Shown one piece after another: positions 1 through 64,000 of a DNA stretch of 64,000 nucleotides (the stretch's first letter is position 1; every line of letters begins with the position of its first letter). This DNA is from Saccharopolyspora erythraea NRRL 2338 (GTDB lineage: Bacteria; Actinomycetota; Actinomycetes; Mycobacteriales; Pseudonocardiaceae), in assembly GCF_000062885.1 (NCBI RefSeq), contig NC_009142.1, positions 7,677,584-7,741,583 of the forward strand, written 5' to 3'. The notes below the pieces were generated by a model that was not told the DNA's origin, ran no database searches, and saw only the letters and a program-made list of their open reading frames with translations. The translations under genes and the position numbers were made by a program.

Positions 1-621
1 CGTGCCGTTGAGGTTGTTGATGACCTCACCGATCACCTGGTCCTTCGACGCGATCGTCGAGGTCAGCGACGCGGTGTGGGCCAAGAGGCTTTCGACCGTG
101 CCGCCCTCGCCCTGCAGGACCTGGATGATCTCGAAGGACAGCTTGTTGACGTCCTGCGGCGAGAGCGCCTGGAACAGCGGCTTGAAACCGCCGAGCAGCA
201 CGGTCAGATCCAGCGCGGGACGGGTGCGCTCCAGCGGGATCGTGCCGCCCGCGGGCAGGTAGCGCCCGGGGGAACCGGCGCCCTGCTCCAGCGAGATGTA
301 GCGCTGGCCAACCAGGTTCCGGTACTTGACGGTGGCCGTCACCGACTCCGGCAGCCTGCGGTCGGTGACGGTGAACCGCACCTCGGCGACCCTGCGGTCG
401 ACCACGGCGATGTCCTGCACCTCGCCGACCTTGACCCCGGCGATGCGCACCTCGTCGCCCTCGTTGAGCGCGGTGACGTCGGTGAACCGCGCGGTGTAGG
501 TCTCGGCCGAACGCAGGTCGTTGTTGGCGATGGTGAGCACCAGAATCCCGGTGGCCAGCACCGTGACCAGCACGAACACCAGGAACTTCACCAGCGGCCC
601 TGTGATGCTGCGACCGTTCAC
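1..621 (-). CDS. mceB: MCE-family lipid-transport protein (MceB-like), truncated by window edge
   Basis: Mce proteins are membrane-anchored, extracytoplasmic subunits of ATP-driven lipid or sterol importers and work with YrbE permeases and the Mkl ATPase. Only the first 207 codons lie in the window; the gene continues past the left edge. The GTG start at 621 overlaps the stop of the preceding mce gene (GTGA), which indicates translational coupling. A hydrophobic signal-anchor follows at about residues 10-30. The MCE domain comes next, with NEGDEVRIAGVKVGEV and the strand NLVGQRYISLEQG. Calling it MceB rests on its being the second mce gene of the operon. The transported ligand cannot be told from sequence. 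Confidence 0.9.
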   Translation of the reverse strand, partial: MNGRSITGPLVKFLVFVLVTVLATGILVLTIANNDLRSAETYTARFTDVTALNEGDEVRIAGVKVGEVQDIAVVDRRVAEVRFTVTDRRLPESVTATVKYRNLVGQRYISLEQGAGSPGRYLPAGGTIPLERTRPALDLTVLLGGFKPLFQALSPQDVNKLSFEIIQVLQGEGGTVESLLAHTASLTSTIASKDQVIGEVINNLNGT

Positions 622-1991
622 CGGTAACTCACCTCCGCACCGCGCAGCACCGGCCCGCCCAGCAGCGAACCCCAGCCCGGCACCTGAGCGGGCGCAACGC
701 CCATCGACGGCGCCAGCAGCGCGGAGATGAAGTCGCGCTCCATCGGGGAGTTCACCATCCCGAGGCCGCCCGCCGACTGCGGCGAAGTGCTCGCCGGTGC
801 GTTGCCCGCGGGCAGGTACTGCTCGCCCATCGACGGCGGCAGCAGCCCGCCGTCGACCGGCCGGGACGCCGGCGGCGGCACCGAACCGTCCTCGAACGGC
901 CCGTCCGGCGGGTACTCCGGCACCGGGTCCGGCAGCGGCTCGATGTCGTAGCAGCGCGGGCCGCGCTTGTCGGCGAACTCCGGCTCGTCCTGGTTGGGGA
1001 CGTACTTGCCGCGGTTGGCCACCACCTCGAGCGTGATGTGCAGGCCGGGCTCGGAGGTCCCCTCGCCGAACGCCTTGCGCACGGTCGGCACGAACTCGTG
1101 CATCTGGTTGAGGAAGCAGGTGTACTCCGGCGAGTACTTGGCGAGCACGTCCAGCGTCGGCCGCTGGGCCTCGCCGAGCCGGATCAGGTTCTTGCCGTTG
1201 TCCTGGAAGAACCGCGTCGCGTCCTGCGAGGTCGTGGTGAGCTGCGAGGTCAGCGCCGAGAGGTCGTCCTTCTGCTCGACCAGGGTCCGGGAGGTGGTGG
1301 ACAGGTTCTCCAGCGCCTCCAGCACGTCCGGCGCGGCGTCCTCGTAGGTCTCGGCGACCCCGACCAGTTCGCGCAGGTTCTCCCGCAGGTCCGGCACCGA
1401 CGGGTTCAGGCCGTCCAGGTAGGTGTTGAGCTGCGACAGCGTCTCGCCCAGCGGCCTGCCCCGGCCTTCCAGCGCCTGGCTCAGCGAGTTCAGCGTCACC
1501 GCCAGCTCGTCGGGGTGCACCGCCTGCAGCACCGGCATCGTGTCGGCCAGCACGGTCTCCAGCTCGACCGCCGCGCTGCTGCGGTCCTGCTCGATCACGT
1601 CGCCCGAGGCCAGCACGGCGCCGGAGGAGTTCTCGGGCACCTCCAGGGAGACGTAGCGCTCGCCGAACAGCGTCCGCGGCAGCAACCGCGCCGACACGTT
1701 CGCAGGCAGCCTGCTCGCCTTGTCGGGCTCCAGCGCCAGGTGCAGCTTCGCGCCGTCGGCGGTCGGCTCGATCTCCCTGACCCGCCCGACGATCATGCCG
1801 CGCACCTTCACGTCCGAGTCGGCCATGAGCTGGTTGCCCACCGACGCGGTGTGCAGCACGACGTCCACGCTCGAGGTGAACGCGCGCTGGTAGGTGGCCA
1901 CCGTCAGGCTCAGGAACAGCACGATGGTCATCAGGAAGGCGACGCCCAGCAGGCGGCGCCGCAACGTCGTCATCGCCCCTCTGGTGCTCAT
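618..1991 (-). CDS. mceA: MCE-family lipid-transport protein (MceA-like)
   Basis: This is the first Mce subunit of the importer, 457 aa. One N-terminal transmembrane anchor (about residues 12-30) is followed by the MCE domain (about 35-115), with VKVRGMIVGRVREIEP and LLPRTLFGERYVSLEVP. A long helical region (about 130-290) then carries Leu/Ser/Thr-rich heptad-like sequence, which in the family forms the tunnel. The C-terminal 120 residues are Pro/Gly-rich. Its ATG at 1991 overlaps the permease stop (ATGA). An internal ATG at 1973 is a possible alternative start. The substrate is unknown; sterol or fatty-acid import is known for mycobacterial homologues but is only an analogy here. Confidence 0.93.
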   Translation of the reverse strand: MSTRGAMTTLRRRLLGVAFLMTIVLFLSLTVATYQRAFTSSVDVVLHTASVGNQLMADSDVKVRGMIVGRVREIEPTADGAKLHLALEPDKASRLPANVSARLLPRTLFGERYVSLEVPENSSGAVLASGDVIEQDRSSAAVELETVLADTMPVLQAVHPDELAVTLNSLSQALEGRGRPLGETLSQLNTYLDGLNPSVPDLRENLRELVGVAETYEDAAPDVLEALENLSTTSRTLVEQKDDLSALTSQLTTTSQDATRFFQDNGKNLIRLGEAQRPTLDVLAKYSPEYTCFLNQMHEFVPTVRKAFGEGTSEPGLHITLEVVANRGKYVPNQDEPEFADKRGPRCYDIEPLPDPVPEYPPDGPFEDGSVPPPASRPVDGGLLPPSMGEQYLPAGNAPASTSPQSAGGLGMVNSPMERDFISALLAPSMGVAPAQVPGWGSLLGGPVLRGAEVSYR

Positions 1992-2827
1992 CCGGTGATC
2001 CGAACCGTCGTCGTGGTGCCCCAGATCGCGAGGCTGAGGAAGAAGTCCAGCAGCGCGGTGGTCACGATCGCGGTCCGCACCGCGCGCCCCACCGCGACGC
2101 CGACCCCGGCGGGGCCGCCGCTGGCCCGGTAGCCGTAGTAGCAGTGCGTCATGATCACCACCACGCTGAAGACCAGGACCTTCCCGAAGGACCACAGCAC
2201 GTCCTCGGGAGGCAGGAACAGGTTGAAGTAGTGGTCGTAGGTGCCCGCCGACTGCCCGTAGACGTGCACCGTCACCAACCGGGCCGCCAGGTAGGAGGTC
2301 AGCAGCCCCAGCACGTAGAGCGGCACCACCGCGACGAAGCCCGCCACCACCCGCGTCGTCACCAGGTACGGCAGGCTCGGCACGCCCATCGTCTCCAGCG
2401 CGTCGATCTCGTCGGAGATCCGCATCGCGCCGAGCTGCGCGGTGAACCCGGAGCCGACCGTGGCCGACAGCGCCAGCCCGGCCACCAGCGGCGCGATCTC
2501 GCGGGTGTTGAAGTAGGCCGACACGAACCCGGCGAACGCCGAGGTGCCGATCTGGTTCAGCGCCGCGTAGCCCTGCAGGCCGACCACGGTGCCGGTGAAC
2601 AGGGTCATGCCGACCATCACGCCGACCGTGCCGCCGATGACCGCCAGCGCACCGCTGCCGAAGCTCACCTCGGCCAGCAGCCGCATCGTCTCCTTGACGT
2701 AGCGCGTGACCGCCTTCGGGATCCACGCCAGCGTCCGCAGGTAGAACGACATCTGGTCGCCGAGGTCGTCGAGGAACTCCAGCGGCCTGCGAACCATCCG
2801 GCGCGCCCGCCGGGAAACCGTCACCAT
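1988..2827 (-). CDS. yrbEB: YrbE/MlaE-family ABC transporter permease, second copy (YrbEB)
   Basis: Integral membrane permease of the Mce importer, 279 aa, paired with the YrbEA permease encoded just upstream. It has a cytoplasmic N-terminal segment (LEFLDDLGDQMSFYL), then five or more hydrophobic segments. The family core EIDALETMGVPSLPYLVTTR is the coupling region that meets the ATPase. The ATG at 2827 lies 5 bp after the YrbEA stop, and the stop overlaps mceA, so the genes form one unit. The protein ends in hydrophobic sequence (LLDFFLSLAIWG). MlaE-family membership is clear; the specific lipid substrate is not. Confidence 0.93.
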   Translation of the reverse strand: MVTVSRRARRMVRRPLEFLDDLGDQMSFYLRTLAWIPKAVTRYVKETMRLLAEVSFGSGALAVIGGTVGVMVGMTLFTGTVVGLQGYAALNQIGTSAFAGFVSAYFNTREIAPLVAGLALSATVGSGFTAQLGAMRISDEIDALETMGVPSLPYLVTTRVVAGFVAVVPLYVLGLLTSYLAARLVTVHVYGQSAGTYDHYFNLFLPPEDVLWSFGKVLVFSVVVIMTHCYYGYRASGGPAGVGVAVGRAVRTAIVTTALLDFFLSLAIWGTTTTVRITG

Positions 2828-2832
2828 CCGCC

Positions 2833-3624
2833 TCACATCCCCTTGGGCGGCACGAGCTGCAGGTAGATCGTGGTCAGCACGAAGTTCACCGCGAACAGCA
2901 GCAGGAACGTGATCACCACCGACTGGTTGACCGCGTCGCCGACGCCCTTCGGGCCGGGCGGCGGGTTCAGCCCGCGGTAGGCCGCCACCACCCCCGCCAG
3001 GAACCCGAAGATCAGGGCCTTCAGCTCGCTGATCCAGATGTCGGGAAGCTGCGCCAGCGCGTTGAAGCTGGCCATGTAGGCGCCCGGCGTGCCGCCCTGC
3101 ATGATCACGTTGAAGAAGTAGCCGCCCATCACGCCGACGACGCTGACCATGCCGTTGAGCAGCACCGCGACCAGCATCGCGGCCAGCACCCTCGGCACCA
3201 CCAGCCGGTGCACCGGCGAGACGCCGAGCACCTCCATCGCGTCGATCTCGTCGCGGATCTTGCGCGAGCCGAGGTCGGCGCAGATCGCCGAACCGCCCGC
3301 GCCGGCGATCAGCAGCGCGGTCACGATCGGACTGGCCTGCTGGATGATCGCCAGCACGCTCGCGCCACCGGTGAACGACTGCGCGCCGATCTGGCGGGTC
3401 AGCGAACCGAGCTGCAGCGCGATCACCGCGCCGAACGGGATCGCGACCAGCGCGGTCGGCAGGATCGTGACGCTGGCGATGAACCAGCACTGCTGGACGA
3501 ACTCGCGGACCTGGAACGGACGCTTCGGCAGCGCCCGGCCCACGTCGAGCATCAGCGCGAACAGGCGTCCGGTCTCGCGGATCCCGCCCGCCCCGGGGAA
3601 CCGGACCTGGGAGCGTGCGCTCAC
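2833..3624 (-). CDS. yrbEA: YrbE/MlaE-family ABC transporter permease, first copy (YrbEA)
   Basis: First permease half of the Mce importer, 263 aa. It has several transmembrane helices (for example VTILPTALVAIPFGAVIAL) and the conserved cytoplasmic coupling loop around DEIDAMEVLGVSPVHRLVVP, which matches the loop of the second permease. Translation starts at GTG 3624, overlapping the Mkl stop as GTGA. This arrangement favours matched amounts of ATPase and permease. Two different YrbE proteins side by side are the normal layout of actinobacterial mce operons. Confidence 0.93.
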   Translation of the reverse strand: MSARSQVRFPGAGGIRETGRLFALMLDVGRALPKRPFQVREFVQQCWFIASVTILPTALVAIPFGAVIALQLGSLTRQIGAQSFTGGASVLAIIQQASPIVTALLIAGAGGSAICADLGSRKIRDEIDAMEVLGVSPVHRLVVPRVLAAMLVAVLLNGMVSVVGVMGGYFFNVIMQGGTPGAYMASFNALAQLPDIWISELKALIFGFLAGVVAAYRGLNPPPGPKGVGDAVNQSVVITFLLLFAVNFVLTTIYLQLVPPKGM

Positions 3625-4808
3625 TGCTCACCGCCCCGCTTGCGGCCGAACCAGCGCCTGCGCTGCCCGGCGCCCGCCTCCGGCTCCGGCTCCCGGGTCC
3701 ACGCAGGCTCGCCGCCCGCCGGAACGTGCTCCTGCACGCGCGGACGCGGCGACGGCTTGCGGTGCGGCAGCGGTGCCTTCCTCGGGACCTGGGCGGCATC
3801 GGTGTCGGTGAGCGAGCCGTGCATCGACTCGGTGCGCGCGATGTCCTGCGGGTGGATCGTCTTCATGATCTCCTGCTGCGCGGCCGGGGCCAGCTTGCCG
3901 ATGTCGCGCATCACCCGCGCCTGCCTGCGGCGCACCGCCGAGCGCTCCGGCAGGCCGGGCGAGACCTCCAGCTGCGGGATGATGTGCGGCACGCCCTTGT
4001 CGGCGCCGCGCAGCTCCGCCAGCTCGGCGGCCATCTGCCCGGCGTCCTTCTCCTCGCTCATGCCGATCGGGCCCTGCCTGCGGCCGTTGAGGAACTGCTC
4101 GACGACCGGCTCGGTCGAGGTCAGCAGCACCTCCCGCGGGCCGTACATGACGAGGTTGCGGCGGAACAGCATGCCGATGTTGTCCGGAACGGTCCGCGCG
4201 GTGCCGATGTCGTGGGTGACGATCAGGAACGTCGCGTCGATCTGGGCGTTGAGGTCGACGATGAGCTGGTTCAGGTACGCGGTGCGCACCGGGTCCAGAC
4301 CGGAGTCGGGCTCGTCGAACAGGATGATCTCCGGGTCGAGCACCAGCGCCCTGGCCAGTCCGGCGCGCTTTCGCATACCGCCGGAAATCTCGCCGGGCAG
4401 CTTCTCCTCCGCCCCGAGGAGCCCGACCATCTCCATCTTCTCGAGAACGACCTCGCGGACCTGGGACTCGGACTTGCGGGTGTGCTCGCGAAGCGGGAAC
4501 GCGATGTTGTCGAAGAGGTTCATGGAGCCGAACAGCGCACCGTCCTGGAACAGCACGCCGAACAGCTTGCGGATCTCGTAGAGCTGCGACTCCGAGCAGT
4601 CGCAGACGTCCACGCCGTTGATCAGGACCCGGCCCTGCTCCGGCTTGAGCAAACCGACGAGCGATTTCAGGAACACCGACTTGCCGGTGCCCGACGGTCC
4701 CAGCAGGACGCTGATCTCACCGGCCGGAAGCGTCAGCGTCACGTCCCGCCAGATGGTCTGGGAGCCGAACGACTTGGAGAGTCCGTCGACGACCACCTCG
4801 ACGCCCAT
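3621..4808 (-). CDS. mkl: Mce importer ATP-binding protein Mkl/MceG
   Basis: ABC ATPase that powers Mce lipid import from the cytoplasmic face, 395 aa from the chosen start. Visible motifs are Walker A GPSGTGKS, signature LPGEISGGMRKRAGLARAL, Walker B IILFDEPDSGLDPVRTAYL, and the H-loop VTHDIGTARTVPDN. The family-typical sentence FLNGRRQGPIGMSEEKD follows, then a C-terminal extension of about 130 residues rich in Arg, Pro and Lys. ATG 4808 was chosen because GGAGG lies 5-6 bases upstream; an in-frame ATG at 4871 has no such site. Mkl is the lead gene of the mce operon here and also sits just downstream of rplJL, as it does in mycobacteria. Confidence 0.93.
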   Translation of the reverse strand: MGVEVVVDGLSKSFGSQTIWRDVTLTLPAGEISVLLGPSGTGKSVFLKSLVGLLKPEQGRVLINGVDVCDCSESQLYEIRKLFGVLFQDGALFGSMNLFDNIAFPLREHTRKSESQVREVVLEKMEMVGLLGAEEKLPGEISGGMRKRAGLARALVLDPEIILFDEPDSGLDPVRTAYLNQLIVDLNAQIDATFLIVTHDIGTARTVPDNIGMLFRRNLVMYGPREVLLTSTEPVVEQFLNGRRQGPIGMSEEKDAGQMAAELAELRGADKGVPHIIPQLEVSPGLPERSAVRRRQARVMRDIGKLAPAAQQEIMKTIHPQDIARTESMHGSLTDTDAAQVPRKAPLPHRKPSPRPRVQEHVPAGGEPAWTREPEPEAGAGQRRRWFGRKRGGEQ

Positions 4809-5068
4809 GAGCACCTCCGCATCTTCGTCGTCGCCGGGCGTTTCGCCCTCCCCGGACGGGGAGCCTGGCATACGTGATGCGCTTAACGAAGGTCGTTCGC
4901 ATCACACCTGTGCAACGAGCGCGACCCGCGCAGGTTACTCACGAGTTGGGTTCCAATTCCAGACCCGCTTGATCAATAGATGATTTGTCCGGTCCCGGCG
5001 GGTCCGGCATTTCCCGGATTTGTCAGCGGCGCCAGGGTCCGCATCGTGGAAAAGCTCCGAGAACGCGA

Positions 5069-5100
5069 AAAGGGCGGACACCGGAGGGTGTCCGCCCTTT
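5069..5100 (-). terminator. rho-independent terminator after rplL
   Basis: A perfect 14-bp stem (5069-5082 with 5087-5100) with the 4-base loop GGAG. Read leftward it ends in a run of four T. It lies 21 bp beyond the rplL stop and separates the ribosomal transcript from the mkl/mce operon. Confidence 0.9.
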
Positions 5101-5120
5101 CACGCTGCGTCAGCGAGAAA

Positions 5121-5507
5121 TCACTTGAGGGAGACCTTGGCGCCGGACTCCTCCAGCTTGGTCTTGGCCTCGTTGGCCTTCTCCTTGTCGACCTTCTCCA
5201 GGATCGGCTTCGGGGCGCCCTCGACCAGCTCCTTGGCCTCCTTCAGGCCCAGGCCGGAGACGATCTCGCGGACGACCTTGATGACCTGGATCTTCTTGTC
5301 ACCGGCCGACTCCAGGACGACGTCGAACTCGTCCTGCTCCTCGGCGGCCGGGGCGGCGGCACCGGCGGCGGCCGGGGCGGCGGCGGCGACCGGGGCCGCG
5401 GCGGTGACGTCGAAGGTCTCCTCGAACTCCTTGAGGAAGCTCGACAGCTCCAGGAGGGTCATCTCCTTGAAGACGTCCAACAGCTCTTCGTTGCTCAGCT
5501 TCGCCAT
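5121..5507 (-). CDS. rplL: 50S ribosomal protein L7/L12
   Basis: Stalk protein of the large ribosomal subunit that recruits and activates translation GTPases. It is 128 aa, the normal length. The N-terminal dimerisation helix ([19 protein letters not shown]) is followed by an Ala/Pro-rich flexible hinge (about 34-56). The C-terminal factor-binding domain (about 58-128) contains [14 protein letters not shown]. The ATG at 5507 follows AAAGGA by a suitable distance. It is cotranscribed with rplJ, 99 bp upstream, whose product anchors L7/L12 dimers on the ribosome. Confidence 0.98.
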
Positions 5508-5606
5508 GGTGGCGTTCCTTTCACATCGGTGCCCGCGCACCCGCGAGCAGATCTTGGGTGGTGGTGCGGCCGAGGCACCCGGCGCTCACCTGGGTCCACA
5601 ACGGAC

Positions 5607-6140
5607 TCAGGAGGCGTCGGACTCGCCGCCCTCCCTCTTCTCCTGAAGGGCGGCGGCCAGACGCGCGGCCTTGGTCGCCGGAGCGGCGAACAGGGCGGCG
5701 GCCTGGTTCATCTTGGCCTTCATGGCCCCGGCGAGCTTGCCGAGGGTGACCTCGCGGGAGTCGAGGTCGGCGATCGACTCGACCTCGGAGACCGAGATCG
5801 GGCGGCCGTCCATGTAGCCGCCCTTGATCACCAGCGCCTTGTTGTCCTTGGCGAACTCCTTCAGCGCCTTCGCGGCGTCCACCGGCTCGCCCTCGATGAA
5901 GGCGATCGCGGTCGGGCCGACGAACAGCTCGTCCAGGCCCTCGACACCCGACTGCTCCGCGGCACGCTTGACCAGCGTGTTCTTCGCGACACGGTAGGTC
6001 GTGCCCTCACCGAGGGCCCGGCGCAGCTGAACCAGCTTCGCCATGGACAGCCCGCGGTACTCGGTCACGACCGCGGCGGTCGAGGTGTTGAACCGCTCCG
6101 CGATCTCGGTGACCGCGTCGACCTTGTCGGGCTTCGCCAT
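5607..6140 (-). CDS. rplJ: 50S ribosomal protein L10
   Basis: Base of the ribosomal stalk: it binds 23S rRNA through its N-terminal domain and L7/L12 dimers through its C-terminal helix. The 177-aa product begins [17 protein letters not shown] and carries the L10 sequence [20 protein letters not shown]. The C-terminal Ala-rich helix (about 140-170) is the L12-binding element. In bacteria L10, alone or with L12, represses its own message. The long upstream leader with an attenuator fits that control. Confidence 0.98.
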
Positions 6141-6400
6141 GTCGCCTCCTCTCTAGTGCTTCGCGACTACAGAAGGCCCGGGCGACCGCCGCCAGCGACG
6201 GCGTCCGGACCGATCCACCTGTCGAAAAGCCCTGAGACGACAAAACGCCCCGGCGCAGCAAGCACGGGGCGTGAAAAACCATGGGCGCGCGGGCGCGCAC
6301 TGATGTTGCCTCGTCCTCCTGCGCGGGCCGCCCGTGTCGCACGGGACCTTCGTTCCCCACGCCGGAGCGCGAAGAAGACCAGCGGTCTTGGGTGGAACCT
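6141..6400 (-). promoter_or_regulatory. L10-type ribosomal protein leader of rplJL
   Basis: About 260 bases lie between the likely rplJ promoter and the rplJ ATG and have no supportable gene. Read leftward the region contains GGAGGACGAGGCAACAT, which resembles the L10-binding part of bacterial L10 leaders. A terminator-like hairpin follows at 6245-6272. The candidate -10 element TATGCT (6406-6411) would place transcription start near 6399; no good -35 was seen. Assignment to the L10 leader family is from memory of the motif and its position, not from a covariance search. Confidence 0.5.
6245..6272 (-). terminator. attenuator-like hairpin in the rplJ leader
   Basis: An 8-bp perfect stem (6245-6252 with 6265-6272) with a 12-base loop. 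Read leftward it is followed by TTTTG. It lies inside the leader, 105 bases before the rplJ ATG. It is well placed for early termination controlled by L10 binding upstream. Confidence 0.6.
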
Positions 6401-6507
6401 CGACCAGCATACGGCACCGCGTCGTGAGGTCGTGCACGACCCCCGCTCACCTGGCCCGTTGATCGCCTGTGATGACCACGGGCGGCGGGCACGGCATCAT
6501 GTGGTGC

Positions 6508-7425
6508 GTGGCCGACCCGAACGAGTCGCACGGCGACCGCCGCCCGCAGGACCCCGAAGACCACCTGCCCGACCGGAGCCGGGCGCCGGAGGTCGTCGAC
6601 GCAGAGGTCGTCGAGGACGGCCCCGCGTCGAGCACCGGCGCCGCCCCGCCGTCCGACGACGAGCAGTTCCGCCAGTACCAGCAGTTCCTGGAGTTCCAGA
6701 AGTTCCAGGAATGGCAGCGCTCCCAGCAGGGCCTCGGGGGTGGCGCCGACCTCGCCGTCCCCACCCCGCCATCGGCGCCGGCGCAGGCGCCGCCCGCGCA
6801 ACCGGTCCAGTGGCCCGACGCCCCGCAGGGCGGGCCCCCGGCGTGGCCGGAGACCAGCACCGCCCACCGCGGCACGGTGTGGTTCAGGCGCCTGCTGTGG
6901 CCCCTGCGCTTCAAGCTCGTCCGCCGCCTGATCTACCTGCTCGTCATCGTCATCGTGGCCTACAACCTCATCGGCGTGGTCCTCACCGACCTCTTCGGCG
7001 GCGGCCGCGACGACTCCCGCACCGGCACCGGCGGTGCCCCGCCCAACTCCTCCCCGATCACCTCGACGAATCCGGCCGACGCCGTGTCCGCGGTCTACAA
7101 CTCCCTCCGGGAGAACCCGCCGTCCAAGGTGTGCGACCTGTTCAGCGACCAGGCCAAGGGCTATTTCGCGACCGTGCACCAAGCACCGGACTGCAACACC
7201 GCCGCGAACCGGCTCCACGAGCAGATCACCGCGCCCGCCTCGTACGCGGCTCCCGGCTTCGGGCCGGACGCGATCGAGGAGGTCAACGGCAAGGCGTCGG
7301 TGTACAGCTGCTTCATGCAGGTCACCGGGGGCCCCAAGCTCGGCAGCTTCGGCCTCACCCGCCAGCGCGACGGGGGCTGGATCATCTCGGGCTACGAGCT
7401 CGAGCCCGACCGGTGCCGGCGCTGA
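6508..7425 (+). CDS. single-pass membrane protein of unknown function
   Basis: Not recognised as a known family. The product is about 305 aa. An acidic, Pro/Gln-rich cytoplasmic N-terminal half (about 1-125) contains a Phe/Gln/Glu-rich stretch (QFRQYQQFLEFQKFQEWQR). One transmembrane helix follows (LIYLLVIVIVAYNLIGVVL, about 140-160). The external C-terminal domain has four Cys (for example SKVCDLF, APDCNTAA) and ends HLGF-like in a compact fold. The outer domain resembles small lumazine- or NTF2-like secreted domains only in outline. The start is uncertain: GTG 6508 was chosen, with ATG 6499 and 6469 possible. It is divergent from rplJ and convergent with rplA. Confidence 0.7.
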   Translation: MADPNESHGDRRPQDPEDHLPDRSRAPEVVDAEVVEDGPASSTGAAPPSDDEQFRQYQQFLEFQKFQEWQRSQQGLGGGADLAVPTPPSAPAQAPPAQPVQWPDAPQGGPPAWPETSTAHRGTVWFRRLLWPLRFKLVRRLIYLLVIVIVAYNLIGVVLTDLFGGGRDDSRTGTGGAPPNSSPITSTNPADAVSAVYNSLRENPPSKVCDLFSDQAKGYFATVHQAPDCNTAANRLHEQITAPASYAAPGFGPDAIEEVNGKASVYSCFMQVTGGPKLGSFGLTRQRDGGWIISGYELEPDRCRR

Positions 7426-7440
7426 CCCCTGAAATGCGAC

Positions 7441-7474
7441 GAGGCGGGCCGCCCCTTCCGGGACGGCCCGCCTC
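7441..7474. terminator. bidirectional terminator between the membrane protein gene and rplA
   Basis: An 11-bp perfect stem (7441-7451 with 7464-7474) in the 69-bp gap between two convergent genes. It has no strong T-run on either side, so it is called by stem strength and position. Confidence 0.65.
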
Positions 7475-7494
7475 CGCTGTCGCTGTGGAACCGC

Positions 7495-8211
7495 TCAGAC
7501 CTGGGCGGGCTCGAGCAGGTTCCGGGTGCGGTTCGGGTCCACCGGGATGCCCGGACCCATCGTCGTGGTGAAGGTGACCTTCTTCAGGTAGCGGCCCTTC
7601 GAGGTCGACGGCTTGGCCCGCAGGATCTCGTCGAGCGCGGCCGCGTAGTTCTCCACCAGCTTGTCGGTGTCGAACGAGGCCTTGCCGATGACGATGTGCA
7701 GGTTGGCCTGCTTGTCGACCCGGAAGTTGATCTTACCGCCCTTGATGTCCGCGACCGCCTTGGTGACGTTCGGGGTGACGGTGCCGGTCTTCGGGTTCGG
7801 CATCAGGCCGCGCGGGCCCAGCACCCGGGCGATCTTGCCGACCTTGGCCATCTGGTCCGGGGTGGCGATCGCCGCGTCGAAATCGAGCCAGCCGCCCTGG
7901 ATGCGCTCGATCAGGTCTTCGGAACCGACCGCGTCCGCCCCGGCGGCCTCGGCCTCGGCGGCCTTGTCACCAACGGCGAACACGATGACGCGGGCAGTCT
8001 TGCCAGTACCGTGCGGCAGGTTCACGGTGCCGCGGACCATCTGGTCGGCCTTGCGGGGGTCGACGCCCAGCCGCATGGCGACCTCGACGGTGGGGTCCAT
8101 CTTGACCTTGGCGGTCTTCTTGGCGAGCTCGGCGGCCTCCAGCGGCGCGTACAACCGCGCCCTGTCGACCAGCTCGGCCGCCTGCTGATATGCCTTGCTG
8201 CGCTTAGCCAT
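7495..8211 (-). CDS. rplA: 50S ribosomal protein L1
   Basis: Large-subunit protein that forms the mobile L1 stalk guiding deacylated tRNA out of the E site. It is 238 aa, the usual length. Diagnostic sequence includes [20 protein letters not shown] at the N-terminus, [16 protein letters not shown] in the centre, and [22 protein letters not shown] 8211 follows AAGGACAG. The gene lies 84 bp after rplK, as in most bacteria. L1 often represses the rplK-rplA message, but no clear L1-binding site was identified here. Confidence 0.98.
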
Positions 8212-8295
8212 GTCTGTCCTTATCGCAATGGATCAGTTGTGGTTGGTCGGGCTGCGCTGGAGCCCTCCCACGCTGAAAGCCCTGAAGGGGCGTGC

Positions 8296-8730
8296 TCAGC
8301 CTTCGACGGTCAGGCCCATCGACCGGGCGGTGCCGGCGATGATCTTGGAGGCCTGGTCCAGGTCGTTGGCGTTGAGGTCGACCATCTTGGTCTGGGCGAT
8401 CTCGCGGATCTGGTCCATCGAGACCTTGCCGACCTTGGTCTTGTGCGGCTCGCCGCTGCCCTTCTGCACACCGGCGGCCTTCAGCAGCAGCTTCGCGGCC
8501 GGCGGGGTCTTCAGCTTGAAGTCGAAGGAACGGTCTTCGAAAACGGAGATCTCGACCGGCACCACGTCGCCGCGCTGGCTCTCCGTGGCGGCGTTGTAGG
8601 CCTTGCAGAACTCCATGATGTTGACGCCGTGCTGACCCAGCGCCGGACCGACCGGCGGGGCCGGGTTGGCCTGGCCAGCCGAGATCTGCAGCTTGATGAT
8701 CGCTGCGAGCTTCTTCTTCTTGGGCGGCAT
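8296..8730 (-). CDS. rplK: 50S ribosomal protein L11
   Basis: Large-subunit protein of the GTPase-associated centre; it binds the 23S rRNA region targeted by thiostrepton and supports factor function and the stringent response. It is 144 aa. The family opening [20 protein letters not shown] and [19 protein letters not shown] are intact, as are the Pro residues of the N-terminal domain. ATG 8730 follows AAGGAAG. The C-terminal rRNA-binding domain ends with [15 protein letters not shown]. Confidence 0.98.
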
Positions 8731-8860
8731 GTTCGCTTCCTTGGTCTTCTATCCGGTTGATCGGCCCGAACCACTGAGCCGAGATGCCGACGGGGCCCAC
8801 GACTTGGCGACGTCGGCTCCCGCGGGAGGGTCCTGCCCGGGTCCTCCCACGGCCGCCGTG

Positions 8861-8876
8861 CTCCCCGCGCGGGGAG
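8861..8876 (-). other. GC-rich hairpin between nusG and rplK
   Basis: A perfect palindromic stem CTCCCC/GGGGAG with loop GCGC, four bases after the nusG stop. There is no T-run, so full termination is unlikely. It may dampen read-through from nusG into rplK or protect the nusG 3' end. Confidence 0.4.
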
Positions 8877-8880
8877 CCGG

Positions 8881-9732
8881 TCAGATCTTGGAAACCTGGT
8901 TGAACGACAGCTCGACCGGCGTCTCCCGGCCGAAGATCGACACCAGCACCTTGAGCTTCTGGGCGTCGGCGTTGACCTCGCTGATCGTCGCGGGCAGCGT
9001 CGCGAACGGCCCGTCCATGACGGTGATGGACTCGCCGACCTCGAAGTCGACCTCCACCGAGGGCTTGGCGGCGGCCGGCGCGGCCGCCTTCTTGCCCGCC
9101 TCCGGCTTGGCCTCCTTCTCGGCCCGCGGCGCGAGGAACTTCAGCACGTCGTCGATGCTCAGCGGCGACGGGTGCGAGGTCGCACCGATGAAGCCCGTGA
9201 CACCCGGGGTGTTGCGGACCGCGCTCCAGGAAGCGTCGTTGAGCTCCATCCGGACCAGGATGTAGCCGGGGAGCACCTTGCGCTGGACCAGCTTGCGCTG
9301 CCCGTTCTTGATCTCGGTGACTTCCTCGGTCGGCACCTCGACCTGGAAGATGTAGTCCTCGACGTCGAGCGTCTGGGCCCGGGTCTCCAGGTTGGTCTTG
9401 ACCTTGTTCTCGTAGCCCGCGTAGGAGTGCACGACGTACCACTCGCCGGGGGCGCGGCGCAGCGCGGCGCGCAGCTCCTCGACCGGGTCGGCCTCCTCGG
9501 CCTCCTCGTCGGTCTCCTCGGCCTCGGCCTCGTCACCGGACTCGTCGTCGGCGGCCTGCTCGTCAGCGGACTCCGCGGCCTCGCCCGCGCTGTCCTCGGC
9601 GGCCTGCTCGCCGGCGACCGCTTCGCCGGCGTCGGTGGTCTCGACAGCGTCGACCGAGTCAGCCGTCGAATCGGCGGCTGGCGCCTGCTCATCGGTGGGG
9701 CCGGTGAGTTCCTGACCCTCGTGGGAGGTCAC
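8881..9732 (-). CDS. nusG: transcription termination/antitermination factor NusG
   Basis: General elongation factor that binds the RNA polymerase clamp and links it to Rho or ribosomes. The 283-aa protein is longer than the E. coli form (181 aa) because of a very acidic N-terminal extension of about 95 residues, common in actinobacteria. The NGN domain starts near [19 protein letters not shown] and contains [13 protein letters not shown]. The C-terminal KOW domain contains [19 protein letters not shown]. An Ala/Lys-rich linker sits between the domains. The start is GTG 9732. secE lies just upstream. Confidence 0.97.
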
Positions 9733-9812
9733 AGTCGGTCTCGCTTCCTCTCGTGCATTGCGTGCCGGGTCGATGGCATCCGCCGCCCCACGCGGTGCGC
9801 GGCCGGAAGTGG

Positions 9813-10214
9813 TCAGCCGCCGAACAGCCAGTCCACGCCCTTGGCGAAGAGGATGTCCACGCCCGCGATGAACGCCACCATCACGCTGACGAACACCAGC
9901 ACGACGAGCGTGTAGGTCACCAGCGCCTTGCGCGTCGGCCAGATGACCTTGCGCAGTTCGGCGACGACCTCGCGCAGGAAGCGTCCGATCTTCCGGAACG
10001 GCGAAACCCGACCCTGCCGGCCGTCCCGCGAGGGGGTCGGCCGACCCTTCGACTCAGTTGTGCGCGTGGAGCCGGCGTCGGCCGACTCCCCGGACCGCCC
10101 CTTTCGGGCGGCCGAGCGGGCGGAGGCGCGGCGTTCCCGCCGCGCCGCGGCGCTGGACGGTTGGGCAGCGTCTTCGCGCTGTCCGTCCCGCTCCTGCTCG
10201 CGGTCCTCGCTCAC
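9813..10214 (-). CDS. secE: preprotein translocase subunit SecE
   Basis: Essential small subunit of the SecYEG protein-conducting channel. The product is 133 aa with a long, charged, Arg/Ser-rich cytoplasmic N-terminus (about 1-75). The conserved amphipathic helix ([20 protein letters not shown]) and one transmembrane helix ([20 protein letters not shown]) follow. GTG 10214 was chosen because GGAGG lies six bases upstream; the ATG at 10220 directly abuts that site. The single-helix form is typical of Gram-positive bacteria. It precedes nusG, as in most genomes. Confidence 0.95.
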
Positions 10215-10244
10215 GCCCATCCTCCGCTCACCGTCGCATCGACG

Positions 10245-10317
<73 letters not shown>

Positions 10318-10571
10318 TTGCGGCCCGCGTTCTCGACCGCAGTTCGGGACGCCCGGTACCCGACCCGCCACCCGGTCCGGTCGGCGGGTTTCGAAGGTGC
10401 CGTGGCATCCCAAGTTCAAAAGTGTACGGCACGAAGTCGACCAAGCTCCAACCGCACCCCCCGCGGGGTGTCGAGATCATCGGAGCCGGGCTCCCCCGAG
10501 CCGCCGGCACACCATACCCCGAGCTCCCGCACCCGTGTCGCGCACCACAGCTCATCTGCAAGGATGCTGCT

Positions 10572-11810
10572 ATGGCCGCACCTGAGACGCAGTCCGAGAA
10601 CAACACCGGGAAGCCGCGGATCTCCGCGCGAGTCGGAGGGATCGCCGAGTCGGCGACCCTCGCCGTCGACGCCAAGGCCAAGGCGCTCAAGGCCGCCGGG
10701 CGTCCGGTGATCGGCTTCGGCGCCGGCGAGCCCGACTTCCCCACCCCGAAGCCGATCGTGGACGTCGCCGCGGCGGCGTGCGCCGACCCGCGCAACCACC
10801 GCTACAGCCCGGCCTCCGGGCTGCCGGAGCTGCGCGAGGCGATCGCCGCCAAGACCAAGCGCGACTCCCAGTACGAGGTCGAGCCGAGCCAGGTCCTGGT
10901 GACCAACGGCGGCAAGCAGGCCGTCTACCAGTCGTTCGCCGCGCTGCTGGACCCGGGCGACGAGGTCCTGCTGCCCGCGCCGTACTGGACGACCTACCCC
11001 GAGGCGATCGCGCTGGCCGGCGGTGTCCCGGTGGTCGTGGGCACCGACGAGTCGACCGGCTACCTGGCGAGCGTCGAGCAGCTGGAGGCCGCCCGCACGC
11101 CGCGCACGAAGGTCCTGCTGTTCAACTCGCCCTCGAACCCGACCGGCGCGGTCTACCCACCGGAGCAGGTCGAGGCGATCGGCCGCTGGGCCGTCGAGCA
11201 CGGGATCTGGGTGATCACCGACGAGATCTACGAGCACCTGGTCTACGGCGGCGCCGAGCACGTCTCGATGCCCGCGGTGGTGCCCGAGCTCGCCGACACC
11301 TGCGTCGTGCTCAACGGGGTCGCCAAGACCTACGCGATGACCGGATGGCGGGTCGGCTGGATGATCGGCCCGGCCGACGTCATCAAGGCCGCGACGAACC
11401 TGCAGTCGCACCTGTCGTCGAACGTCTCCAACGTCTCGCAGCGGGCGGCCCTGGAGGCCGTCAGCGGCTCGCTCGACGCGGTCGATGCGATGCGGGAGGC
11501 GTTCGACCGGCGGCGGCGCAAGATCGTGGAGCTGCTGTCGGCGATCCCGGGAGTGAGCTGCCCGGAGCCGCAGGGCGCCTTCTACGCGTACCCGTCGGTG
11601 AAGGAGCTGCTGGGCAGGGAGATCCGGGGCTCGCGTCCGCAGACCAGCGTGGAGCTGGCCGCGCTGGTGCTGGAGCACGCCGAGGTGGCGGTCGTGCCCG
11701 GTGAGGCGTTCGGCACGCCCGGCTACTTCCGGCTGTCCTACGCGCTGGGCGACGACGACCTGGCCGAGGGCGTCCGCCGGATGGGCGACCTGCTGCGCGA
11801 GGCGAAGTAG
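10572..11810 (+). CDS. aspC: aspartate/aromatic aminotransferase, class I PLP-dependent
   Basis: Transfers the amino group of aspartate (or a related amino acid) to 2-oxoglutarate using pyridoxal phosphate, in the cytoplasm. The product is 412 aa. Fold type I features are visible: [10 protein letters not shown]-type entry ([16 protein letters not shown]), [36 protein letters not shown], and the PLP lysine at residue 252 in [16 protein letters not shown]. The C-terminal substrate-binding Arg is in [11 protein letters not shown] 10572 follows AAGGA. It lies on the opposite strand from its ribosomal neighbours, in the interval where mycobacteria carry hadC. Confidence 0.93.
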
Positions 11811-11830
11811 GGAATCACGAACCGCGAGAA

Positions 11831-11865
11831 CCGTGGGCCGTCCGGACTTCCCGGGCGGCCCACGG
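11831..11865. terminator. bidirectional terminator between aspC and hadB
   Basis: A 10-bp perfect GC-rich stem (11831-11840 with 11856-11865) starting 20 bp after the aspC stop. hadB converges from the other side, so the hairpin could serve both. Confidence 0.65.
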
Positions 11866-11927
11866 CCGTTTCCGGCCTCGGTGCGGCGACCCGGCCACGG
11901 CGCCGCCAGGACGGGCGCTGCCGGGTC

Positions 11928-12356
11928 TCAGTCCTGCGCCAGGCGGACCACCGCGCTGGCGCCGCCCAGGACGCCCTGGCCCGCGCTGCGGGCCGTGATG
12001 CTGACCTTCACCGTGCCGTCGTCGTTCTTGGCCGCGACCTTGCCGGACAGCTCGACCAGCGCGCCCTCGCCGTCGTCGGGCACGACGACCGGGCGGGTGA
12101 AGCGGACGCTGTAGTTGGCGATCGCGCCCGGGTCGCCGGTCCACTCGGTGACCAGCCGGCCCGCCAGCGCCATGGTGAGCATGCCGTGCGCGATCACGTC
12201 CGGCAGCCCGACCTCGGTGGCGAAGCGCTCGTTCCAGTGGATCGGGTTGAAGTCCCCGGAGGCCCCGGCGTAGCGCACCAGGTCGGCGCGGGTGACGGGG
12301 ACGTTGAGCTCCGGCAGCAGGTCGCCCTTGGAGACCTCGGACATCCGCAGCGTCAT
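11928..12356 (-). CDS. hadB: (3R)-hydroxyacyl-ACP dehydratase subunit HadB
   Basis: Catalytic subunit of a heterodimeric hotdog-fold dehydratase that removes water from (3R)-hydroxyacyl-ACP during type II fatty-acid elongation. The product is 142 aa. The MaoC-type active-site stretch YAGASGDFNPIHWNERFA places the catalytic pair at Asp35 and His40, followed by GLPDVIAHGMLTMALAG. Its ATG overlaps the hadA stop as ATGA, as expected for partner subunits. No hadC follows, so only the AB enzyme is predicted at this locus. Confidence 0.92.
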   Translation of the reverse strand: MTLRMSEVSKGDLLPELNVPVTRADLVRYAGASGDFNPIHWNERFATEVGLPDVIAHGMLTMALAGRLVTEWTGDPGAIANYSVRFTRPVVVPDDGEGALVELSGKVAAKNDDGTVKVSITARSAGQGVLGGASAVVRLAQD

Positions 12357-12823
12357 GCGTCCTCACCTTCCGGGTCCTCCGCGGTTCCCCGCGCGACCAG
12401 TGTCGATTTCGCCGTGCAGACCGGTTCACCCTCGACCGTGGTGATCTCGGCGCGCACGGTCAGGAAGTCGTTGCCCGCGCGGGCCTTGATGTCGTCGACG
12501 TGCACGACGGTGCGCAGGCGGTCGCCGGCCTGGATGGGCCGGTGGTGGGCGAACTCCTGCTGGCCGTGGACGACCCGGCTGTAGTCGAGCCCGAGCTGCG
12601 GGTCCTCCACGATCGCGTCGTGGGCCTTCATCGACAGCAGCACCGCGAACGTCGGCGGGGCGATCACGTCCGGGTACCCGGCGGCCTTGGCGGCCTCGGG
12701 GTCGCGGTGCAGGGGCGAGCGGTCCTTGATCGCCTCGGCGAACTCGCGGATCTTCTCCCGGCCGACCTCGTAGGCCGGCGTCGGCGGGTACTCACGTCCG
12801 ATGAATGACTGGTCGAGCGGCAC
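12353..12823 (-). CDS. hadA: (3R)-hydroxyacyl-ACP dehydratase subunit HadA
   Basis: Substrate-channel subunit of the HadAB dehydratase, 156 aa, with a single hotdog domain. It contains RSPLHRDPEAAKAAGYPDVI and APPTFAVLL, and later GQQEFAHHRPIQAGDRLRT. In the mycobacterial enzyme the HadA-type subunit shapes the acyl tunnel while HadB supplies catalysis. The start is GTG 12823. It lies about 470 bp downstream of rpmG, with a tandem-repeat tract and the rpmG terminator between, so it probably has its own promoter. Confidence 0.92.
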   Translation of the reverse strand: MPLDQSFIGREYPPTPAYEVGREKIREFAEAIKDRSPLHRDPEAAKAAGYPDVIAPPTFAVLLSMKAHDAIVEDPQLGLDYSRVVHGQQEFAHHRPIQAGDRLRTVVHVDDIKARAGNDFLTVRAEITTVEGEPVCTAKSTLVARGTAEDPEGEDA

Positions 12824-12880
12824 GTGTGCAGATTACCGGCCGCTCCGCGCCACTGCGGCGGCCCTCGTCGGCGGGCTCGG

Positions 12881-13160
12881 CGCGCGGCCAGGCCGGGGGC
12901 CTGCCTGCGGGTCGGGCCAGGGTCACCCGCGCGGCCAGGCCGGGGCCCGCCTGCAGGTCGAGCCAGGGTCACCCGCGCGGCCAGGCCGGGGCCCGCCTGC
13001 AGGCCGAGCCAGGGTCACCCGCGCGGCCAGGCCGGGGCCCGCCTGCAGGTCGAGCCAGGGTCACGCGCGCGGTTCGGCCGGGGCCACGCGCGCGGTTCGA
13101 CCGGTTCACGCCCGCTGTCGGGCCGGAGCCACACGCGCGGTCGGGCCGGACCTACGCGCG
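12881..13160. repeat. 46-47-bp GC-rich tandem repeats between rpmG and hadA
   Basis: Four near-identical units begin at 12881, 12928, 12974 and 13020 (periods 47, 46, 46). Each starts CGCGCGGCCAGGCCGGGG and ends GCCAGGGTCACC. Degenerate copies with shorter spacing continue to about 13160. Because 46 is not a multiple of three, the reading frame rotates from unit to unit, so the long open frames here are not evidence of a gene. The tract fills most of the 470-bp gap upstream of hadA. Confidence 0.85.
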
Positions 13161-13224
13161 CTGGACGTCCGGGCGCCGGGCGCGACCTTCGCCACGAGGA
13201 CTCCCGCCGACCGGGAGGAAGCAC

Positions 13225-13259
13225 GAAGACCCGCCCCGGCGCGGCCGAGACGGGTCTTC
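13225..13259 (-). terminator. terminator after rpmG
   Basis: A 9-bp perfect stem GAAGACCCG/CGGGTCTTC (13225-13233 with 13251-13259) lies 35 bp beyond the rpmG stop. Read leftward there is no long T-run. Its strength and position support termination before hadA. Confidence 0.6.
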
Positions 13260-13294
13260 GGTGAAGCTGGATCTCGCGAGAGGATCCGCTGCGG

Positions 13295-13459
13295 TCAGCG
13301 GGTCTCCTTGTGCACGCGGTGCGTACCGCAGTTCGGGCAGAACTTCTTCATCGCCAGACGGTCCGGGTCGTTGCGCCGGTTCTTGTTGGTGATGTAGTTG
13401 CGGTGCTTGCACTCCTCGCACGCGAGCGTGATCTTGGGGCGAACGTCGGTCGCGGCCAC
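13295..13459 (-). CDS. rpmG: 50S ribosomal protein L33
   Basis: Small large-subunit protein near the E site, 54 aa. It is the zinc-binding (C+) form, with cysteine pairs at residues 14/17 ([10 protein letters not shown]) and 41/44 ([15 protein letters not shown]). Translation starts at GTG 13459 preceded by AAAGG. It directly follows tRNA-Thr and tRNA-Met in the direction of transcription, the same cluster as in mycobacteria. Zinc-containing L33 is often replaced by a Cys-less copy under zinc limitation; no second copy is in this window. Confidence 0.97.
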
Positions 13460-13520
13460 GGGGGTGCCTTTCTCTTCGAACTTGCTGGGACAGCTCGCTA
13501 CAACGCGAACCGGTCAATGG

Positions 13521-13593
13521 TAGCGGTGGCCGGACTTGAACCGGCGACACAGCGATTATGAGCCGCTTGCTCTACCGACTGAGCTACACCGCC
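13521..13593 (-). tRNA. trnM: tRNA-Met (anticodon CAT)
   Basis: A 73-nt cloverleaf on the minus strand. Acceptor stem GGCGGTG pairs with CACCGCT (first pair G-U), the discriminator is A, and the anticodon loop is CTCATAA. The paired first position suggests an elongator rather than an initiator tRNA. CCA is not encoded. Confidence 0.95.
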
Positions 13594-13666
13594 GCGCTGG
13601 GATACAGCCTATCCCATGCAAAAACAGCCGCAGTACCCATTTGTCGAGCACCGCGGCTGCCTTCCG

Positions 13667-13739
13667 AGCCCCAATACGGAATCGAACCGTAGACCTTCTC
13701 CTTACCATGGAGACGCTCTGCCGACTGAGCTATTGGGGC
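13667..13739 (-). tRNA. trnT: tRNA-Thr (anticodon GGT)
   Basis: A 73-nt cloverleaf on the minus strand. Acceptor GCCCCAA pairs with TTGGGGC, the discriminator is T, the anticodon stem is TCTCC/GGAGA with loop ATGGTAA, and the T-arm is TACGG-TTCGATT-CCGTA. It is first in the tRNA-Thr/tRNA-Met/rpmG transcript. Confidence 0.96.
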
Positions 13740-13821
13740 GTGCCCTTGCGGAGCGATTAGAACTTTACACACCCCCTCAGGCCCCCTGGAACGGGGGGTC
13801 CCCTAACGGGGAAACCGCTGG

Positions 13822-16455
13822 TCAGTGCACCAGGGTCAGCACGGTCTCCGACCTCGGCCCGCGAGCCCGGACGGTGCGGGCCCGCAGCCACGCCTCCAGC
13901 CGGTCCTCGGGCAGCGGACGAGAGATCAGGTAGCCCTGCGCGATGTCGCAGCCCATCGCGACGAGCTGGTCGCGGGCCGCGTCGTCCTCGACGCCCTCGG
14001 CCACCACCACGAGCTCCAGGGAGTGGCCCAGCTCGACGATGGAGCGCACCACGGCCATGTCACCGAGGTCGGTGCCCATGCCCAGCACGAAGCTCTTGTC
14101 GATCTTGACCTCGTCCACCGGGAGCTGGCGCAGGTAGGCCAGCGAGGAGTAGCCGGTCCCGAAGTCGTCCACGGCCAGCACCACGCCGAGCGCGTGCAGC
14201 CTGCGCAGGACCGGCATCGAGCGCTCCGGGTCCTCCATCACGCTGGACTCGGTCAGCTCGAAGGTGAGCAGTTCGGGCGGGATCTCGTGGCGCCCCAGCG
14301 CTTCGGCGACCCGGTCCGGGAACGACTCGTCGGCGAGGTTGCGCACCGAGAGGTTCACCGCGACCGACATCCGCAGCCCGCGGTCGAGCCACTCGCGCAC
14401 CTTCACCAGCGCGCACTCCATGACGAAGGAGGTCAGCGCGTCGACCAGGCCGGTGGCCTCCACCACCGGCACGAACTCGTCGGGATCCAGCCGTCCGTAC
14501 TCCGGGTGCGACCAGCGCACCAGCGCCTCGGCCCCGACCACCCGGCGCTCCGGCAGCGAGACCTTCGGCTGGTAGTGCACCTCGATCTGGCCGGAGTCGA
14601 TGGCCTGGCGGAACTGGGTGACGAGCTGGAAGCGGCGCAGGAAGACCTGGCCCATCGCCGGCGCGTAGCGGCGCACGCCGTCCTCGCCGTTGCGGGCGGC
14701 CCGGACGGCGACGTCGGCGCGTTGCAACAGGGTGTCGACGTCGTTCTCGGGCTCGCCGTCGGCCGGGGCCGACGAGACGTAGCCCGCGACCGCGGTGGCC
14801 TCCACGACCAGCTTGTCCAGCGGGTACGGCTCGGCGATCACCTCCCGGAGCCGGGTGGCGACCTCACGCGCCTCGTCCTCGGTGTGGTCGAGCAGCAGCA
14901 TCGCGAAGGCGTTGGCCTCCAGCCGCGCCAGCGGCGGTTCCGCCCCCAGCGCGTCGCGCATCCGGCGGCCCGCCGCGACCACCATCCGGTCGCCCCAGGT
15001 GTAGCCGAGCGCCTCGCTGACCGTGGTCAGGACGTCGAGGTCCATCCGCAGCACGACCGCCGTGCGGCCGTTGCGCAGCTCCTCGGCCGACATCTCCCGG
15101 AAACCGGTCCGGTTGAGCAGGCCGGTCAGCGGATCGTGATAAGCGTCATGCCGCAGGCGGGCGAGCAGCCTGCGGTTGTCCATGGCGGTGGCCAGGTGGC
15201 TGGCCAGCGTGTGCAGCAGCCGGACGTCGGCGCGCCCGAAGCCGCGCCAACGGCTGACCCGGTCGTGCGCCTCGACCGCGCCGAGGAGCTGGCTGGCTCC
15301 TCGCAGCGGCACCACGAGCGCTTCGTACGCCCCGCGCTGCCGCAGCGCCCGGCGCACTTCCTCCGGCGCCTCCAGCGTCCGGAACGAACGCACGTGGCTG
15401 CCGGGCAGTTGCAGCAGCGGGTCGTCGCGCAGCGCCGAGGGCGCGGCCTGTTCGGCGGCCTCCGGCAGCGGATCGCCCGCCACCAGGGTGCTGACCTCGC
15501 CGTTGGGGTCCAGCCGCAGCCGCAGCACGACCCTGGTCGCGTTGAGCTGCTCTCGGATGCGTTCGGCCACCGGTTCCCACTCGGTGACCGACGGGGCCTC
15601 CAGGTCGGCGTCGGAGGAGGGTCCGCGGGCGGTGGCCTGCCCCGACCGGGCGACGCTGAGGCTGACGTCGCTGAGCGCCTCCAGGTCGCGCTGCTCGCGC
15701 AGCAGGCCGGAGTAGGCCCGGTAGAGCCCGAGGACGGCGACCGCGACCAGCCCGACCAGCAGCCAGCCCCACGGGGTGGTGCTGGCGACCTCGTAGCTGA
15801 TCAGGCCGACCGACGTGTTGAGCAGTCCGACCGCCAGCGTGTTGACCGCAAGCCGCGCGCCCGCCGACACCCGCATGGCGCCGCCGAGCACGTGCAGGGC
15901 GGCGAGCGCGAACCCGCAGCTGATCAGCGGCGAGGTCAGGGTGCCGACGACCGGGCCGAACCACTCCGGGCTCGCGGTGCCGACCGTCCGGGTGACCACG
16001 CTGGCGACCGCGAACGGAACCGCGATCTCCAGGCACATCACGCCGGCGTTGTAGGCGACGTGGGTGGCGGCCCGCCGCCCGACCTGGGCGCCCAGGCCGG
16101 CCAGCAGGTTCGCGGCGAGCACCACCTCGAACGGGGCGGTGAGCAGGCCGAGGATCAGCGGGATCTCGGTGAAGGAGATCGTCCAGCCGACCCGCTTGAC
16201 GTCGACGTCGATGGTGAGCTGCTCGGCGAGCAGGAAGCCCATCGCCAGCAGCGGTCCGATGAGCAGCAGGTTGGTGCTGTAGTGGAACGGCAGCCACGCC
16301 GAGGTCGCAGCCGACGCGGCCACGCCGGTGAGCAGCACCACGAGTGAGAAGGCGGTGAACATCCGCCGCCGAACCGGGTCGACCTCGGCCCGCACCGGAG
16401 GGCGGGCGGCGTCGAGCGCGGCCGGCGACTCCAGAGAGCGGTGACGCTCGATCAT
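13822..16455 (-). CDS. membrane GAF-GGDEF-EAL protein, probable c-di-GMP phosphodiesterase
   Basis: Predicted second-messenger enzyme of 877 aa. A multi-helix membrane region (about 30-250) leads to a GAF-like domain (about 260-430), a GGDEF domain (about 440-600), and an EAL domain (about 625-865). The GGDEF signature position reads LEANA, so cyclase activity is unlikely. The EAL domain keeps EALVRW, NLSVRNL, ELTES, DDFGTGYSSL, DKSFV and AEGVED, the metal-binding and catalytic set of c-di-GMP phosphodiesterases. ATG 16455 follows AGGAGGG. It resembles Streptomyces membrane GGDEF-EAL proteins in layout. The signal sensed by the membrane and GAF regions is unknown. Confidence 0.88.
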   Translation of the reverse strand: MIERHRSLESPAALDAARPPVRAEVDPVRRRMFTAFSLVVLLTGVAASAATSAWLPFHYSTNLLLIGPLLAMGFLLAEQLTIDVDVKRVGWTISFTEIPLILGLLTAPFEVVLAANLLAGLGAQVGRRAATHVAYNAGVMCLEIAVPFAVASVVTRTVGTASPEWFGPVVGTLTSPLISCGFALAALHVLGGAMRVSAGARLAVNTLAVGLLNTSVGLISYEVASTTPWGWLLVGLVAVAVLGLYRAYSGLLREQRDLEALSDVSLSVARSGQATARGPSSDADLEAPSVTEWEPVAERIREQLNATRVVLRLRLDPNGEVSTLVAGDPLPEAAEQAAPSALRDDPLLQLPGSHVRSFRTLEAPEEVRRALRQRGAYEALVVPLRGASQLLGAVEAHDRVSRWRGFGRADVRLLHTLASHLATAMDNRRLLARLRHDAYHDPLTGLLNRTGFREMSAEELRNGRTAVVLRMDLDVLTTVSEALGYTWGDRMVVAAGRRMRDALGAEPPLARLEANAFAMLLLDHTEDEAREVATRLREVIAEPYPLDKLVVEATAVAGYVSSAPADGEPENDVDTLLQRADVAVRAARNGEDGVRRYAPAMGQVFLRRFQLVTQFRQAIDSGQIEVHYQPKVSLPERRVVGAEALVRWSHPEYGRLDPDEFVPVVEATGLVDALTSFVMECALVKVREWLDRGLRMSVAVNLSVRNLADESFPDRVAEALGRHEIPPELLTFELTESSVMEDPERSMPVLRRLHALGVVLAVDDFGTGYSSLAYLRQLPVDEVKIDKSFVLGMGTDLGDMAVVRSIVELGHSLELVVVAEGVEDDAARDQLVAMGCDIAQGYLISRPLPEDRLEAWLRARTVRARGPRSETVLTLVH

Positions 16456-16775
16456 CCACCCTCCTAGTCGCCTGGCGACACGGGCGCCGCACCGGATTGC
16501 CGTTGGGATCGTGACTCACGACAGGTGACCTTGGCCAGTGGCCGGAGATCCTCGCCGCACCCCGGCGGGTGTGGAGTTCGCCATGTGGAACCGCCTGTTC
16601 GACCGCGTCCGGCGGACTGACCTGCGGATATCGCCGATCACGTGCTCGTGGGCACCCGGGCGGAAATGTCGTCGAGAAAGTCGTCCGGTCGGCTGTGAGC
16701 GGACGCGCAACAACCCGAAAAAGCCTTCACGTTATGTGTCCGGCCTGGAACGGAAGGTGATCGACCTGCGGGTTT
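16456..16775. other. 320-bp gene-free stretch upstream of the EAL gene
   Basis: No coding region on either strand is convincing and no repeat or strong hairpin was seen. It holds the ribosome-binding site and presumably the promoter of the leftward GGDEF/EAL gene; no good -10/-35 pair could be picked. Confidence 0.5.
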
Positions 16776-17753
16776 CTACGTGAGGCCGAGCTCGTCGAGG
16801 AAGTCCCGCACCGCCCGGTCGAGGTCGGCCAGCGCGATCTCCTCCACCGGCAGGTGCCCGCCGCCGCGCAACGCCGCGAAGCGGGTCGGTCCGGCGATCC
16901 GGTCGAAGAACCGGGTCGACAGGCTGGTGGGTATCCAGCGGTCCTCGTCGGGGTGGGCCAGCAGGACCGGCGGTCCGCGGAACTCCTCGGGCTCGGTCAC
17001 CGGAGCGCCGGCGAGGTAGCTGCGCACGAAGCTCAGCGAGATCCAGTTCCCGCCGCCCAGCGCGTCGGCCCACACCAGCTCGGCGAACTTGACGTTGTTC
17101 GACACCGCGGCGACGTTGGCCAGCCAGTGCACCGGCACCCGCGCCTGCCGCAGCGGCCACGGGGCCAGCGACAGCAGACCGGACCACTGGCCGAGCTCCG
17201 GGCGCACCGCCAGGCGCCGCCGCACCTCCCCGCGCCGCGGGTCGGCCAGGCACGTCACGACGACGCCCGCGACCGATCCGGCGGCCGCGGCGACGTCGTA
17301 GGCCAGCCGGCCGCCGGTGCCGACACCGAGCAGCACGACCGGGCGCGGGTCGGTGCGGCGTTCGCGCTCGAGCAGCGCCGCGACGCACTCCACCCAGGTC
17401 CGGTAGGTGACGTGGTTGCGTCCGGGGTCGGTGAGCCCGAACCCGGGCAGGTCCGGGGCCAGGTAGTCGAGGTCGTACAGCGAGGGGAGCCTGCCGTAGG
17501 GGGCGAGCATCCGCCCGTACCCGCCCGCGCCGTGCAGCGCGACGAGCTTGGCGGGGGCGTCCGGGCGCGCCACCCGGTCCAGGTGCACGTCCATCCCGCG
17601 CCAGCGCCACCACTGCTCGTCGGGTGCCGTCTCGGCGGTGAGGCGCAGGCCGCCGGGGAAGAACTCCTGGTAGCTCAACCACTGGCGGTGGTGGAGGTAT
17701 CCGGCGCCGGCTTCGGCGGGGCGCTCGGAGGTCGGTCGGGCGCTCAAGGGCAC
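16776..17753 (-). CDS. alpha/beta-hydrolase-fold protein lacking the usual nucleophile
   Basis: Cytoplasmic protein of about 325 aa with an alpha/beta-hydrolase outline. It has an oxyanion-type loop VALHGAGGYG (71-80), YLAPDLPGFGLTDPGRNHVTY, a nucleophile-elbow region LLGVGTGGRLAYD, a late acid PVLLAHPDEDRWIPT, and a late histidine RGGGHLPVEE. The normal G-x-S-x-G reads GVGTG at 143-147, so Gly145 occupies the Ser position while candidate Asp and His remain. It may therefore be a non-catalytic binder or use an unusual mechanism. GTG 17753 was chosen; an upstream extension to 17918 is Arg-rich and unlikely. The substrate is unknown. Confidence 0.78.
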   Translation of the reverse strand: MPLSARPTSERPAEAGAGYLHHRQWLSYQEFFPGGLRLTAETAPDEQWWRWRGMDVHLDRVARPDAPAKLVALHGAGGYGRMLAPYGRLPSLYDLDYLAPDLPGFGLTDPGRNHVTYRTWVECVAALLERERRTDPRPVVLLGVGTGGRLAYDVAAAAGSVAGVVVTCLADPRRGEVRRRLAVRPELGQWSGLLSLAPWPLRQARVPVHWLANVAAVSNNVKFAELVWADALGGGNWISLSFVRSYLAGAPVTEPEEFRGPPVLLAHPDEDRWIPTSLSTRFFDRIAGPTRFAALRGGGHLPVEEIALADLDRAVRDFLDELGLT

Positions 17754-17809
17754 ATCTCGAACATACGGGGCCAGGGGCCACCGCGTCGGGTGTTCATCTC
17801 CGGCTGATG

Positions 17810-18079
17810 TCAGCCGGTGCGCTCGTCGTCGGCCGGTCCCAAGCGGATCACCCCGGCGTCGAAGTCCAGCGGCCCGGCGCCGGACTCGCGTTCGTCCTCC
17901 CGCGCCACGGCCACCCACTCCAGCCGTTCCAGCCGGTGCTTGGCACCAGCGCTGAAGAGCCCCTCGACCTCGGTCGCGGCGGCTCCCAGCCGCCGCCGCT
18001 CCTCCGGCGGCGGGGCGTGCTGCGCCGCGGCGCGCTGCTCGCGCCTGCGTCGCGCGCGGGCCGCGCGGTCGATGGCCAC
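17810..18079 (-). CDS. small hypothetical protein
   Basis: Not recognised. The product is 89 aa with GTG start 18079 and a very basic N-terminal helix (RAARARRRREQRAAAQ). A C-terminal half follows (LFSAGAKHRLERLEWVAVARE, then GPLDFDAGVIRLGPADDE). No signal peptide, membrane helix or metal motif is visible. It lies between the hydrolase-like gene and another small gene on the same strand. Confidence 0.6.
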   Translation of the reverse strand: MAIDRAARARRRREQRAAAQHAPPPEERRRLGAAATEVEGLFSAGAKHRLERLEWVAVAREDERESGAGPLDFDAGVIRLGPADDERTG

Positions 18080-18117
18080 CCCGCCAGCCTAGCCGCCGAA
18101 GGGGCCGAGGCCGAGCG

Positions 18118-18432
18118 TCACGAACCCGCGGCGGGACCGCGCTGCACCAGCGACTCGGCCTGCGCGAGCCCCTCCTCCAGCGCGGCGCGCTCGCGCTCGC
18201 CGAGCCCGTCCGCGAAGCCCGGCCCGGCGGCTTTCACCAGCACCATCAGCCGCTTTGCGATCCCCCTGGCCTGTGTCAGCCGCACCCGCGGACCTTCCAG
18301 CACCTGCCGAGAATCGGCGATGAGCTTGCGGTACCGGTGGTTGAGCTCCGCCCGCTCGTCGACGACGTCCAGCGCCCCCACCAGCCCACCCAGCTCGGAG
18401 GTCTCGACGAGCACGAAATACGGATCACCCAC
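18118..18432 (-). CDS. small hypothetical helical protein
   Basis: Not recognised. From GTG 18432 the product is 104 aa and mostly helical, with MGDPYFVLVETSELGGLVGA at the start and a Leu/Arg/Glu-rich body. An in-frame upstream extension to 18522 is Cys/Gly-rich and has no ribosome-binding site. The gene is 38 bp upstream of the 89-aa gene on the same strand, so the two may be cotranscribed. Confidence 0.6.
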   Translation of the reverse strand: MGDPYFVLVETSELGGLVGALDVVDERAELNHRYRKLIADSRQVLEGPRVRLTQARGIAKRLMVLVKAAGPGFADGLGERERAALEEGLAQAESLVQRGPAAGS

Positions 18433-18552
18433 ACAAGAAACCCTAGAACCCCCAAAGCCCCAGCCAGAGACCCCGGTGCCCCGTAGGTCACAGCAGCAGC
18501 CAAGCCGTACCCAAGAGCACACCGCACGGAAGGCAGCCCCGAAGAAACCACC

Positions 18553-18746
18553 GCAGTGAAGGGCCCGCTCAAAAGGTCACCGCTGAGAAGGCCACGTCGT
18601 GAAGGTCCCCGCAGTGAAGGTCACCGGAGTGAAGGCCACGTCGTGAAGGTCACCACTGAGAAGGTCACCACTGAGAAGGTCACCGCAGTGAAGGCCACGT
18701 CGTGAAGGTCCCCGCAGTGAAAGTCGCGCCGTGAAGGTCCCCGAAG
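18553..18746. repeat. array of about twelve 14-15-bp tandem repeats
   Basis: Units such as AAGGTCACCACTGAG, AAGGCCACGTCGTG and AAGGTCCCCGCAGTG follow head to tail from about 18573 to 18746, with a degenerate copy before. Most units are 15 bp but every third or fourth is 14 bp, which shifts the frame. Read leftward, parts translate like GDLLSGDLLSGDL, similar to pentapeptide repeats, but no continuous frame covers the array. The surrounding 495 bp between the small genes and tRNA-Tyr hold no supportable gene. Confidence 0.85.
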
Positions 18747-18881
18747 GAGACCGAGCACAAGCGAAGACCGCTGGTAGAAACCCAGGCCGGGAACGCTCAC
18801 GAGCCGAGGAGCAAGCCGAAAGCAACCACCGCACCGTGGGGGGCCCGGGGGGTTCGACCCCCCGACCAGCACAAACGAAGA

Positions 18882-18914
18882 GAGCCCCGTCCGCGCAATC
18901 CGCGGACAGGGCTC
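18882..18914 (-). terminator. terminator after tRNA-Tyr
   Basis: A 14-base stem (18882-18895 with 18901-18914, one mismatch) with a 5-base loop lies 13 bp beyond the 3' end of tRNA-Tyr. Read leftward it is followed by TCTTCGTTTG. Confidence 0.75.
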
Positions 18915-18927
18915 ACCCACTCTCGAG

Positions 18928-19008
18928 TGCCGGGTGGAGGATTCGAACCTCCGAAGCTTGCGCGGCTGATTTACAGTCAGCTCCCTTTGGCCACTCGGGC
19001 AACCCGGC
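18928..19008 (-). tRNA. trnY: tRNA-Tyr (anticodon GTA)
   Basis: An 81-nt tRNA with a long variable arm on the minus strand, as expected for bacterial Tyr. Acceptor GCCGGGT pairs with ACCCGGC, the discriminator is A, the anticodon stem GCTGA/TCAGC carries loop CTGTAAA, and the T-arm is GGAGG-TTCGAAT-CCTCC. It is divergent from yajQ. Confidence 0.96.
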
Positions 19009-19134
19009 TTCGCGCACCAGTCGGAACTGGCTTGCGTGGAAAGGATACATACCGGCGTCCACCGGATTCGCAGGGGGGCGTGGCGGTAGCGTGTCCGGTG
19101 ACCGCATCGGCGAGCGCAACAGGAGGTAGGAGAG

Positions 19135-19626
19135 GTGGCAGACCCGTCGTTCGACGTGGTGAGCAAGATCGACCGCCAGGAGGTCGACAACGCGCTGAAC
19201 CAGGCCGCCAAGGAGCTGGCCAACCGGTTCGACTTCCGGGGTACCGGGACCAGGATCCAGTGGTCCGGTGAGGAGGCGATCACCCTCGAGTCGGAGACCG
19301 AGGAGCGCTGCAAGGCCGCGATCGACGTCTTCAAGGAGAAGCTGATCAAGCGGGGCATCTCGCTGAAGGCGTTCGACGTGGGCGAGCCGGCTTCCTCCGG
19401 CCGGGTCTACAAGGTCACCGGCAAGCTCGTGCAGGGCATCGCCCAGGACGTGGCCAAGAAGATCTCGAAGAAGATCCGGGACGAGGGCCCGAAGGGCGTG
19501 CAGGCGCAGATCCAGGGTGACCAGCTGCGCGTGTCCGGCAAGAAGAAGGACGACCTGCAGACCGTCATCCAGCTTTTGAAGTCCAGCGACTTCGATGTCG
19601 CCCTGCAGTTCGAGAACTACCGGTAA
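19135..19626 (+). CDS. yajQ: YajQ-family nucleotide-binding protein
   Basis: Cytoplasmic protein of 163 aa, full length for the family (two RRM-like ferredoxin folds). It opens [20 protein letters not shown] and contains [15 protein letters not shown], then [20 protein letters not shown] and the ending [12 protein letters not shown]. Family members bind nucleotides, and some (Xanthomonas XC_3703 and relatives) bind c-di-GMP and alter transcription. Whether this one does is not known. GTG 19135 follows GGAGAG. Confidence 0.95.
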
Positions 19627-19662
19627 CTTGGGCTGCGGCGCCGTCGCTGGAGGGGAATCCGG

Positions 19663-20544
19663 GTGAAGGGGATCGTGCTGGCAGGTGGCAGCGGGACGCG
19701 GCTGCACCCGCTGACGCAGGTCGTGTCCAAGCAGCTGTTGCCGGTTTACGACAAGCCGATGGTCTACTACCCGTTGTCGGTCCTGATGCTGGCCGGCATC
19801 CGGGAGGTCCTGCTCATCTCGACCCCGGACGACCTGCCGCTGTTCCGCAGGCTGCTCGGCGACGGTTCGCAGTTCGGCATCTCGGTCGAGTACGCCGAGC
19901 AGCCCGAGCCCAACGGTCTGGCCGAGGCGTTCGTCATCGGTGCCGACTTCGTCGGTGACGACTCGGTGGCGCTGGTGCTGGGCGACAACATCTTCTACGG
20001 GCAGGGTTTCTCCAAGCTGCTGCAGCAGTGCACGCGGGAGCTGGAGGGCTGCATGCTCTTCGGCTACCCGGTGCGCGATCCGCAGCGCTACGGGGTCGGT
20101 GAGATCGACGGGGACGGCAGGCTCGTCTCGATCGTGGAGAAGCCGGAGCGGCCTCGTTCGAACACCGCCATCACCGGGCTGTACTTCTACGACAACGCCG
20201 TGGTGGAGATCGCCCGGGGTCTGCGCCCGTCGGCGCGGGGCGAGCTGGAGATCACCGACGTCAACATGGAGTACCTGCGGCGCGGGAGCGCCCGGCTGAC
20301 CGAGCTGGGCCGCGGGTTCGCCTGGCTGGACACCGGTACGCACTCCTCGCTGCTGGACGCCTCGCAGTTCGTGCAGGTGCTGGAGAACCGGCAGGGCGTG
20401 CGGATCGCGTGCCTGGAGGAGATCGCGCTGCGGATGGGCTACATCTCGCCCGAGGAGTGCTTCGCGCTGGGCGCGAAGCTGGCGAAGTCCGGCTACGGCG
20501 AGTACGTCATGTCCGTCGCGCGCAGCGCCGGGGCGCCCGGCTGA
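19663..20544 (+). CDS. rmlA: glucose-1-phosphate thymidylyltransferase RmlA
   Basis: Makes dTDP-glucose from dTTP and glucose-1-phosphate, the first step to dTDP-rhamnose and other deoxysugars. The product is 293 aa. The nucleotidyltransferase loop [20 protein letters not shown] is present, followed by [50 protein letters not shown], and [21 protein letters not shown] 19663 lies 36 bp after yajQ on the same strand. No other rml gene is nearby. In actinomycetes the product also feeds antibiotic sugars, but this locus gives no such context. Confidence 0.95.
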
Positions 20545-20547
20545 CGG

Positions 20548-21426
20548 TCACCACATCGCCGGGGGAAGCCGGCGTCCCGCCATGCCTTCCAGGCGCCGGA
20601 CCCGTTCGCTGATCGGCGGGTGGGTCGAGAACAGCCGCGTCATCCGCTCGCCGGGGCGGAAGGGGTTGGCGATCATCAGGTGCGACTCGGACACCAGCTT
20701 GGGGTCCGGCGGCAGGGGCGCGAGCTGGGTGCCGCGCTCGAGCTTGCGCAGCGCCGAGGCCAGTGCCAGCGGGTCGCCGGTGAGCTCGGCGCCGGACGCG
20801 TCGGCCTGGTACTCCCTGGAGCGGCTGACCGCCATCTGCACGACTCCGGCCGCGATCGGCCCCAGCAGGGCGACCAGCAGCAGCGCGAAGGCGTTCGGCC
20901 GGTCCTCGTCGTCGCCGCCGAACATGCCGAAGAGCAGTCCGAAGTTCGCCAGGAACGTGACGACGCTGGCCAGTGCTCCCGCGACGCTGGAGATCAGGAT
21001 GTCGCGGTTGTAGACGTGGGAGAGCTCGTGGCCGAGCACCGCGCGCAGCTCGCGCTCGTCGAGCAGTTCGAGGATCCCCTGGGTGCAGCAGACCGCCGCG
21101 TTGCGCGGGTTGCGTCCGGTGGCGAACGCGTTGGGCGCCGCGGTGGGGCTGATGTAGAGCGCGGGCATGGGCTGCTTGGCCGAGGTGGCCAGCTCGCGCA
21201 CGATCCGGTACATCGCGGGCTGTTCGGCTTCCGAGACCGGGCGTGCGTGCATCGCGCGCAGGGCCAGCTTGGCCGAGTTGAAGTAGGCGAAGCCGTTCAT
21301 GCCCAGCGCGACGACGAGCGCGATGACCAGGCCGCCGCGCCCGAACAGCGAGCCGACCAGCAGCACCAGGGCGCTCATGCCGCCCAGCAGCAGAGCGGTC
21401 TTCAACCCGTTGAAGTGACTGTTCAC
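20548..21426 (-). CDS. htpX: membrane zinc metalloprotease HtpX
   Basis: Integral membrane protease of the M48 family that degrades misfolded membrane proteins, 292 aa. Two N-terminal transmembrane helices ([18 protein letters not shown] and [17 protein letters not shown]) precede the zinc motif in [12 protein letters not shown]. Two further hydrophobic stretches follow, then the conserved [15 protein letters not shown], whose Glu is the third zinc ligand. The C-terminal [14 protein letters not shown] is typical. The start is GTG 21426. It converges with rmlA with only 3 bp between stops. It belongs to the syntenic block with the polyprenyl synthase seen in mycobacteria. Confidence 0.95.
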
Positions 21427-21599
21427 AGCGTTCCTGCCTCCGCCGGGAAACCGTCGTTGCAGTCGAAGGTCACTCAGGAAACGCTGTCACGCGACCCGAA
21501 GTTCCGGCGGGCGGGCGTGCCGAACAACACTCGGCGCTGGTGAGCGGGGTCGTCGGCACCTCGCTCACCAGCGCCCGCGGCCGGGTCGGCGCCCTCGGG

Positions 21600-22451
21600 T
21601 CAGTGCAGTTCCATCGTGCAGCACTTCGGTCCGCCGCCGGACTTCCGCAGCTCGGAGACGTCGAGCATGATCGGCTCGTAGCCGCGGGCGGTGAGCTGGG
21701 CGGCGAGGCCCGTCGCCTCCAGCGGCAGCACCACGTTGCGGCCGTCGGAGACGCCGTTGAGGCCCAGGCACGCGGCGTCGTCGGCATCGGCGACCACGGC
21801 GTCGGGGAACAGCCGCTCCAGCACCCGCCGCGAACCCGCGGAGAACGCGTCCGGGTAGTAGGCGATCTGCGGGCGTTCGCCGCGCTCGAGCACGAACAGC
21901 GCGGTGTCGAGGTGGTAGTAGCGCGGGTCGGTCAGGCTCAGCGAAACGACCGGTACGCCCAGCACCTCCTGGGCCTCGGCGTGCGCCTCTGGGTCGGTGC
22001 GGAAACCGGAGCCGGCCAGCAACAGCGTCCCGGTCCAGGCGAAGTCGCCCTCGGCCTCGTTGATCCGCGAAGGCATGACCAGCTCGCGGTAGCCGCGGGT
22101 GGTGAACCAGCGGCGGAAGTGCTCGGCCTCGGCGGCCCGCTCCGGTGCGCGGAACCGGGCGCCGAGCACCCGGCCCTCGATCACGGTGGCGGAGTTCGCC
22201 GAGAAGACCATGTCGGGCAGTCCGGGCTGCGGCTCGATGACGTGCACGGTGTGGCCGAGGCGCTCGTAGGTCTGCTTGAGGGCCTCCCACTGCTTCATCG
22301 CCAGCTCGGTGTCGACCGGCGAGGTGGGGTCCATCCAGGGGTTGATCGAGTACTCGACGGCGAAGTGCTTAGGCGGGCACATCACGTAGTGCCGGGCCGT
22401 CGGGAGCTTGGCGCGCGAGTCAGCGGCGGCGGGCGCAGCGGAGACCGTCAT
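21600..22451 (-). CDS. ddaH: dimethylargininase-type amidinotransferase-fold hydrolase
   Basis: Predicted to hydrolyse methylated arginine to citrulline and methylamine, or to act on a related guanidino substrate. The product is 283 aa. The pentein fold motifs are visible: MCPPKHFAVEYSINPWMD, PDMVFSANSATVIEGRVLG, EGDFAWTG, YYHLDTALFVL (catalytic His), and the C-terminal catalytic Cys in GGGPKCCTMELH (Cys277 or Cys278). ATG 22451 was chosen. It is divergent from an lrp-type regulator 74 bp away, so it is probably that regulator's target. An arginine deiminase-like role is less likely given the length. Confidence 0.88.
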   Translation of the reverse strand: MTVSAAPAAADSRAKLPTARHYVMCPPKHFAVEYSINPWMDPTSPVDTELAMKQWEALKQTYERLGHTVHVIEPQPGLPDMVFSANSATVIEGRVLGARFRAPERAAEAEHFRRWFTTRGYRELVMPSRINEAEGDFAWTGTLLLAGSGFRTDPEAHAEAQEVLGVPVVSLSLTDPRYYHLDTALFVLERGERPQIAYYPDAFSAGSRRVLERLFPDAVVADADDAACLGLNGVSDGRNVVLPLEATGLAAQLTARGYEPIMLDVSELRKSGGGPKCCTMELH

Positions 22452-22484
22452 GAATCGAAATCTAACCGGTGCCTGGACCACCTA

Positions 22485-22500
22485 CAACGGCACTCCGTTG
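22485..22500. promoter_or_regulatory. candidate Lrp operator between ddaH and lrp
   Basis: Inverted repeat CAACGG-CACT-CCGTTG, perfect over six bases per arm, centred in the 74-bp divergent promoter region. Lrp/AsnC regulators often bind such dyads next to their own gene. This is inferred from position. Confidence 0.45.
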
Positions 22501-22525
22501 CGCCGGATACGGCAGAATGTTGCGT

Positions 22526-22966
22526 ATGGACTCCCTGGATCAGCGAATCGTTTCGCGGCTTGTGGCCGACGCGCGGGCCAGCTACGCCGAGATCGGCGCG
22601 GAGGTGGGGCTGTCGGCCCCGGCGGTGAAACGACGGGTCGACAAGCTGCTCGACCTGGGTGTCCTGCAGGGATTCACCGCGGTGGTCGATCCGGAGGCGC
22701 TCGGCTGGGGCACCGAGGCGTTCGTGGAGGTGCACTGCCACGGCAACGTGCCCACGCAACGAATCCGCAGCGGCCTGGAGCCGCTGCCCGAGGTCGTCGC
22801 GGCCTACACGGTGTCCGGACCGGCCGACGCGATCGTGCACCTGCGCGCCGCGGACATCCACCACCTCGAGACCGCGCTGGAGCGGCTGCGGGCGGTGGAG
22901 TTCGTCAGCCGGACCGTGTCGACGGTGGTGCTGTCACGGCTGCTGGAGCGACCGCCGCAGGCGTGA
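22526..22966 (+). CDS. Lrp/AsnC-family transcriptional regulator
   Basis: DNA-binding regulator of 146 aa, usual length. The winged helix-turn-helix comes first (LDQRIVSRLVADARASYAEI, then VGLSAPAVKRRVDKLLDLGV). The RAM ligand-binding domain comes second, with AFVEVHCHG, VVAAYTVSGPADAIVHLRA and VEFVSRTVSTVVLS. ATG 22526 was chosen; an in-frame ATG at 22517 is possible. It is divergent from the dimethylargininase gene, suggesting control by arginine or a related amino acid. Confidence 0.92.
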   Translation: MDSLDQRIVSRLVADARASYAEIGAEVGLSAPAVKRRVDKLLDLGVLQGFTAVVDPEALGWGTEAFVEVHCHGNVPTQRIRSGLEPLPEVVAAYTVSGPADAIVHLRAADIHHLETALERLRAVEFVSRTVSTVVLSRLLERPPQA

Positions 22967-22977
22967 GCGGAAACGGA

Positions 22978-23012
22978 CGAGCCGCCGTCGTCCGGAGGAC
23001 GGCGGCGGCTCG
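22978..23012. terminator. terminator between lrp and the sunset-domain gene
   Basis: A 16-bp stem (22978-22993 with 22997-23012; one G-U pair) with a 3-base loop lies 11 bp after the lrp stop. The gene on the other side converges on it. Confidence 0.75.
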
Positions 23013-23039
23013 CGGTGCGCGAAGGCGTTGCGCGGCGGC

Positions 23040-24446
23040 TCAGGTGTTGCGCGGACGGCCGTCCCAGGGTTCGAAGCCGGCCTGCTCGGCGTCGGCGGCG
23101 GTGCGGAACCACACCTCGGCCACTATGCGTTCGTACTGCGGCGACTCGGGCGTGTGGTACTGCCGGGAGGCGAAGTGGCCCTTGACCATGTAGCCCTCGC
23201 GCCGCGTCCGGCCCACGTGCTGCTTGGTGTCGGTGGTCGGAGCGTTCTTCCCGTTCGCATCGCTCGACGGGCCCTCCGCGGAGCCGTTGGACGCGGAACC
23301 GGAGCTGCCGCTGGACGCGGAACCGGAGCTGCCGTTGGACCCGGCCGCACCGGAGCCGTTCGATGAGCCGTTGTGTACGGAGTTCGACGTCGTCTTCGGC
23401 TTGCCCGGCCGGGGCCCCGCCCCGGGTGTGCGGCGCGGCAGCGGCGGTGCGTCCGCGTCGGGTTCGACGTCCTCGGTGATGCGCGGGATGTTCTGGGTGG
23501 CCTCGGCACCCAGCGGCGGGACGTAGGGCGTGTCCTTGCGGGCCTCGTCGGCTCCCGGGGACCCCAGCGGCTCGAAGAGCGACCGGAGCTGCCCGGAGAG
23601 CTGCGCATCCCGCTCGGTGTCCTCCCGCGAGTCGGACTCGGCGGAAGCCGCCTGCGCTGACGGCTCAGCGCTCCTGGGCGACTCGGCGGAGTCATGGGCC
23701 GAGCCCGAGGCAGGCTCCTCAGCCTCGGCAGGCCACTCCGGGCTCGCCTGCTCATCAGCCCGCGACGACTTCTGGAACCACGTGCTGCGGCCGGCGGGCT
23801 CGTCGTCGGCCAGCTCGATGCCCTCCGGCACCCGCGCCGACTCCGCCGCGTCGCGCGAGGTGTCGGCCGGCTGCCACGCGGGCTCGACCGGTTCCGGTTC
23901 GCTCTCGGCGGCCGCGCGGGTCTGCGCGGCGAACTCGCGGGACGGGCCGTCGGACCCCCACGCCGGCTCGGGCGGAAGCGGCGCAGGCTCGACCGGATGC
24001 CGGGCGGTGTCGTCGTCGGTGACGCGCTCGACCTGCTGGGTCACCTCGGCGGAGTCTTCCGCCGGCGGGACAGGCGCGGCCCACGCGCGCGGAGCGCGGT
24101 CCCAGGCGCCGAACGCCGGCTCCTCCGCCTCGTCCTGCGCCTGGCCGGGCAGGTCGTCGCGGTCGACCCGCGCGGTCGGCTGCCGCGCCGGACCGAGCCG
24201 GTCCGCCTGCGCGGGCTCGGCGGGCTCGAGCAGCGCCAGCGGACCCTCGTCCGGCTCCATCGCCGTCAGCGTCCGATCCCGGTCGCGCCCGGAGTCCTCG
24301 GTTTCGCGCACGTAGTCGGCGTAGTCCGCCGAGACCGCGTCCAGGCGGCGCCGCAGCGGCCGCACGAACAGCAGCCAGGTGAGCAGGGAACCCAACGCGA
24401 AGGCGGCCAGGCTCCACAACCAAACCTGGGTGAACAGCCACATCAC
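23040..24446 (-). CDS. membrane-anchored acidic protein with C-terminal sunset-like domain
   Basis: The product is 468 aa. One N-terminal transmembrane helix (VWLWSLAAFALGSLLTWLLF) is followed by about 300 residues of acidic, Pro/Ala/Ser-rich sequence that should be disordered. A Ser/Gly/Asn repeat linker follows (about 360-405). A short C-terminal domain (about 420-460) reads MVKGHFASRQYHTPESPQY, then VAEVWFRTAADAEQAGFEPW. That ending matches the small sunset-type domain found in actinobacterial and phage proteins, often envelope-associated. Function is unknown. Start is GTG 24446, with ATG 24443 as an alternative. Confidence 0.75.
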   Translation of the reverse strand: MMWLFTQVWLWSLAAFALGSLLTWLLFVRPLRRRLDAVSADYADYVRETEDSGRDRDRTLTAMEPDEGPLALLEPAEPAQADRLGPARQPTARVDRDDLPGQAQDEAEEPAFGAWDRAPRAWAAPVPPAEDSAEVTQQVERVTDDDTARHPVEPAPLPPEPAWGSDGPSREFAAQTRAAAESEPEPVEPAWQPADTSRDAAESARVPEGIELADDEPAGRSTWFQKSSRADEQASPEWPAEAEEPASGSAHDSAESPRSAEPSAQAASAESDSREDTERDAQLSGQLRSLFEPLGSPGADEARKDTPYVPPLGAEATQNIPRITEDVEPDADAPPLPRRTPGAGPRPGKPKTTSNSVHNGSSNGSGAAGSNGSSGSASSGSSGSASNGSAEGPSSDANGKNAPTTDTKQHVGRTRREGYMVKGHFASRQYHTPESPQYERIVAEVWFRTAADAEQAGFEPWDGRPRNT

Positions 24447-24751
24447 GGACGACGTCCCTCCTCCGGATCCAAGGGCCCGCGCATGCGGCCGGGCGAGCTC
24501 GAAGCACGAGTATCGTCCCGGCCCCTCGACCGGGAAGTGATCGGGGGCAGATCCTTACCGCAGCTTGACCGGCGCGCGACCCGCAACGCCGGAAGCGAGG
24601 TATTGCGTCGTTCGCTCACAGGGGTGAATTCGTCAGGAGCGGCCGAACCGACCGCCCGGCGTGCCCTCGCAGAGCCGCGCGCGGCCCCGCGTGTCAGGAC
24701 GGCTGCACCGGCAGCGGACGGGACGACCACCCCGCGAACGCCTTCCCCGGA
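24447..24751. other. 305-bp gene-free stretch
   Basis: It lies between the start of the sunset-domain gene and the stop of the polyprenyl synthase. No repeat, strong hairpin or convincing coding region was found. It should contain the promoter of the leftward sunset-domain gene. Confidence 0.4.
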
Positions 24752-25786
24752 CTACCTGGTGCGGGCGACGACGTACTCGACGAGCGTGGCGAGCGCGTCG
24801 CGCGCCGGCACGTCGGGCAGCGCCGCGAGCTCCGTGCGCGCCTCCGCCGCGTACTCGTCGAGGGTGCGCCGGGCGCGGGTCAGGCCGTCGCACTCCCGCA
24901 GCAGTTTCAGCGCCTCCTCCACGTCGGCGTCGTGCTCCAGCGGCCCGGCCAGCAGCTCGCGCAGCCGGACGTCGGTGCCCTCGTCGGCCAGCGCGAAGAG
25001 CATCGGCAGCGTCCGCACGCCCTCGCGCAGGTCGGTGCCCGGGGTCTTTCCGGACTCGACGGCGGGCGAGGCGATGTCGATGACGTCGTCGGAGATCTGG
25101 AAGGCGGTGCCCAGGATGCGGCCCAGCCGCTCCATCGCCGTCACCTGCTCCGGGCTCGCCCCGGAGAACAGCGCTCCGAACCGGCCCGCGATGGCGATCA
25201 GCGAGCCCGTCTTCTCGTAGATCACCTTCAGGTAGAAGTCGACCGGGTCCTCGTCGCGGCCGACCCCGACCGTCTCCCGCATCTGGCCGGTGACCAGCGC
25301 CTCGAACGTCCTGGCCATCTCGCGGGCGGCGTCGGTGCCGAGGTCGGCGACCAGCCGGGACGCCTGGGCGAACAGGAAGTCGCCGGTCAGGATCGCCACC
25401 GAGTTGTCCCAGCGGGCGTTGGCGCTGGTCGCGCCGCGGCGCATGGTCGCCTCGTCCATGACGTCGTCGTGGTAGAGCGTGGCCAGGTGGACCATCTCCA
25501 CGACCGCGGCGGACTTGATGACGTTCTCCGTGCGGGGGTCCCCGAACTGCGCGGCCAGCAGCGCGAACAGCGGGCGGAACCGCTTGCCGCCCGCGTCCAC
25601 CAGGTGCAGCGACGTGCGGGTGGCGAACTCGAGGTCGCTGCGCACCGACTCGTGCAGCAGCGCCTCGACGTCGGCGATGCCCTGTCGAACCGACTCGGCC
25701 AGTGCCGAGTCGGTGATCTCGAATCCCGTCGGACCCGGAACACCGCCCCTCAGGTAGCTGTTCGGGTCACCCGCTGGCCTGCTCAC
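24752..25786 (-). CDS. grcC1: long-chain all-trans polyprenyl diphosphate synthase (GrcC1-like)
   Basis: Condenses isopentenyl diphosphate onto an allylic primer to build the isoprenoid tail, most likely that of menaquinone. The product is 344 aa. The first Asp-rich motif is DDVMD within YHDDVMDEATMRRG; the second is DDVID within FQISDDVIDIASP. The GGKRFRPLFALL and basic LLTGDFLFAQASRL regions are present. Small residues before the first motif agree with a long-chain (about C35-C50) product. GTG 25786 lies 48 bp after nuoN in the same direction, so it may be read with the nuo operon. Confidence 0.9.
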   Translation of the reverse strand: MSRPAGDPNSYLRGGVPGPTGFEITDSALAESVRQGIADVEALLHESVRSDLEFATRTSLHLVDAGGKRFRPLFALLAAQFGDPRTENVIKSAAVVEMVHLATLYHDDVMDEATMRRGATSANARWDNSVAILTGDFLFAQASRLVADLGTDAAREMARTFEALVTGQMRETVGVGRDEDPVDFYLKVIYEKTGSLIAIAGRFGALFSGASPEQVTAMERLGRILGTAFQISDDVIDIASPAVESGKTPGTDLREGVRTLPMLFALADEGTDVRLRELLAGPLEHDADVEEALKLLRECDGLTRARRTLDEYAAEARTELAALPDVPARDALATLVEYVVARTR

Positions 25787-25834
25787 GTCACCGTCGCCTT
25801 CGCTCCCCCAAGCTAGCCCCTACGGGCGAGCACT

Positions 25835-27382
25835 CTACGACACGAAGCCACCGAGGTTGGCCCAGTCCAGTGCCAACGACGGCAGCACGCCCAGCAACAG
25901 CGTCACGACCACGCCCAGCGTGATCGCCGCCGTCGTGAACGCGCCCGGCACGCTGACGGTGGGGCCGTCCTCGGCCGGTTCGCTGAAATGCATCAGCACG
26001 ATGACACGAAGGTAGAAGAACGCCGCGACCGCACTAGCCACCAGGGCCACCACCACCAACGGTGCCATACCGTCGGCGAGAGCGGCCTCGAAGACCACGA
26101 ACTTCCCGACGAAGCCGCTGGTCATCGGGATGCCCGCGAGCGCGAGGAGCAGGAAGGTGAACACCCAGGCCACCACCGGCGACCGCTTGGCCAGCCCGGC
26201 CCAGTCCGAAAGGTGAGTAGCCTCACCATCGGAGGTGCGGACCAGGCTGATCACGCCGAAGATCGCGATCGTGGTGAAGCCGTAGGCCAGCAGGTAGAAC
26301 ATGGTGCCCGCCAGCCCCCGCTCGGTCAGCGCGATCGAGCCGACCAGCAGGAACCCGGCGTGGGCCACCGAGGAGTAGGCGATCATCCGCTTGATGTCGC
26401 TCTGGGTCAGGCCCAGCACCACGCCGATGGCCATCGACACGATCGCCACCGCGTACAGCACCCCGCGCCACTCCCAGCTCGACGCCTCGAAGGCGACCTG
26501 CAGGACCCGCAGGATGCCGCCGAACGCGGCGACCTTCGTGCAGGCCGCCATGAAGCCGGTCACCGCGGTCGGCGCGCCCTGGTAGACGTCCGGGGTCCAG
26601 GTGTGGAACGGCCCGACCGACGCCTTGAACAGCAGGCCCACCACCAGCAGGCCGAGCCCGGCGAACAGCAGGGTGTCGGAGCGGTCGGTGCCCGCGGTCG
26701 CGGCGGCGATCGCCGACAGCTTGACCGAGCCGGCGTAGCCGTAGAGCAGAGCCAGCCCGTAGAGGAAGAACGCCGACGCGAACGCGCCCAGCAGGAAGTA
26801 CTTGACCGCCGCCTCCTGCGAGAGGAGCCTGCGGCGCTTGGCCAGGCCGCACATCAGGTACAGCGGGAGGCTCAGCACCTCCAGCGCGATGAACATCGTC
26901 AGCAGGTCGTTGGCCGCGCAGAAGACCATCATCCCGCCGAGGGCGAACAGCGCGAGTGGGAACACCTCGGTGCGCATGCCCGCGACCGCGGCGGTCGCGC
27001 GGGTCATCTCGCCCGCACCGGCCGGGCCGGTGTCGTTGGACTCGGCGACGAACGCACCACCCGACTCCACCGAGCGGTCGGCGATCAGCAGGATCGCGCC
27101 CAGGCCGAGGGCCAGCAGCGTGCCCCACAGGAACAGCGTCGGCGCGTCGATGGCCAGGGAGTCCGACAGCGTCGTGACGCCGGTGCCGCCCTGCCGGGCG
27201 TGCAGCGCCAGCGCGACCCCGGCCGCGACCAGCGCCAGCAGGCTCAGCCCGACCTGCGCCGACCACCGCTGGTGGCGCGGCAGGAACGCCTCGACCAGCA
27301 CCCCCAGGCACGCCGCCCCGAGGATCACCAGGATCGGAGTGATCGCCGCGTAGTCGATCAGCGGCAGCTCGACCTGACTCAC
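25835..27382 (-). CDS. nuoN: NADH-quinone oxidoreductase subunit N
   Basis: One of the three antiporter-like proton-pumping subunits of complex I, 515 aa with about 14 predicted transmembrane helices. The proton channel core includes TMFIALEVLSLPLYLMCGLA, with its conserved Glu, and FKASVGPFHTWTPDVYQGAP, with Lys and His. The start is GTG 27382, two bases after the nuoM stop. It is the last nuo gene, as usual. Confidence 0.96.
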   Translation of the reverse strand: MSQVELPLIDYAAITPILVILGAACLGVLVEAFLPRHQRWSAQVGLSLLALVAAGVALALHARQGGTGVTTLSDSLAIDAPTLFLWGTLLALGLGAILLIADRSVESGGAFVAESNDTGPAGAGEMTRATAAVAGMRTEVFPLALFALGGMMVFCAANDLLTMFIALEVLSLPLYLMCGLAKRRRLLSQEAAVKYFLLGAFASAFFLYGLALLYGYAGSVKLSAIAAATAGTDRSDTLLFAGLGLLVVGLLFKASVGPFHTWTPDVYQGAPTAVTGFMAACTKVAAFGGILRVLQVAFEASSWEWRGVLYAVAIVSMAIGVVLGLTQSDIKRMIAYSSVAHAGFLLVGSIALTERGLAGTMFYLLAYGFTTIAIFGVISLVRTSDGEATHLSDWAGLAKRSPVVAWVFTFLLLALAGIPMTSGFVGKFVVFEAALADGMAPLVVVALVASAVAAFFYLRVIVLMHFSEPAEDGPTVSVPGAFTTAAITLGVVVTLLLGVLPSLALDWANLGGFVS

Positions 27383-27384
27383 TG

Positions 27385-28962
27385 TCAGTTACCTCCCTGC
27401 GAGGTGACGGGGTCGGTGACACCGACCTCGCTCATGGTTGCGCCGACCGACGGGCCGATCACGTCCAGCACCGGCTTCGGGTAGAAGCCCAGCGCCAGCA
27501 CGAGCACGATCAGCGGCGCGAGGACCGCCTTCTCCCGGAGGTCGAGGTCGGTGATGCCGCGCCGGTGTTTCTCCGGCAGCTCCGGGTCGCCGACCGCGCC
27601 GGGGCCCGCTGCCGACGCCAGCAGCGCGTCGCCGCGCACCGGCCCCTGCATCACCTGCTGGTAGATCCGGAGCACGTACACCGCGGCCAGCACCATGCCG
27701 ACGGTCGCCAGGACCGTGTAGACCGGCTGGGTCGGGAACGCTCCGATCAGCACCAGGAACTCGCTGATGAACGAGTTGGTGCCGGGCAGCGACAGCGTGC
27801 TGAGCCCGGCGACCAGCAGCACGCCCGCCAGCAGCGGCGTCAGCCGCGCCATGCCGCCGTAGTCGGCGATGCGGGTCGAGCCGCCGCGGCTGATCACCAT
27901 GCCGATGGCCAGGATCAGCATGCCGGTCGCGATGCTGTGGTTGATCATGTACGACACCGCGCCCACCTGCGACTGCGAGGTGAAGGCGAAGATGCCCAGC
28001 GCGATGAAGCCGAAGTGGGCGATCGAGACGTAGGCGATGAACCGCTTGAGGTCGTCCTGGCCGAACGCCTGCAGCGACCCGTACAGCACCCCGAGCACCG
28101 CCAGCACCAGCACCAGCGGCGTCAGCAGCTTCGAGGCCTCCGGCGTCAGCGGCAGGCTGTAGCGCAGGAAGCCGAAGGTGCCGACCTTGTCCAGCACGCC
28201 GACGACGATGACCGCGACGCCGATCGGCGCCTGCGCGGCGGCGTCGGGCAGCCAGGTGTGGAACGGCACCAGCGGGGCCTTGATGGCGAACGCCGTGAAG
28301 AAGCCGAGGAAGATCCACACCTGCACGTCTGTCGGCGCGTCTGCCAGCACAGGCACCAGCTTCGCCCAGTCGAAGGTGCCCTGCCCCAGCACCTGCGCCG
28401 AGTAGACGTAGGCGCCGATCGCCGAGGCCAGCATGATCAGGCCGCCGAGGAAGGAGTACAGGAAGAACTTCACCGCGGCGTAGGTGCGCTGCTCACCGCC
28501 GTACCCGCCGATGAGGAAGTACATCGGGATCAGCATGATCTCGAACAGCACGTAGAACAGGAACACGTCGGTCGCGGCGAAGACGCCGACCGTCAGCGCC
28601 TGCTCCAGCAGCAGCAGCGAGAAGAACCCGCCGTGGGTGCGGCCCGCAGGCAGCTTCTCGCCCCAGCTGTAGCCCAGCACCAGCGGCAGCAGCAGTGCGA
28701 TCACCGCGACCATGACCAGCGCGATGCCGTCCACGCCGAACGACAGGTTGATGTCGAAGGCGGGGATCCACGGCACCGAGCTGGTGAGCTGCATCCGCGC
28801 GCCCGCCGGGTCGTACTCGAGCCACGCGACGGCGGCCAGGACGACCTCGACGAGCGAGAACGCCAGCGCGGTCCACTTCGCCACCTGCTCGTTGCCGCGC
28901 AGCAGACCGACCACCACCGAGCCGAACAGCGGCAGCAGGATCAGTGCGAGGAGCACGGTCAT
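27385..28962 (-). CDS. nuoM: NADH-quinone oxidoreductase subunit M
   Basis: Antiporter-like proton-pumping membrane subunit of complex I, 525 aa and mostly hydrophobic. It shows FYVLFEIMLIPMYFLIGGYGG, with the conserved Glu, and AFAIKAPLVPFHTWLPDAAA, with the channel Lys. The C-terminal residues (PVLDVIGPSVGATMSEVGVT) extend into the cytoplasm or periplasm. ATG 28962 lies 70 bp after the nuoL stop, the largest gap in the operon. Confidence 0.96.
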   Translation of the reverse strand: MTVLLALILLPLFGSVVVGLLRGNEQVAKWTALAFSLVEVVLAAVAWLEYDPAGARMQLTSSVPWIPAFDINLSFGVDGIALVMVAVIALLLPLVLGYSWGEKLPAGRTHGGFFSLLLLEQALTVGVFAATDVFLFYVLFEIMLIPMYFLIGGYGGEQRTYAAVKFFLYSFLGGLIMLASAIGAYVYSAQVLGQGTFDWAKLVPVLADAPTDVQVWIFLGFFTAFAIKAPLVPFHTWLPDAAAQAPIGVAVIVVGVLDKVGTFGFLRYSLPLTPEASKLLTPLVLVLAVLGVLYGSLQAFGQDDLKRFIAYVSIAHFGFIALGIFAFTSQSQVGAVSYMINHSIATGMLILAIGMVISRGGSTRIADYGGMARLTPLLAGVLLVAGLSTLSLPGTNSFISEFLVLIGAFPTQPVYTVLATVGMVLAAVYVLRIYQQVMQGPVRGDALLASAAGPGAVGDPELPEKHRRGITDLDLREKAVLAPLIVLVLALGFYPKPVLDVIGPSVGATMSEVGVTDPVTSQGGN

Positions 28963-29032
28963 CGGATCTCCTCCAACGGTTCACCCGGCGCGGTCTCGCG
29001 GGGCAGAGGTGCGCACGGCACCGGCAGGTTCG

Positions 29033-31051
29033 TCATGGCGTCCCCACGGCCATCAGGGCGGCGATCAGGATCACGCCGCCTGCGAGCATGGACAGGGCGT
29101 AGGAGCGGACGAATCCGGTCTGCCAGCGCCGCATCCGGGTGGATCCGAACCCGAGCAGGCCGGCCACCCCGGTGACGGTGCCGTCGACGCCCTTGCGGTC
29201 GACCTCGACCAGGCCGCGGGTCAGCAGCGTGGTCGGCAGCACCACGAGTCCGCGGTTCAGCGCGTTGCCGTAGAGGTCGGCGCGGGCCGCGCGCACGACC
29301 GGGGACACGCGCTCGGGCCGCACGACCGGGACCGGCTTGCGCCCGACGACCAGCCAGGCGACCAGGACGCCGAGCGCCGAGAGCGCGACCGTCAGGTACG
29401 GGACCACCTCGTGCGGCAGCACCCCGTGGTGACTTTCGGCGAGCCCGCCCAGCGACGGCGTCAGGTAGTCGACCAGGCGGTTGCCCGCGACGAAGAACCC
29501 GCCGGCCCCGATCGAGCCGACCGCGAGCACGACCATCGGCCCGGTCATCACCCCCGGGGACTCGTGCGGGTGGAAGTCCTTCCCGTCGCTCGTCTTCAGG
29601 TTCTCCCAGCGCTTCTCGCCGAAGAACGTCATCAGCACCAGGCGGGTCATGTAGAAGGCCGTGATGCCCGCGCCCAGCAGCGCCGCGCCGCCGAAGACCC
29701 AGCCGCGCCAGCCCTCCTGGCCGAACGCGGCCTCGATGATCGCGTCCTTGGAGTAGAAGCCCGACATGAACGGGAAGCCGATCAGTGCGAGGTAGCCCAT
29801 CCCGAAGGTGGCGAAGGTGATCGGCATGTACCGGTGGAGGCCGCCGAACTTGCGCATGTCGACCTCGTCGTTCATGCCGTGCATCACCGAGCCCGCGCCG
29901 AGGAACAGCCCGGCCTTGAAGAAGCCGTGGGTGAGCAGGTGCATGATGCCGAGCGCGTAGCCGGCCGGGCCGAGGCCCACCGCGAGGATCATGTAGCCGA
30001 TCTGGCTGACCGTGGAGTAGGCAAGCACCTTCTTGATGTCGTCGTAGGCGCAGCCGATGACGCATCCGACCAGCAGCGTGACCGCGCCGACGATGGTGAC
30101 GACCAGCCTGCCGTCCGGCGAGAGCGTGTAGAGCGGGTTCGCCCTGGCGATCAGGTAAACACCGGCGGTGACCATGGTCGCGGCGTGGATGAGCGCGGAG
30201 ACGGGGGTCGGGCCCTCCATCGCGTCCGGCAACCACGCCTGCAGCGGGACCTGGCCGGACTTGCCGCAGGCCCCGAGCAGGAGCAGCAGCGTGATCGCGA
30301 GCAGCACGCCCGGGGAGAGCTCACCGGCCCTGGTGAAGACCTCCGAGTACTGCGTGGTGCCGAGGTTGGCGAACAGCAGGAAGATCGCCAGCGCCAGGCC
30401 GATGTCGCCGACGCGGTTCATCACGAACGCCTTGGTCGCCGCCGCTGCCGCCGACGGGCGGCCCTGCCAGAAGCCGATCAGCAGGTAGGACGCCAGGCCG
30501 ACGCCTTCCCAGCCGAGGTAGAGCGTCACGAAGCTGTTGCCCATGACCAGCACGAGCATCGCGGCGACGAACAGGTTCAAGTAGGCGAAGAACCGGCGCC
30601 GCTCGGTGTTGTCCCTGCCGGTGCGGCCTTCCTGGTCGTGGGCCATGTAGCCGATCGAGTAGACGTGGATCAGCGCGCCCACGCCCGTGATCAGCAGCAT
30701 GAACACCATCGACAGGGGGTCCAGCCGGAGCCCGAAGTCGACCTGCAGGGCCTCGACCGGGATCCAGGAGAACAGGTGCAGCTCCCGCTCCCGCTGCGCC
30801 GCCGGCAGGCCGTTGATGGAGAAGAACAGCGCGAGCGCGTACGCGAACGAGCCGATCACCGTCGCGCAGCCCAGGACGTGGCCCCACCCGTTGGCCCGGC
30901 GCCCGGCCAGCAGCAGCACCAGCGCGCCGAACGCGGGCAGCGCGATGAGCAGCCACGCGTTCTGCTGGATCGCACCCGTCGCGCTGACCACGTCCAGGGC
31001 GGGCGGTACCCCGCCGGGGGTCACCCCGGTTGTCATCATTGCCGTCACCAC
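29033..31051 (-). CDS. nuoL: NADH-quinone oxidoreductase subunit L
   Basis: Largest antiporter-like subunit of complex I, 672 aa. It has about 14 core transmembrane helices plus the C-terminal lateral helix that spans the membrane arm. Motifs include [19 protein letters not shown] and [19 protein letters not shown], which is followed by [19 protein letters not shown]. The start is near GTG 31051 after AGAGG; ATG 31039 and 31036 are alternatives. It begins 7 bp after nuoK. Confidence 0.96.
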
Positions 31052-31058
31052 GCGCCTC

Positions 31059-31358
31059 TCAGTACTTCAGGAGGTTGGCGTCATCGACCGAGGCCGAGCG
31101 ACGCGTACGGAAGATCGACATGATGATCGCCAGGCCGACCACGACCTCTGCCGCGGCGACGACCATCACGAAGAAGGCCATGACCTGCCCGTCCACCGAC
31201 CCGTTGATGCGGGCGAAGGTCACCAGCGTCAGGTTTACGGCGTTGAGCATCAGCTCGACGCACATGAACACGACGATCGCGTTGCGCCGGACCAGGACGC
31301 CCACCGCCCCGATGCTGAACAGCAGGGCCGACAACAGCAGGTAGTAGGTCGGGGTCAC
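31059..31358 (-). CDS. nuoK: NADH-quinone oxidoreductase subunit K
   Basis: Small three-helix membrane subunit of complex I, 99 aa, usual length. It carries the two conserved membrane Glu residues in [17 protein letters not shown] and [16 protein letters not shown], which form part of the fourth proton channel. GTG 31358 overlaps nuoJ by four bases (GTGA). Confidence 0.96.
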
Positions 31359-32344
31359 CGCCGGACCTCCTCGGTGGATGCTTGCTCGGATTCCTTGCCG
31401 TTGCCGTTCCCGCTGCCGTTGCCGCCGCCGGGGTGCGGTCCGTCGCCGTTGGTGTGCTCCGGCTCGGAGCGCTCCGGGGTCGTGGCCCGCTCGGACTGCC
31501 CCTCACCGGTCAGCGCCCGCGGCCCGGGCTCGGACGCGTCCCCCGAAACCGCCCGGCGCTCATCGCGGAGCCGGTCGGCGGGCAGGTTGTCCAGCAGCTC
31601 CGACAGCGACTCCGGGGCGACCGAGCCGTCGGGCAGCAGCGCGGGCGTGGCCACCGAGTTCGCCGTCGCGTAGACGCCGGGGCCGGGCAGCGGCGAGACC
31701 CGCGCGCTGCGGAAGCGGGCGTCGGCCATGTCGCGCTGCGACAGCCGCTTGGCCCGCCCCTTGCCGCCGTAGGCCAGGACCATCGCGCCCAGCGCCGCGG
31801 TGATCAGCAGCGCCGAGGTCAGCTCGAACGGGAAGAGGTAGTCGGTGAAGATCAGCCGCCCGAGGCCGCCCGCGCCACCGCCCTGCGGCGACCACGGGTT
31901 CAGCGGCGCGGCGACCGGCACGTCGGTCAGCGACCTGGCCAGGCCGGTCACCAGCAGCACGGCGAAGCCCACGCCCGCCAGCGCCGCGGCCAGCCGCTGC
32001 CCGCGCAGCACCTCCACGACCGAGTCCGACGAGTCGCGGCCCACCATCATCAGCACGAACAGGAACAGCATCATGATCGCGCCGGTGTAGACGATGATCT
32101 GGGTGAAGCCGAGGAACGGCGCGCTCTGGGCCATGTAGAGCACGCCGAGGCACAGCATCGTCAGCACCAGCCACAGCGCGGAGTGCACCGCGTTGCGGGC
32201 GAAGACCATGCCCATGGCGCCGAGCAGCGCCAGCGGGCCGAGGGTCCAGAAGACCACGGCCTCGCCGGTTCCGACCACGTCCTGGGCCTGCGTCTGCGCC
32301 AGGTACTGCGTTTGCTGGAGGATCTGGGCCGCGAGTGCCATCAC
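31355..32344 (-). CDS. nuoJ: NADH-quinone oxidoreductase subunit J with long C-terminal tail
   Basis: Five-helix membrane subunit of complex I that contributes the flexible helix of the coupling path ([20 protein letters not shown]). The product is 329 aa, far longer than the usual 165-200. After the helices (to about residue 195), about 130 residues of hydrophilic, Ser/Glu/Pro-rich sequence end in a Gly/Asn repeat region. Such tails occur in other actinobacteria but their role is unknown. GTG 32344 overlaps nuoI (GTGA); ATG 32341 is the alternative. Confidence 0.94.
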
Positions 32345-32907
32345 CTTCTGGCCTCCTCAGGACCGGTCTCCACGGTCTCGCCCTCGGGAACCCCGGCCTG
32401 CCGTGCCAGTTCCGGACCGCGCACGTAGTAGTCCTGCTCGTCGTTGCCGAGCCGCATCGGGTGCGGCGGCTGCTCCATGCCCGGCAGCAGCGGCGCGAGC
32501 AGGTCTTCCTTGGTGAAGATGAGGTCGCGACGGTTGTCGTCGGCGGTCTCGTACTCGTTGGTCATGGTCAGCGAGCGGGTCGGGCAGGCCTCGATGCACA
32601 ACCCGCAGCCGATGCAGCGCAGGTAGTTGATCTGGTAGTCCATGCCGTAGCGCTCGCCGGGCGAGTACCGCTCGTCCTCGGTGTTCGTGCCGCCCTCGAC
32701 GAAGATCGCGTCGGCGGGGCACGCCCAGGCGCACAGCTCGCAGCCCACGCACTTCTCCAGCCCGTCCGGGTGGCGGTTGAGCTGGTGCTTGCCGTGGAAC
32801 CGAGGCGCCGGGATCTTCTTGACCTCCGGGTACTCCTCGGTGACGACCTTGCGGAACATCGTCGAGAAGGTGACGCCGAAGCCCTTGATCGGATCAAACA
32901 CTCCCAT
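32341..32907 (-). CDS. nuoI: NADH-quinone oxidoreductase subunit I (two 4Fe-4S clusters)
   Basis: Peripheral ferredoxin-like subunit of complex I carrying clusters N6a and N6b, 188 aa. Both ligand sets are intact: [16 protein letters not shown] and [20 protein letters not shown] 32907 follows an excellent AAGGAGGAG, inside the end of nuoH (14-bp overlap). The acidic C-terminus ([14 protein letters not shown]) is dispensable in the family. Confidence 0.97.
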
Positions 32908-34219
32908 TGGGCTCCTCCTTGGTCGAGCCGGCGCCTTCGCCCGGCAGCTGCCCGGCCGGCGCGGCCTGCGCACCCGCGTGCACCGCGCTGCGCCGCGGCG
33001 GGGCCTTCGGCACTTCGAGGTCCAGCGGCGGGATCGGGTACCCGCTGCCCGCGAGCGGGACCTCGCCGTCGGACTCCGGGACCTTGCGGTCCGGGATCAG
33101 GAACGTCGCGACGAGCAGGACGGCGATGACCACGCCGCCCGCGATCAGGAACTGCTGCGAGGTGACCGCGTCGTTGTTGCGCAGGGCCCGGATGACGGTG
33201 ACCGCGATGATCCACAGCAGGCTCAGCGGCACCAGGAACTTCCAGCCCAGGTTCATGAACTGGTCGTAGCGCAACCGCGGCAGGGTGCCGCGCAGCCAGA
33301 CGAAGACGAACAGGAAGGCCAGCGTCTTGCCGAGGAACCACAGCACCGGCCACCAGCCGGTGTTGAGGACCCCGCCGCCGATCGCCGACAGCGGCCACGG
33401 GGCGTGCCAGCCGCCGAGGAACAGCGTCGTCGCCAGCGCCGAGACGGTGACCATGTTGATGTACTCGGCGAGGAAGAACAGCGCGAACTTCAGCGACGAG
33501 TACTCGGTGTGGAAGCCGCCGACCAGCTCGGACTCGGCCTCCGGGAGGTCGAACGGGGCGCGGTTGGTCTCGCCGACCATCGACACCACGTAGACCAGGA
33601 AGCTGAAGGGCAGCAGCAGCGCGAACCAGCCGTCCTTCTGCGCCTCGACGATGCCCGAGGTCGACAGCGTCCCGGCGTACATGATCACCGCGACGAACGA
33701 CAGGCCCATCGCGATCTCGTAGGAGATCACCTGCGCCGCCGAGCGCAGCGAGCCCAGCAGCGGGTAGGGCGAGCCCGAGGACCAGCCGGCCAGCACGATG
33801 CCGTAGACGCCGATCGAGGCGCAGGCCAGCACCACCAGCAGGCCGACCGGCAGCTCGACGAGCTGCAGCGCGGTCTGCTGGCCGAAGACGCTGACCTCGC
33901 CGCCGATCGGGATCACCGAGAACGCCACCAGCGCGGGCGTCGCCGAGATCACCGGGGCCAGGAAGTACACCCACTTGTCGGCCAGCACCGGCCGGATGTC
34001 CTCCTTGAACGCCAGCTTCAGGCCGTCGGCCAGCGACTGCAGCAGGCCGAACGGTCCGGCCCGGTTCGGGCCCGGCCGGTGCTGCATGCGGCCGATGACG
34101 CGCCGCTCTGCCCAAATCGAGAACAGCGTCATCACCACGAGGAAGGCGAAGATCGCCACGACCTTGATCAGGACCAGCCAGATCGGGTCGTCGGCGAGCA
34201 GTTCCGCGGTGTTGGTCAT
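32894..34219 (-). CDS. nuoH: NADH-quinone oxidoreductase subunit H
   Basis: Membrane subunit of complex I that forms the quinone entry chamber with NuoB and NuoD, 441 aa. Family motifs are [40 protein letters not shown] and [22 protein letters not shown]-terminal hydrophilic tail of about 60 residues is longer than in E. coli. ATG 34219 overlaps the nuoG stop (ATGA). Confidence 0.97.
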
Positions 34220-36729
34220 GCTCTACCCCCCTCGAGGTGCGGCACGTGGCCGTTGCCGCCCGCGGGCAGCGGGGTGGTGGCGGCCAGTTCGACCACCGAG
34301 CCGTGCCCCGCGCCGAGGGCGCGGTTGACCTTGGAGGGCCCGGAGTCGGTGGGCAGCCACACCACCTCGTCGGGCATCTCGCTGATCTCGGCTTCCAGCG
34401 TGATCGCGCCGCGCGCGGTGCGCACCTCCAGCCGCTGACCGGGCTGCAGGCCGACGCGCTGCGCGGTGCGCTGGGAGATCCGCGCGACCGGCCGCCGGGC
34501 GGTGCCCGCGAGGTTGGGTTCACCGTCCTGCAGCGACCCGTCGTCGAGGAGCTGCCGCCAGGTGGCCAGCAGCACCTGGTCCGGGCCGGGCCGGACGGCG
34601 GGCGCGGGCTGGTCGGGCGCCGGGGTGCGGGGCGCGGTTCCGGTGCCGAGCCGCTCCAGCTCACCGGCCGCGGCGGCAGGTGTCTGGGTGAACAGGTCGG
34701 CGTCCATCTCGACGGCGAGGGTGTCGAGCACCCGGCAGTCCGGCAGGGCGCCGGTGCCGTCGATCGTGGTCTGGAACTCCCGGCGGCGTCCTTCCCAGTT
34801 CAGGTAGGAGCCCGCGCGCTCGACGCCGGCCGCGACCGGCAGCACGACGTCGGCGTGCTCGGTGACGGCGCTGGGCCGCAGCTCCAGGCTGACCACGAAG
34901 CCGGCGCGGCGCAGGGCGCGTTCGGCGAGTTCGGGGTCGGGCAGGTCGTCGGGGTCGACACCGCCGACGAGCAGACCGGAGAGCCTGCCCTCGGCTGCGT
35001 CGGCCAGGATGGCGTTGCCGTCGCGGCCGGGTGCGGCCGGCAGCGTCCCGACGTCCAGGCCCCAGCTCTGCTCGACCTCGGCGCGGGCCGCCTTGTCGGA
35101 GACCGGCCGTCCGCCCGGCAGCAGCGTGGGGAGCGCACCGGCCTCGATCGCGCCGCGCTCGCCCGCGCGGCGCGGCACCCAGGCGACCCGGGCGCCGGTG
35201 GCCGCGGCGGTGCGCAGGACGGCGGAGTAGAGGCCGGGCACCTGCGCGGCGCGCTCGCCGACGACGAGCACCGCGCCCTCGGCGCGCAGTGCCTGGTCCA
35301 CTTCGGACGGGAGCTCGGCCAGCGCGGCGGCCTCCCCGCCCGGCGGGCAGGCGACCAGCGAGCCGGTGCTCACCGGTCCGCCGTCGTGCACGATGACGGT
35401 GGTCTTCTCCACGCCCGGCGAGTTCCACTGCCCGAGGTGGTAGACCTTCGTCTTCCCCTTGCGGGCCGCCTTGCGCAGCCGCAGGAAGACGATCGGCGAC
35501 TCCTCCTCCGGCTCGAAAGCCACGCACAGGACCGCCGGTGCGGCTTCCAGGTCCGCGTAGGTCACGCCGCCGCTCTCCGGCGAGCTTCCGACCACAGTGG
35601 ACTCCAGGAAGGCCAGCTCCTCGGCCGAGTGCGCGCGTGCGCGGAAGTCGATGTCGTTGGTGCGCAAGGCGATCCGGGTGAACTTCGAGTAGGCGTAGGC
35701 GTCCTCGACGGTCAGCCGCCCGCCCGGCAGCACCCCGACGCCGTCGCCGTCGCGGGCCGCGGCCAGTCCGGCCGCCGCCGCGCCGAGCGCCTCGGTCCAG
35801 GACGCCGGCCGCAGCTCACCGCCCTCCCGGACCATGGGCCGGGTGAAGCGGTCGGTCGCGGTGACGTAGCGGAAGCCGAACCTGCCCTTGTCGCAGATCC
35901 ACTCCTCGTTGACCTCCGGCGCGTCCCCGGCCAGCCTGCGCATCACCTTGCCGCGCCGCCAGTCGTTGCGGATCTCGCAGCCCGATGCGCAGTGCTCGCA
36001 CTGGCCCGGCGTGGAGACCAGGTCGAACGGCCGGGAGCGGAACCGGTAGGCGGCGCTGGTCAGCGCGCCGACCGGGCAGATCTGGATGGTGTTGCCGGAG
36101 AAGTACGACTGGAACGGCTGCTGCTCGCCGATGCCGATCTGCTGCATCGCACCGCGCTCCAGCAGCTCGATGAACGGGTCGCCCGCGATCTGCTTGGAGA
36201 ACCGGGTGCAGCGCTGGCACAGCACGCAGCGCTCGCGGTCGAGCAGGATCTGCGAGGAGATCGGTACCGGCTTGGCGAATGTCCGCTTGGTGTCGTGGAA
36301 GCGGGAGTCCGACCGGCCGTGCTTGAGCGCCTGGTTCTGCAACGGGCACTCGCCGCCCTTGTCGCAGATCGGGCAGTCCAGCGGGTGGTTGATCAGCAGC
36401 AGCTCCATCACGCCCTGCTGCGCCTTGTCGGCCACCGCCGAGGTCCGCTGGGTCTTGACGACCATGCCGTCGGCGACGGTCATGGTGCACGACGCCTGCG
36501 GCTTGGGCATCGGCCTGCCGTTCATCTCGACCTCGACCAGGCACTGCCTGCAGGCGCCCGCGGGGTCCAGCAGCGGGTGGTCGCAGAACCGCGGGATCAC
36601 GATGCCCATGCGCTCAGCGGTGCGGATCAGCAGCTCGCCCTTGGGCGCGTCCACCTCGACACCGTCGATGGTCAGGCGGACGTGGCCCTCCGGTACGGGG
36701 CGGGTCTGCGCTTCTGGTGCCACGGTCAT
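34216..36729 (-). CDS. nuoG: NADH-quinone oxidoreductase subunit G
   Basis: Large iron-sulfur subunit of the NADH module, 837 aa. The N-terminal 2Fe-2S ligands ([18 protein letters not shown]) are followed by the N4/N5 cluster ligands in [25 protein letters not shown] and CPVGALTS. A further set, CEHCASGC then 27 residues to the C of WICDKG, matches the spacing of the extra cluster N7. The remaining 550 residues form the molybdopterin-oxidoreductase-like fold without a cofactor. ATG 36729 overlaps nuoF (ATGA). Confidence 0.96.
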
Positions 36730-38021
36730 CGGGCCGCTCCTGCGAGTGCGGGCTCTTCGGTCTTGGTGCACAGCGCGAGGAACTCCTCGCGGAAGTACTT
36801 GATGCCGCTGGTGATCGGGCTGACCGCGCCGTCGCCGAGCGCGCAGAACGAACGGCCGAAGATGTTGTCGCAGACGTCGAGCAGGGTGTCGACGTCCTCC
36901 GGGGTGCCCCGGCCCTCGACCATCCGCTCCAGCACCTGGGCCAGCCAGAAGGTGCCCTCGCGGCAGGGCGTGCACTTGCCGCAGGACTCGTGCTCGTAGA
37001 ACTGGGTCCACTTCATGACCGCCCACGGCACCGAGACGGTCTCGTTGAAGACCATGACCGCGGTCGTGCCGAGCATCGAGCCGGCCTCGGCCGCGCCCTC
37101 GAAGTCCAGCGGGACGTCCAGGTGCTCGGCGGTGAACAGCGGCGTCGACGAGCCGCCGGGCGTCCAGAACTTCAGCGGGATGCCGTCCTTCATGCCGCCC
37201 GCCAGCTCCAGCAGCTCCCGCAGCGTGGTGCCCAGCGGGGCCTCGTACTGCCCGGGCCGCTCGACGTGGCCGGACACCGAGTAGATCTTGGGTCCTGGCG
37301 ACTTCTCGCTGCCCATCAGCCGGAACCAGTCCGAGCCGCCGTTGACGATGTAGGGCACCGAGGCGATGGTCTCGACGTTGTTCACCGTGGTCGGGCACGC
37401 GTAGAGCCCGGCGGCGGCCGGGAACGGCGGCTTGAGCCGGGGCTGGCCGCGCTTGCCCTCCAGCGAGTCCAGCAGCGCCGTCTCCTCGCCGCAGATGTAG
37501 GCGCCGGCGCCGGCGTGCACCACGATGTCGAGGTCGAAGCCGGAGCCGAGGATGTTCTTGCCGAGGTAGCCGGCGGCGTAGGCCTCCCGCACGGCGCTGC
37601 TGAGGCGGCGGATGCAGTGCAGCGCCTCACCGCGCACGTAGATCATGCAGTTGTTGGCACGCATCGCGTAGCTGGCGATGACGCAGCCCTCGATCAGCGA
37701 GTGCGGGTCGGCCATCATCAGCGGGATGTCCTTGCAGGTCCCCGGCTCGCCCTCGTCGGCGTTGATGACCAGGTAGTGCGGCTTGACCGGCTCCTTGGGC
37801 ATGAAGCTCCACTTCACGCCCGCCGGGAACCCGGCACCGCCGCGACCGCGCAGGCCCGCGCCCTTCACGAGCTCGATGAGCTGGTCCGGGTGGGCCTTCA
37901 GCGCCTTGCGCAGCGCGCTGTAGCCCTCGAGCTGCTCGTAGGTCGCCAGCGTCCAGGAGTTCGGTGACAGCCACCGCTTCGTCAGCACCGGGGTCAGCGG
38001 ACTGGGCTTGGATTCGGTCAT
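36726..38021 (-). CDS. nuoF: NADH-quinone oxidoreductase subunit F (NADH/FMN site)
   Basis: Subunit that oxidises NADH and passes electrons through FMN to cluster N3, 431 aa. The NADH loop [18 protein letters not shown] and the FMN region [17 protein letters not shown] are intact, as are [14 protein letters not shown] and the cluster ligands [12 protein letters not shown], with a later Cys in [13 protein letters not shown] 38021 was chosen; GTG 38027 is possible. It starts 8 bp after nuoE. Confidence 0.97.
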
Positions 38022-38029
38022 GGCCACCC

Positions 38030-38764
38030 TCACTTCTTCTCCGGCAGCGGCGGGAGCTCGGCGTCGTCGGGCATCGCCGGGGCGGTCCAGCCCCGCTCGT
38101 TGGCGATGCGCGCTCCGCGCAACGTCTCCTCCGCCGCCGACGGGCCGTCCACGGTGTCCTCGTAGCTGCCGCCCGGCCGGTCGAAGAACCCGGCGAGCTG
38201 GCGCTCGGCGCCCCGGAAGTCCGACAGCGGTGCGCCCCGCGTCGGCGCGGGCTTCTCCCCGCGCTGCAACGCCTTGACCAGCTCCAGCGCCTTCTCCGGA
38301 GTCTGGTTGTCGTAGTACTCGTAGTTCACCTGGAGTACCGGGCCGAGGTCGCAGGCCGCCAGGCACTCGGCGTGCTCCAGCGTCAGCGAGCCCTCCTCAC
38401 CGGGCGTGCCCGCGGTCTCGTCGTGACCGACGCCGAGGTGCTCGCTGAGCGTCCGGTAGATCGAGTCGCCGCCCAGCGCCGCGCACAGCGTGTTGGTGCA
38501 GACGCTGACCAGGTGCTGCCCGCACGGCTTGCGCTTGTACATCGTGTAGAACGTCGCCACCGCGCTGACCTCGGCGGTGGAGAGGTCGAGCTGCTCGGCG
38601 CAGAACTCGATGCCCTCGGTGCTGACGTGGCCCTGCACCGACTGCACCAGGTGCAGCATCGGCAGCAGCGCCGACCGCGACTCCGGGTAGCGGCCGATGA
38701 TCTGCTTGGCGTCGGCCCGCACGTCCTCGCCGAAGACCGCGCTCGTGTTGCTCATGTCCGTCAC
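38030..38764 (-). CDS. nuoE: NADH-quinone oxidoreductase subunit E
   Basis: Thioredoxin-fold subunit carrying 2Fe-2S cluster N1a next to NuoF, 244 aa. Ligands lie in [14 protein letters not shown] and [18 protein letters not shown]-terminal tail of about 80 residues is hydrophilic. GTG 38764 overlaps the nuoD stop (GTGA) as in other junctions; ATG 38755 is the alternative start. Confidence 0.95.
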
Positions 38765-40110
38765 CGGTCCACCCCGCCCATCACCGGGTCGAGCGAGGCG
38801 AGCGAGGCGATCGCGTCCGCCATCAGCCCGCCCTCGACCATCGCCGGAAGCGCCTGCAGGTTCACGAAGCTGGGTTCGCGCACGTGCACCCGCATCGGGC
38901 GGGTGCCGCCGTCGGAGACCACGTGGTAGCCGAGCTCGCCGCGCGGGGACTCGACCGGCACGTAGACCTGGCCGGGCGGCACGTCGAAGCCCTCGGTCAC
39001 CAGCTTGAAGTGGTGGATCAGCGACTCCATCGACTGACCCATGATCTTGCGGACGTGCTCCAGCGAGTTGCCCATGCCGTCGGGTCCGATGGTCAGCTTG
39101 GCCGGCCAGGCGATCTTGGCGTCGGAGACCATCACCGGGCCCGGCTCCATCTTGTCCAGGCACTGCCGGATGATCTTGAGCGACTGGTGCATCTCCTCCA
39201 GCCGCAGCAGGTACCTGGCGTAGCAGTCGGCCCCGGTGCTGGTGGGCACCTCGAACTCGTAGTCCTCGTAGCCGCAGTAGGGCTGCACCTTGCGCAGGTC
39301 CCAGGCCAGCCCGGCCGAGCGCAGCACCGGCCCGGTCACTCCGAGCTGCATGCAGCCGTCCAGCGGCAGGTAACCGACGTCCTTGAGTCGCTGCTTCCAG
39401 ATCGGCTGGCCGGTGAACAGCTTGTCGTAGGAGGGCAGCCGGGAGTCCATCACCTTGATGAAGTCCAGGACCTTCTGCCGGTAGTCCTCGGGCAGGTCCT
39501 GGGCGACCCCGCCGGGGCGGACGAACGCGTGGTTCATCCGCAGGCCGGTGAGGTACTCCAGCAGGTGCAGGACCTCCTCGCGCTCGCGGAAGCCGAAGGT
39601 CATGCCGGTGGTGGCGCCCATCTCCATCGCGCCGGTGGCCAGGAAGACCAGGTGCGAGGCGATCCGGCTGAGCTCCATCAGCATCACCCGGAACGTCTGC
39701 GCCCGCGGCGGCGCCTCGACGCCGAGCAGCTTCTCGACCGCCATGCAGTAGGCGGTCTCGTTGTGCAGCGGCGCGAGGTAGTCCATGCGCGTCACGAACG
39801 TGACGCCCTGGGTCCAGGTGCGGTACTCGACGTTCTTCTCGATGCCGGTGTGCAGGTAGCCGATGACCGAGCGGGCCTTGACGATCGTCTCGCCCTCGAG
39901 CTCGAACACCAGCCGCAGCACGCCGTGCGCGGAAGGGTGCTGCGGGCCGAAGTTGATGACGATCCGCTCCTCGCCCGCGGACTCGTCGATGAACTCGTCC
40001 CAGTCGCCGCCGGTGACCGTGTAGACCCGTCCCTCGGTGGTCTCCCGGGACGACGCCGCGTAGGGATCACCCAGGCCGGCGGCGGGATCGGCCAGTGGTT
40101 CGGTACTCAT
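38761..40110 (-). CDS. nuoD: NADH-quinone oxidoreductase subunit D
   Basis: 49-kDa-type subunit that forms most of the quinone-reduction site, 449 aa. Family sequence includes [20 protein letters not shown] (the loop with the quinone-proximal His), [28 protein letters not shown], and [15 protein letters not shown]. The C-terminus ends DPVMGGVDR, the usual D-x-V-x-G-x-x-D-R. ATG 40110 follows GTGGAG. It starts 43 bp after nuoC. Confidence 0.97.
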
Positions 40111-40153
40111 CTCCACCCCTTCGTGGTGTGGCACTTCGGCCGGGCCGCGTGCG

Positions 40154-40912
40154 TCACGAGTAAGCCCTGCGCTGGTCGGGCGGCGGGATCTCGGCGCCCT
40201 TGTACTCCACGGGGATCCCGCCGAGCGGGTAGTCCTTGCGCTGCGGGTGGCCGTCCCAGTCGTCGGGCATCAGGATGCGGGTGAGCGCGGGGTGCCCGTC
40301 GTAAACGATGCCGAACATGTCGTAGGTCTCCCGCTCCTGGTAGTCGGCGGTCGGGTAGACCTCGACCACCGACGGCACGTGCGGGTCGTCGACGTCCAGC
40401 GCGACCTCCAGCCGGATGCGCCGCCGGTAGGTCATCGACAGCAGGTGGTACACCGAGTGCAGCCGCTGCGGGACCTCCGGCCCGTAGTCCACACCGGACA
40501 CCGACGCGCACATCTCGAAGCGCAGCGCGGGGTCGTCGCGCAGGCTGCGGCAGATCTCCAGCAGGTGGTCGCGGTCGACGTAGAAGGTGATCTCGCCGCG
40601 GTCGACGGTCACCTGCAGCACCGACTCGGCGGGGACGCCGCGCTCGCGCAGAGCGAGGAAGAGGCCGTCGGCCACCTCGTCGAACCACCCGCCGTAGGGG
40701 CGCTCGGCGGGTGCCGGGACGTAGGCCGGCAGCCGCAGGCCGCCGTAGCCGGAGGTGTCACCGGTGCCGCGCACTCCGAACATGCCCTTGCGGGAGCGGC
40801 CGGCGACGAACTCCGCGCTGTCGCCGGTCGGCACGAGGCCACCGGGTCGGTCGGCGCTGGAGCCGGGTTCGCCGGGGTCCGGCGTGGTCTGGTTCTCGGT
40901 CAACGAACTCAC
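40154..40912 (-). CDS. nuoC: NADH-quinone oxidoreductase subunit C
   Basis: 30-kDa-type structural subunit of the hydrophilic arm, 252 aa. The C-terminal signature [20 protein letters not shown] and the run [20 protein letters not shown] are typical. The N-terminal 45 residues are variable and Pro/Gly-rich. GTG 40912 overlaps nuoB by four bases. Confidence 0.96.
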
Positions 40913-41571
40913 CTGCCCGCGTTGAGCTCTGCGCGCTCTTCGAGAGCGCCCAACGGCTTCTCGGCGCCCATCTCACGTCGTTGCGCCGCCTGCTGGCGCT
41001 CGGCGAGCTTTCGCTGCGAGCGGTTCTTGGGCGCGTAGCGCTCGGAGGACGGGACCAGCTCGGTGCGGGCGCCGCTCTCCAGTCGCAGCGCGGCCCGCTT
41101 GGCGTTGATCGGCTCGTCCATGATCTTGGCGTGCAGCTTGAGGATCGCGTCGAGCAGCATCTCCGGGCGCGGTGGGCAGCCCGGCAGGTACATGTCGACC
41201 GGCACGACGTGGTCGACGCCCTGCACGACGGCGTAGTTGTTGAACATCCCGCCGCTGGAGGCGCACACGCCCATCGCGATCACCCAGCGGGGTTCGGGCA
41301 TCTGGTCGTAGACCTGCCGCAGGACGGGGGCCATCTTGTTGGTCACCCGGCCGGCGACGACCATCAGGTCGGCCTGCCGGGGCGTGGCGGAGAACCGCTC
41401 CATGCCGAACCGGGCGATGTCGTAGCGGGATCCGCCGACGGTCATCATCTCGATCGCGCAGCACGCCAACCCGAAGGCCGCAGGCCACACGGATGTCTTC
41501 CGCGTCCAGTTGACGAGTTTCTCCACGTTGGCCAACAGGATGCCGTTGGGCAGCTTCTCTTCCAGCCCCAT
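40909..41571 (-). CDS. nuoB: NADH-quinone oxidoreductase subunit B (cluster N2)
   Basis: PSST-type subunit carrying the terminal 4Fe-4S cluster N2 that reduces quinone, 220 aa. Ligands are the adjacent pair in [10 protein letters not shown], with later Cys in [14 protein letters not shown] and [14 protein letters not shown] basic C-terminal extension of about 40 residues follows the fold. ATG 41571 begins 28 bp after nuoA. Confidence 0.97.
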
Positions 41572-41599
41572 CTCGGCACTCCTTCCCGCGTCGCTGCGG

Positions 41600-41980
41600 C
41601 TAGTTCCAGTCCAGGCCGCCGCGCCGCCACACGTATACGTAGGCGAACCCGACGGTGGCGATGAACAACACGATCTCGACCACGCCGAACAGGCCGAGGG
41701 AGTCCGCGGAGACCGCGAACGGATAGAGGAAGACCATTTCGATGTCGAACAGGATGAACAACATCGCCGTGAGGTAGTAGGCGACCGGCATCCGGCCGCC
41801 GCCGACGACGGGCTGCGGTGACGGCTCGATGCCGCACTCGTAGGCGTCGAGCTTGGCGCGGTTGTACCGGCGGGGGCCCACCAGCGGAGCGATCGCCACG
41901 GAGAACACCGCGAACCCCAGTGCCAACGCGAACATCAGCACCAGCGGGACGTAGGCATCGAGCCCGTACTGGTTGAGCAC
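41600..41980 (-). CDS. nuoA: NADH-quinone oxidoreductase subunit A
   Basis: Three-helix membrane subunit at the quinone-site junction of complex I, 126 aa. It carries the conserved loop [17 protein letters not shown] (Cys/Glu) and [19 protein letters not shown] 41980 follows GGAGGG. It is the first gene of the nuoA-N operon; the promoter must lie in the 140 bp to its right. Confidence 0.96.
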
Positions 41981-42070
41981 CGCACTGCCCTCCTTCGATG
42001 GCCCCCGCCGAGACGGAAATCACGCCACAGCCGTCAGTTGCGCACTCTATGCGGTCGACCGTGTCGGCTC

Positions 42071-42089
42071 AGTAGTGAGGCGAACCTAA
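42071..42089 (-). promoter_or_regulatory. candidate iron-box (IdeR/DmdR-like) upstream of nuoA
   Basis: The 19-mer ending GCGAACCTAA on the plus strand matches 13 of 19 positions of the palindromic actinobacterial iron box (TTAGGTTAGGCTAACCTAA). The right half-site is perfect and the left half is poor. It lies about 90-110 bp upstream of the nuoA GTG, in the only space available for the nuo promoter. The match is by eye. Confidence 0.35.
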
Positions 42090-42142
42090 CTTTATGACTT
42101 GTCACACACGTCCTTCGTGCACATCTGACCAGACTCCCGCCA

Positions 42143-43441
42143 TCAGGCGCTAGGGGTGAGCCGAGTAGTGGCGCTGATCACACGGTCCATGGCGTCACCG
42201 TCCTTGGCGTCGTAGAGATTTGCCAGCAACTTCAACACGAAACGCATGAGCGTGGTCCTGGGTAGACCGTGCTTGGTGGCCATCCGCATCACGGTGGGAT
42301 TGCCAATCAACTTGGTGAAGATGTGGCCCATACGGAAGTAGCCGCCCATCGACTGCGACACCACCCGCGGGTAGCGGCCCAGGGCCTGCTCCCTGGAGTG
42401 CCCTGCGGGCCGGGCCATCGCGTGCACCACGCACTCGGCTGCCAGCCGGGCCGACTCCATGGCGTAGGCGATGCCCTCGCCGTTGAACGGGTTGACCATG
42501 CCGCCGGCGTCCCCGACCAGCAGCAGGCCGTCGCGGTAGTGCGGCACCCGGTTGAAGCCCATGGGCAGCGCGGCGCCGCCGATCCGCCCGGTGGCGTTCT
42601 CCTCCCGGAACCCCCACTCCTCGGGCGTGCCGTCCAGCCACGACCGGAGCAGCTGCCGGTAGTCCGTGTTGCCGTACGCCTTGGACGTCGAAAGGATGCC
42701 GAGCCCGACGTTGACGGTCCCGTCGCCCATGCCGAAGATCCAGCCGTAGCCGGGCAGCAGCGTCGGCTCGGCGGGGTTCGAGCGGTCCCACAGCTCCAGG
42801 TGCGACTCCAGGAAGTCGTCCTTGGTGCGGGGGCTGTCGTAGTAGCGGCGCACCGCCACGCCCATCGGCCGGTCCTCGCGCTTCTGGATGCCCACCGACA
42901 GCGCGAGCCGCGCCGACACCCCGTCGCAGCCCAGCACCAGCGGCGCGCGGTAGGTCACCGGCTCCCGCTCCGGCCCGCTCTTGCCCTCGACACCGACCAC
43001 GCGCCCGGTCCGGTCGTCGGTCACCGCGCCGGTGACCGTGGTGTTCTCCACCATCCGGGCCCCCGCCTGCTTGGCGCACCCGGCGAGCAGGTCGTCGAAG
43101 TCGTTGCGCGGCCGCACCACCCCGTAGGGCGGGAAGTCGGCGAGGCTCGGCCAGTCCAGCTCGACCGTCACGCCGCCCCCGACCACGCGCAGGCCGCGGT
43201 TGTGCAGCCAGCCCGCTTCCTCGCGAGTGTCAACACCCAGGTCGACGAGCTGCTTGACACCGCGCGGCGTGATCCCGTCGCCGCAGACCTTCTCGCGGGG
43301 GAACGTGCTCTTCTCCAGCAGCAGCACGTCCAGGCCCGCCCGGGCCAGGTACGTCGCAGCCGTCGATCCGGCCGGACCCGCACCGACGACGATCACGTCG
43401 GCGTCTTCGTTCGGCCCGCGGCGGCTGGTGGCGCTCGTCAT
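42143..43441 (-). CDS. menJ: geranylgeranyl-reductase-family flavoprotein (MenJ-like)
   Basis: FAD-dependent reductase of 432 aa. The neighbourhood supports a MenJ role: saturating one or more isoprene units of menaquinone, as Rv0561c does in mycobacteria. Visible are the dinucleotide loop VIVVGAGPAGSTAATYLARA, the FAD segment LLLVGDAGGMVNPFNGEGIA, and the family motif KVCGDGITPRGVKQL. ATG 43441 follows GAGGAG. No transmembrane helix is seen, so it is probably membrane-associated. An archaeal-lipid-type geranylgeranyl reductase function is the alternative within the family. Confidence 0.88.
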   Translation of the reverse strand: MTSATSRRGPNEDADVIVVGAGPAGSTAATYLARAGLDVLLLEKSTFPREKVCGDGITPRGVKQLVDLGVDTREEAGWLHNRGLRVVGGGVTVELDWPSLADFPPYGVVRPRNDFDDLLAGCAKQAGARMVENTTVTGAVTDDRTGRVVGVEGKSGPEREPVTYRAPLVLGCDGVSARLALSVGIQKREDRPMGVAVRRYYDSPRTKDDFLESHLELWDRSNPAEPTLLPGYGWIFGMGDGTVNVGLGILSTSKAYGNTDYRQLLRSWLDGTPEEWGFREENATGRIGGAALPMGFNRVPHYRDGLLLVGDAGGMVNPFNGEGIAYAMESARLAAECVVHAMARPAGHSREQALGRYPRVVSQSMGGYFRMGHIFTKLIGNPTVMRMATKHGLPRTTLMRFVLKLLANLYDAKDGDAMDRVISATTRLTPSA

Positions 43442-43493
43442 GACACTCCTCGAATCGTGCTTCGACTCCCCGGGACCCCTTCGGATCCCGCTT

Positions 43494-43507
43494 GTGAACG
43501 AGTTCAC
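43494..43507 (-). promoter_or_regulatory. palindromic operator candidate upstream of menJ
   Basis: Inverted repeat GTGAAC-GA-GTTCAC lies 53 bp upstream of the menJ ATG. In the direction of menJ it reads TTAGTGAACTCGTTCACAA. This is the form of a TetR- or FadR-type operator (for example AGTGAACnnGTTCACT). No regulator gene of that type is in the window. Confidence 0.5.
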
Positions 43508-43699
43508 TAACTCCGAGTCTAAGCCGCGACCAGCCCGCGATCGAGTCCGCGAAATAGGCCAGCCGGGTGACCGTCATCGCAGGTGAAAGGCCTGTTCCGC
43601 CCCACAGAGCACCCCCACCACCACCCCAACGGCGAACGTGACGATCCGAACAGCCGAACGACGGACACCACACGCAACACCAACCACACAGGCACCACA

Positions 43700-44300
43700 A
43701 CCAAAAACGCGGTGCCCGGCTCTCATCCCGTCGACCTGGCGCCAGCCCGATCAGACCGGGTCAAGGGGGCCCGCTCGCTCCCCACCGCAGGCTGCCTCGA
43801 AAAGCCGGCCCCCTTGACGCGGTCTGATAGCCCTCGTGGAGGTCGACGGGATGAGAACCGCCAACCGCCAACCGCAGGATGCCTCGAAAAAACTCATCCC
43901 GGAGACCTGCCGGGGGCTGGGGGCGGCGAGCGCCCCAGAAACCCCAAACCCACCGCGACCCGCATGGCCAGGGTGAGTGGCTCGAAAACCCACGCGCCCC
44001 ACGCTGAAAGTGACCCGCCAGCCCCACTGGATGCGTCGAAATCTCACGCGCCCCCACGCTGAAGGTGACCCGCCAGCCCTACCGGATGCGTCGAAACCCG
44101 CGCGCCCCCGCCCTCAAGGTGACCCGCCAGCCCCACTGGCTGCCTCGAAAACCCGCGCGCCCCCGGCCCTCAAAGCGACCCGCCAGCCCCACTGGCTGCC
44201 CCGAAACCGGCGCACCCCCGCCCTCAAAGCGACCCGCAAGGCCAGGGTGAGTGCCTCGAAAACCCACGCGCCCCCACCACCCAAGGCGACCCGACACCAA
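43700..44300. repeat. about 54-bp tandem repeats between menJ and menG
   Basis: From about 43977 to 44300 roughly six imperfect units follow head to tail. Each contains TCGAAAACCC, then CGCGCCCCC, then GACCCGCCAGCCCCACTGG. Spacing is 53-55 bp. Diverged copies of the TCGAAAA box occur earlier near 43797 and 43886. Read leftward some frames stay open because 54 is divisible by three, giving Gly/Arg/Trp-rich repeats (GLAGRFEGG). They lack a start with a ribosome-binding site and are not called as genes. The whole 43442-44338 interval has no supportable gene. Confidence 0.8.
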
Positions 44301-44338
44301 AGAACCGCCGTCGAAGACCGCCCAGCTGTACCGCTCCC

Positions 44339-45031
44339 TCAGCTCGCCGGCTTGACGGCGCGGTGGACGGCGACGGCGCCGTTGGTGAGGTCGCGCCAGG
44401 CGACCTCGCCCCACCCGGCTTCGGCGATCTTGCCCGCGAGGGCCTTCTGGTCGGGCCAGTCGCGGATCGACTCCGCCAGGTACGTGTACGCGTCCGGGTT
44501 CGAGGCGACCGCGCCCGCCACCAGCGGGAGGATCCGCATCACGTAGAGCATGTAGACCGACCGGAACGGCTTCCAGGTGGGGGTGGAGAACTCGCACACC
44601 ACGAGCCGTCCTCCCGGCCGCACCACGCGGGCCATCTCCCGCAGGCCCGCGACCGTGTCGGTCAGGTTGCGCAGGCCGAACATGATCGTCACCGCGTCGA
44701 AGGACTCGTCGGCGAACGGCAGCCGCAGGGCGTCCGCCGCGACCATGGGCACCTCGCGGTGGCGGCCCGCTTGGAGCATGCCGACCGACAGGTCCGCCGC
44801 GACGCACCAGGCGCCCGAGCGGCCGAACTCGACCGTGGAAACTCCGCTGCCCGCGGCCAGGTCCAGGATGCGCTCGCCGGCCTTCGGCTGGAGGGCGTCG
44901 CGGGTGACGTGGCGCCAGCGCCGGTCCTGGCCGAACGAGATCACCGTGTTGGTCAGGTCGTAGCGTCGCGCGACGCCGTCGAACATCGCGGCGACCTCAC
45001 GCGGGTTCTTGTCCAAACCTGCCCTAGACAC
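44339..45031 (-). CDS. menG: demethylmenaquinone methyltransferase MenG/UbiE
   Basis: Last step of menaquinone synthesis: SAM-dependent C-methylation of demethylmenaquinone. The product is 230 aa. Motifs are [20 protein letters not shown], the SAM loop [36 protein letters not shown] and [16 protein letters not shown]. The start is GTG 45031. It is upstream of menJ in the same direction, though separated by about 900 bp with repeats. Confidence 0.95.
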
Positions 45032-45252
45032 GCCGTCAGCCTACGCGGCGCCCCCGGAGGTCAGGCCGCTGCCCGCTCCTCCACCGGGGTCTCCCGCTGC
45101 CCGAAGGTCCGCGCCCGCACCCGCGCTCCCGCGGGCCAGGCCGCTGCCTGCTCCGCCACAGCTCCGCCCGCGAGACACGCACCGCCGCCCGCTCCGCAGA
45201 GCCTCGGCCCGTCAAACCCCGTAAGGCCGTGCCTCAAGCTCCGGCCGCTGCC

Positions 45253-46371
45253 TCAGGCCGCTGCCCGCAGGGGCGTGTCGAGCACCGCGCGGTAGTGGGC
45301 GACCAGCTCGTCGCAGAGCGCCGGCCAGGTGCGGCCCGACACCGCGGTCCGCGCGGCCTGGCCGAACCTGGTGCGCAGCGCGCCGTCGCGCAACGCGTTG
45401 ACCGCGTCGCGCAGGGCCGCCGTGTCGTCCGGCGGCAGCAGGTAGCCGGTGCGGCCGGGCAGCACCAGGTCCCTGGGGCCGCCCGCGTCCGGTGCGACCA
45501 CCGCGACGCCGGAGGCCATCGCCTCCTGCACGGCCTGGCAGAACGTCTCGTATGGCCCGGTGTGCACGAAGACGTCGAGGCTGGCGTAGATGCGTGCCAG
45601 CTCCTCGCCGGTGCGCAGGCCGAGGAAGGCGGCGCCGGGCAGTGCCTCTTCGAGCGACGCGCGCTGCGGTCCGTCGCCGACCACGACCACCCGCACACCC
45701 GGCATGTCGTTTAGCACCGCGAGCTTCTCGATGTGCTTCTCCGGGGCGAGCCTGCCGACGTAGCCGACCAGCAGTTCGCCGTTGGGAGCCAGTTCGTCGT
45801 GCAGCGCTTCGTCCCGGTGGCGGGGGGAGAACCGGGCGGTGTCGACTCCGCGGCCCCAGCGGTGCACGCGAGGGACGCCGTGGTTCCGCAGGGCATCGAC
45901 GGCCCAGCTCGAGGGTGCGAGGGTGCGGTCGGCGCCGCTGTGCAGCCTGCGCGTCCAGCGCCAGGCCGCGCGGGCGGTCAGGCCCAGGCCGTAGGACTCC
46001 GCGAAGCCCGCGACGTCGGTCTGGTACACCGCGACCGTAGGCACGCCGAGCTTGCGGGCGGCGGCGAGGCCGCGGGCACCGACGACGAACGGCGACGCCA
46101 GGTGCACGACGTCGGGCTGGAACTCGTGCAGCGACTGCACGAGCCTGCGGGTGGGGAAGCCGATGGGCAGCGAGGAGACCACCGGCAGGTCGACGGCGGG
46201 CAGCCGCACCACCGGGGTGCCCGCGTGTTCGGCCGGGCCCGCGCCGGGAGCGACCACCAGCGCGGAATCCCCGCGGTGGCGCAGGTGCTCCAGAACCCGC
46301 AGCACCGAGTTGGTCACTCCGTTGACCTGGGGCAGGAAGCTTTCGGTGACGATAGCGATCCGCACGCTCAT
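45253..46371 (-). CDS. mgtA: GT4-family glycosyltransferase, MgtA-like mannosyltransferase
   Basis: Retaining GT-B glycosyltransferase of 372 aa. Its position next to menG matches mycobacterial mgtA (Rv0557), which transfers mannose from GDP-mannose to a glycolipid anchor. It starts MSVRIAIVTESFLPQVNGV at ATG 46371. It shows VGYVGRLAPEKHIEKLAVL and the donor-site E-x7-E region EAMASGVAVVAPDAGGPRDL. The acceptor is inferred only. A capsular or phosphatidylinositol mannosyltransferase is the alternative. A gap of about 220 bp with no gene separates it from menG. Confidence 0.85.
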   Translation of the reverse strand: MSVRIAIVTESFLPQVNGVTNSVLRVLEHLRHRGDSALVVAPGAGPAEHAGTPVVRLPAVDLPVVSSLPIGFPTRRLVQSLHEFQPDVVHLASPFVVGARGLAAARKLGVPTVAVYQTDVAGFAESYGLGLTARAAWRWTRRLHSGADRTLAPSSWAVDALRNHGVPRVHRWGRGVDTARFSPRHRDEALHDELAPNGELLVGYVGRLAPEKHIEKLAVLNDMPGVRVVVVGDGPQRASLEEALPGAAFLGLRTGEELARIYASLDVFVHTGPYETFCQAVQEAMASGVAVVAPDAGGPRDLVLPGRTGYLLPPDDTAALRDAVNALRDGALRTRFGQAARTAVSGRTWPALCDELVAHYRAVLDTPLRAAA

Positions 46372-46961
46372 ACCGTCCCGGGCCGGACCGGCGATCAGAC
46401 GACCGCAACATGACGGGTGCCCCAACTGCAACCGAAGACACCCCCAACACGCCGGCCGCCCCACCAGCGGCCACCTCCGTTGAGCCGACCGCCCACCGCC
46501 AGGAAGCGCTCCGCCGCGCCGACCACCGCCGCCGGGAGGCGCCCTGCCAAGCCGGCCGCCCACCGCCGGGAAACGCGCCGCCAAGCCGACCAGCCACCGC
46601 AACAGCCACCCGCCACCGCTCACCACCACAACCGGCAGTCCCCCAAACCTCCGGCCGCCAACGCCCGCCACCAGGCACACCCGCACCCGCCTCCGCCATC
46701 GCCAACGTCACACCAGCGCGAAACCCGAACCGCCCACCGCAAGCGCCCCGCTCGGGTAGCGTTCCGCTGGCCTCGGGCCCGCCACCAACCCCGTCCGCAC
46801 CGAACCCGCCCGCTCCCCGTTCGGCCGTTTTCCCCCATACCGTCCGGAAAACCCGCTCGCCGGGCGGTCGCGGAGAGCTCCCGGAAACGTGACCTGCTCA
46901 TCCCCCGCCGTCCACCTGCACGTAGCGCTGCGGACACCGAGCGCGATGACGCTGAGGCGGC
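46372..46961. other. 590-bp gene-free intergenic region
   Basis: The region lies between the divergent mannosyltransferase and inositol-phosphatase-like genes. It is C-rich and low in complexity, with loosely repeated CCGCCACCGC and CCGGCCGCC segments. Open frames across it have no ribosome-binding site or recognisable protein. It must contain both promoters. Confidence 0.5.
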
Positions 46962-47846
46962 ATGACCGCCTTGCCATCCGAGCCCGCCCAGCGGGTCGAG
47001 CCCGGCCTGGTTTCCCGCGCTCTGGAGATCGCGGGCCGGCTTGCCAATGACGCTGCCGACGTCATCACCGACACGGCGGGGCGGGGAGCCAGACCCGCGG
47101 CGACCGAGTCGCCCTTCGACTGGGTAACCGACACCGGCCGCATCCTGGAGCGCCACACCCGCCGGGTGCTGGCCGACGAGTTCCCGGGGATCCCGGTGTT
47201 CGGCGAGGAGTTCGACTCCTCACCAGGTACGACGGTCGCCGAGCAGTGGGCCGCGCGGTCGAGTTCGGCGCGGTTCCGGTGGTCGGTCGACCCGGTCGAC
47301 GGCACCGCGAACTACGTCGCCGGACTGCCGTGGTGCGCCTACAGCCTGGCGATGCTCGACGAGCACGGGCCGGTGGTCGGGGTGGTCGCCGACCCGTACC
47401 GGGGGCAGATCTACGCGGCGGCGCGCGGGCGCGGGATGCGGGCGAACGGGACTCCGGTGCGGTTGTCCGACCAGCAGGAGACCCGCGCCGGGATCGTGTG
47501 CACCGAGCTGACCAGGACCGGCGCGTGGTGCGGCATGGACCGGTTCATCACCAACGCCACGGCCGCGCAGGTGGGCGTGCGGCTGCTCGGGTCGCCGGCG
47601 CTGGCGATCGCCCAGGTCGCGCTGGGCCACGCGATGGCCGCGGTGCTCGACTCGTACGAGGAGTGGGACGTGGCGGGGGCCTTGGCGCTGGCGGCCGAGT
47701 CCGGTGCCGCGGTGCTGGACCGCCAGGGCCGCCACACCGCGCTGCCCTCCGACGGCCTGCTGGTCGCCGCGCCCGGCGTCGCCGACAACGTCCTGCACTG
47801 GTGGTCACAGTCGACCGGCGACCGGACGTCGGAGTCGACCGGCTGA
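46962..47846 (+). CDS. inositol-monophosphatase-family phosphatase
   Basis: Metal-dependent sugar or inositol phosphatase of 294 aa. Conserved metal ligands are present: FGEEFD, the core VDPVDGTANYVAG and the C-terminal EEWDVAGALALAAESG. ATG 46962 follows GAGGCGG. The exact substrate (myo-inositol-1-phosphate, histidinol phosphate, or another) cannot be fixed. The context with a mannosyltransferase makes an inositol-lipid role reasonable but unproven. Its last codons fall within a repeat that recurs downstream. Confidence 0.88.
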   Translation: MTALPSEPAQRVEPGLVSRALEIAGRLANDAADVITDTAGRGARPAATESPFDWVTDTGRILERHTRRVLADEFPGIPVFGEEFDSSPGTTVAEQWAARSSSARFRWSVDPVDGTANYVAGLPWCAYSLAMLDEHGPVVGVVADPYRGQIYAAARGRGMRANGTPVRLSDQQETRAGIVCTELTRTGAWCGMDRFITNATAAQVGVRLLGSPALAIAQVALGHAMAAVLDSYEEWDVAGALALAAESGAAVLDRQGRHTALPSDGLLVAAPGVADNVLHWWSQSTGDRTSESTG

Positions 47847-47978
47847 CAGAACGTCCGGTCGACCGCGCGCGGTCGACCGATTTGATCGAACACCGGAGTC
47901 AACCGGCTGGCTGCGCGTCGGAGTCACCTACCCTGACCGCCCCTCCGGCTGGCCGAAGGCCGGAGTCGACCGGCTGAC
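47830..47978. repeat. three-copy direct repeat at the 3' end of the phosphatase gene
   Basis: An 18-bp sequence CGGAGTCGACCGGCTGAC occurs identically at 47830 and 47961, with a diverged copy at 47893. Spacing is 63-68 bp. The first copy includes the stop codon of the phosphatase gene. CGGTCGACCG-type palindromes lie between the copies. Confidence 0.65.
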
Positions 47979-48017
47979 GTGCGACTGACCGCACCCGCTC
48001 CCCAAGCCCTTCGCGGC

Positions 48018-48602
48018 TCAGACGTTGAGCAGTGAGCGGCGCGGGGCGGCGTCCGGCGCGAGCACGGCCGACATCGGCCGCAGCAGCGGGAACTGCTCCC
48101 TCAGCACCGTCACCTGCTGGTGCACGCGGCCCATGTCGGGGTCGGCCACGAGTTGCAGCACGACCTCGAGCACGTGGTCGGTGAACATCGCGAAGCGGAC
48201 CGCGGCGTCCTCGAGCTGCTGGTGCACCCGGTGCAGGACGACCTCCTGACCCACCGCGTCGGCGTCGAGACCGCGACCGAGCTCGACCAGCGCGCGGATG
48301 TGGGGCATCTCGGCGTCCATCCGCTGCACGACGGCGTTGAGCGTCTGGCGCGCGTGCGCCGAGGACACCGACTCGACGGCGCTGCCTGCGCGGCGGATGG
48401 CCTGTTCGCACCGCTGGAGCTGGGGTGACCACCGGTCCGGCGGGACGGCCGGGGCGGCGGGTGGCGGCGGTGCGTGCACCTCCTGCCGCTGCTGCCGCCC
48501 GGGAACGCGGCGCCGCACGGCGGCGGCGAACACCATCGTCGCAGCGGCGCCGACGGCGCCCGCGACGACCGCTACCAGCACCTGCACCCATAACCCGTCC
48601 AT
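48018..48602 (-). CDS. membrane-anchored helical protein of unknown function
   Basis: Not recognised. The product is 194 aa. One N-terminal transmembrane helix (VQVLVAVVAGAVGAAATMVF) is followed by a basic, Pro-rich linker (about 30-55) and a long helical domain (about 58-170) with heptad-like spacing, such as CEQAIRRAGSAVESVSSAHA. ATG 48602 follows AAAGG at a longer distance. It converges with the phosphatase gene. Confidence 0.65.
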   Translation of the reverse strand: MDGLWVQVLVAVVAGAVGAAATMVFAAAVRRRVPGRQQRQEVHAPPPPAAPAVPPDRWSPQLQRCEQAIRRAGSAVESVSSAHARQTLNAVVQRMDAEMPHIRALVELGRGLDADAVGQEVVLHRVHQQLEDAAVRFAMFTDHVLEVVLQLVADPDMGRVHQQVTVLREQFPLLRPMSAVLAPDAAPRRSLLNV

Positions 48603-48768
48603 GTCGAGTTGTGCCTTTCCGCTCGGCGTTGGAAGGAAACCCGCGCCGGACTCGGACGCCGTGCCGTCCCCTCACCCGCTGCGACGGTGCGCGCCGTGGA
48701 CGGGTTCCCGACCCATCGCTTCACTGTGCACCCGCGACGGCATCGGGTTCTTGCGGGTAACTACTCAT

Positions 48769-49629
48769 TTACCGGGCCGACCGGGCTAGGTACTGCATCT
48801 CGGCGAGCAGGAACTCCATGGAACCGGTGTGCGCCCCTTCCCGCCCGCCGGGCGGGGTGAAGGTGGTGAACACCGCCGGGTCGGGGCGGTCGACGCGCGC
48901 CTCGGCGAGGACGGTGTCGAGGTGGGCGACGACGTCGGAGCGCACCGCCGCCGGGTCGACGGCGCAGTCCGCCTCGGCCAGCGACAGTTCGACCGGGTGC
49001 GGGCTGAACAGCTCGCCGACCAGCGGCCAGATGCGCTCGAGCCCGTCGGCCAGCGCGGCGCGTTCCTCGGTGCCGCGCCGGCCCAGCGACGCGGCCCAGC
49101 GGCCGGCGTGGTCGCGGTGCGCGGTCAGCGTGGCGATGCTCCGGGACGCCTGGTCGGACAGGACGGGGTCGCGGGTGCGGGCGAGGCGTTCGAACACGGC
49201 CGCGCGCCACGTCGACATCACCAGGAGCCGGGCGACGGTGGCCGCGAAGTCGCCGCTGCGGCCCGGTCCGCAGTCGACCTCGGCGAGCCGGACGTTGCGG
49301 AAGTGCGCCGCGTCGCGGAAGTGGGCCAGCCGGTTCTCGTCGCGGCCGGCGCCTTCGAGCTCGCCCGCGCGTTCCAGGAGAATCCTGGCCTGGCGCAACA
49401 GGTCCAGCGCGATGGTGGCCAGCGCGATGTCGGTCGCGAGGTCGGATCCCCGGACGCCCCATTCGGACAGCCGGGCCGACAGCACCAGCGCGTCGTCGCC
49501 CAGCATCAGGCAGTAGGTGGAGAGGTCCACTGCGGACACCGAGTCCGGCACCGACCTGTCCACAGTGGAGGCGGACGGTGCGCCGAGCACCCATCCCGCC
49601 GTGTTGGATCGCGTACCCGGAGTGTTCAT
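48769..49629 (-). CDS. paaC: PaaC-like subunit of phenylacetyl-CoA epoxidase, orphan
   Basis: Ferritin-like protein of 286 aa resembling PaaC, the structural partner of PaaA in the multisubunit phenylacetyl-CoA 1,2-epoxidase. Recognisable are LMLGDDALVLSARLSEW, DIALATIALDLLRQARILLE, GRDENRLAHFRDAAHFRNV and the ending GSMEFLLAEMQYLARSA. An N-terminal extension of about 45 residues is unusual. ATG 49629 was chosen. None of paaA, B, D or E is in the window, so either they are elsewhere or this protein has another role. It ends in TAA, uncommon here. Confidence 0.8.
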   Translation of the reverse strand: MNTPGTRSNTAGWVLGAPSASTVDRSVPDSVSAVDLSTYCLMLGDDALVLSARLSEWGVRGSDLATDIALATIALDLLRQARILLERAGELEGAGRDENRLAHFRDAAHFRNVRLAEVDCGPGRSGDFAATVARLLVMSTWRAAVFERLARTRDPVLSDQASRSIATLTAHRDHAGRWAASLGRRGTEERAALADGLERIWPLVGELFSPHPVELSLAEADCAVDPAAVRSDVVAHLDTVLAEARVDRPDPAVFTTFTPPGGREGAHTGSMEFLLAEMQYLARSAR

Positions 49630-49872
49630 GACGACCTCGCACGCGAGTGCGACGGTGCCGCGGTGTGGCACCCGGAGCACGCACCAGTGTCACACCGGGC
49701 GCCACGATACGGAAGTCAGCGCTCGCCGCGTGGGACCGCCGTGTGCGGAGGGTTCAGCAACGCACACACCACGTTCACAGCGCCCGCGGCGGGTTCGACA
49801 GCATCCGCGCCGGGTTCAGCAGCGTCGCAGCCAGGTTCACGCCGACCGCCTGCGACGGCACCCGGCGCGGGT

Positions 49873-50649
49873 TCAGGCGCGGCGCCTGCGCAGCACCAGG
49901 TACGTCGGCAGCAGGACGAGCCAGGTCCCCGCGATCGCCGTGCCGACGGGCAGGAGCGAGAGCACCATCGTCCGTCCCGCGACGCGGACCAGGTCGGGGT
50001 TGCGCGTGTCGTACTCGACGCGGACGAGCTGTCCCTGCTGGAGCCCGGAGGGGTAGAGGACGCCTGCCGGCGGGATGTACACCCGGCCCTCGTCGGTGCT
50101 GAAGCGGACCACGGTGCGGGTGAAGGAGCTGTCCACCACCTCGGCGACCGCCTGGCCGCGGGACTCCTCGATGGTGCGGTCGTTGATGAAGCAGCCGACG
50201 ATGATCGCCAGCAGGAGACCGGTGAGCAGCAGCAACAGGCCGAGCACGCCGCGAGCGGCGATCCGCCGCGCATCGCGCCGCGGTCGGCGCCCCGCCCCGC
50301 TGCCGGCGCGCGGACGGGCAGCCGTCTCGTCGCCGTCGCGCGGGGCCTGAGCCGCCTCATCGCCGCGCGGGCCCTCGGCTGCGTCGTCGCCGTGCGAGTC
50401 CCGAACCGCGTCGCGCGGGTCCTGTGCCACGTCGTCACCGCGCGGGCCGCGGGTCACCTCGTCGCCGCGCGAGTCCCGGCTGACGTCGCCGTCGCGCGGG
50501 GCCCGAGCCGCCTCGTCGCCGCCTTCCTCCGGGCGGCGGCGGGCCGCCTCCTCGCCGGACGCCGGACTGCGAGTCGCCGCCTCGTCACCTACCGTGCTCG
50601 GGTCGGTCACCGAGTCGGCCGCGTCCGGTGCCACCGCGTCGCTCGCCAC
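49873..50649 (-). CDS. DUF3592-type membrane protein with disordered N-terminal repeats
   Basis: About 258 aa. The first half is low-complexity, with Asp/Arg/Gly repeats of about 11 residues (RGDEVTRGPRGDD, then RDSHGDDAAEGPRGDEAA) and is probably disordered. Two transmembrane helices (VLGLLLLLTGLLLAIIVG and LLPVGTAIAGTWLVLLPTYL) flank a small extracytoplasmic domain with VRFSTDEGRVYIPPAG and VRVEYDTRNPDLVRVAG, typical of DUF3592. GTG 50649 was chosen; an extension to 50694 is possible. It is divergent from menF. Function is unknown. Confidence 0.72.
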   Translation of the reverse strand: MASDAVAPDAADSVTDPSTVGDEAATRSPASGEEAARRRPEEGGDEAARAPRDGDVSRDSRGDEVTRGPRGDDVAQDPRDAVRDSHGDDAAEGPRGDEAAQAPRDGDETAARPRAGSGAGRRPRRDARRIAARGVLGLLLLLTGLLLAIIVGCFINDRTIEESRGQAVAEVVDSSFTRTVVRFSTDEGRVYIPPAGVLYPSGLQQGQLVRVEYDTRNPDLVRVAGRTMVLSLLPVGTAIAGTWLVLLPTYLVLRRRRA

Positions 50650-50737
50650 GGTGACCGATTGTAGGGACTTGGCGTGCTCGGGCGGGCAGGGCATCGGCCA
50701 CCGCCACTCTCGTGCACGCTCCGCTTACCCTCCAAGG

Positions 50738-52000
50738 GTGGCCACTACCTCGCGTCTGCTGACCGCGCGTACACGGAGGCTCCGTGCAGGTGATCCCCTG
50801 CACGATCGGCCTCTGCTGGAACTCCTGCCGCGCGACACCCCGATGAGCTGGGTGCGCGACGGCGACGGCCTGGTCGGCTGGGGCTGCGCGGCCCGGCTGG
50901 ACACCTCCGGCACCGAGCGCTTCGTCGAGGCGGACGCCTGGTGGCAGGACTGGGCGGAGCAGGTCGAGGTGCACGACGAGGTCGGGCTGCCCGGTACAGG
51001 GCCGGTCGCTTTCACGAGCATGGCGTTCGCGGAGGAGCCCGGTCGTTCCGTACTCGTGGTGCCTGAGGTGCTCGTCGGCCAGCGCGACGGCGTGCGCTGG
51101 GTCACCACGGTCGGCGAGCCGGCCGCCGCGCGCCCGCCTGAACCGGTCGCGCACCCCGGCATGGTCCGCTACAGCGACGGGCAGCTCAGCGCCACCGGAT
51201 ACCGGCAGGCCGTGGCCGACGCGGTGCGCCGCATGCGGGAGGTCGGCGACCTGGACAAGATCGTGCTGGCCCACGACCTGCTGGCCTGCACGTCCGACCC
51301 GCTGGACGGCCGCTTCCTGCTGAACAACCTGGCGGCCCGCTACCCGAGCTGCTGGACCTTCTCGGTGGACGGGCTGGTCGGGGCGACCCCGGAGCTGCTG
51401 CTGGAGCGCACCGGGCAGCTCGTCCGCTCCCGGGTGCTCGCGGGCACGATATGGCCGCGCGAGGGCCGCGGTGCCGACGAGCTCGCCGCCGAGCTGCTCG
51501 CCTCCGGCAAGGACCGCAGCGAGCACGACTACGCGGCCAGTTCGCTGGCCACCTGCCTGAGCCCGTTCTGCACCGAGCTGACCGTGCCCGAGGAACCGTC
51601 GGTGCTCCGCCTGCGCAACGTCATGCACCTGGCGTCGGACGTCTCCGGCGTGCTGAGCGGCAGCCAGGCGACGCTGCTGCGGATGACCGACGCCGTGCAC
51701 CCGACCGCCGCCGTCGGCGGAACGCCGACTCCGCAGGCGGTGAAGCTCATCCACGAGCTGGAGGGCATGGACCGCGACCGCTACGCGGGTCCGGTCGGCT
51801 GGGTCGACGCCCGCGGCAACGGCGAGTTCGGGGTGGCGCTGCGCTGCGCGCAGATCCAGTCGGCCCCCGAGGACCGGGAGGGCCGGGTCCGGCTGTTCGC
51901 CGGGTGCGGCATCGTCGCCGACTCCGATCCCGACCTGGAAGTGGCCGAGGCGGAAGCGAAGCTGCTGCCGATGCGGGAGGCGCTGGAAGGCATCGCCTAG
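50738..52000 (+). CDS. menF: isochorismate synthase MenF
   Basis: Converts chorismate to isochorismate, the first step of menaquinone synthesis. The product is 420 aa from GTG 50738. The chorismate-binding domain is complete: GDLDKIVLAHDLLACT (with the catalytic-base Lys), SRVLAGTIWPREGRG, AVGGTPTPQAVKLIHELEG, GWVDARGNGEFGVALRC, and RLFAGCGIVADSDPD. A siderophore EntC-type role is possible on sequence alone. The adjacent menD, menB, menE and menA favour MenF. Confidence 0.92.
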   Translation: MATTSRLLTARTRRLRAGDPLHDRPLLELLPRDTPMSWVRDGDGLVGWGCAARLDTSGTERFVEADAWWQDWAEQVEVHDEVGLPGTGPVAFTSMAFAEEPGRSVLVVPEVLVGQRDGVRWVTTVGEPAAARPPEPVAHPGMVRYSDGQLSATGYRQAVADAVRRMREVGDLDKIVLAHDLLACTSDPLDGRFLLNNLAARYPSCWTFSVDGLVGATPELLLERTGQLVRSRVLAGTIWPREGRGADELAAELLASGKDRSEHDYAASSLATCLSPFCTELTVPEEPSVLRLRNVMHLASDVSGVLSGSQATLLRMTDAVHPTAAVGGTPTPQAVKLIHELEGMDRDRYAGPVGWVDARGNGEFGVALRCAQIQSAPEDREGRVRLFAGCGIVADSDPDLEVAEAEAKLLPMREALEGIA

Positions 52001-52037
52001 CGCCGCAAGACCCGGGCCGTCGGCGCCTGGACGCGAA

Positions 52038-52072
52038 CCGGCGGCGCCGGGCGTGGTGCCCGGCGCCGCCGG
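52038..52072. terminator. terminator between menF and the M1 peptidase gene
   Basis: A perfect 15-bp GC-rich stem (52038-52052 with 52058-52072) with a 5-base loop lies 37 bp after the menF stop and 17 bp before the convergent peptidase stop. Confidence 0.75.
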
Positions 52073-52089
52073 CAGGACGGAACCGTTCG

Positions 52090-53592
52090 TCAGTCGTGGT
52101 CGTGCACGCGCTCGTGCACCGCGTCGATCTCGGCGACCGCCGGAGGCGGCACGAGCGACGCGGTGGTGGCGCTGGCCGGGACGCCGGTCGCCGCGCCGAC
52201 GGCGGGCTTGCCCGGCGTGAACAGCCACGCCTCGAAGAACTCGTCGAGCTGCTTGCCCGAGCGCTGCTCGGCCAGCTCGATGAACTCCTCGATGGTCCCG
52301 GTCTGGTAGCGCTTCTCCGCGACCCAGGTGCGCGTGATGTCCAGCAGCGCCGCGTCGCCGACGACGTTGCGCAGCGCGTGCAGGGTCATCGCGCCGCGGT
52401 CGTAGACCGCGCCGTGGAACACGTTGGCAGCGCCCGGATCGCCGGGCTTGACCTGCCAGAACGGGTCGTCGGCCGGTGTCGACGAGTAGTAGTGGTCGAA
52501 GAGCTGCTGCGCGGTGCCGGTGCCCTGCGCCTCCGACCACAGCCACTCCGCGTAGGAGGCGAAGCCCTCGTTGAGCCAGATGTTGCGCCAGGTGTCGACC
52601 GAGATCGAGTCGCCGAACCACTGGTGGGCGATCTCGTGCACGACCACCGACATGTTCGCGCCGCGGCGGAAGAACAGGTGGCTGTAGGTCGGCCGGGTCT
52701 GGTTCTCCAGCGCGAAGCTCATGCCCTCGGAGGTGGCCACGCCGCCCTGCGCCTCGAACGGGTACTCGCCGAACAGCCCGGAGAGGAACTCCACGACCTC
52801 CGGCGTCCGCTCGATGCTGGCCTTGGCCGCGCCCTCGTACTCGCCGAGCTTGTCGGAGTAGGCGGTGACGAACGGCTGGCCGAACGCGCCGGGCTTGGTG
52901 CTGATCTCGTACTGCCCGACCGCCATGAACGCCAGGTATGTCGCGGTGGGCTTGGTGGTCCGCCACTGCCACGTGGTCTGGCCCGCCAGGCTCGACTTCC
53001 CGGTGTTGACGCCGTTGGCCAGCACCTCGGTGCCGTCGGGCACGGTGACGGCGATGTCGAAGGTCGCCTTGTCGCGCGGGTGGTCGTTGCCGGGGAACCA
53101 CCACGACGAGATCTCCGGCTGCCCGATCGCGAGCGCGCCGTCGGCGGTGCGGATCCACGGCTTGATCCCGCCGGCCTCGACCGTCGACGGGACGCCGTCG
53201 TACTCGACGACGAACGTCGCCAGGCTGCCCTGCGGCAGAGTCCGCGGCGGGGTAACGGTCAGCTCCAGACCGTCGTGCTCGAACTGCGCACGCTGCCCGT
53301 TGACAAGCACCGACTTCACCTTCAAAGCGAAGTCCAGGTTGAACGCGGTCAGGTTCTGCGTCGGCTTGGCCACGATGGTGGTCGTGCCCTGCAGGTAGTC
53401 GTCCGCCGGCCGGTAGCGCACCTGGACGTCGTAGTGCGAGACGTCGTAGCCGCCGTTCCCGTAACCGGGGAAGTAGTCGTCGCCCACCCCTGGCGCGCCG
53501 GGACCGTCGCTGCCGGCCAGCGCCGGCGTGGCGAGGAACGCCGCGGCGCAGCAGGCAGCGGCCGCCACTCGCAGGCCCTGTCGTCGAAACAC
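52090..53592 (-). CDS. secreted M1-family zinc aminopeptidase
   Basis: Exported metallopeptidase of 500 aa. A signal peptide ends near ALA-GSD (about residue 26). The M1 catalytic domain contains GGVATSEGMSFALENQTR (exopeptidase-type region), the zinc site HEIAH at 319-323, and the third ligand Glu342 in NEGFASYAEW. It is much shorter than PepN (about 850 aa) and lacks the C-terminal helical domain, as in other secreted actinobacterial M1 enzymes. GTG 53592 follows AAGGAGG. The peptide substrates are unknown. Confidence 0.9.
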   Translation of the reverse strand: MFRRQGLRVAAAACCAAAFLATPALAGSDGPGAPGVGDDYFPGYGNGGYDVSHYDVQVRYRPADDYLQGTTTIVAKPTQNLTAFNLDFALKVKSVLVNGQRAQFEHDGLELTVTPPRTLPQGSLATFVVEYDGVPSTVEAGGIKPWIRTADGALAIGQPEISSWWFPGNDHPRDKATFDIAVTVPDGTEVLANGVNTGKSSLAGQTTWQWRTTKPTATYLAFMAVGQYEISTKPGAFGQPFVTAYSDKLGEYEGAAKASIERTPEVVEFLSGLFGEYPFEAQGGVATSEGMSFALENQTRPTYSHLFFRRGANMSVVVHEIAHQWFGDSISVDTWRNIWLNEGFASYAEWLWSEAQGTGTAQQLFDHYYSSTPADDPFWQVKPGDPGAANVFHGAVYDRGAMTLHALRNVVGDAALLDITRTWVAEKRYQTGTIEEFIELAEQRSGKQLDEFFEAWLFTPGKPAVGAATGVPASATTASLVPPPAVAEIDAVHERVHDHD

Positions 53593-53683
53593 CTGCTACC
53601 TCCTTGGAATCCGGGCCACCAGGCGTGGCCCGCAAGGAGACTAAGGAAGGCGCGGTGTTCCCCGGAGCGAAACGGAGGAAGCG

Positions 53684-53709
53684 GTTTTTCCCATCTCACA
53701 AGGAAAAAC
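53684..53709. promoter_or_regulatory. A/T-rich inverted repeat upstream of the peptidase gene
   Basis: Arms GTTTTTCC (53684-53691) and GGAAAAAC (53702-53709) with a 10-base centre lie 92-117 bp upstream of the peptidase GTG and 27 bp beyond the menD stop. It is conspicuous in this GC-rich DNA. It could be an operator for the peptidase gene or the stem of a menD terminator, but no T-run follows. Confidence 0.4.
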
Positions 53710-53735
53710 GGGAATCCGGGAGGTGCGCGACCCGA

Positions 53736-55406
53736 TCAGCCGTGCAGTGCGCCGCGCACCGCGGCGTGCAGGCGCTCGTGCACGCCGCGCAGCTCGGCGC
53801 GGTCGGCGCGGACCTCGACCACGCGCAGCCCGGGACGCCGGCGCAGCGCGACGCCGAACTCCGAGCGCTGCCGCACCACGGTGTGCTCGACGCCGTGGGC
53901 CGCGCAGAGGCTGCCGATGTCGGTGCCGTGCGGGGTGCCGAAGACCCGCTCGAAGGAGCCGCGGTGTTCGGGACTTCCCTGCTCCAGCAGGGAGAAGATG
54001 CCGCCGCCGTCGTCGTTGAGGACCACGATCGTCAGGTCCGGGCGCTGTTCCTGCGGGCCGAGCATGAGCCCGTTGCTGTCGTGCAGGAACGTCAGGTCGC
54101 CGAGCAGCGCGTAGGACGGGCCGCCGTGCGCCAGCGCGGAACCGATCGCCGCGGACACCGTGCCGTCGATCCCGGCCACGCCGCGGTTGCGGTGCACGAC
54201 GACGTCCGGTCGGTGGTTCGCGGCGAGGGCGACGTCGCGCGTCGGGTTCGAGGAGCCCAGCACCAGCAGCGAACCCGCCGGAAGGGCGTCGACGACGTCG
54301 CGGGCGACGACCGGCCCGTTCGGCCACCGCTCCAGGTCCAGCGCCGCGTGCAGGGCCGCCGACGCCTTCTGGTCGGCCTGCTGCCAGCCGGTCAGCCAGT
54401 CGGGGTCGGCGGGTCCCGGCGAGGCGCCGAAGGTCTCGGCGACCTCCCGCACGTTGTGCGCGGGCGTCGGCCAGTGCGAGCCGCCGTGGGCCAGCAGGAC
54501 CTCGACCTCGGAGTCGGCGAGCAGGCTCTGCACCTGGCGGAAGACCGTGTTGCGGCCCACGCACAGCACCTGCTCGGGGCGGTGGTCGCGCATGAAGCCG
54601 GGCAGCTTGAGCAGCCACATGCCGGTGCTGATCGCGGCCGCGCCGGAGAGCCCGACACCGCCGGTCTCCGACAGCACCGGCCAGCCGTACCGCTCGCCCC
54701 AGGCGCTCGCGCTATCGGCGCCGCCGTCGGCGACCAGGACCAGACCGCGGCGCGACCGCACCTTCGACAGCGTGCTCGGCGCGCTCTCGTTCCCGGAGAC
54801 CTCGGTCCAGCGCTGCCCGTCGGCCCGCCCGTCCAGCGGCTCGCACCAGTCGCGGTCGCCGCTGGGCACCAGCGGCTCCCGGAACGGCAGGTTCAGGTGC
54901 ACCGGGCCGCCCCAGGTGGTGCCGGCTGCCATCGACGCCGCCCGGCACACCTGGGTGCGCCAGTAGGCGTTCTGGCCGGGCCGGTTCTCGGCCACCGCGA
55001 GCTCGTCGAACAGCCGGACCTCGGTGCCGTAGAGCCGGTACTGGTCGATCGTCTGGTTCGCGCCAGCGGCCCGCAGCTCGGGCGGGCGGTCGGCGGTCAG
55101 CACGATCAGCGGGATCCCCGCGTGACACGCCTCGCTCACGGCCGGATGCAGGTTCGTCGCCGCGGTACCCGAGGTGCACACCACGACCACCGGGCGCCGC
55201 GTGCGGGTGGCGATGCCCAGCGCGAGGAACCCGGCGCTGCGCTCGTCGATGCGTACGTGCAGATCGAGCCTGCCCGCCTCGGCGGCGTCGTGCAGAGCGA
55301 AGGACAGGGGTGCGTTGCGGGACCCCGGGGCCAGCACCACCTGGCGCACCCCGTTGCGGACGAGCTCGTCGACGAGGACCTCGGCCTGGGCCGTGGACGG
55401 ATTCAA
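53736..55406 (-). CDS. menD: SEPHCHC synthase MenD
   Basis: Thiamine-diphosphate enzyme that joins 2-oxoglutarate and isochorismate, the second step of menaquinone synthesis. The product is 556 aa. It shows VVLAPGSRNAPLSFAL, RIDERSAGFLALGIA (with the catalytic Glu), VVVCTSGTAATNLHPAV, RNRGVAGIDGTVSAAIG, LLGDLTFLHDSNGL and the cofactor motif NDDGGGIFSLLEQ. The start is TTG 55406 (LNPSTAQAEVL), which aligns with the mycobacterial MNPST start; GTG 55451 is the longer alternative. It is divergent from menB. Confidence 0.95.
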   Translation of the reverse strand: MNPSTAQAEVLVDELVRNGVRQVVLAPGSRNAPLSFALHDAAEAGRLDLHVRIDERSAGFLALGIATRTRRPVVVVCTSGTAATNLHPAVSEACHAGIPLIVLTADRPPELRAAGANQTIDQYRLYGTEVRLFDELAVAENRPGQNAYWRTQVCRAASMAAGTTWGGPVHLNLPFREPLVPSGDRDWCEPLDGRADGQRWTEVSGNESAPSTLSKVRSRRGLVLVADGGADSASAWGERYGWPVLSETGGVGLSGAAAISTGMWLLKLPGFMRDHRPEQVLCVGRNTVFRQVQSLLADSEVEVLLAHGGSHWPTPAHNVREVAETFGASPGPADPDWLTGWQQADQKASAALHAALDLERWPNGPVVARDVVDALPAGSLLVLGSSNPTRDVALAANHRPDVVVHRNRGVAGIDGTVSAAIGSALAHGGPSYALLGDLTFLHDSNGLMLGPQEQRPDLTIVVLNDDGGGIFSLLEQGSPEHRGSFERVFGTPHGTDIGSLCAAHGVEHTVVRQRSEFGVALRRRPGLRVVEVRADRAELRGVHERLHAAVRGALHG

Positions 55407-55531
55407 CCCATCACCCCTGAAAATCGCTTGCGGTCGGCGGTCAGACGTCACCCCGGCCGCCGGCCCGGCAGGCCCCGAGGCGGTGCGGGCGGGCCCGTGC
55501 CCCGGTGCTTGCTGGGCCTATTGTCCCAGGT

Positions 55532-56455
55532 GTGCAGAATCCGCGTGTCTCTGAGCTGTTCGATCCGGTCGTGTGGGAGCCCGTGGACGGCTTCGACTTC
55601 ACCGACATCACCTACCACCGCTGCGTCGAGGACGGACCTGGGAAAGGCACCGTACGCATCGCCTTCGACCGCCCGGAAGTCCGCAACGCGTTCCGCCCGC
55701 ACACCGTCGACGAGCTCTACCGCGCGCTGGACCACGCGCGGATGACCAGCGACGTCGGCTGCGTGCTGCTGACCGGCAACGGACCGTCGCCCAAGGACGG
55801 CGGCTGGGCGTTCTGCTCCGGCGGTGACCAGCGCATCCGCGGCCGTTCGGGCTACCAGTACGCCGACGGTGAGACTTCCGACACCGTCGATCCGGCGCGG
55901 GCGGGGCGGCTGCACATCCTCGAGGTGCAGCGGCTGATCCGGTTCATGCCCAAGATCGTCATCGCGGTGGTGCCGGGGTGGGCGGCCGGTGGCGGGCACA
56001 GCCTGCACGTGGTGTGCGATCTCACGCTGGCCAGCGCCGAGCACGCCCGGTTCAAGCAGACCGACGCCGACGTCGGCAGCTTCGACGGCGGGTTCGGGTC
56101 GGCGTACCTGGCCCGCCAGGTGGGGCAGAAGTTCGCGCGGGAGATCTTCTTCCTCGGCCGCCCCTACACCGCAGAACAGGCTTTCCGGATGGGCATGGTC
56201 AACGAGGCCGTGCCGCACGAGGAGCTGGAGGCGACCGCCCTGCAGTGGGCCCGCGAGATCAACGGCAAGTCGCCGACCGCCCAGCGGATGCTCAAGTACG
56301 CGTTCAACGCCATCGACGACGGCCTGGTCGGCCAGCAGCTCTTCGCGGGCGAGACGACCCGGCTGGCCTACATGACCGACGAAGCCGTGGAGGGCCGCGA
56401 CGCCTTCCTGCAGAAGCGCGACCCCGACTGGTCGTCCTTCCCCTGGTACTACTGA
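55532..56455 (+). CDS. menB: 1,4-dihydroxy-2-naphthoyl-CoA synthase MenB
   Basis: Crotonase-fold enzyme that closes the naphthalene ring of menaquinone from o-succinylbenzoyl-CoA, 307 aa. Motifs are RPEVRNAFRPHTVDELYRAL, WAFCSGGDQRIRGRSGYQY, GWAAGGGHSLHVVCDLTLAS and DADVGSFDGGFGSAYLARQV. The C-terminus ends in DPDWSSFPWYY, typical of MenB. GTG 55532 is the first good start. It shares a 125-bp divergent promoter region with menD. Confidence 0.96.
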   Translation: MQNPRVSELFDPVVWEPVDGFDFTDITYHRCVEDGPGKGTVRIAFDRPEVRNAFRPHTVDELYRALDHARMTSDVGCVLLTGNGPSPKDGGWAFCSGGDQRIRGRSGYQYADGETSDTVDPARAGRLHILEVQRLIRFMPKIVIAVVPGWAAGGGHSLHVVCDLTLASAEHARFKQTDADVGSFDGGFGSAYLARQVGQKFAREIFFLGRPYTAEQAFRMGMVNEAVPHEELEATALQWAREINGKSPTAQRMLKYAFNAIDDGLVGQQLFAGETTRLAYMTDEAVEGRDAFLQKRDPDWSSFPWYY

Positions 56456-56518
56456 TCGGTGCTAATAGCGCCTGGTCGCACTGCGCGCCGACCAGCGGCC
56501 AGTGCGCGTGAATGCCCG

Positions 56519-56554
56519 CTCGTGGCCGTCGGAGGCATCGCCGTCGGCCACGAG
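56519..56554. terminator. hairpin between menB and the Uma2 gene
   Basis: A 10-bp perfect stem CTCGTGGCCG/CGGCCACGAG (56519-56528 with 56545-56554) lies between the convergent menB and Uma2-type genes. A weaker 7-bp stem (CGCACTG/CAGTGCG) precedes it. Confidence 0.55.
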
Positions 56555-56601
56555 AGGTGTCGCTCGGCACGCGTGGCGGTGCCCACACCGGGCCGTGGAT
56601 G

Positions 56602-57234
56602 TCAGCGCGGCTGCGGTGGCAGCAGCTCCTTCGGATCGAACGACACCGGGAACGGGTACTCGATCTCGAACCGCGAACCCGCCCCGGCGACGGCGACCTC
56701 GACGTAGTGGTCGATGTCGAGCGCGAACAGCTTGACCTCCGAGCGGACCTGCGACCGGCGGACCTCGACCTCCATGAAGTAGGGGATCTTCGCCGCCGCG
56801 CACAGCGCGGGCTTGTCGATGCGGTCCTTGCGGCGGCTCGACGGCGAGACGAACTCGACGGGCATCAGCACCTGGTCGGTCGGGACCCAGACGTCGACAT
56901 CGGGCTCGGGAAGCGACTTGACGATCGTCAGGGTCGGCTGGATCCACCGCTTCGGCGAGAAGGCGACGTTGACGGTCAGGCAGGCGAGGAAGCCGGCCTC
57001 TTCCGCAGGCGGGGCCAGGATCCGGTTCAGCTTCCCCGCCGCGTAGGAATTGGCCGACGACTCGTACGGACTCACGATCAGTCTTCCGTCCAGGCACTCG
57101 TACTTCACCGCGGGCATGCCCGGGATGGGCAGGTACTGCTCGGCGAGATCCGTGGTCCAGGTGCCTGCGAGGTCGACCAGCGGGTCGAACGGGGCCTGCG
57201 AAGGATCGTGGTAGGCCGGTGCCGCCAAGGTCAT
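56602..57234 (-). CDS. Uma2-family (DUF820) restriction-endonuclease-like protein
   Basis: PD-(D/E)xK-fold protein of 210 aa. Recognisable features are KYECLDGRLIVSPYESSANS, LPEPDVDVWVPTDQVLMPVE (candidate catalytic Asp and downstream acidic residue), EFVSPSSRRKDRIDKPALCA and KIPYFMEVEVR. Family members are abundant, often solitary, and of uncertain role; some are thought to be mobile or DNA-processing nucleases. ATG 57234 follows GAGG. It interrupts the otherwise co-directional menB-menE-menA run on the opposite strand. Confidence 0.85.
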   Translation of the reverse strand: MTLAAPAYHDPSQAPFDPLVDLAGTWTTDLAEQYLPIPGMPAVKYECLDGRLIVSPYESSANSYAAGKLNRILAPPAEEAGFLACLTVNVAFSPKRWIQPTLTIVKSLPEPDVDVWVPTDQVLMPVEFVSPSSRRKDRIDKPALCAAAKIPYFMEVEVRRSQVRSEVKLFALDIDHYVEVAVAGAGSRFEIEYPFPVSFDPKELLPPQPR

Positions 57235-57354
57235 CACCTCAATCTCCTCTCCAAGCGTACTCAGCAACACCATCGCCGCAGGGGCTCGAATTCTTGAGCG
57301 AACTCACTCGAACGCGTGGTCGATGATTTCGCCTGGTGCGCGGCGTCGCCGAGA

Positions 57355-58536
57355 ATGAGCGCCATGCCGAGCCCACGTGTCATCGAGCCGCTGGTCGTGC
57401 CCGCCGGAAGGCGTGCGCCGGAGGTGCTGCCCGCGCTGCGGAAGGCGCTCGACGGGGACGGTCCGGCGCTGCTGCCGGTGGCCGAGGGTTCCGAGCCGGT
57501 GCGGGCGCTGGGGCCCGGCGCCGCGCTCGGGCCGGGTGAGGACACCGCCGGCGACCCGACCGCGCTGGTCATCGCCACCTCCGGTTCGACCGGCGTGCCG
57601 AAGGGCGTGCTGCTGCCCGCTTCGGCGCTGCGCGCCTCCGCCGAGGCGACGCACCTCCGCCTCGGCGGTCCCGGGCACTGGCTGCTGCCGATGCCCGCGC
57701 ACCACATCGCGGGCATACAGGTACTGGTCCGCGCTCTGCTGGCCGGGACGACGCCGGTGGCGGTCGACACCGCGGGCGGCTTCCGGCCCGACCGCTTCGC
57801 CGATGCCGCCGCGGAGACGCTGGCGAACGACGGCCCGCACTACACCTCCATGGTCCCGACGCAGCTCAGCCGCCTGGTCAACGACGGTGGGCAGGGGCTC
57901 GCCGCGCTGCGCCGGTTCGACGCCGTGCTGCTCGGCGGGGCGGCGACGCCTCCCGCGCTGCTGCGGCGGGCCCTCGACGCGGGGGTGCGCGTGGTGCCGA
58001 CGTACGGCATGAGCGAGACGGCCGGCGGCTGCGTGTACGACGGTGTGCCGCTGGACGGCGTGCGCGTGCACATCGACGCAGGCGGCGTGGTGTCGCTGGC
58101 CGGGCCGACCCTGGCCAGGGGCTACCGGGGCGTGCCCGGGTCTCCGGCGTTCGCGGGCGGCTGGTTCCGCACCGGTGACCTCGGCCGCTGGGCGGGCGAC
58201 CGGCTGGAGATCCTCGGCCGGGCCGACGACGTGATCATCACCGGCGGGGTCAACGTCGCACCGACGCCGATCGAGCGGATCCTCACCGAGCACGAGGGCG
58301 TCCGCGAGGTCTGCGTGCTCGGCGTGGAGGACCCCGAGTGGGGCCAGGCGGTGGTCGCGGCCGTGGTGCCCTCCGACCCGGCGTGCCCGCCGTCGGCGGA
58401 GGCGTTGCGCGCGGCGGTCCGCGAGCGCGCCCAGCCCGCGGCGGCGCCGAAGAACATCGTCTTCCTGCCGGAGCTGCCGTTGCGCGGCCCCGGCAAGCCG
58501 GACCGGACCGCCCTGCGGCAGCACTTCGCCGGCTAG
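57355..58536 (+). CDS. menE: o-succinylbenzoate-CoA ligase MenE
   Basis: ANL-family ligase that activates o-succinylbenzoate with ATP and CoA for menaquinone synthesis. The product is 393 aa, short as in other actinobacteria. Motifs are the P-loop ATSGSTGVPKGVLLP, PTYGMSETAGGCVYDG, FRTGDLGRW, GRADDVIITGGVNVAPTPIE and the C-terminal GPGKPDRTAL with the catalytic Lys. ATG 57355 was chosen; ATG 57364 is equally possible. menA follows 127 bp downstream. Confidence 0.93.
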   Translation: MSAMPSPRVIEPLVVPAGRRAPEVLPALRKALDGDGPALLPVAEGSEPVRALGPGAALGPGEDTAGDPTALVIATSGSTGVPKGVLLPASALRASAEATHLRLGGPGHWLLPMPAHHIAGIQVLVRALLAGTTPVAVDTAGGFRPDRFADAAAETLANDGPHYTSMVPTQLSRLVNDGGQGLAALRRFDAVLLGGAATPPALLRRALDAGVRVVPTYGMSETAGGCVYDGVPLDGVRVHIDAGGVVSLAGPTLARGYRGVPGSPAFAGGWFRTGDLGRWAGDRLEILGRADDVIITGGVNVAPTPIERILTEHEGVREVCVLGVEDPEWGQAVVAAVVPSDPACPPSAEALRAAVRERAQPAAAPKNIVFLPELPLRGPGKPDRTALRQHFAG

Positions 58537-58663
58537 AGCCGGATGGTTCGGCCTGTTCAGCGGCCCGCTCCGGCGAAATCCAACCACCGCACCGCACCCG
58601 CTTCCCGCCCCGCTCGGGGAGGCTCGGGCCGGCCGTCCGAAAGCGTGAGCGAAGATGGCTCAC

Positions 58664-59542
58664 ATGGCGACTGTCGCGCAGTGGATCGAAGGCGCTCGGA
58701 TCCGCACCTTCCCGAATGCGATCGCACCCGTGCTCGTCGGCACCGGCGCCGCGGCGGGCATCGACGAGTTCGACCCGGCGATCGCGGTACTGGCACTGGC
58801 CGTGTCGATGCTGCTGATCATCGGCGTGAACTTCGCCAACGACTACTCCGACGGCATCCGCGGTACCGACGCCGACCGGATCGGGCCGTTCCGCCTGGTC
58901 GGTTCCGGCGCGGCCGAGCCGGGCGCGGTGCGCACCGCCGCGTGGGTGTGCTTCGGCCTGGCGGCCCTGGCCGGCATCGGGGTCGTGGTCCTCAGCGGCC
59001 AGTGGTGGATGCTCGCTCTCGGCGCGCTGTGCATCGCCGGGGCGTGGTTCTACACCGGCGGCAGGAAGCCCTACGGCTACGCCGGGCTCGGCGAGGTCGC
59101 CGTCTTCCTGTTCTTCGGGGTGATCGCGGTGCTCGGGACCCAGTTCGCCCAGGCGGCCGGCGTCACCGGCTTCGGCATCGGAGCCGCGGTCGCGATCGGC
59201 TCGTTCTCCAGCGCGGTGCTGGTCGCCAACAACCTGCGCGACATCCCGACCGACCGGACCACCGGCAAGCGCACGCTGGCGGTGCTGCTCGGCGACCGCG
59301 ACACCCGCACGCTCTACGTGACCCTGGTGCTGGTGCCGTTCCTGATCACGGTGCTCATCGCGCTGCGCAACACGTGGGCGCTGCTGGGCTTCCTGGCGCT
59401 GCCGCTGCTGGTCACCTCGCTGCGCGCGGTGCTGACCGGGGCCAAGGGGCGCAAGCTGATCCCGGCGCTGCGCGACACCGGATTCGCGATGCTGCTGTGG
59501 GCGGTGGCCACCGGCATCGCGTTCGCCCTCGGCCAGGGCTGA
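58664..59542 (+). CDS. menA: 1,4-dihydroxy-2-naphthoate polyprenyltransferase MenA
   Basis: Integral membrane prenyltransferase that attaches the polyprenyl tail to dihydroxynaphthoate, 292 aa with about eight transmembrane helices. The first Asp motif is NDYSDGIRGTDADRIGP and the second is NNLRDIPTDRTTGKRTLAV. AGAWFYTGGRKPYGYAGLGE is typical. ATG 58664 (MATVAQWIEGARIRTFPNAI) aligns with the mycobacterial start; ATG 58655 is in frame upstream. Its allylic substrate is probably supplied by the synthase at 24752-25786. Confidence 0.95.
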   Translation: MATVAQWIEGARIRTFPNAIAPVLVGTGAAAGIDEFDPAIAVLALAVSMLLIIGVNFANDYSDGIRGTDADRIGPFRLVGSGAAEPGAVRTAAWVCFGLAALAGIGVVVLSGQWWMLALGALCIAGAWFYTGGRKPYGYAGLGEVAVFLFFGVIAVLGTQFAQAAGVTGFGIGAAVAIGSFSSAVLVANNLRDIPTDRTTGKRTLAVLLGDRDTRTLYVTLVLVPFLITVLIALRNTWALLGFLALPLLVTSLRAVLTGAKGRKLIPALRDTGFAMLLWAVATGIAFALGQG

Positions 59543-59602
59543 GGGACAATGGGCGGCGCGCGGCGGCCTGCCGCGCCGCCCAGCGGCAGGAGATCACCCA
59601 CA

Positions 59603-60433
59603 TTGTCCGAACAGCCCGCGACCACCGACCGCGCGGACCTGCGGGCCGACTGCGCGAGCTGCTTCGGGCTCTGCTGCGTCGCGCTGCCCTTCGCGAAGTC
59701 GGCGGACTTCGCCGTGGACAAGGTGGCCGGGTCGCCCTGCTCGAACCTGCTCGCCGACTACCGCTGCGGCATCCACGCGAACCTGCGCGAGCGCGGCTTC
59801 CCGGGCTGCACCGTGTTCGACTGCTTCGGCGCAGGCCAGAAGGTCTCGCAAGTCACCTTCAGCGGACGTGGCTGGCGCGAGGACCAGAGCACCGCGCGGC
59901 GGATGTTCGGCGTGTTCCCCGTCATGCGCCAGCTGCAAGAGCTGCTCTGGTACCTGACCGACGCGCTCGCCCGCACCGAGACCCGCGAGATCCACGACGA
60001 CCTGCGGCGTCGGCTCGACGAAGTCGAGCGCCTCACCCGCGGCAGCGCCGACGAGCTGGCGGAGGTCGACGTCGCCGGGGTGCGCGCGGAGGTCGACGAG
60101 CTCCTGCTGCGCACCAGTGAGCTGGTGCGTTCGAAGTTCCCGGGGCGCAGGAAGAACCGCCGCGGCGCCGACCTCATGGGTGCCAAGCTCAAGGGCGCGG
60201 ACCTGCGCGGGTCGAAACTGCGCGGTGCTTACCTCATCGCGGCCGACCTGCGCGGCGCGGACCTGCGCGGCTCCGACCTGATCGGGGCCGACTTCCGCGA
60301 CGCCGACCTGCGGGGCGCCGACCTCACCGGGAGCATCTTCCTCACCCAGGCGCAGGTCAACGCAGCCAAGGGCGACGCGGCCACCAGGATCCCGCCGGCG
60401 CTGAGCCGGCCCGCGCACTGGCAAGGTTCCTGA
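59603..60433 (+). CDS. Cys-rich N-terminal domain fused to pentapeptide-repeat protein
   Basis: The product is 276 aa from TTG 59603, which follows AGGAGA; ATG 59549 is an upstream alternative. The N-terminal 75 residues hold eight Cys (17, 20, 24, 25, 46, 55, 69, 74) in CASCFGLCC and later positions, resembling YkgJ-type metal-binding domains. A helical linker follows (about 95-180). A C-terminal run of about ten pentapeptide repeats of the A(D/N)LRG type (GADLRGSKLRGAYL, GADLRGSDLIGADF) should form a right-handed beta-helix. It is 60 bp downstream of menA in the same direction. The function is unknown. Confidence 0.8.
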   Translation: MSEQPATTDRADLRADCASCFGLCCVALPFAKSADFAVDKVAGSPCSNLLADYRCGIHANLRERGFPGCTVFDCFGAGQKVSQVTFSGRGWREDQSTARRMFGVFPVMRQLQELLWYLTDALARTETREIHDDLRRRLDEVERLTRGSADELAEVDVAGVRAEVDELLLRTSELVRSKFPGRRKNRRGADLMGAKLKGADLRGSKLRGAYLIAADLRGADLRGSDLIGADFRDADLRGADLTGSIFLTQAQVNAAKGDAATRIPPALSRPAHWQGS

Positions 60434-60445
60434 CCCGGACAGCGA

Positions 60446-60477
60446 AGCGGCCCCGGAACACGCGTTCCGGGGCCGCT
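60446..60477. terminator. terminator after the pentapeptide gene
   Basis: A perfect 14-bp stem (60446-60459 with 60464-60477) with a 4-base loop lies between convergent genes, 12 bp after the pentapeptide-repeat stop. Confidence 0.85.
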
Positions 60478-60493
60478 GTCATCGAAGGCCCGC

Positions 60494-60979
60494 TCAGGCT
60501 TCGACCTTGCGGCGACCGAGCCCGAAGACGAAGACCGACAGGAACGGTCCCGCACCGACCACCACGGCGGCGATCTGCGCGATCCGGTTCCTGGTCGCGA
60601 GCTCGTACATCGTGATCTGGGAACCGGTGCGCACGACGGCCCGGTCCCTGCAGACCAGCGTCGCCGAGCCGGAGAACCACGCAGTGGTCTCGCGTACCTC
60701 GTAGCGGCCTTCCGCACCGCGGGTGCTGATCTCCCGCGGCTCACCGCTCTCCGGCGTCACCTGGCAGCGCGCGACGCCGCCCCCGGACCTGGCCGAGGTG
60801 ATCAGGATCGGCCTGCCGTCCCAGCGGTACTGCTCGACGACCTTGCTCGAGCCGGGCGTGGCGGAAGTCCCGTCGAGCTTCGTGCCGCCGAAGATCGCGA
60901 TCGCCAGGAACACCGCCGCGGCGATGCCGGCGAGGATCCCCCAGGCCGCGGTCACACCGATCAGTGCCTTGCGGCTCAT
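60494..60979 (-). CDS. two-helix membrane protein of unknown function
   Basis: Not recognised. The product is 161 aa. An N-terminal transmembrane helix (ILAGIAAAVFLAIAIFGG) and a C-terminal one (IAAVVVGAGPFLSVFVFGLG) flank an extracytoplasmic domain with two Cys (VARCQVTPES and TLVCRDRAV) that may form a disulfide. It is the last gene of the type VII-like cassette, 22 bp after its neighbour. Confidence 0.7.
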   Translation of the reverse strand: MSRKALIGVTAAWGILAGIAAAVFLAIAIFGGTKLDGTSATPGSSKVVEQYRWDGRPILITSARSGGGVARCQVTPESGEPREISTRGAEGRYEVRETTAWFSGSATLVCRDRAVVRTGSQITMYELATRNRIAQIAAVVVGAGPFLSVFVFGLGRRKVEA

Positions 60980-61001
60980 GACTGCTCACTCACCGTTTCC
61001 C

Positions 61002-61430
61002 TCACCGCAGGAACGAGTCCGGCGGCTCGTCGTCGTAGCCGTCGTCCGTGGCGGCGTGGGGGTCGGAGTTGATGACCGTCGCGACGTCGTGGCCCTCGTC
61101 GAGCAGTTCCTTGGCCTTCCGCATGTTGGCGATGCCGGCGGCGAACGCGGCCTGGACCGACTCGTCGTGCAGCGCCGTACCGTCGGCGACATCGTTCCAG
61201 GTCAGCTCGCCGGCGTCGATGCGTTCCTGCAGGGCGGCCAGCTCCGCGGGCGCCCTGCCCTCGCGGATGAGCCGCTCGATCTCGGAGATCTTGTCCTCGG
61301 TCAGCCTGACCTCGGGCAGTGCGGCGCTGAGCCGCTCGGCCTTCGCCATCGCCTCCTCGACCTGGCGCATGCGCTCCTCGACCATGTCGCGCGCCGCCCG
61401 GATCTCGGGGGTCAGCATGTCTTCGCTCAC
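61002..61430 (-). CDS. small coiled-coil protein of the type VII-like cassette
   Basis: Not recognised. The product is 142 aa, acidic and helical, from GTG 61430. The first 60 residues form heptad-like helices (MVEERMRQVEEAMAKAERLS). The centre carries AELAALQERIDAGELTWNDV. The tail is acidic (DDGYDDEPPDSFLR). There is no signal peptide or membrane helix. It starts 21 bp after the WXG protein gene. A chaperone-like or partner role is possible but only from position. Confidence 0.65.
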   Translation of the reverse strand: MSEDMLTPEIRAARDMVEERMRQVEEAMAKAERLSAALPEVRLTEDKISEIERLIREGRAPAELAALQERIDAGELTWNDVADGTALHDESVQAAFAAGIANMRKAKELLDEGHDVATVINSDPHAATDDGYDDEPPDSFLR

Positions 61431-61451
61431 GTCTTCTCCCGCTCGGGTGCG

Positions 61452-62345
61452 CTAGAGGGTGCCCGCGGCCGCTGTCCGGTAGCCGGAGCCGTTCTGACCG
61501 GAGGAACCGGAGGAACCGGAGGAACCGGAGGAACCGCCGGAGATGGTGCTGCGCGTCTCGGTCGTGCTCGTCCTGACCTGCTTCGCGGAGTCGCGGACAC
61601 CGGTTGCCCCGTCGCGGACCGCGGTGGCGTCGTCCTTGATGCCGATCGCGAGGTTGACCGCGTCGCCGAGGCTGTTGACCTCCTTGATCTTGGACAGGTT
61701 CGTCCCCGCGCTCCTGATGCTGTCGACCAGCGCCACGACCGCCTCGTACATCGCGGTCAGCGCTTCGTAGAGCTCGATCACGGTCATCACGATGCTGACG
61801 CAGCGCTCGACCTGCCGGACCGCGTTCGCCCAGCCCGCGACCGGGATCCAGCCGGTGGCCGCGGTCTCGATCAGCCGGTCGACCAGCTTCTTGATCAGCT
61901 CCAGCGCCTTGTCGGTCATCCGCCGCGACATGTCGGCGGCCTTCTGGAAGCCCTGGCCGATCAGCCGGGCCAGCAGCGCGTCGCCCTCCAGCGCCACCGT
62001 CCAGGTCCCGACGAGCATGCCCTCGAACGCGATGGCCCCGGCGCCGTCCCAGCTCTCGCGCAGCTCGCTGATGCCCGCGTTGAGGTTCGTGCGGATCGCC
62101 GAGAGCGCCTCGCCGACCTGGCCCCACGCCTCGGCGTTGACCTCGATCCTGGAGAAGTCACCGGTGATCGGCGCGATCAGCGACTCGATCAGGTTCTCGC
62201 CGGTGACCTTCTCGTACACCCAGTTGACCGCCTGCACCTGCCATCCGGCGTCCTCGACCGCGGCGTCGAGCGCATCGGCGTTGCTCTTGGTCGGATCGGC
62301 TTCCAGCAGCGCGATCGGGTCTTCCTCGTCCGCGAACGCCCCCAT
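61452..62345 (-). CDS. WXG-motif helical protein, probable type VII secretion substrate
   Basis: The product is 297 aa and almost entirely helical. A W-x-G turn occurs at residues 99-101 (ESWDGAGAIAFEGM), as in WXG100/ESX proteins, here inside a longer protein. Hydrophobic helices in the middle (GWIPVAGWANAV and IVMTVIELYEALTAMYEAVV) could insert into or touch membranes. The C-terminus is a Ser/Gly repeat. ATG 62345 lies 12 bp after the EspC-like gene. No toxin domain is visible. Confidence 0.72.
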   Translation of the reverse strand: MGAFADEEDPIALLEADPTKSNADALDAAVEDAGWQVQAVNWVYEKVTGENLIESLIAPITGDFSRIEVNAEAWGQVGEALSAIRTNLNAGISELRESWDGAGAIAFEGMLVGTWTVALEGDALLARLIGQGFQKAADMSRRMTDKALELIKKLVDRLIETAATGWIPVAGWANAVRQVERCVSIVMTVIELYEALTAMYEAVVALVDSIRSAGTNLSKIKEVNSLGDAVNLAIGIKDDATAVRDGATGVRDSAKQVRTSTTETRSTISGGSSGSSGSSGSSGQNGSGYRTAAAGTL

Positions 62346-62357
62346 GTCGAAATCCCC

Positions 62358-62687
62358 TCAGACCTTCATCTTGTCGAGATCGGCCTCGATCGCACGCAGC
62401 ATCTCGACCATCCGCTGTTCGCGCTGTTCGTACTCGGCGGATGTGTTCCCCAGCTCTTCCTTGACCTTCATGAGCGCCGAACGCGCGAAGTCGAGGGTTT
62501 CGCCGTAGAGGGCCGTGACGCCCTCGACGACCGGGACCAGCACCGTCATCAGGCCGGTGAAACCGCTGGTGTTCGACGCGGTGCTCTCCGCCCACGCATC
62601 GATTTCGGTGAAATGGTTCGCATTCCGTTCGAGGAGCCCTGCGAACCCCCTCAGCTCCTCCGGAACCGCCTTGAGACTCCCGGCCAT
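62358..62687 (-). CDS. EspC-like small type VII secretion protein
   Basis: The product is 109 aa with two helices, of the size and pattern of EspC-type (DUF2580) ESX-associated proteins: ELRGFAGLLERNA, SGFTGLMTVLVPVVEG in the turn region, then a long C-terminal helix. A type VII export signal Y-x3-E lies at Tyr86-Glu90 (YEQRE). ATG 62687 follows GGGAGG. It leads a four-gene leftward cassette; its pairing with the WXG protein is inferred. No EccC or other secretion ATPase is in the window. Confidence 0.75.
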   Translation of the reverse strand: MAGSLKAVPEELRGFAGLLERNANHFTEIDAWAESTASNTSGFTGLMTVLVPVVEGVTALYGETLDFARSALMKVKEELGNTSAEYEQREQRMVEMLRAIEADLDKMKV

Positions 62688-62828
62688 CGCGCCTCCCGAC
62701 CCGCTTTCCAAGCCAGGCGGTCCCGCCCTCCGGTACCGCCGGAGGTATGACAGCAGCACCGTGCGAACCGGTTCTCGGAAACCGGCAATAGTGTTCAAGC
62801 TGTGACATCCGAGGGAGGGCACTCGCCC

Positions 62829-62849
62829 GAAAAGCCCCTTTCCCGGGGC
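62829..62849 (-). terminator. terminator after the lipoprotein gene
   Basis: A GCCCC/GGGGC stem (62834-62838 with 62845-62849) with a 6-base loop. Read leftward it is followed by TTTTC. It begins 7 bp beyond the lipoprotein stop. Confidence 0.7.
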
Positions 62850-62856
62850 GAATCCG

Positions 62857-63456
62857 TCAGCGCGCCAGCGCACCCAGCACGTACTGCGCCACCGCCTGCG
62901 CGGTGTCGCACTGCTCCGCGTCGGCCTCGCCCGCGCCCACCACGACCTGCAACGTGGCCCCGGGCAGCGCCGCGAAGACCGTGCAGTCGTTGGCGTGCAG
63001 CGTCTGCTCGCCCTGCGCCGAACCCAGGTTCACCGGCGTGGTGCCGAGTTCGGCGTAGCCCTCGGGCTGCGCGGCGACGAGCACCGACTGGTCGCCGGTG
63101 CGCGCCTGGTAGGAGCAGCCCCGCGCGGGCGGGTCGAAGCCGACCTCGCGCGCGGTCCCCGGTTCGACGGGGAACGCCAGCCGGGCCAGCTCGTCCGGGC
63201 TCACCAGCCCGCACAGCTCGTTCGTCGGGATGGCGGTGAGCGGACGCCGCTGCTCCGGCGGCAGGTCGCGGGTGATCGACGGCGTCACCGACTCCGACGA
63301 GGTCTCATCGGACGTCGTCGCCGCGGGCGGCCGGCTCGGCGCACCGGGCTCCCCGCCGGGCGCGCAGCCCGCCACCGCCAGGCCCAGCACCGGGGCCAGG
63401 GCGAGCAACTTCGGCCCGCTGCCGGGCCTGCGCTGGACGAACCTCGGACACCGCAT
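62857..63456 (-). CDS. DUF3558-type lipoprotein
   Basis: Predicted envelope lipoprotein of 199 aa. A basic, hydrophobic signal ends in the lipobox AVAGC, with Cys31 as the lipidated residue. A Ser/Thr/Pro-rich spacer (about 32-65) precedes the domain with NELCGLVSPDELARL, PPARGCSYQARTGDQ, ANDCTVFAALPGATLQV and EQCDTAQAVAQYV. The four Cys and this pattern fit DUF3558, common near type VII genes in Pseudonocardiales. The role is unknown. Confidence 0.82.
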   Translation of the reverse strand: MRCPRFVQRRPGSGPKLLALAPVLGLAVAGCAPGGEPGAPSRPPAATTSDETSSESVTPSITRDLPPEQRRPLTAIPTNELCGLVSPDELARLAFPVEPGTAREVGFDPPARGCSYQARTGDQSVLVAAQPEGYAELGTTPVNLGSAQGEQTLHANDCTVFAALPGATLQVVVGAGEADAEQCDTAQAVAQYVLGALAR

Positions 63457-63494
63457 CGACGAACTACCCCACCTCGGCGGACGATCTGCTCGGG

Positions 63495-64000
63495 TCAGTC
63501 TGCCGGGAACTCCCCGGTGGTGTGGAAGCGGTCCAGGATCTTGTGCGCCTCGTCCAGCTCCAGGCCCTGCTCGGCCACCCAGCGGTCGTCGTAGTAGGTG
63601 TTGGCGTAGCGCTCGCCGCCGTCGCAGAGCAGGGTGACGATGCTGCCGCGCTCCCCGGCGCGCCGCATCTCCGCGACCAGGCCGAACACGCCCCACAGGT
63701 TCGTGCCGGTGGAGCCGCCGACGCGGTGGCCGAGCACCTGCTCGGCGAACCGGATAGTCGCGATGGACGCCGCGTCCGGCACCTTGATCATCCGGTCGAT
63801 GGCCTGGCCGATGAACGACGGTTCCACCCGGGGCCTGCCGATGCCCTCGATCAGCGAGCCGCGCTGCCCGGTCCGGGTGGCGTCGCCGTCGCACCAGGCG
63901 TCGAAGAAGACCGAGTGCTCCGGGTCGACGACCGCGAGGCGGGTCCGGTGCCTGCGGTAGCGGATGTAGCGGCCGATCGTCGCGCTGGTGCCGCCGGTGC
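63495..64000 (-). CDS. PLP-dependent cysteine-synthase-family enzyme, 5' end outside window
   Basis: Only the C-terminal 167 residues or so are present; the gene continues past the right edge. The visible part begins with the PLP-phosphate region [20 protein letters not shown]. It continues with [39 protein letters not shown] and a conserved Ser/Gly/Thr region ([14 protein letters not shown]). It resembles the actinobacterial cysteine synthase / cysteine desulfhydrase Cds1 group more than the classical CysK. The exact reaction cannot be decided from this fragment. Confidence 0.85.

Follow-up and report, generated by a model that had tools for sequence, protein, structure and literature searches.

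In Saccharopolyspora erythraea NRRL 2338, a gene lying close behind menA on the same strand encodes a protein in which eight cysteines precede a run of pentapeptide repeats. This locus raises two questions: what the cysteine-rich part does, and whether the position beside menA bears on it. Throughout, the window refers to the whole stretch of 64,000 nucleotides that was analysed (NC_009142.1, positions 7,677,584 to 7,741,583).

Results

Gene, reading frame and layout

The features assigned at the locus are as follows.

59545–59550, plus strand: GACAAT, resembling a promoter -10 element and starting two bases past the stop codon of menA
59588–59592, plus strand: Shine-Dalgarno-like AGGAG, seen in the sequence ten bases ahead of the TTG
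59603–60433, plus strand: coding sequence of 276 amino acids in an open frame with a TTG start (Cys8His1 module, helical domain and pentapeptide beta-helix)
59651–59824, plus strand: cysteine-rich module, residues 17–74 (C17, C20, C24, C25, C46, C55, H58, C69, C74), invariant and of fixed spacing
59885–60133, plus strand: helical domain, residues about 95–177, AlphaFold2 pLDDT mostly above 90
60152–60337, plus strand: predicted pentapeptide beta-helix, residues about 184–245, 12 pentapeptides in three coils (PF00805; AlphaFold2 pLDDT about 90)
60338–60424, plus strand: C-terminal cap, residues 246–274, delimited by residue conservation
60446–60477, no strand assigned: strong GC hairpin of 14 pairs, after the stop codon and before a convergent minus-strand ORF

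An initial annotation of this DNA had placed cysteines at residues 17, 20, 24, 25, 46, 55, 69 and 74, and these are exactly their positions in the translation. It had also put the gene 60 bp after menA, correctly: menA (58655–59542, identified by a match to TIGR00751 at E = 7e-87) ends 60 bases before the TTG. Although the reading frame stays open upstream as far as an ATG at 59549, the AGGAG ten bases ahead of position 59603 favours the TTG there as the start. Beyond the stop codon, the segment 60434–60490 folds at -34.7 kcal/mol (z = -4.6), and the hairpin within it is a possible terminator; it has no T run and is absent from the list produced by a terminator scan. Further downstream on the minus strand, three consecutive ORFs span 61002–62873; the second of them matches WXG100 below threshold (E = 0.00014; 22.5 against a cut-off of 27.3 bits). 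We take this group to resemble those linked to ESX-type secretion.

An invariant module in two phyla

Homologues with the same three-part layout were found in Actinomycetota and Bacillota, some of them on plasmids. A search with residues 1–180 recovered the gene in 29 of 41 relatives of the window genome and in 16 of 296 genomes across the phylum, the window genome being counted in both, as well as in 48 of 79 relatives of a Paenibacillus (among them two weak places, G481 and G485, and one broken, G500). The broken homologue (G500:C23:93448–93917) lies in three pieces with stops and is probably a decaying copy or the product of sequencing errors. Moreover, a pattern scan of species genomes returned at least 550 stretches encoding a relative (two may come from a single gene), and the best 80 loci, many of them from Streptomyces, were carried forward. 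In a plasmid collection 18 records carry the gene, some of chromosome size, with hosts including Priestia, Bacillus badius, Paraclostridium, Clostridioides and Macrococcoides. Where these plasmid records are annotated, the protein is named 'pentapeptide repeat-containing protein'. None of 49 pattern matches in viral contigs was a relative, none was found in phage records, and PADLOC gave no match.

In total 192 proteins were reduced to 150 distinct rows by merging those identical over the first 170 residues. Left out of this count were weak or partial second places in three genomes (G314, G303 and G325), the three weak or broken Paenibacillus places above and 25 further strong Bacillota places without a locus, one of which (G471) has an internal TAG. 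All eight cysteines and His58 are present in 150/150 rows, the window protein included, and the ligand spacing C-x2-C-x3-CC-x20-C-x8-C-x2-H-x10-C-x4-C is identical in every one. Eighty rows (L048–L127) had been fetched with patterns that contain cysteines, and therefore conservation was counted separately for the others: each cysteine and His58 is kept in 70/70, again with the window protein counted. The least alike pair among the 150 rows shares 29% identity over residues 13–180. Invariance extends to Phe36, Lys40, Gly65, Gly68, Gly76 and Gly78; Asp16 and Gln79 are each kept in 149 rows, and a conserved GAGQ stretch follows C74.

The cysteines had been proposed to form a metal site, a reading that depended on their conservation in homologues, and the counts confirm that conservation. 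Because homologues in two phyla keep all eight, the layout is more than chance. Since the eight cysteines and His58 are invariant at unchanging spacing, the module is likely, judging from these alignments, to be a metal or Fe-S site.

On a midpoint-rooted FastTree tree, the 30 Bacillota rows (the label of the Paenibacillus relatives was assigned by us) and the 120 Actinomycetota rows separate with two label changes; one long-branch actinobacterial row, L017, is placed among Bacillota. Two homologues, from records labelled Kibdelosporangium aridum (L062) and Rhodococcus rhodnii (L073), differ hardly at all (branch lengths 0 and 0.032), which suggests a recent transfer, or else a mislabelled or contaminated assembly.

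The pentapeptide repeats are already known; the Cys8His1 domain matched no curated model when scanned against Pfam and NCBIfam. Across 44 members no Pfam model exceeded its cut-off for the cysteine module. Stray sub-cut-off matches at E ≤ 10, each in one or two members, were to chlorite dismutase, P-II, CHAD, FUSC, S4_2 and DUF7548, with a best E of 0.0065. Likewise, an NCBIfam scan of 23 N-terminal domains (E ≤ 10) gave only three stray single-member matches. Comparison of the module with the sequences of solved structures gave no convincing match, the best being the P-II protein GlnB-2 (E = 0.077). A literature search by title and start of abstract found no paper on a Cys8His1 pentapeptide family.

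Likeness to PF03692 and FliB

The module and PF03692 (YkgJ) share an order of motifs: C..C...CC, C..L, C.IH and C in the module, and C..C..CC, C..L, C.IY and C in PF03692, one member of which (L189) has C.IH as in the module. They differ in that the module has one residue more before CC, putting C20 out of register, and in that its spacing is fixed where that of PF03692 varies. C74, Lys40 and GAGQ are extras of the module.

The PF03692 model itself matched 0/44 members at E ≤ 10 and none of the 41 relatives' genomes at E ≤ 0.001, though 29 of these carry a Cys8His1 protein. It does work within the phylum, with matches in 44 of 396 genomes. Three genomes (G092, G124 and G189) hold both, and there the PF03692 matches listed lie on other contigs than the Cys8His1 protein. 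Profile comparison of the module with PF03692 by hhalign gave probabilities of 20–26%, with P of 0.0007–0.0011 in local and 0.0068 in global mode. The lowest value (0.00071) came from only 29 aligned columns around C46–C69. In the best alignment (P of 0.0011) C17, C24, C25, C46, C55 and C69 fall on cysteines and H58 on tyrosine, while C20 is one residue out and C74 is without a partner. Full column shuffles never reached the PF03692 score (0/100 and 0/60), and shuffles in which the cysteines were kept did so in 5/100 and 0/60. As a positive control, the YcgN and YkgJ (PF03692) profiles gave P of 0.00012. YcgN was also tried as a bridge to PF03692, with a negative outcome: the module scored 8.9 against YcgN relatives, a value equalled or exceeded by 58 of 60 shuffles. 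The PF03692 profile searched against solved structures gave a best E of 0.52. Thus the profile likeness between the module and PF03692, at P of about 0.001, is suggestive, and we consider a working likeness of the module to PF03692-type cysteine clusters probable.

Experimental work exists on FliB of Salmonella, which has the motif CX4CX3CC and eight conserved cysteines and binds one [4Fe-4S] cluster that is lost in a quadruple cysteine mutant (PMC8598068). The likeness to the module consists of an N-terminal motif ending in CX3CC and eight conserved cysteines in both. The motifs, CX4CX3CC in FliB and CX2CX3CC here, were likened from their description rather than by sequence comparison, and the window gene has no flagellin context, unlike FliB. 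FliB is the best experimental guide found to the chemistry of the module.

Helical domain, beta-helix and cap

The initial annotation had described a helical linker followed by repeats, and both are recovered. AlphaFold2, run on the full-length protein (the window protein with 48 of the best 80 loci), predicts confident helices at residues 95–122, 125–145 and about 157–177 and a confident beta-helix, and Pfam assigns the repeats to PF00805 (71.8 bits against a cut-off of 20.2, in two stretches), with PF13576 also above its cut-off. The annotation's figure of about ten repeats was slightly low, as 12 pentapeptides can be counted by eye at residues about 186–245. PF00805 matches 40 of the 44 members at E ≤ 10, with a best E of 7.7e-28; in NCBIfam the window protein matches nearly only pentapeptide families, all under their cut-offs.

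The structure prediction that had been called for thus resolved the helices and the beta-helix with confidence and left the cysteine part at low confidence. Residues 1–75 had pLDDT below 50 in the full-length model, and residues 29–71 stayed below 50 when the N-terminal part was modelled from 80 sequences (the window protein and 79 others). Foldseek comparison of this N-terminal model with the PDB gave a best E of 0.69. In a second structure comparison the highest Z was 8.2, for a designed helical protein, and this match has no evidential value.

The model of the beta-helix and cap (residues 182–272) has the form of a right-handed quadrilateral beta-helix. Its top structural matches are designed pentapeptide solenoids (Z up to 15.9), with Z of 12.8–14.7 to MfpA chains and 13.7 to Alr5209. 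On residues 93–184 of MfpA (6zt4 chain B) it superposes with Z of 14.7, an rmsd of 2.1 over 89 residues and 35% identity. Among the cap residues, F246, Q251, G257, T261, P270 and W273 are each conserved in 144 or more of 146 rows.

Since 146/150 rows retain the beta-helix, it matters to most members. In three proteins (L011, L014 and L015) the sequence stops behind the helical domain, and none of the frames of that strand encodes repeats further on. They form one group with support of 99 inside the Actinomycetota rows, and loss of the beta-helix in this lineage is suggested by the tree. A fourth short protein, L038, breaks off earlier, after 143 aa and about 100 bases short of the end of its contig. 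Because three rows are without it, the beta-helix appears to be an accessory that is dispensable in some members.

Genomic context and upstream region

Upstream in the window lies a men cluster (53736–58536) of a menD-like gene on the minus strand, a menB-like gene and an AMP-binding menE-like gene, followed by menA; the names come from Pfam matches. A putative Uma2-family nuclease on the minus strand (56602–57273; PF05685, 45 bits against a cut-off of 27) interrupts the cluster.

The adjacency to menA had been thought to hint at a functional link. We searched for menA by tblastn (E ≤ 1e-8, identity above 30%) in flanks of 8 kb (L048–L127) or about 5 kb (L128–L166) where the contig allows, some being shorter, and of 119 other loci only one had it near the gene. 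This locus (G296) is from a sister species, the only other member of the genus in the genome set, where the gap is 64 bases by the same measure and menE, menB and menD are nearby, as in the window. Two further Saccharopolyspora loci (L071 and L072) have no menA within 8 kb on each side. Other men-type matches in the flanks are confined to one menB-like (31%, L112) and one menE-like (45%, L162). Moreover, neighbouring ORFs of at least 100 aa within 4.5 kb were clustered for 68 of the 119 loci. Apart from the gene itself and frames overlapping it, the most frequent family, an ABC-type ATPase judging from its sequence, reaches no more than 9/68. Eight plasmid neighbourhoods showed no common partner by eye.

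The GACAAT between menA and the gene recurs elsewhere in the family. GA[CG]AATG occurs within 320 bases before the first cysteine in 35 of 120 loci. Of 115 GC-rich loci, 22 have GACAATG upstream, where 0.77 would be expected; many of the loci are from related Streptomyces and thus not independent. Nearly all loci with GACAATG lack menA. The motif has the look of a -10 element belonging to the family itself and would be a candidate promoter; a sigma-70 consensus scan listed nothing. The 119 upstream regions were scanned for regulator patterns (sigma-R, IdeR, Zur, LexA, Rex, SoxR, FurA-type and others), and none stood clearly above shuffled sequence. An inverted repeat over the leader, GGACAATG/CATTGTCC, was considered as a regulatory hairpin and rejected, as by eye the pairing is not kept in all loci; its left arm is the shared -10-like element and its right arm the TTG start and a serine codon. 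The link to menA is not supported, because menA is found at 1 of 119 loci, no neighbour is widely shared and a promoter-like element lies in between. The adjacency looks like a local accident.

Discussion

The reading that we prefer, and to which we give an even chance, is that the gene encodes a stand-alone, soluble cytoplasmic metal protein, probably of the Fe-S type, which uses its beta-helix for dimerisation or docking and is not a partner of MenA. The cysteine module would carry a metal centre with redox activity, for which a single [4Fe-4S] cluster bound by CX2CX3CC in the manner of FliB is the likeliest candidate, and the remaining cysteines and His58 would be further ligands or redox or catalytic residues. 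The protein would then work as a redox enzyme or sensor, in the cytoplasm since no hydrophobic leader is visible by eye. The beta-helix and cap would serve dimerisation or the docking of a partner, and could be lost without losing the core. Dimerisation through the cap is proposed because other pentapeptide proteins do so, QnrB1 and AlbG dimerising through a C-terminal helix (PMC8145042).

Whether the metal need be iron is the point on which the strongest competing explanation turns. In this explanation the module would bind structural zinc in two sites that share the eight cysteines and His58, and the protein would be a scaffold or protein-interaction factor without a redox role. Nine ligands suit two tetrahedral sites, invariance and fixed spacing are what would be expected of a zinc module, and motifs like those of PF03692 have been credited with chelating either zinc or iron (PMC8598068). 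Against zinc, the closest experimentally studied motif that we found, that of FliB, binds a [4Fe-4S] cluster (PMC8598068), and the invariant Lys40, Gly76 and Gly78 may mean more than a structural role. By analogy with FliB, an Fe-S centre seems more likely than zinc, and we hold the zinc scaffold as a possible but doubtful alternative. The analogy could be carried further, to a FliB-like [4Fe-4S] enzyme that modifies proteins and whose beta-helix positions the substrate. The eight conserved cysteines, the CX2CX3CC start and the conserved GAGQ after C74 would fit such an enzyme, and FliB itself uses its [4Fe-4S] cluster together with SAM (PMC8598068). No match to a FliB-named NCBIfam model was obtained with the window protein and 23 N-terminal domains, in a library that may hold none; no SAM motif is visible by eye and there is no partner gene. 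We judge such an enzyme improbable.

Two further explanations start from the repeats and from the neighbourhood. Pentapeptide proteins can mimic DNA, as had been pointed out for this gene, and the protein might be an MfpA- or Qnr-type protector of gyrase or topoisomerase with an added cysteine domain. The superposition on MfpA agrees with this, with designed solenoids scoring slightly higher, as do the many Streptomyces among the best 80 species-genome matches and the 18 plasmid-collection records. DNA-mimicking pentapeptide proteins are acidic, and the gyrase-binding MfpA (complex 6zt5) has a longer beta-helix; MfpA is not known to us to carry such a cysteine module. The right-handed beta-helix formed by the 12 C-terminal pentapeptides is a feature in common with PF00805 proteins, and the window protein differs from others in that its beta-helix has only three coils, is near neutral and lies behind the Cys8His1 module and helical domain. 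The net charge of the beta-helix averages +0.2 over 146 rows (range -5 to +4) and is +4 in the window protein, as calculated from the sequences of this family. Mimicry of gyrase-bound DNA is unlikely because of the three coils and the near-neutral charge. Moreover, the NCBIfam MfpA and Qnr models score 28.5 and 23.6 bits against cut-offs of 360 and 240, no neighbour is widely shared among 68 loci, and L011, L014 and L015 do without the beta-helix altogether. We therefore regard a gyrase-protecting role as improbable too. Least credible of all is a partnership with MenA in which the protein would serve menaquinone biosynthesis as a redox regulator or as a scaffold. The same-strand gap of 60 bases, repeated at 64 bases in the sister species with men genes nearby there too, is set against the absence of menA from the flanks of 118 of 119 other loci, including L071 and L072, and a promoter-like element between the two genes that is common to loci without menA.

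Returning to the stand-alone metal protein, a more specific version is that Cys8His1 defines a new family of Fe-S or metal-cluster proteins, remote kin of YkgJ and FliB. Its members would be enzymes or sensors that respond to oxygen or redox state, with a beta-helix on which the substrate docks and is positioned or through which the protein dimerises. We offer this version tentatively. The functions of proteins with the pentapeptide beta-helix fold are mostly unknown, and the words iron and zinc are absent from the main text of a review on them (PMC8145042).

In summary, nine strictly invariant residues that are likely metal ligands lie in a domain whose protein is annotated by its repeats, and spectroscopy is directly applicable to these residues. 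If the proposal is true, this would be the first pentapeptide repeat protein with a metal cofactor known to us. Moreover, should the site be of the Fe-S type, the pentapeptide beta-helix would be tied to redox chemistry.
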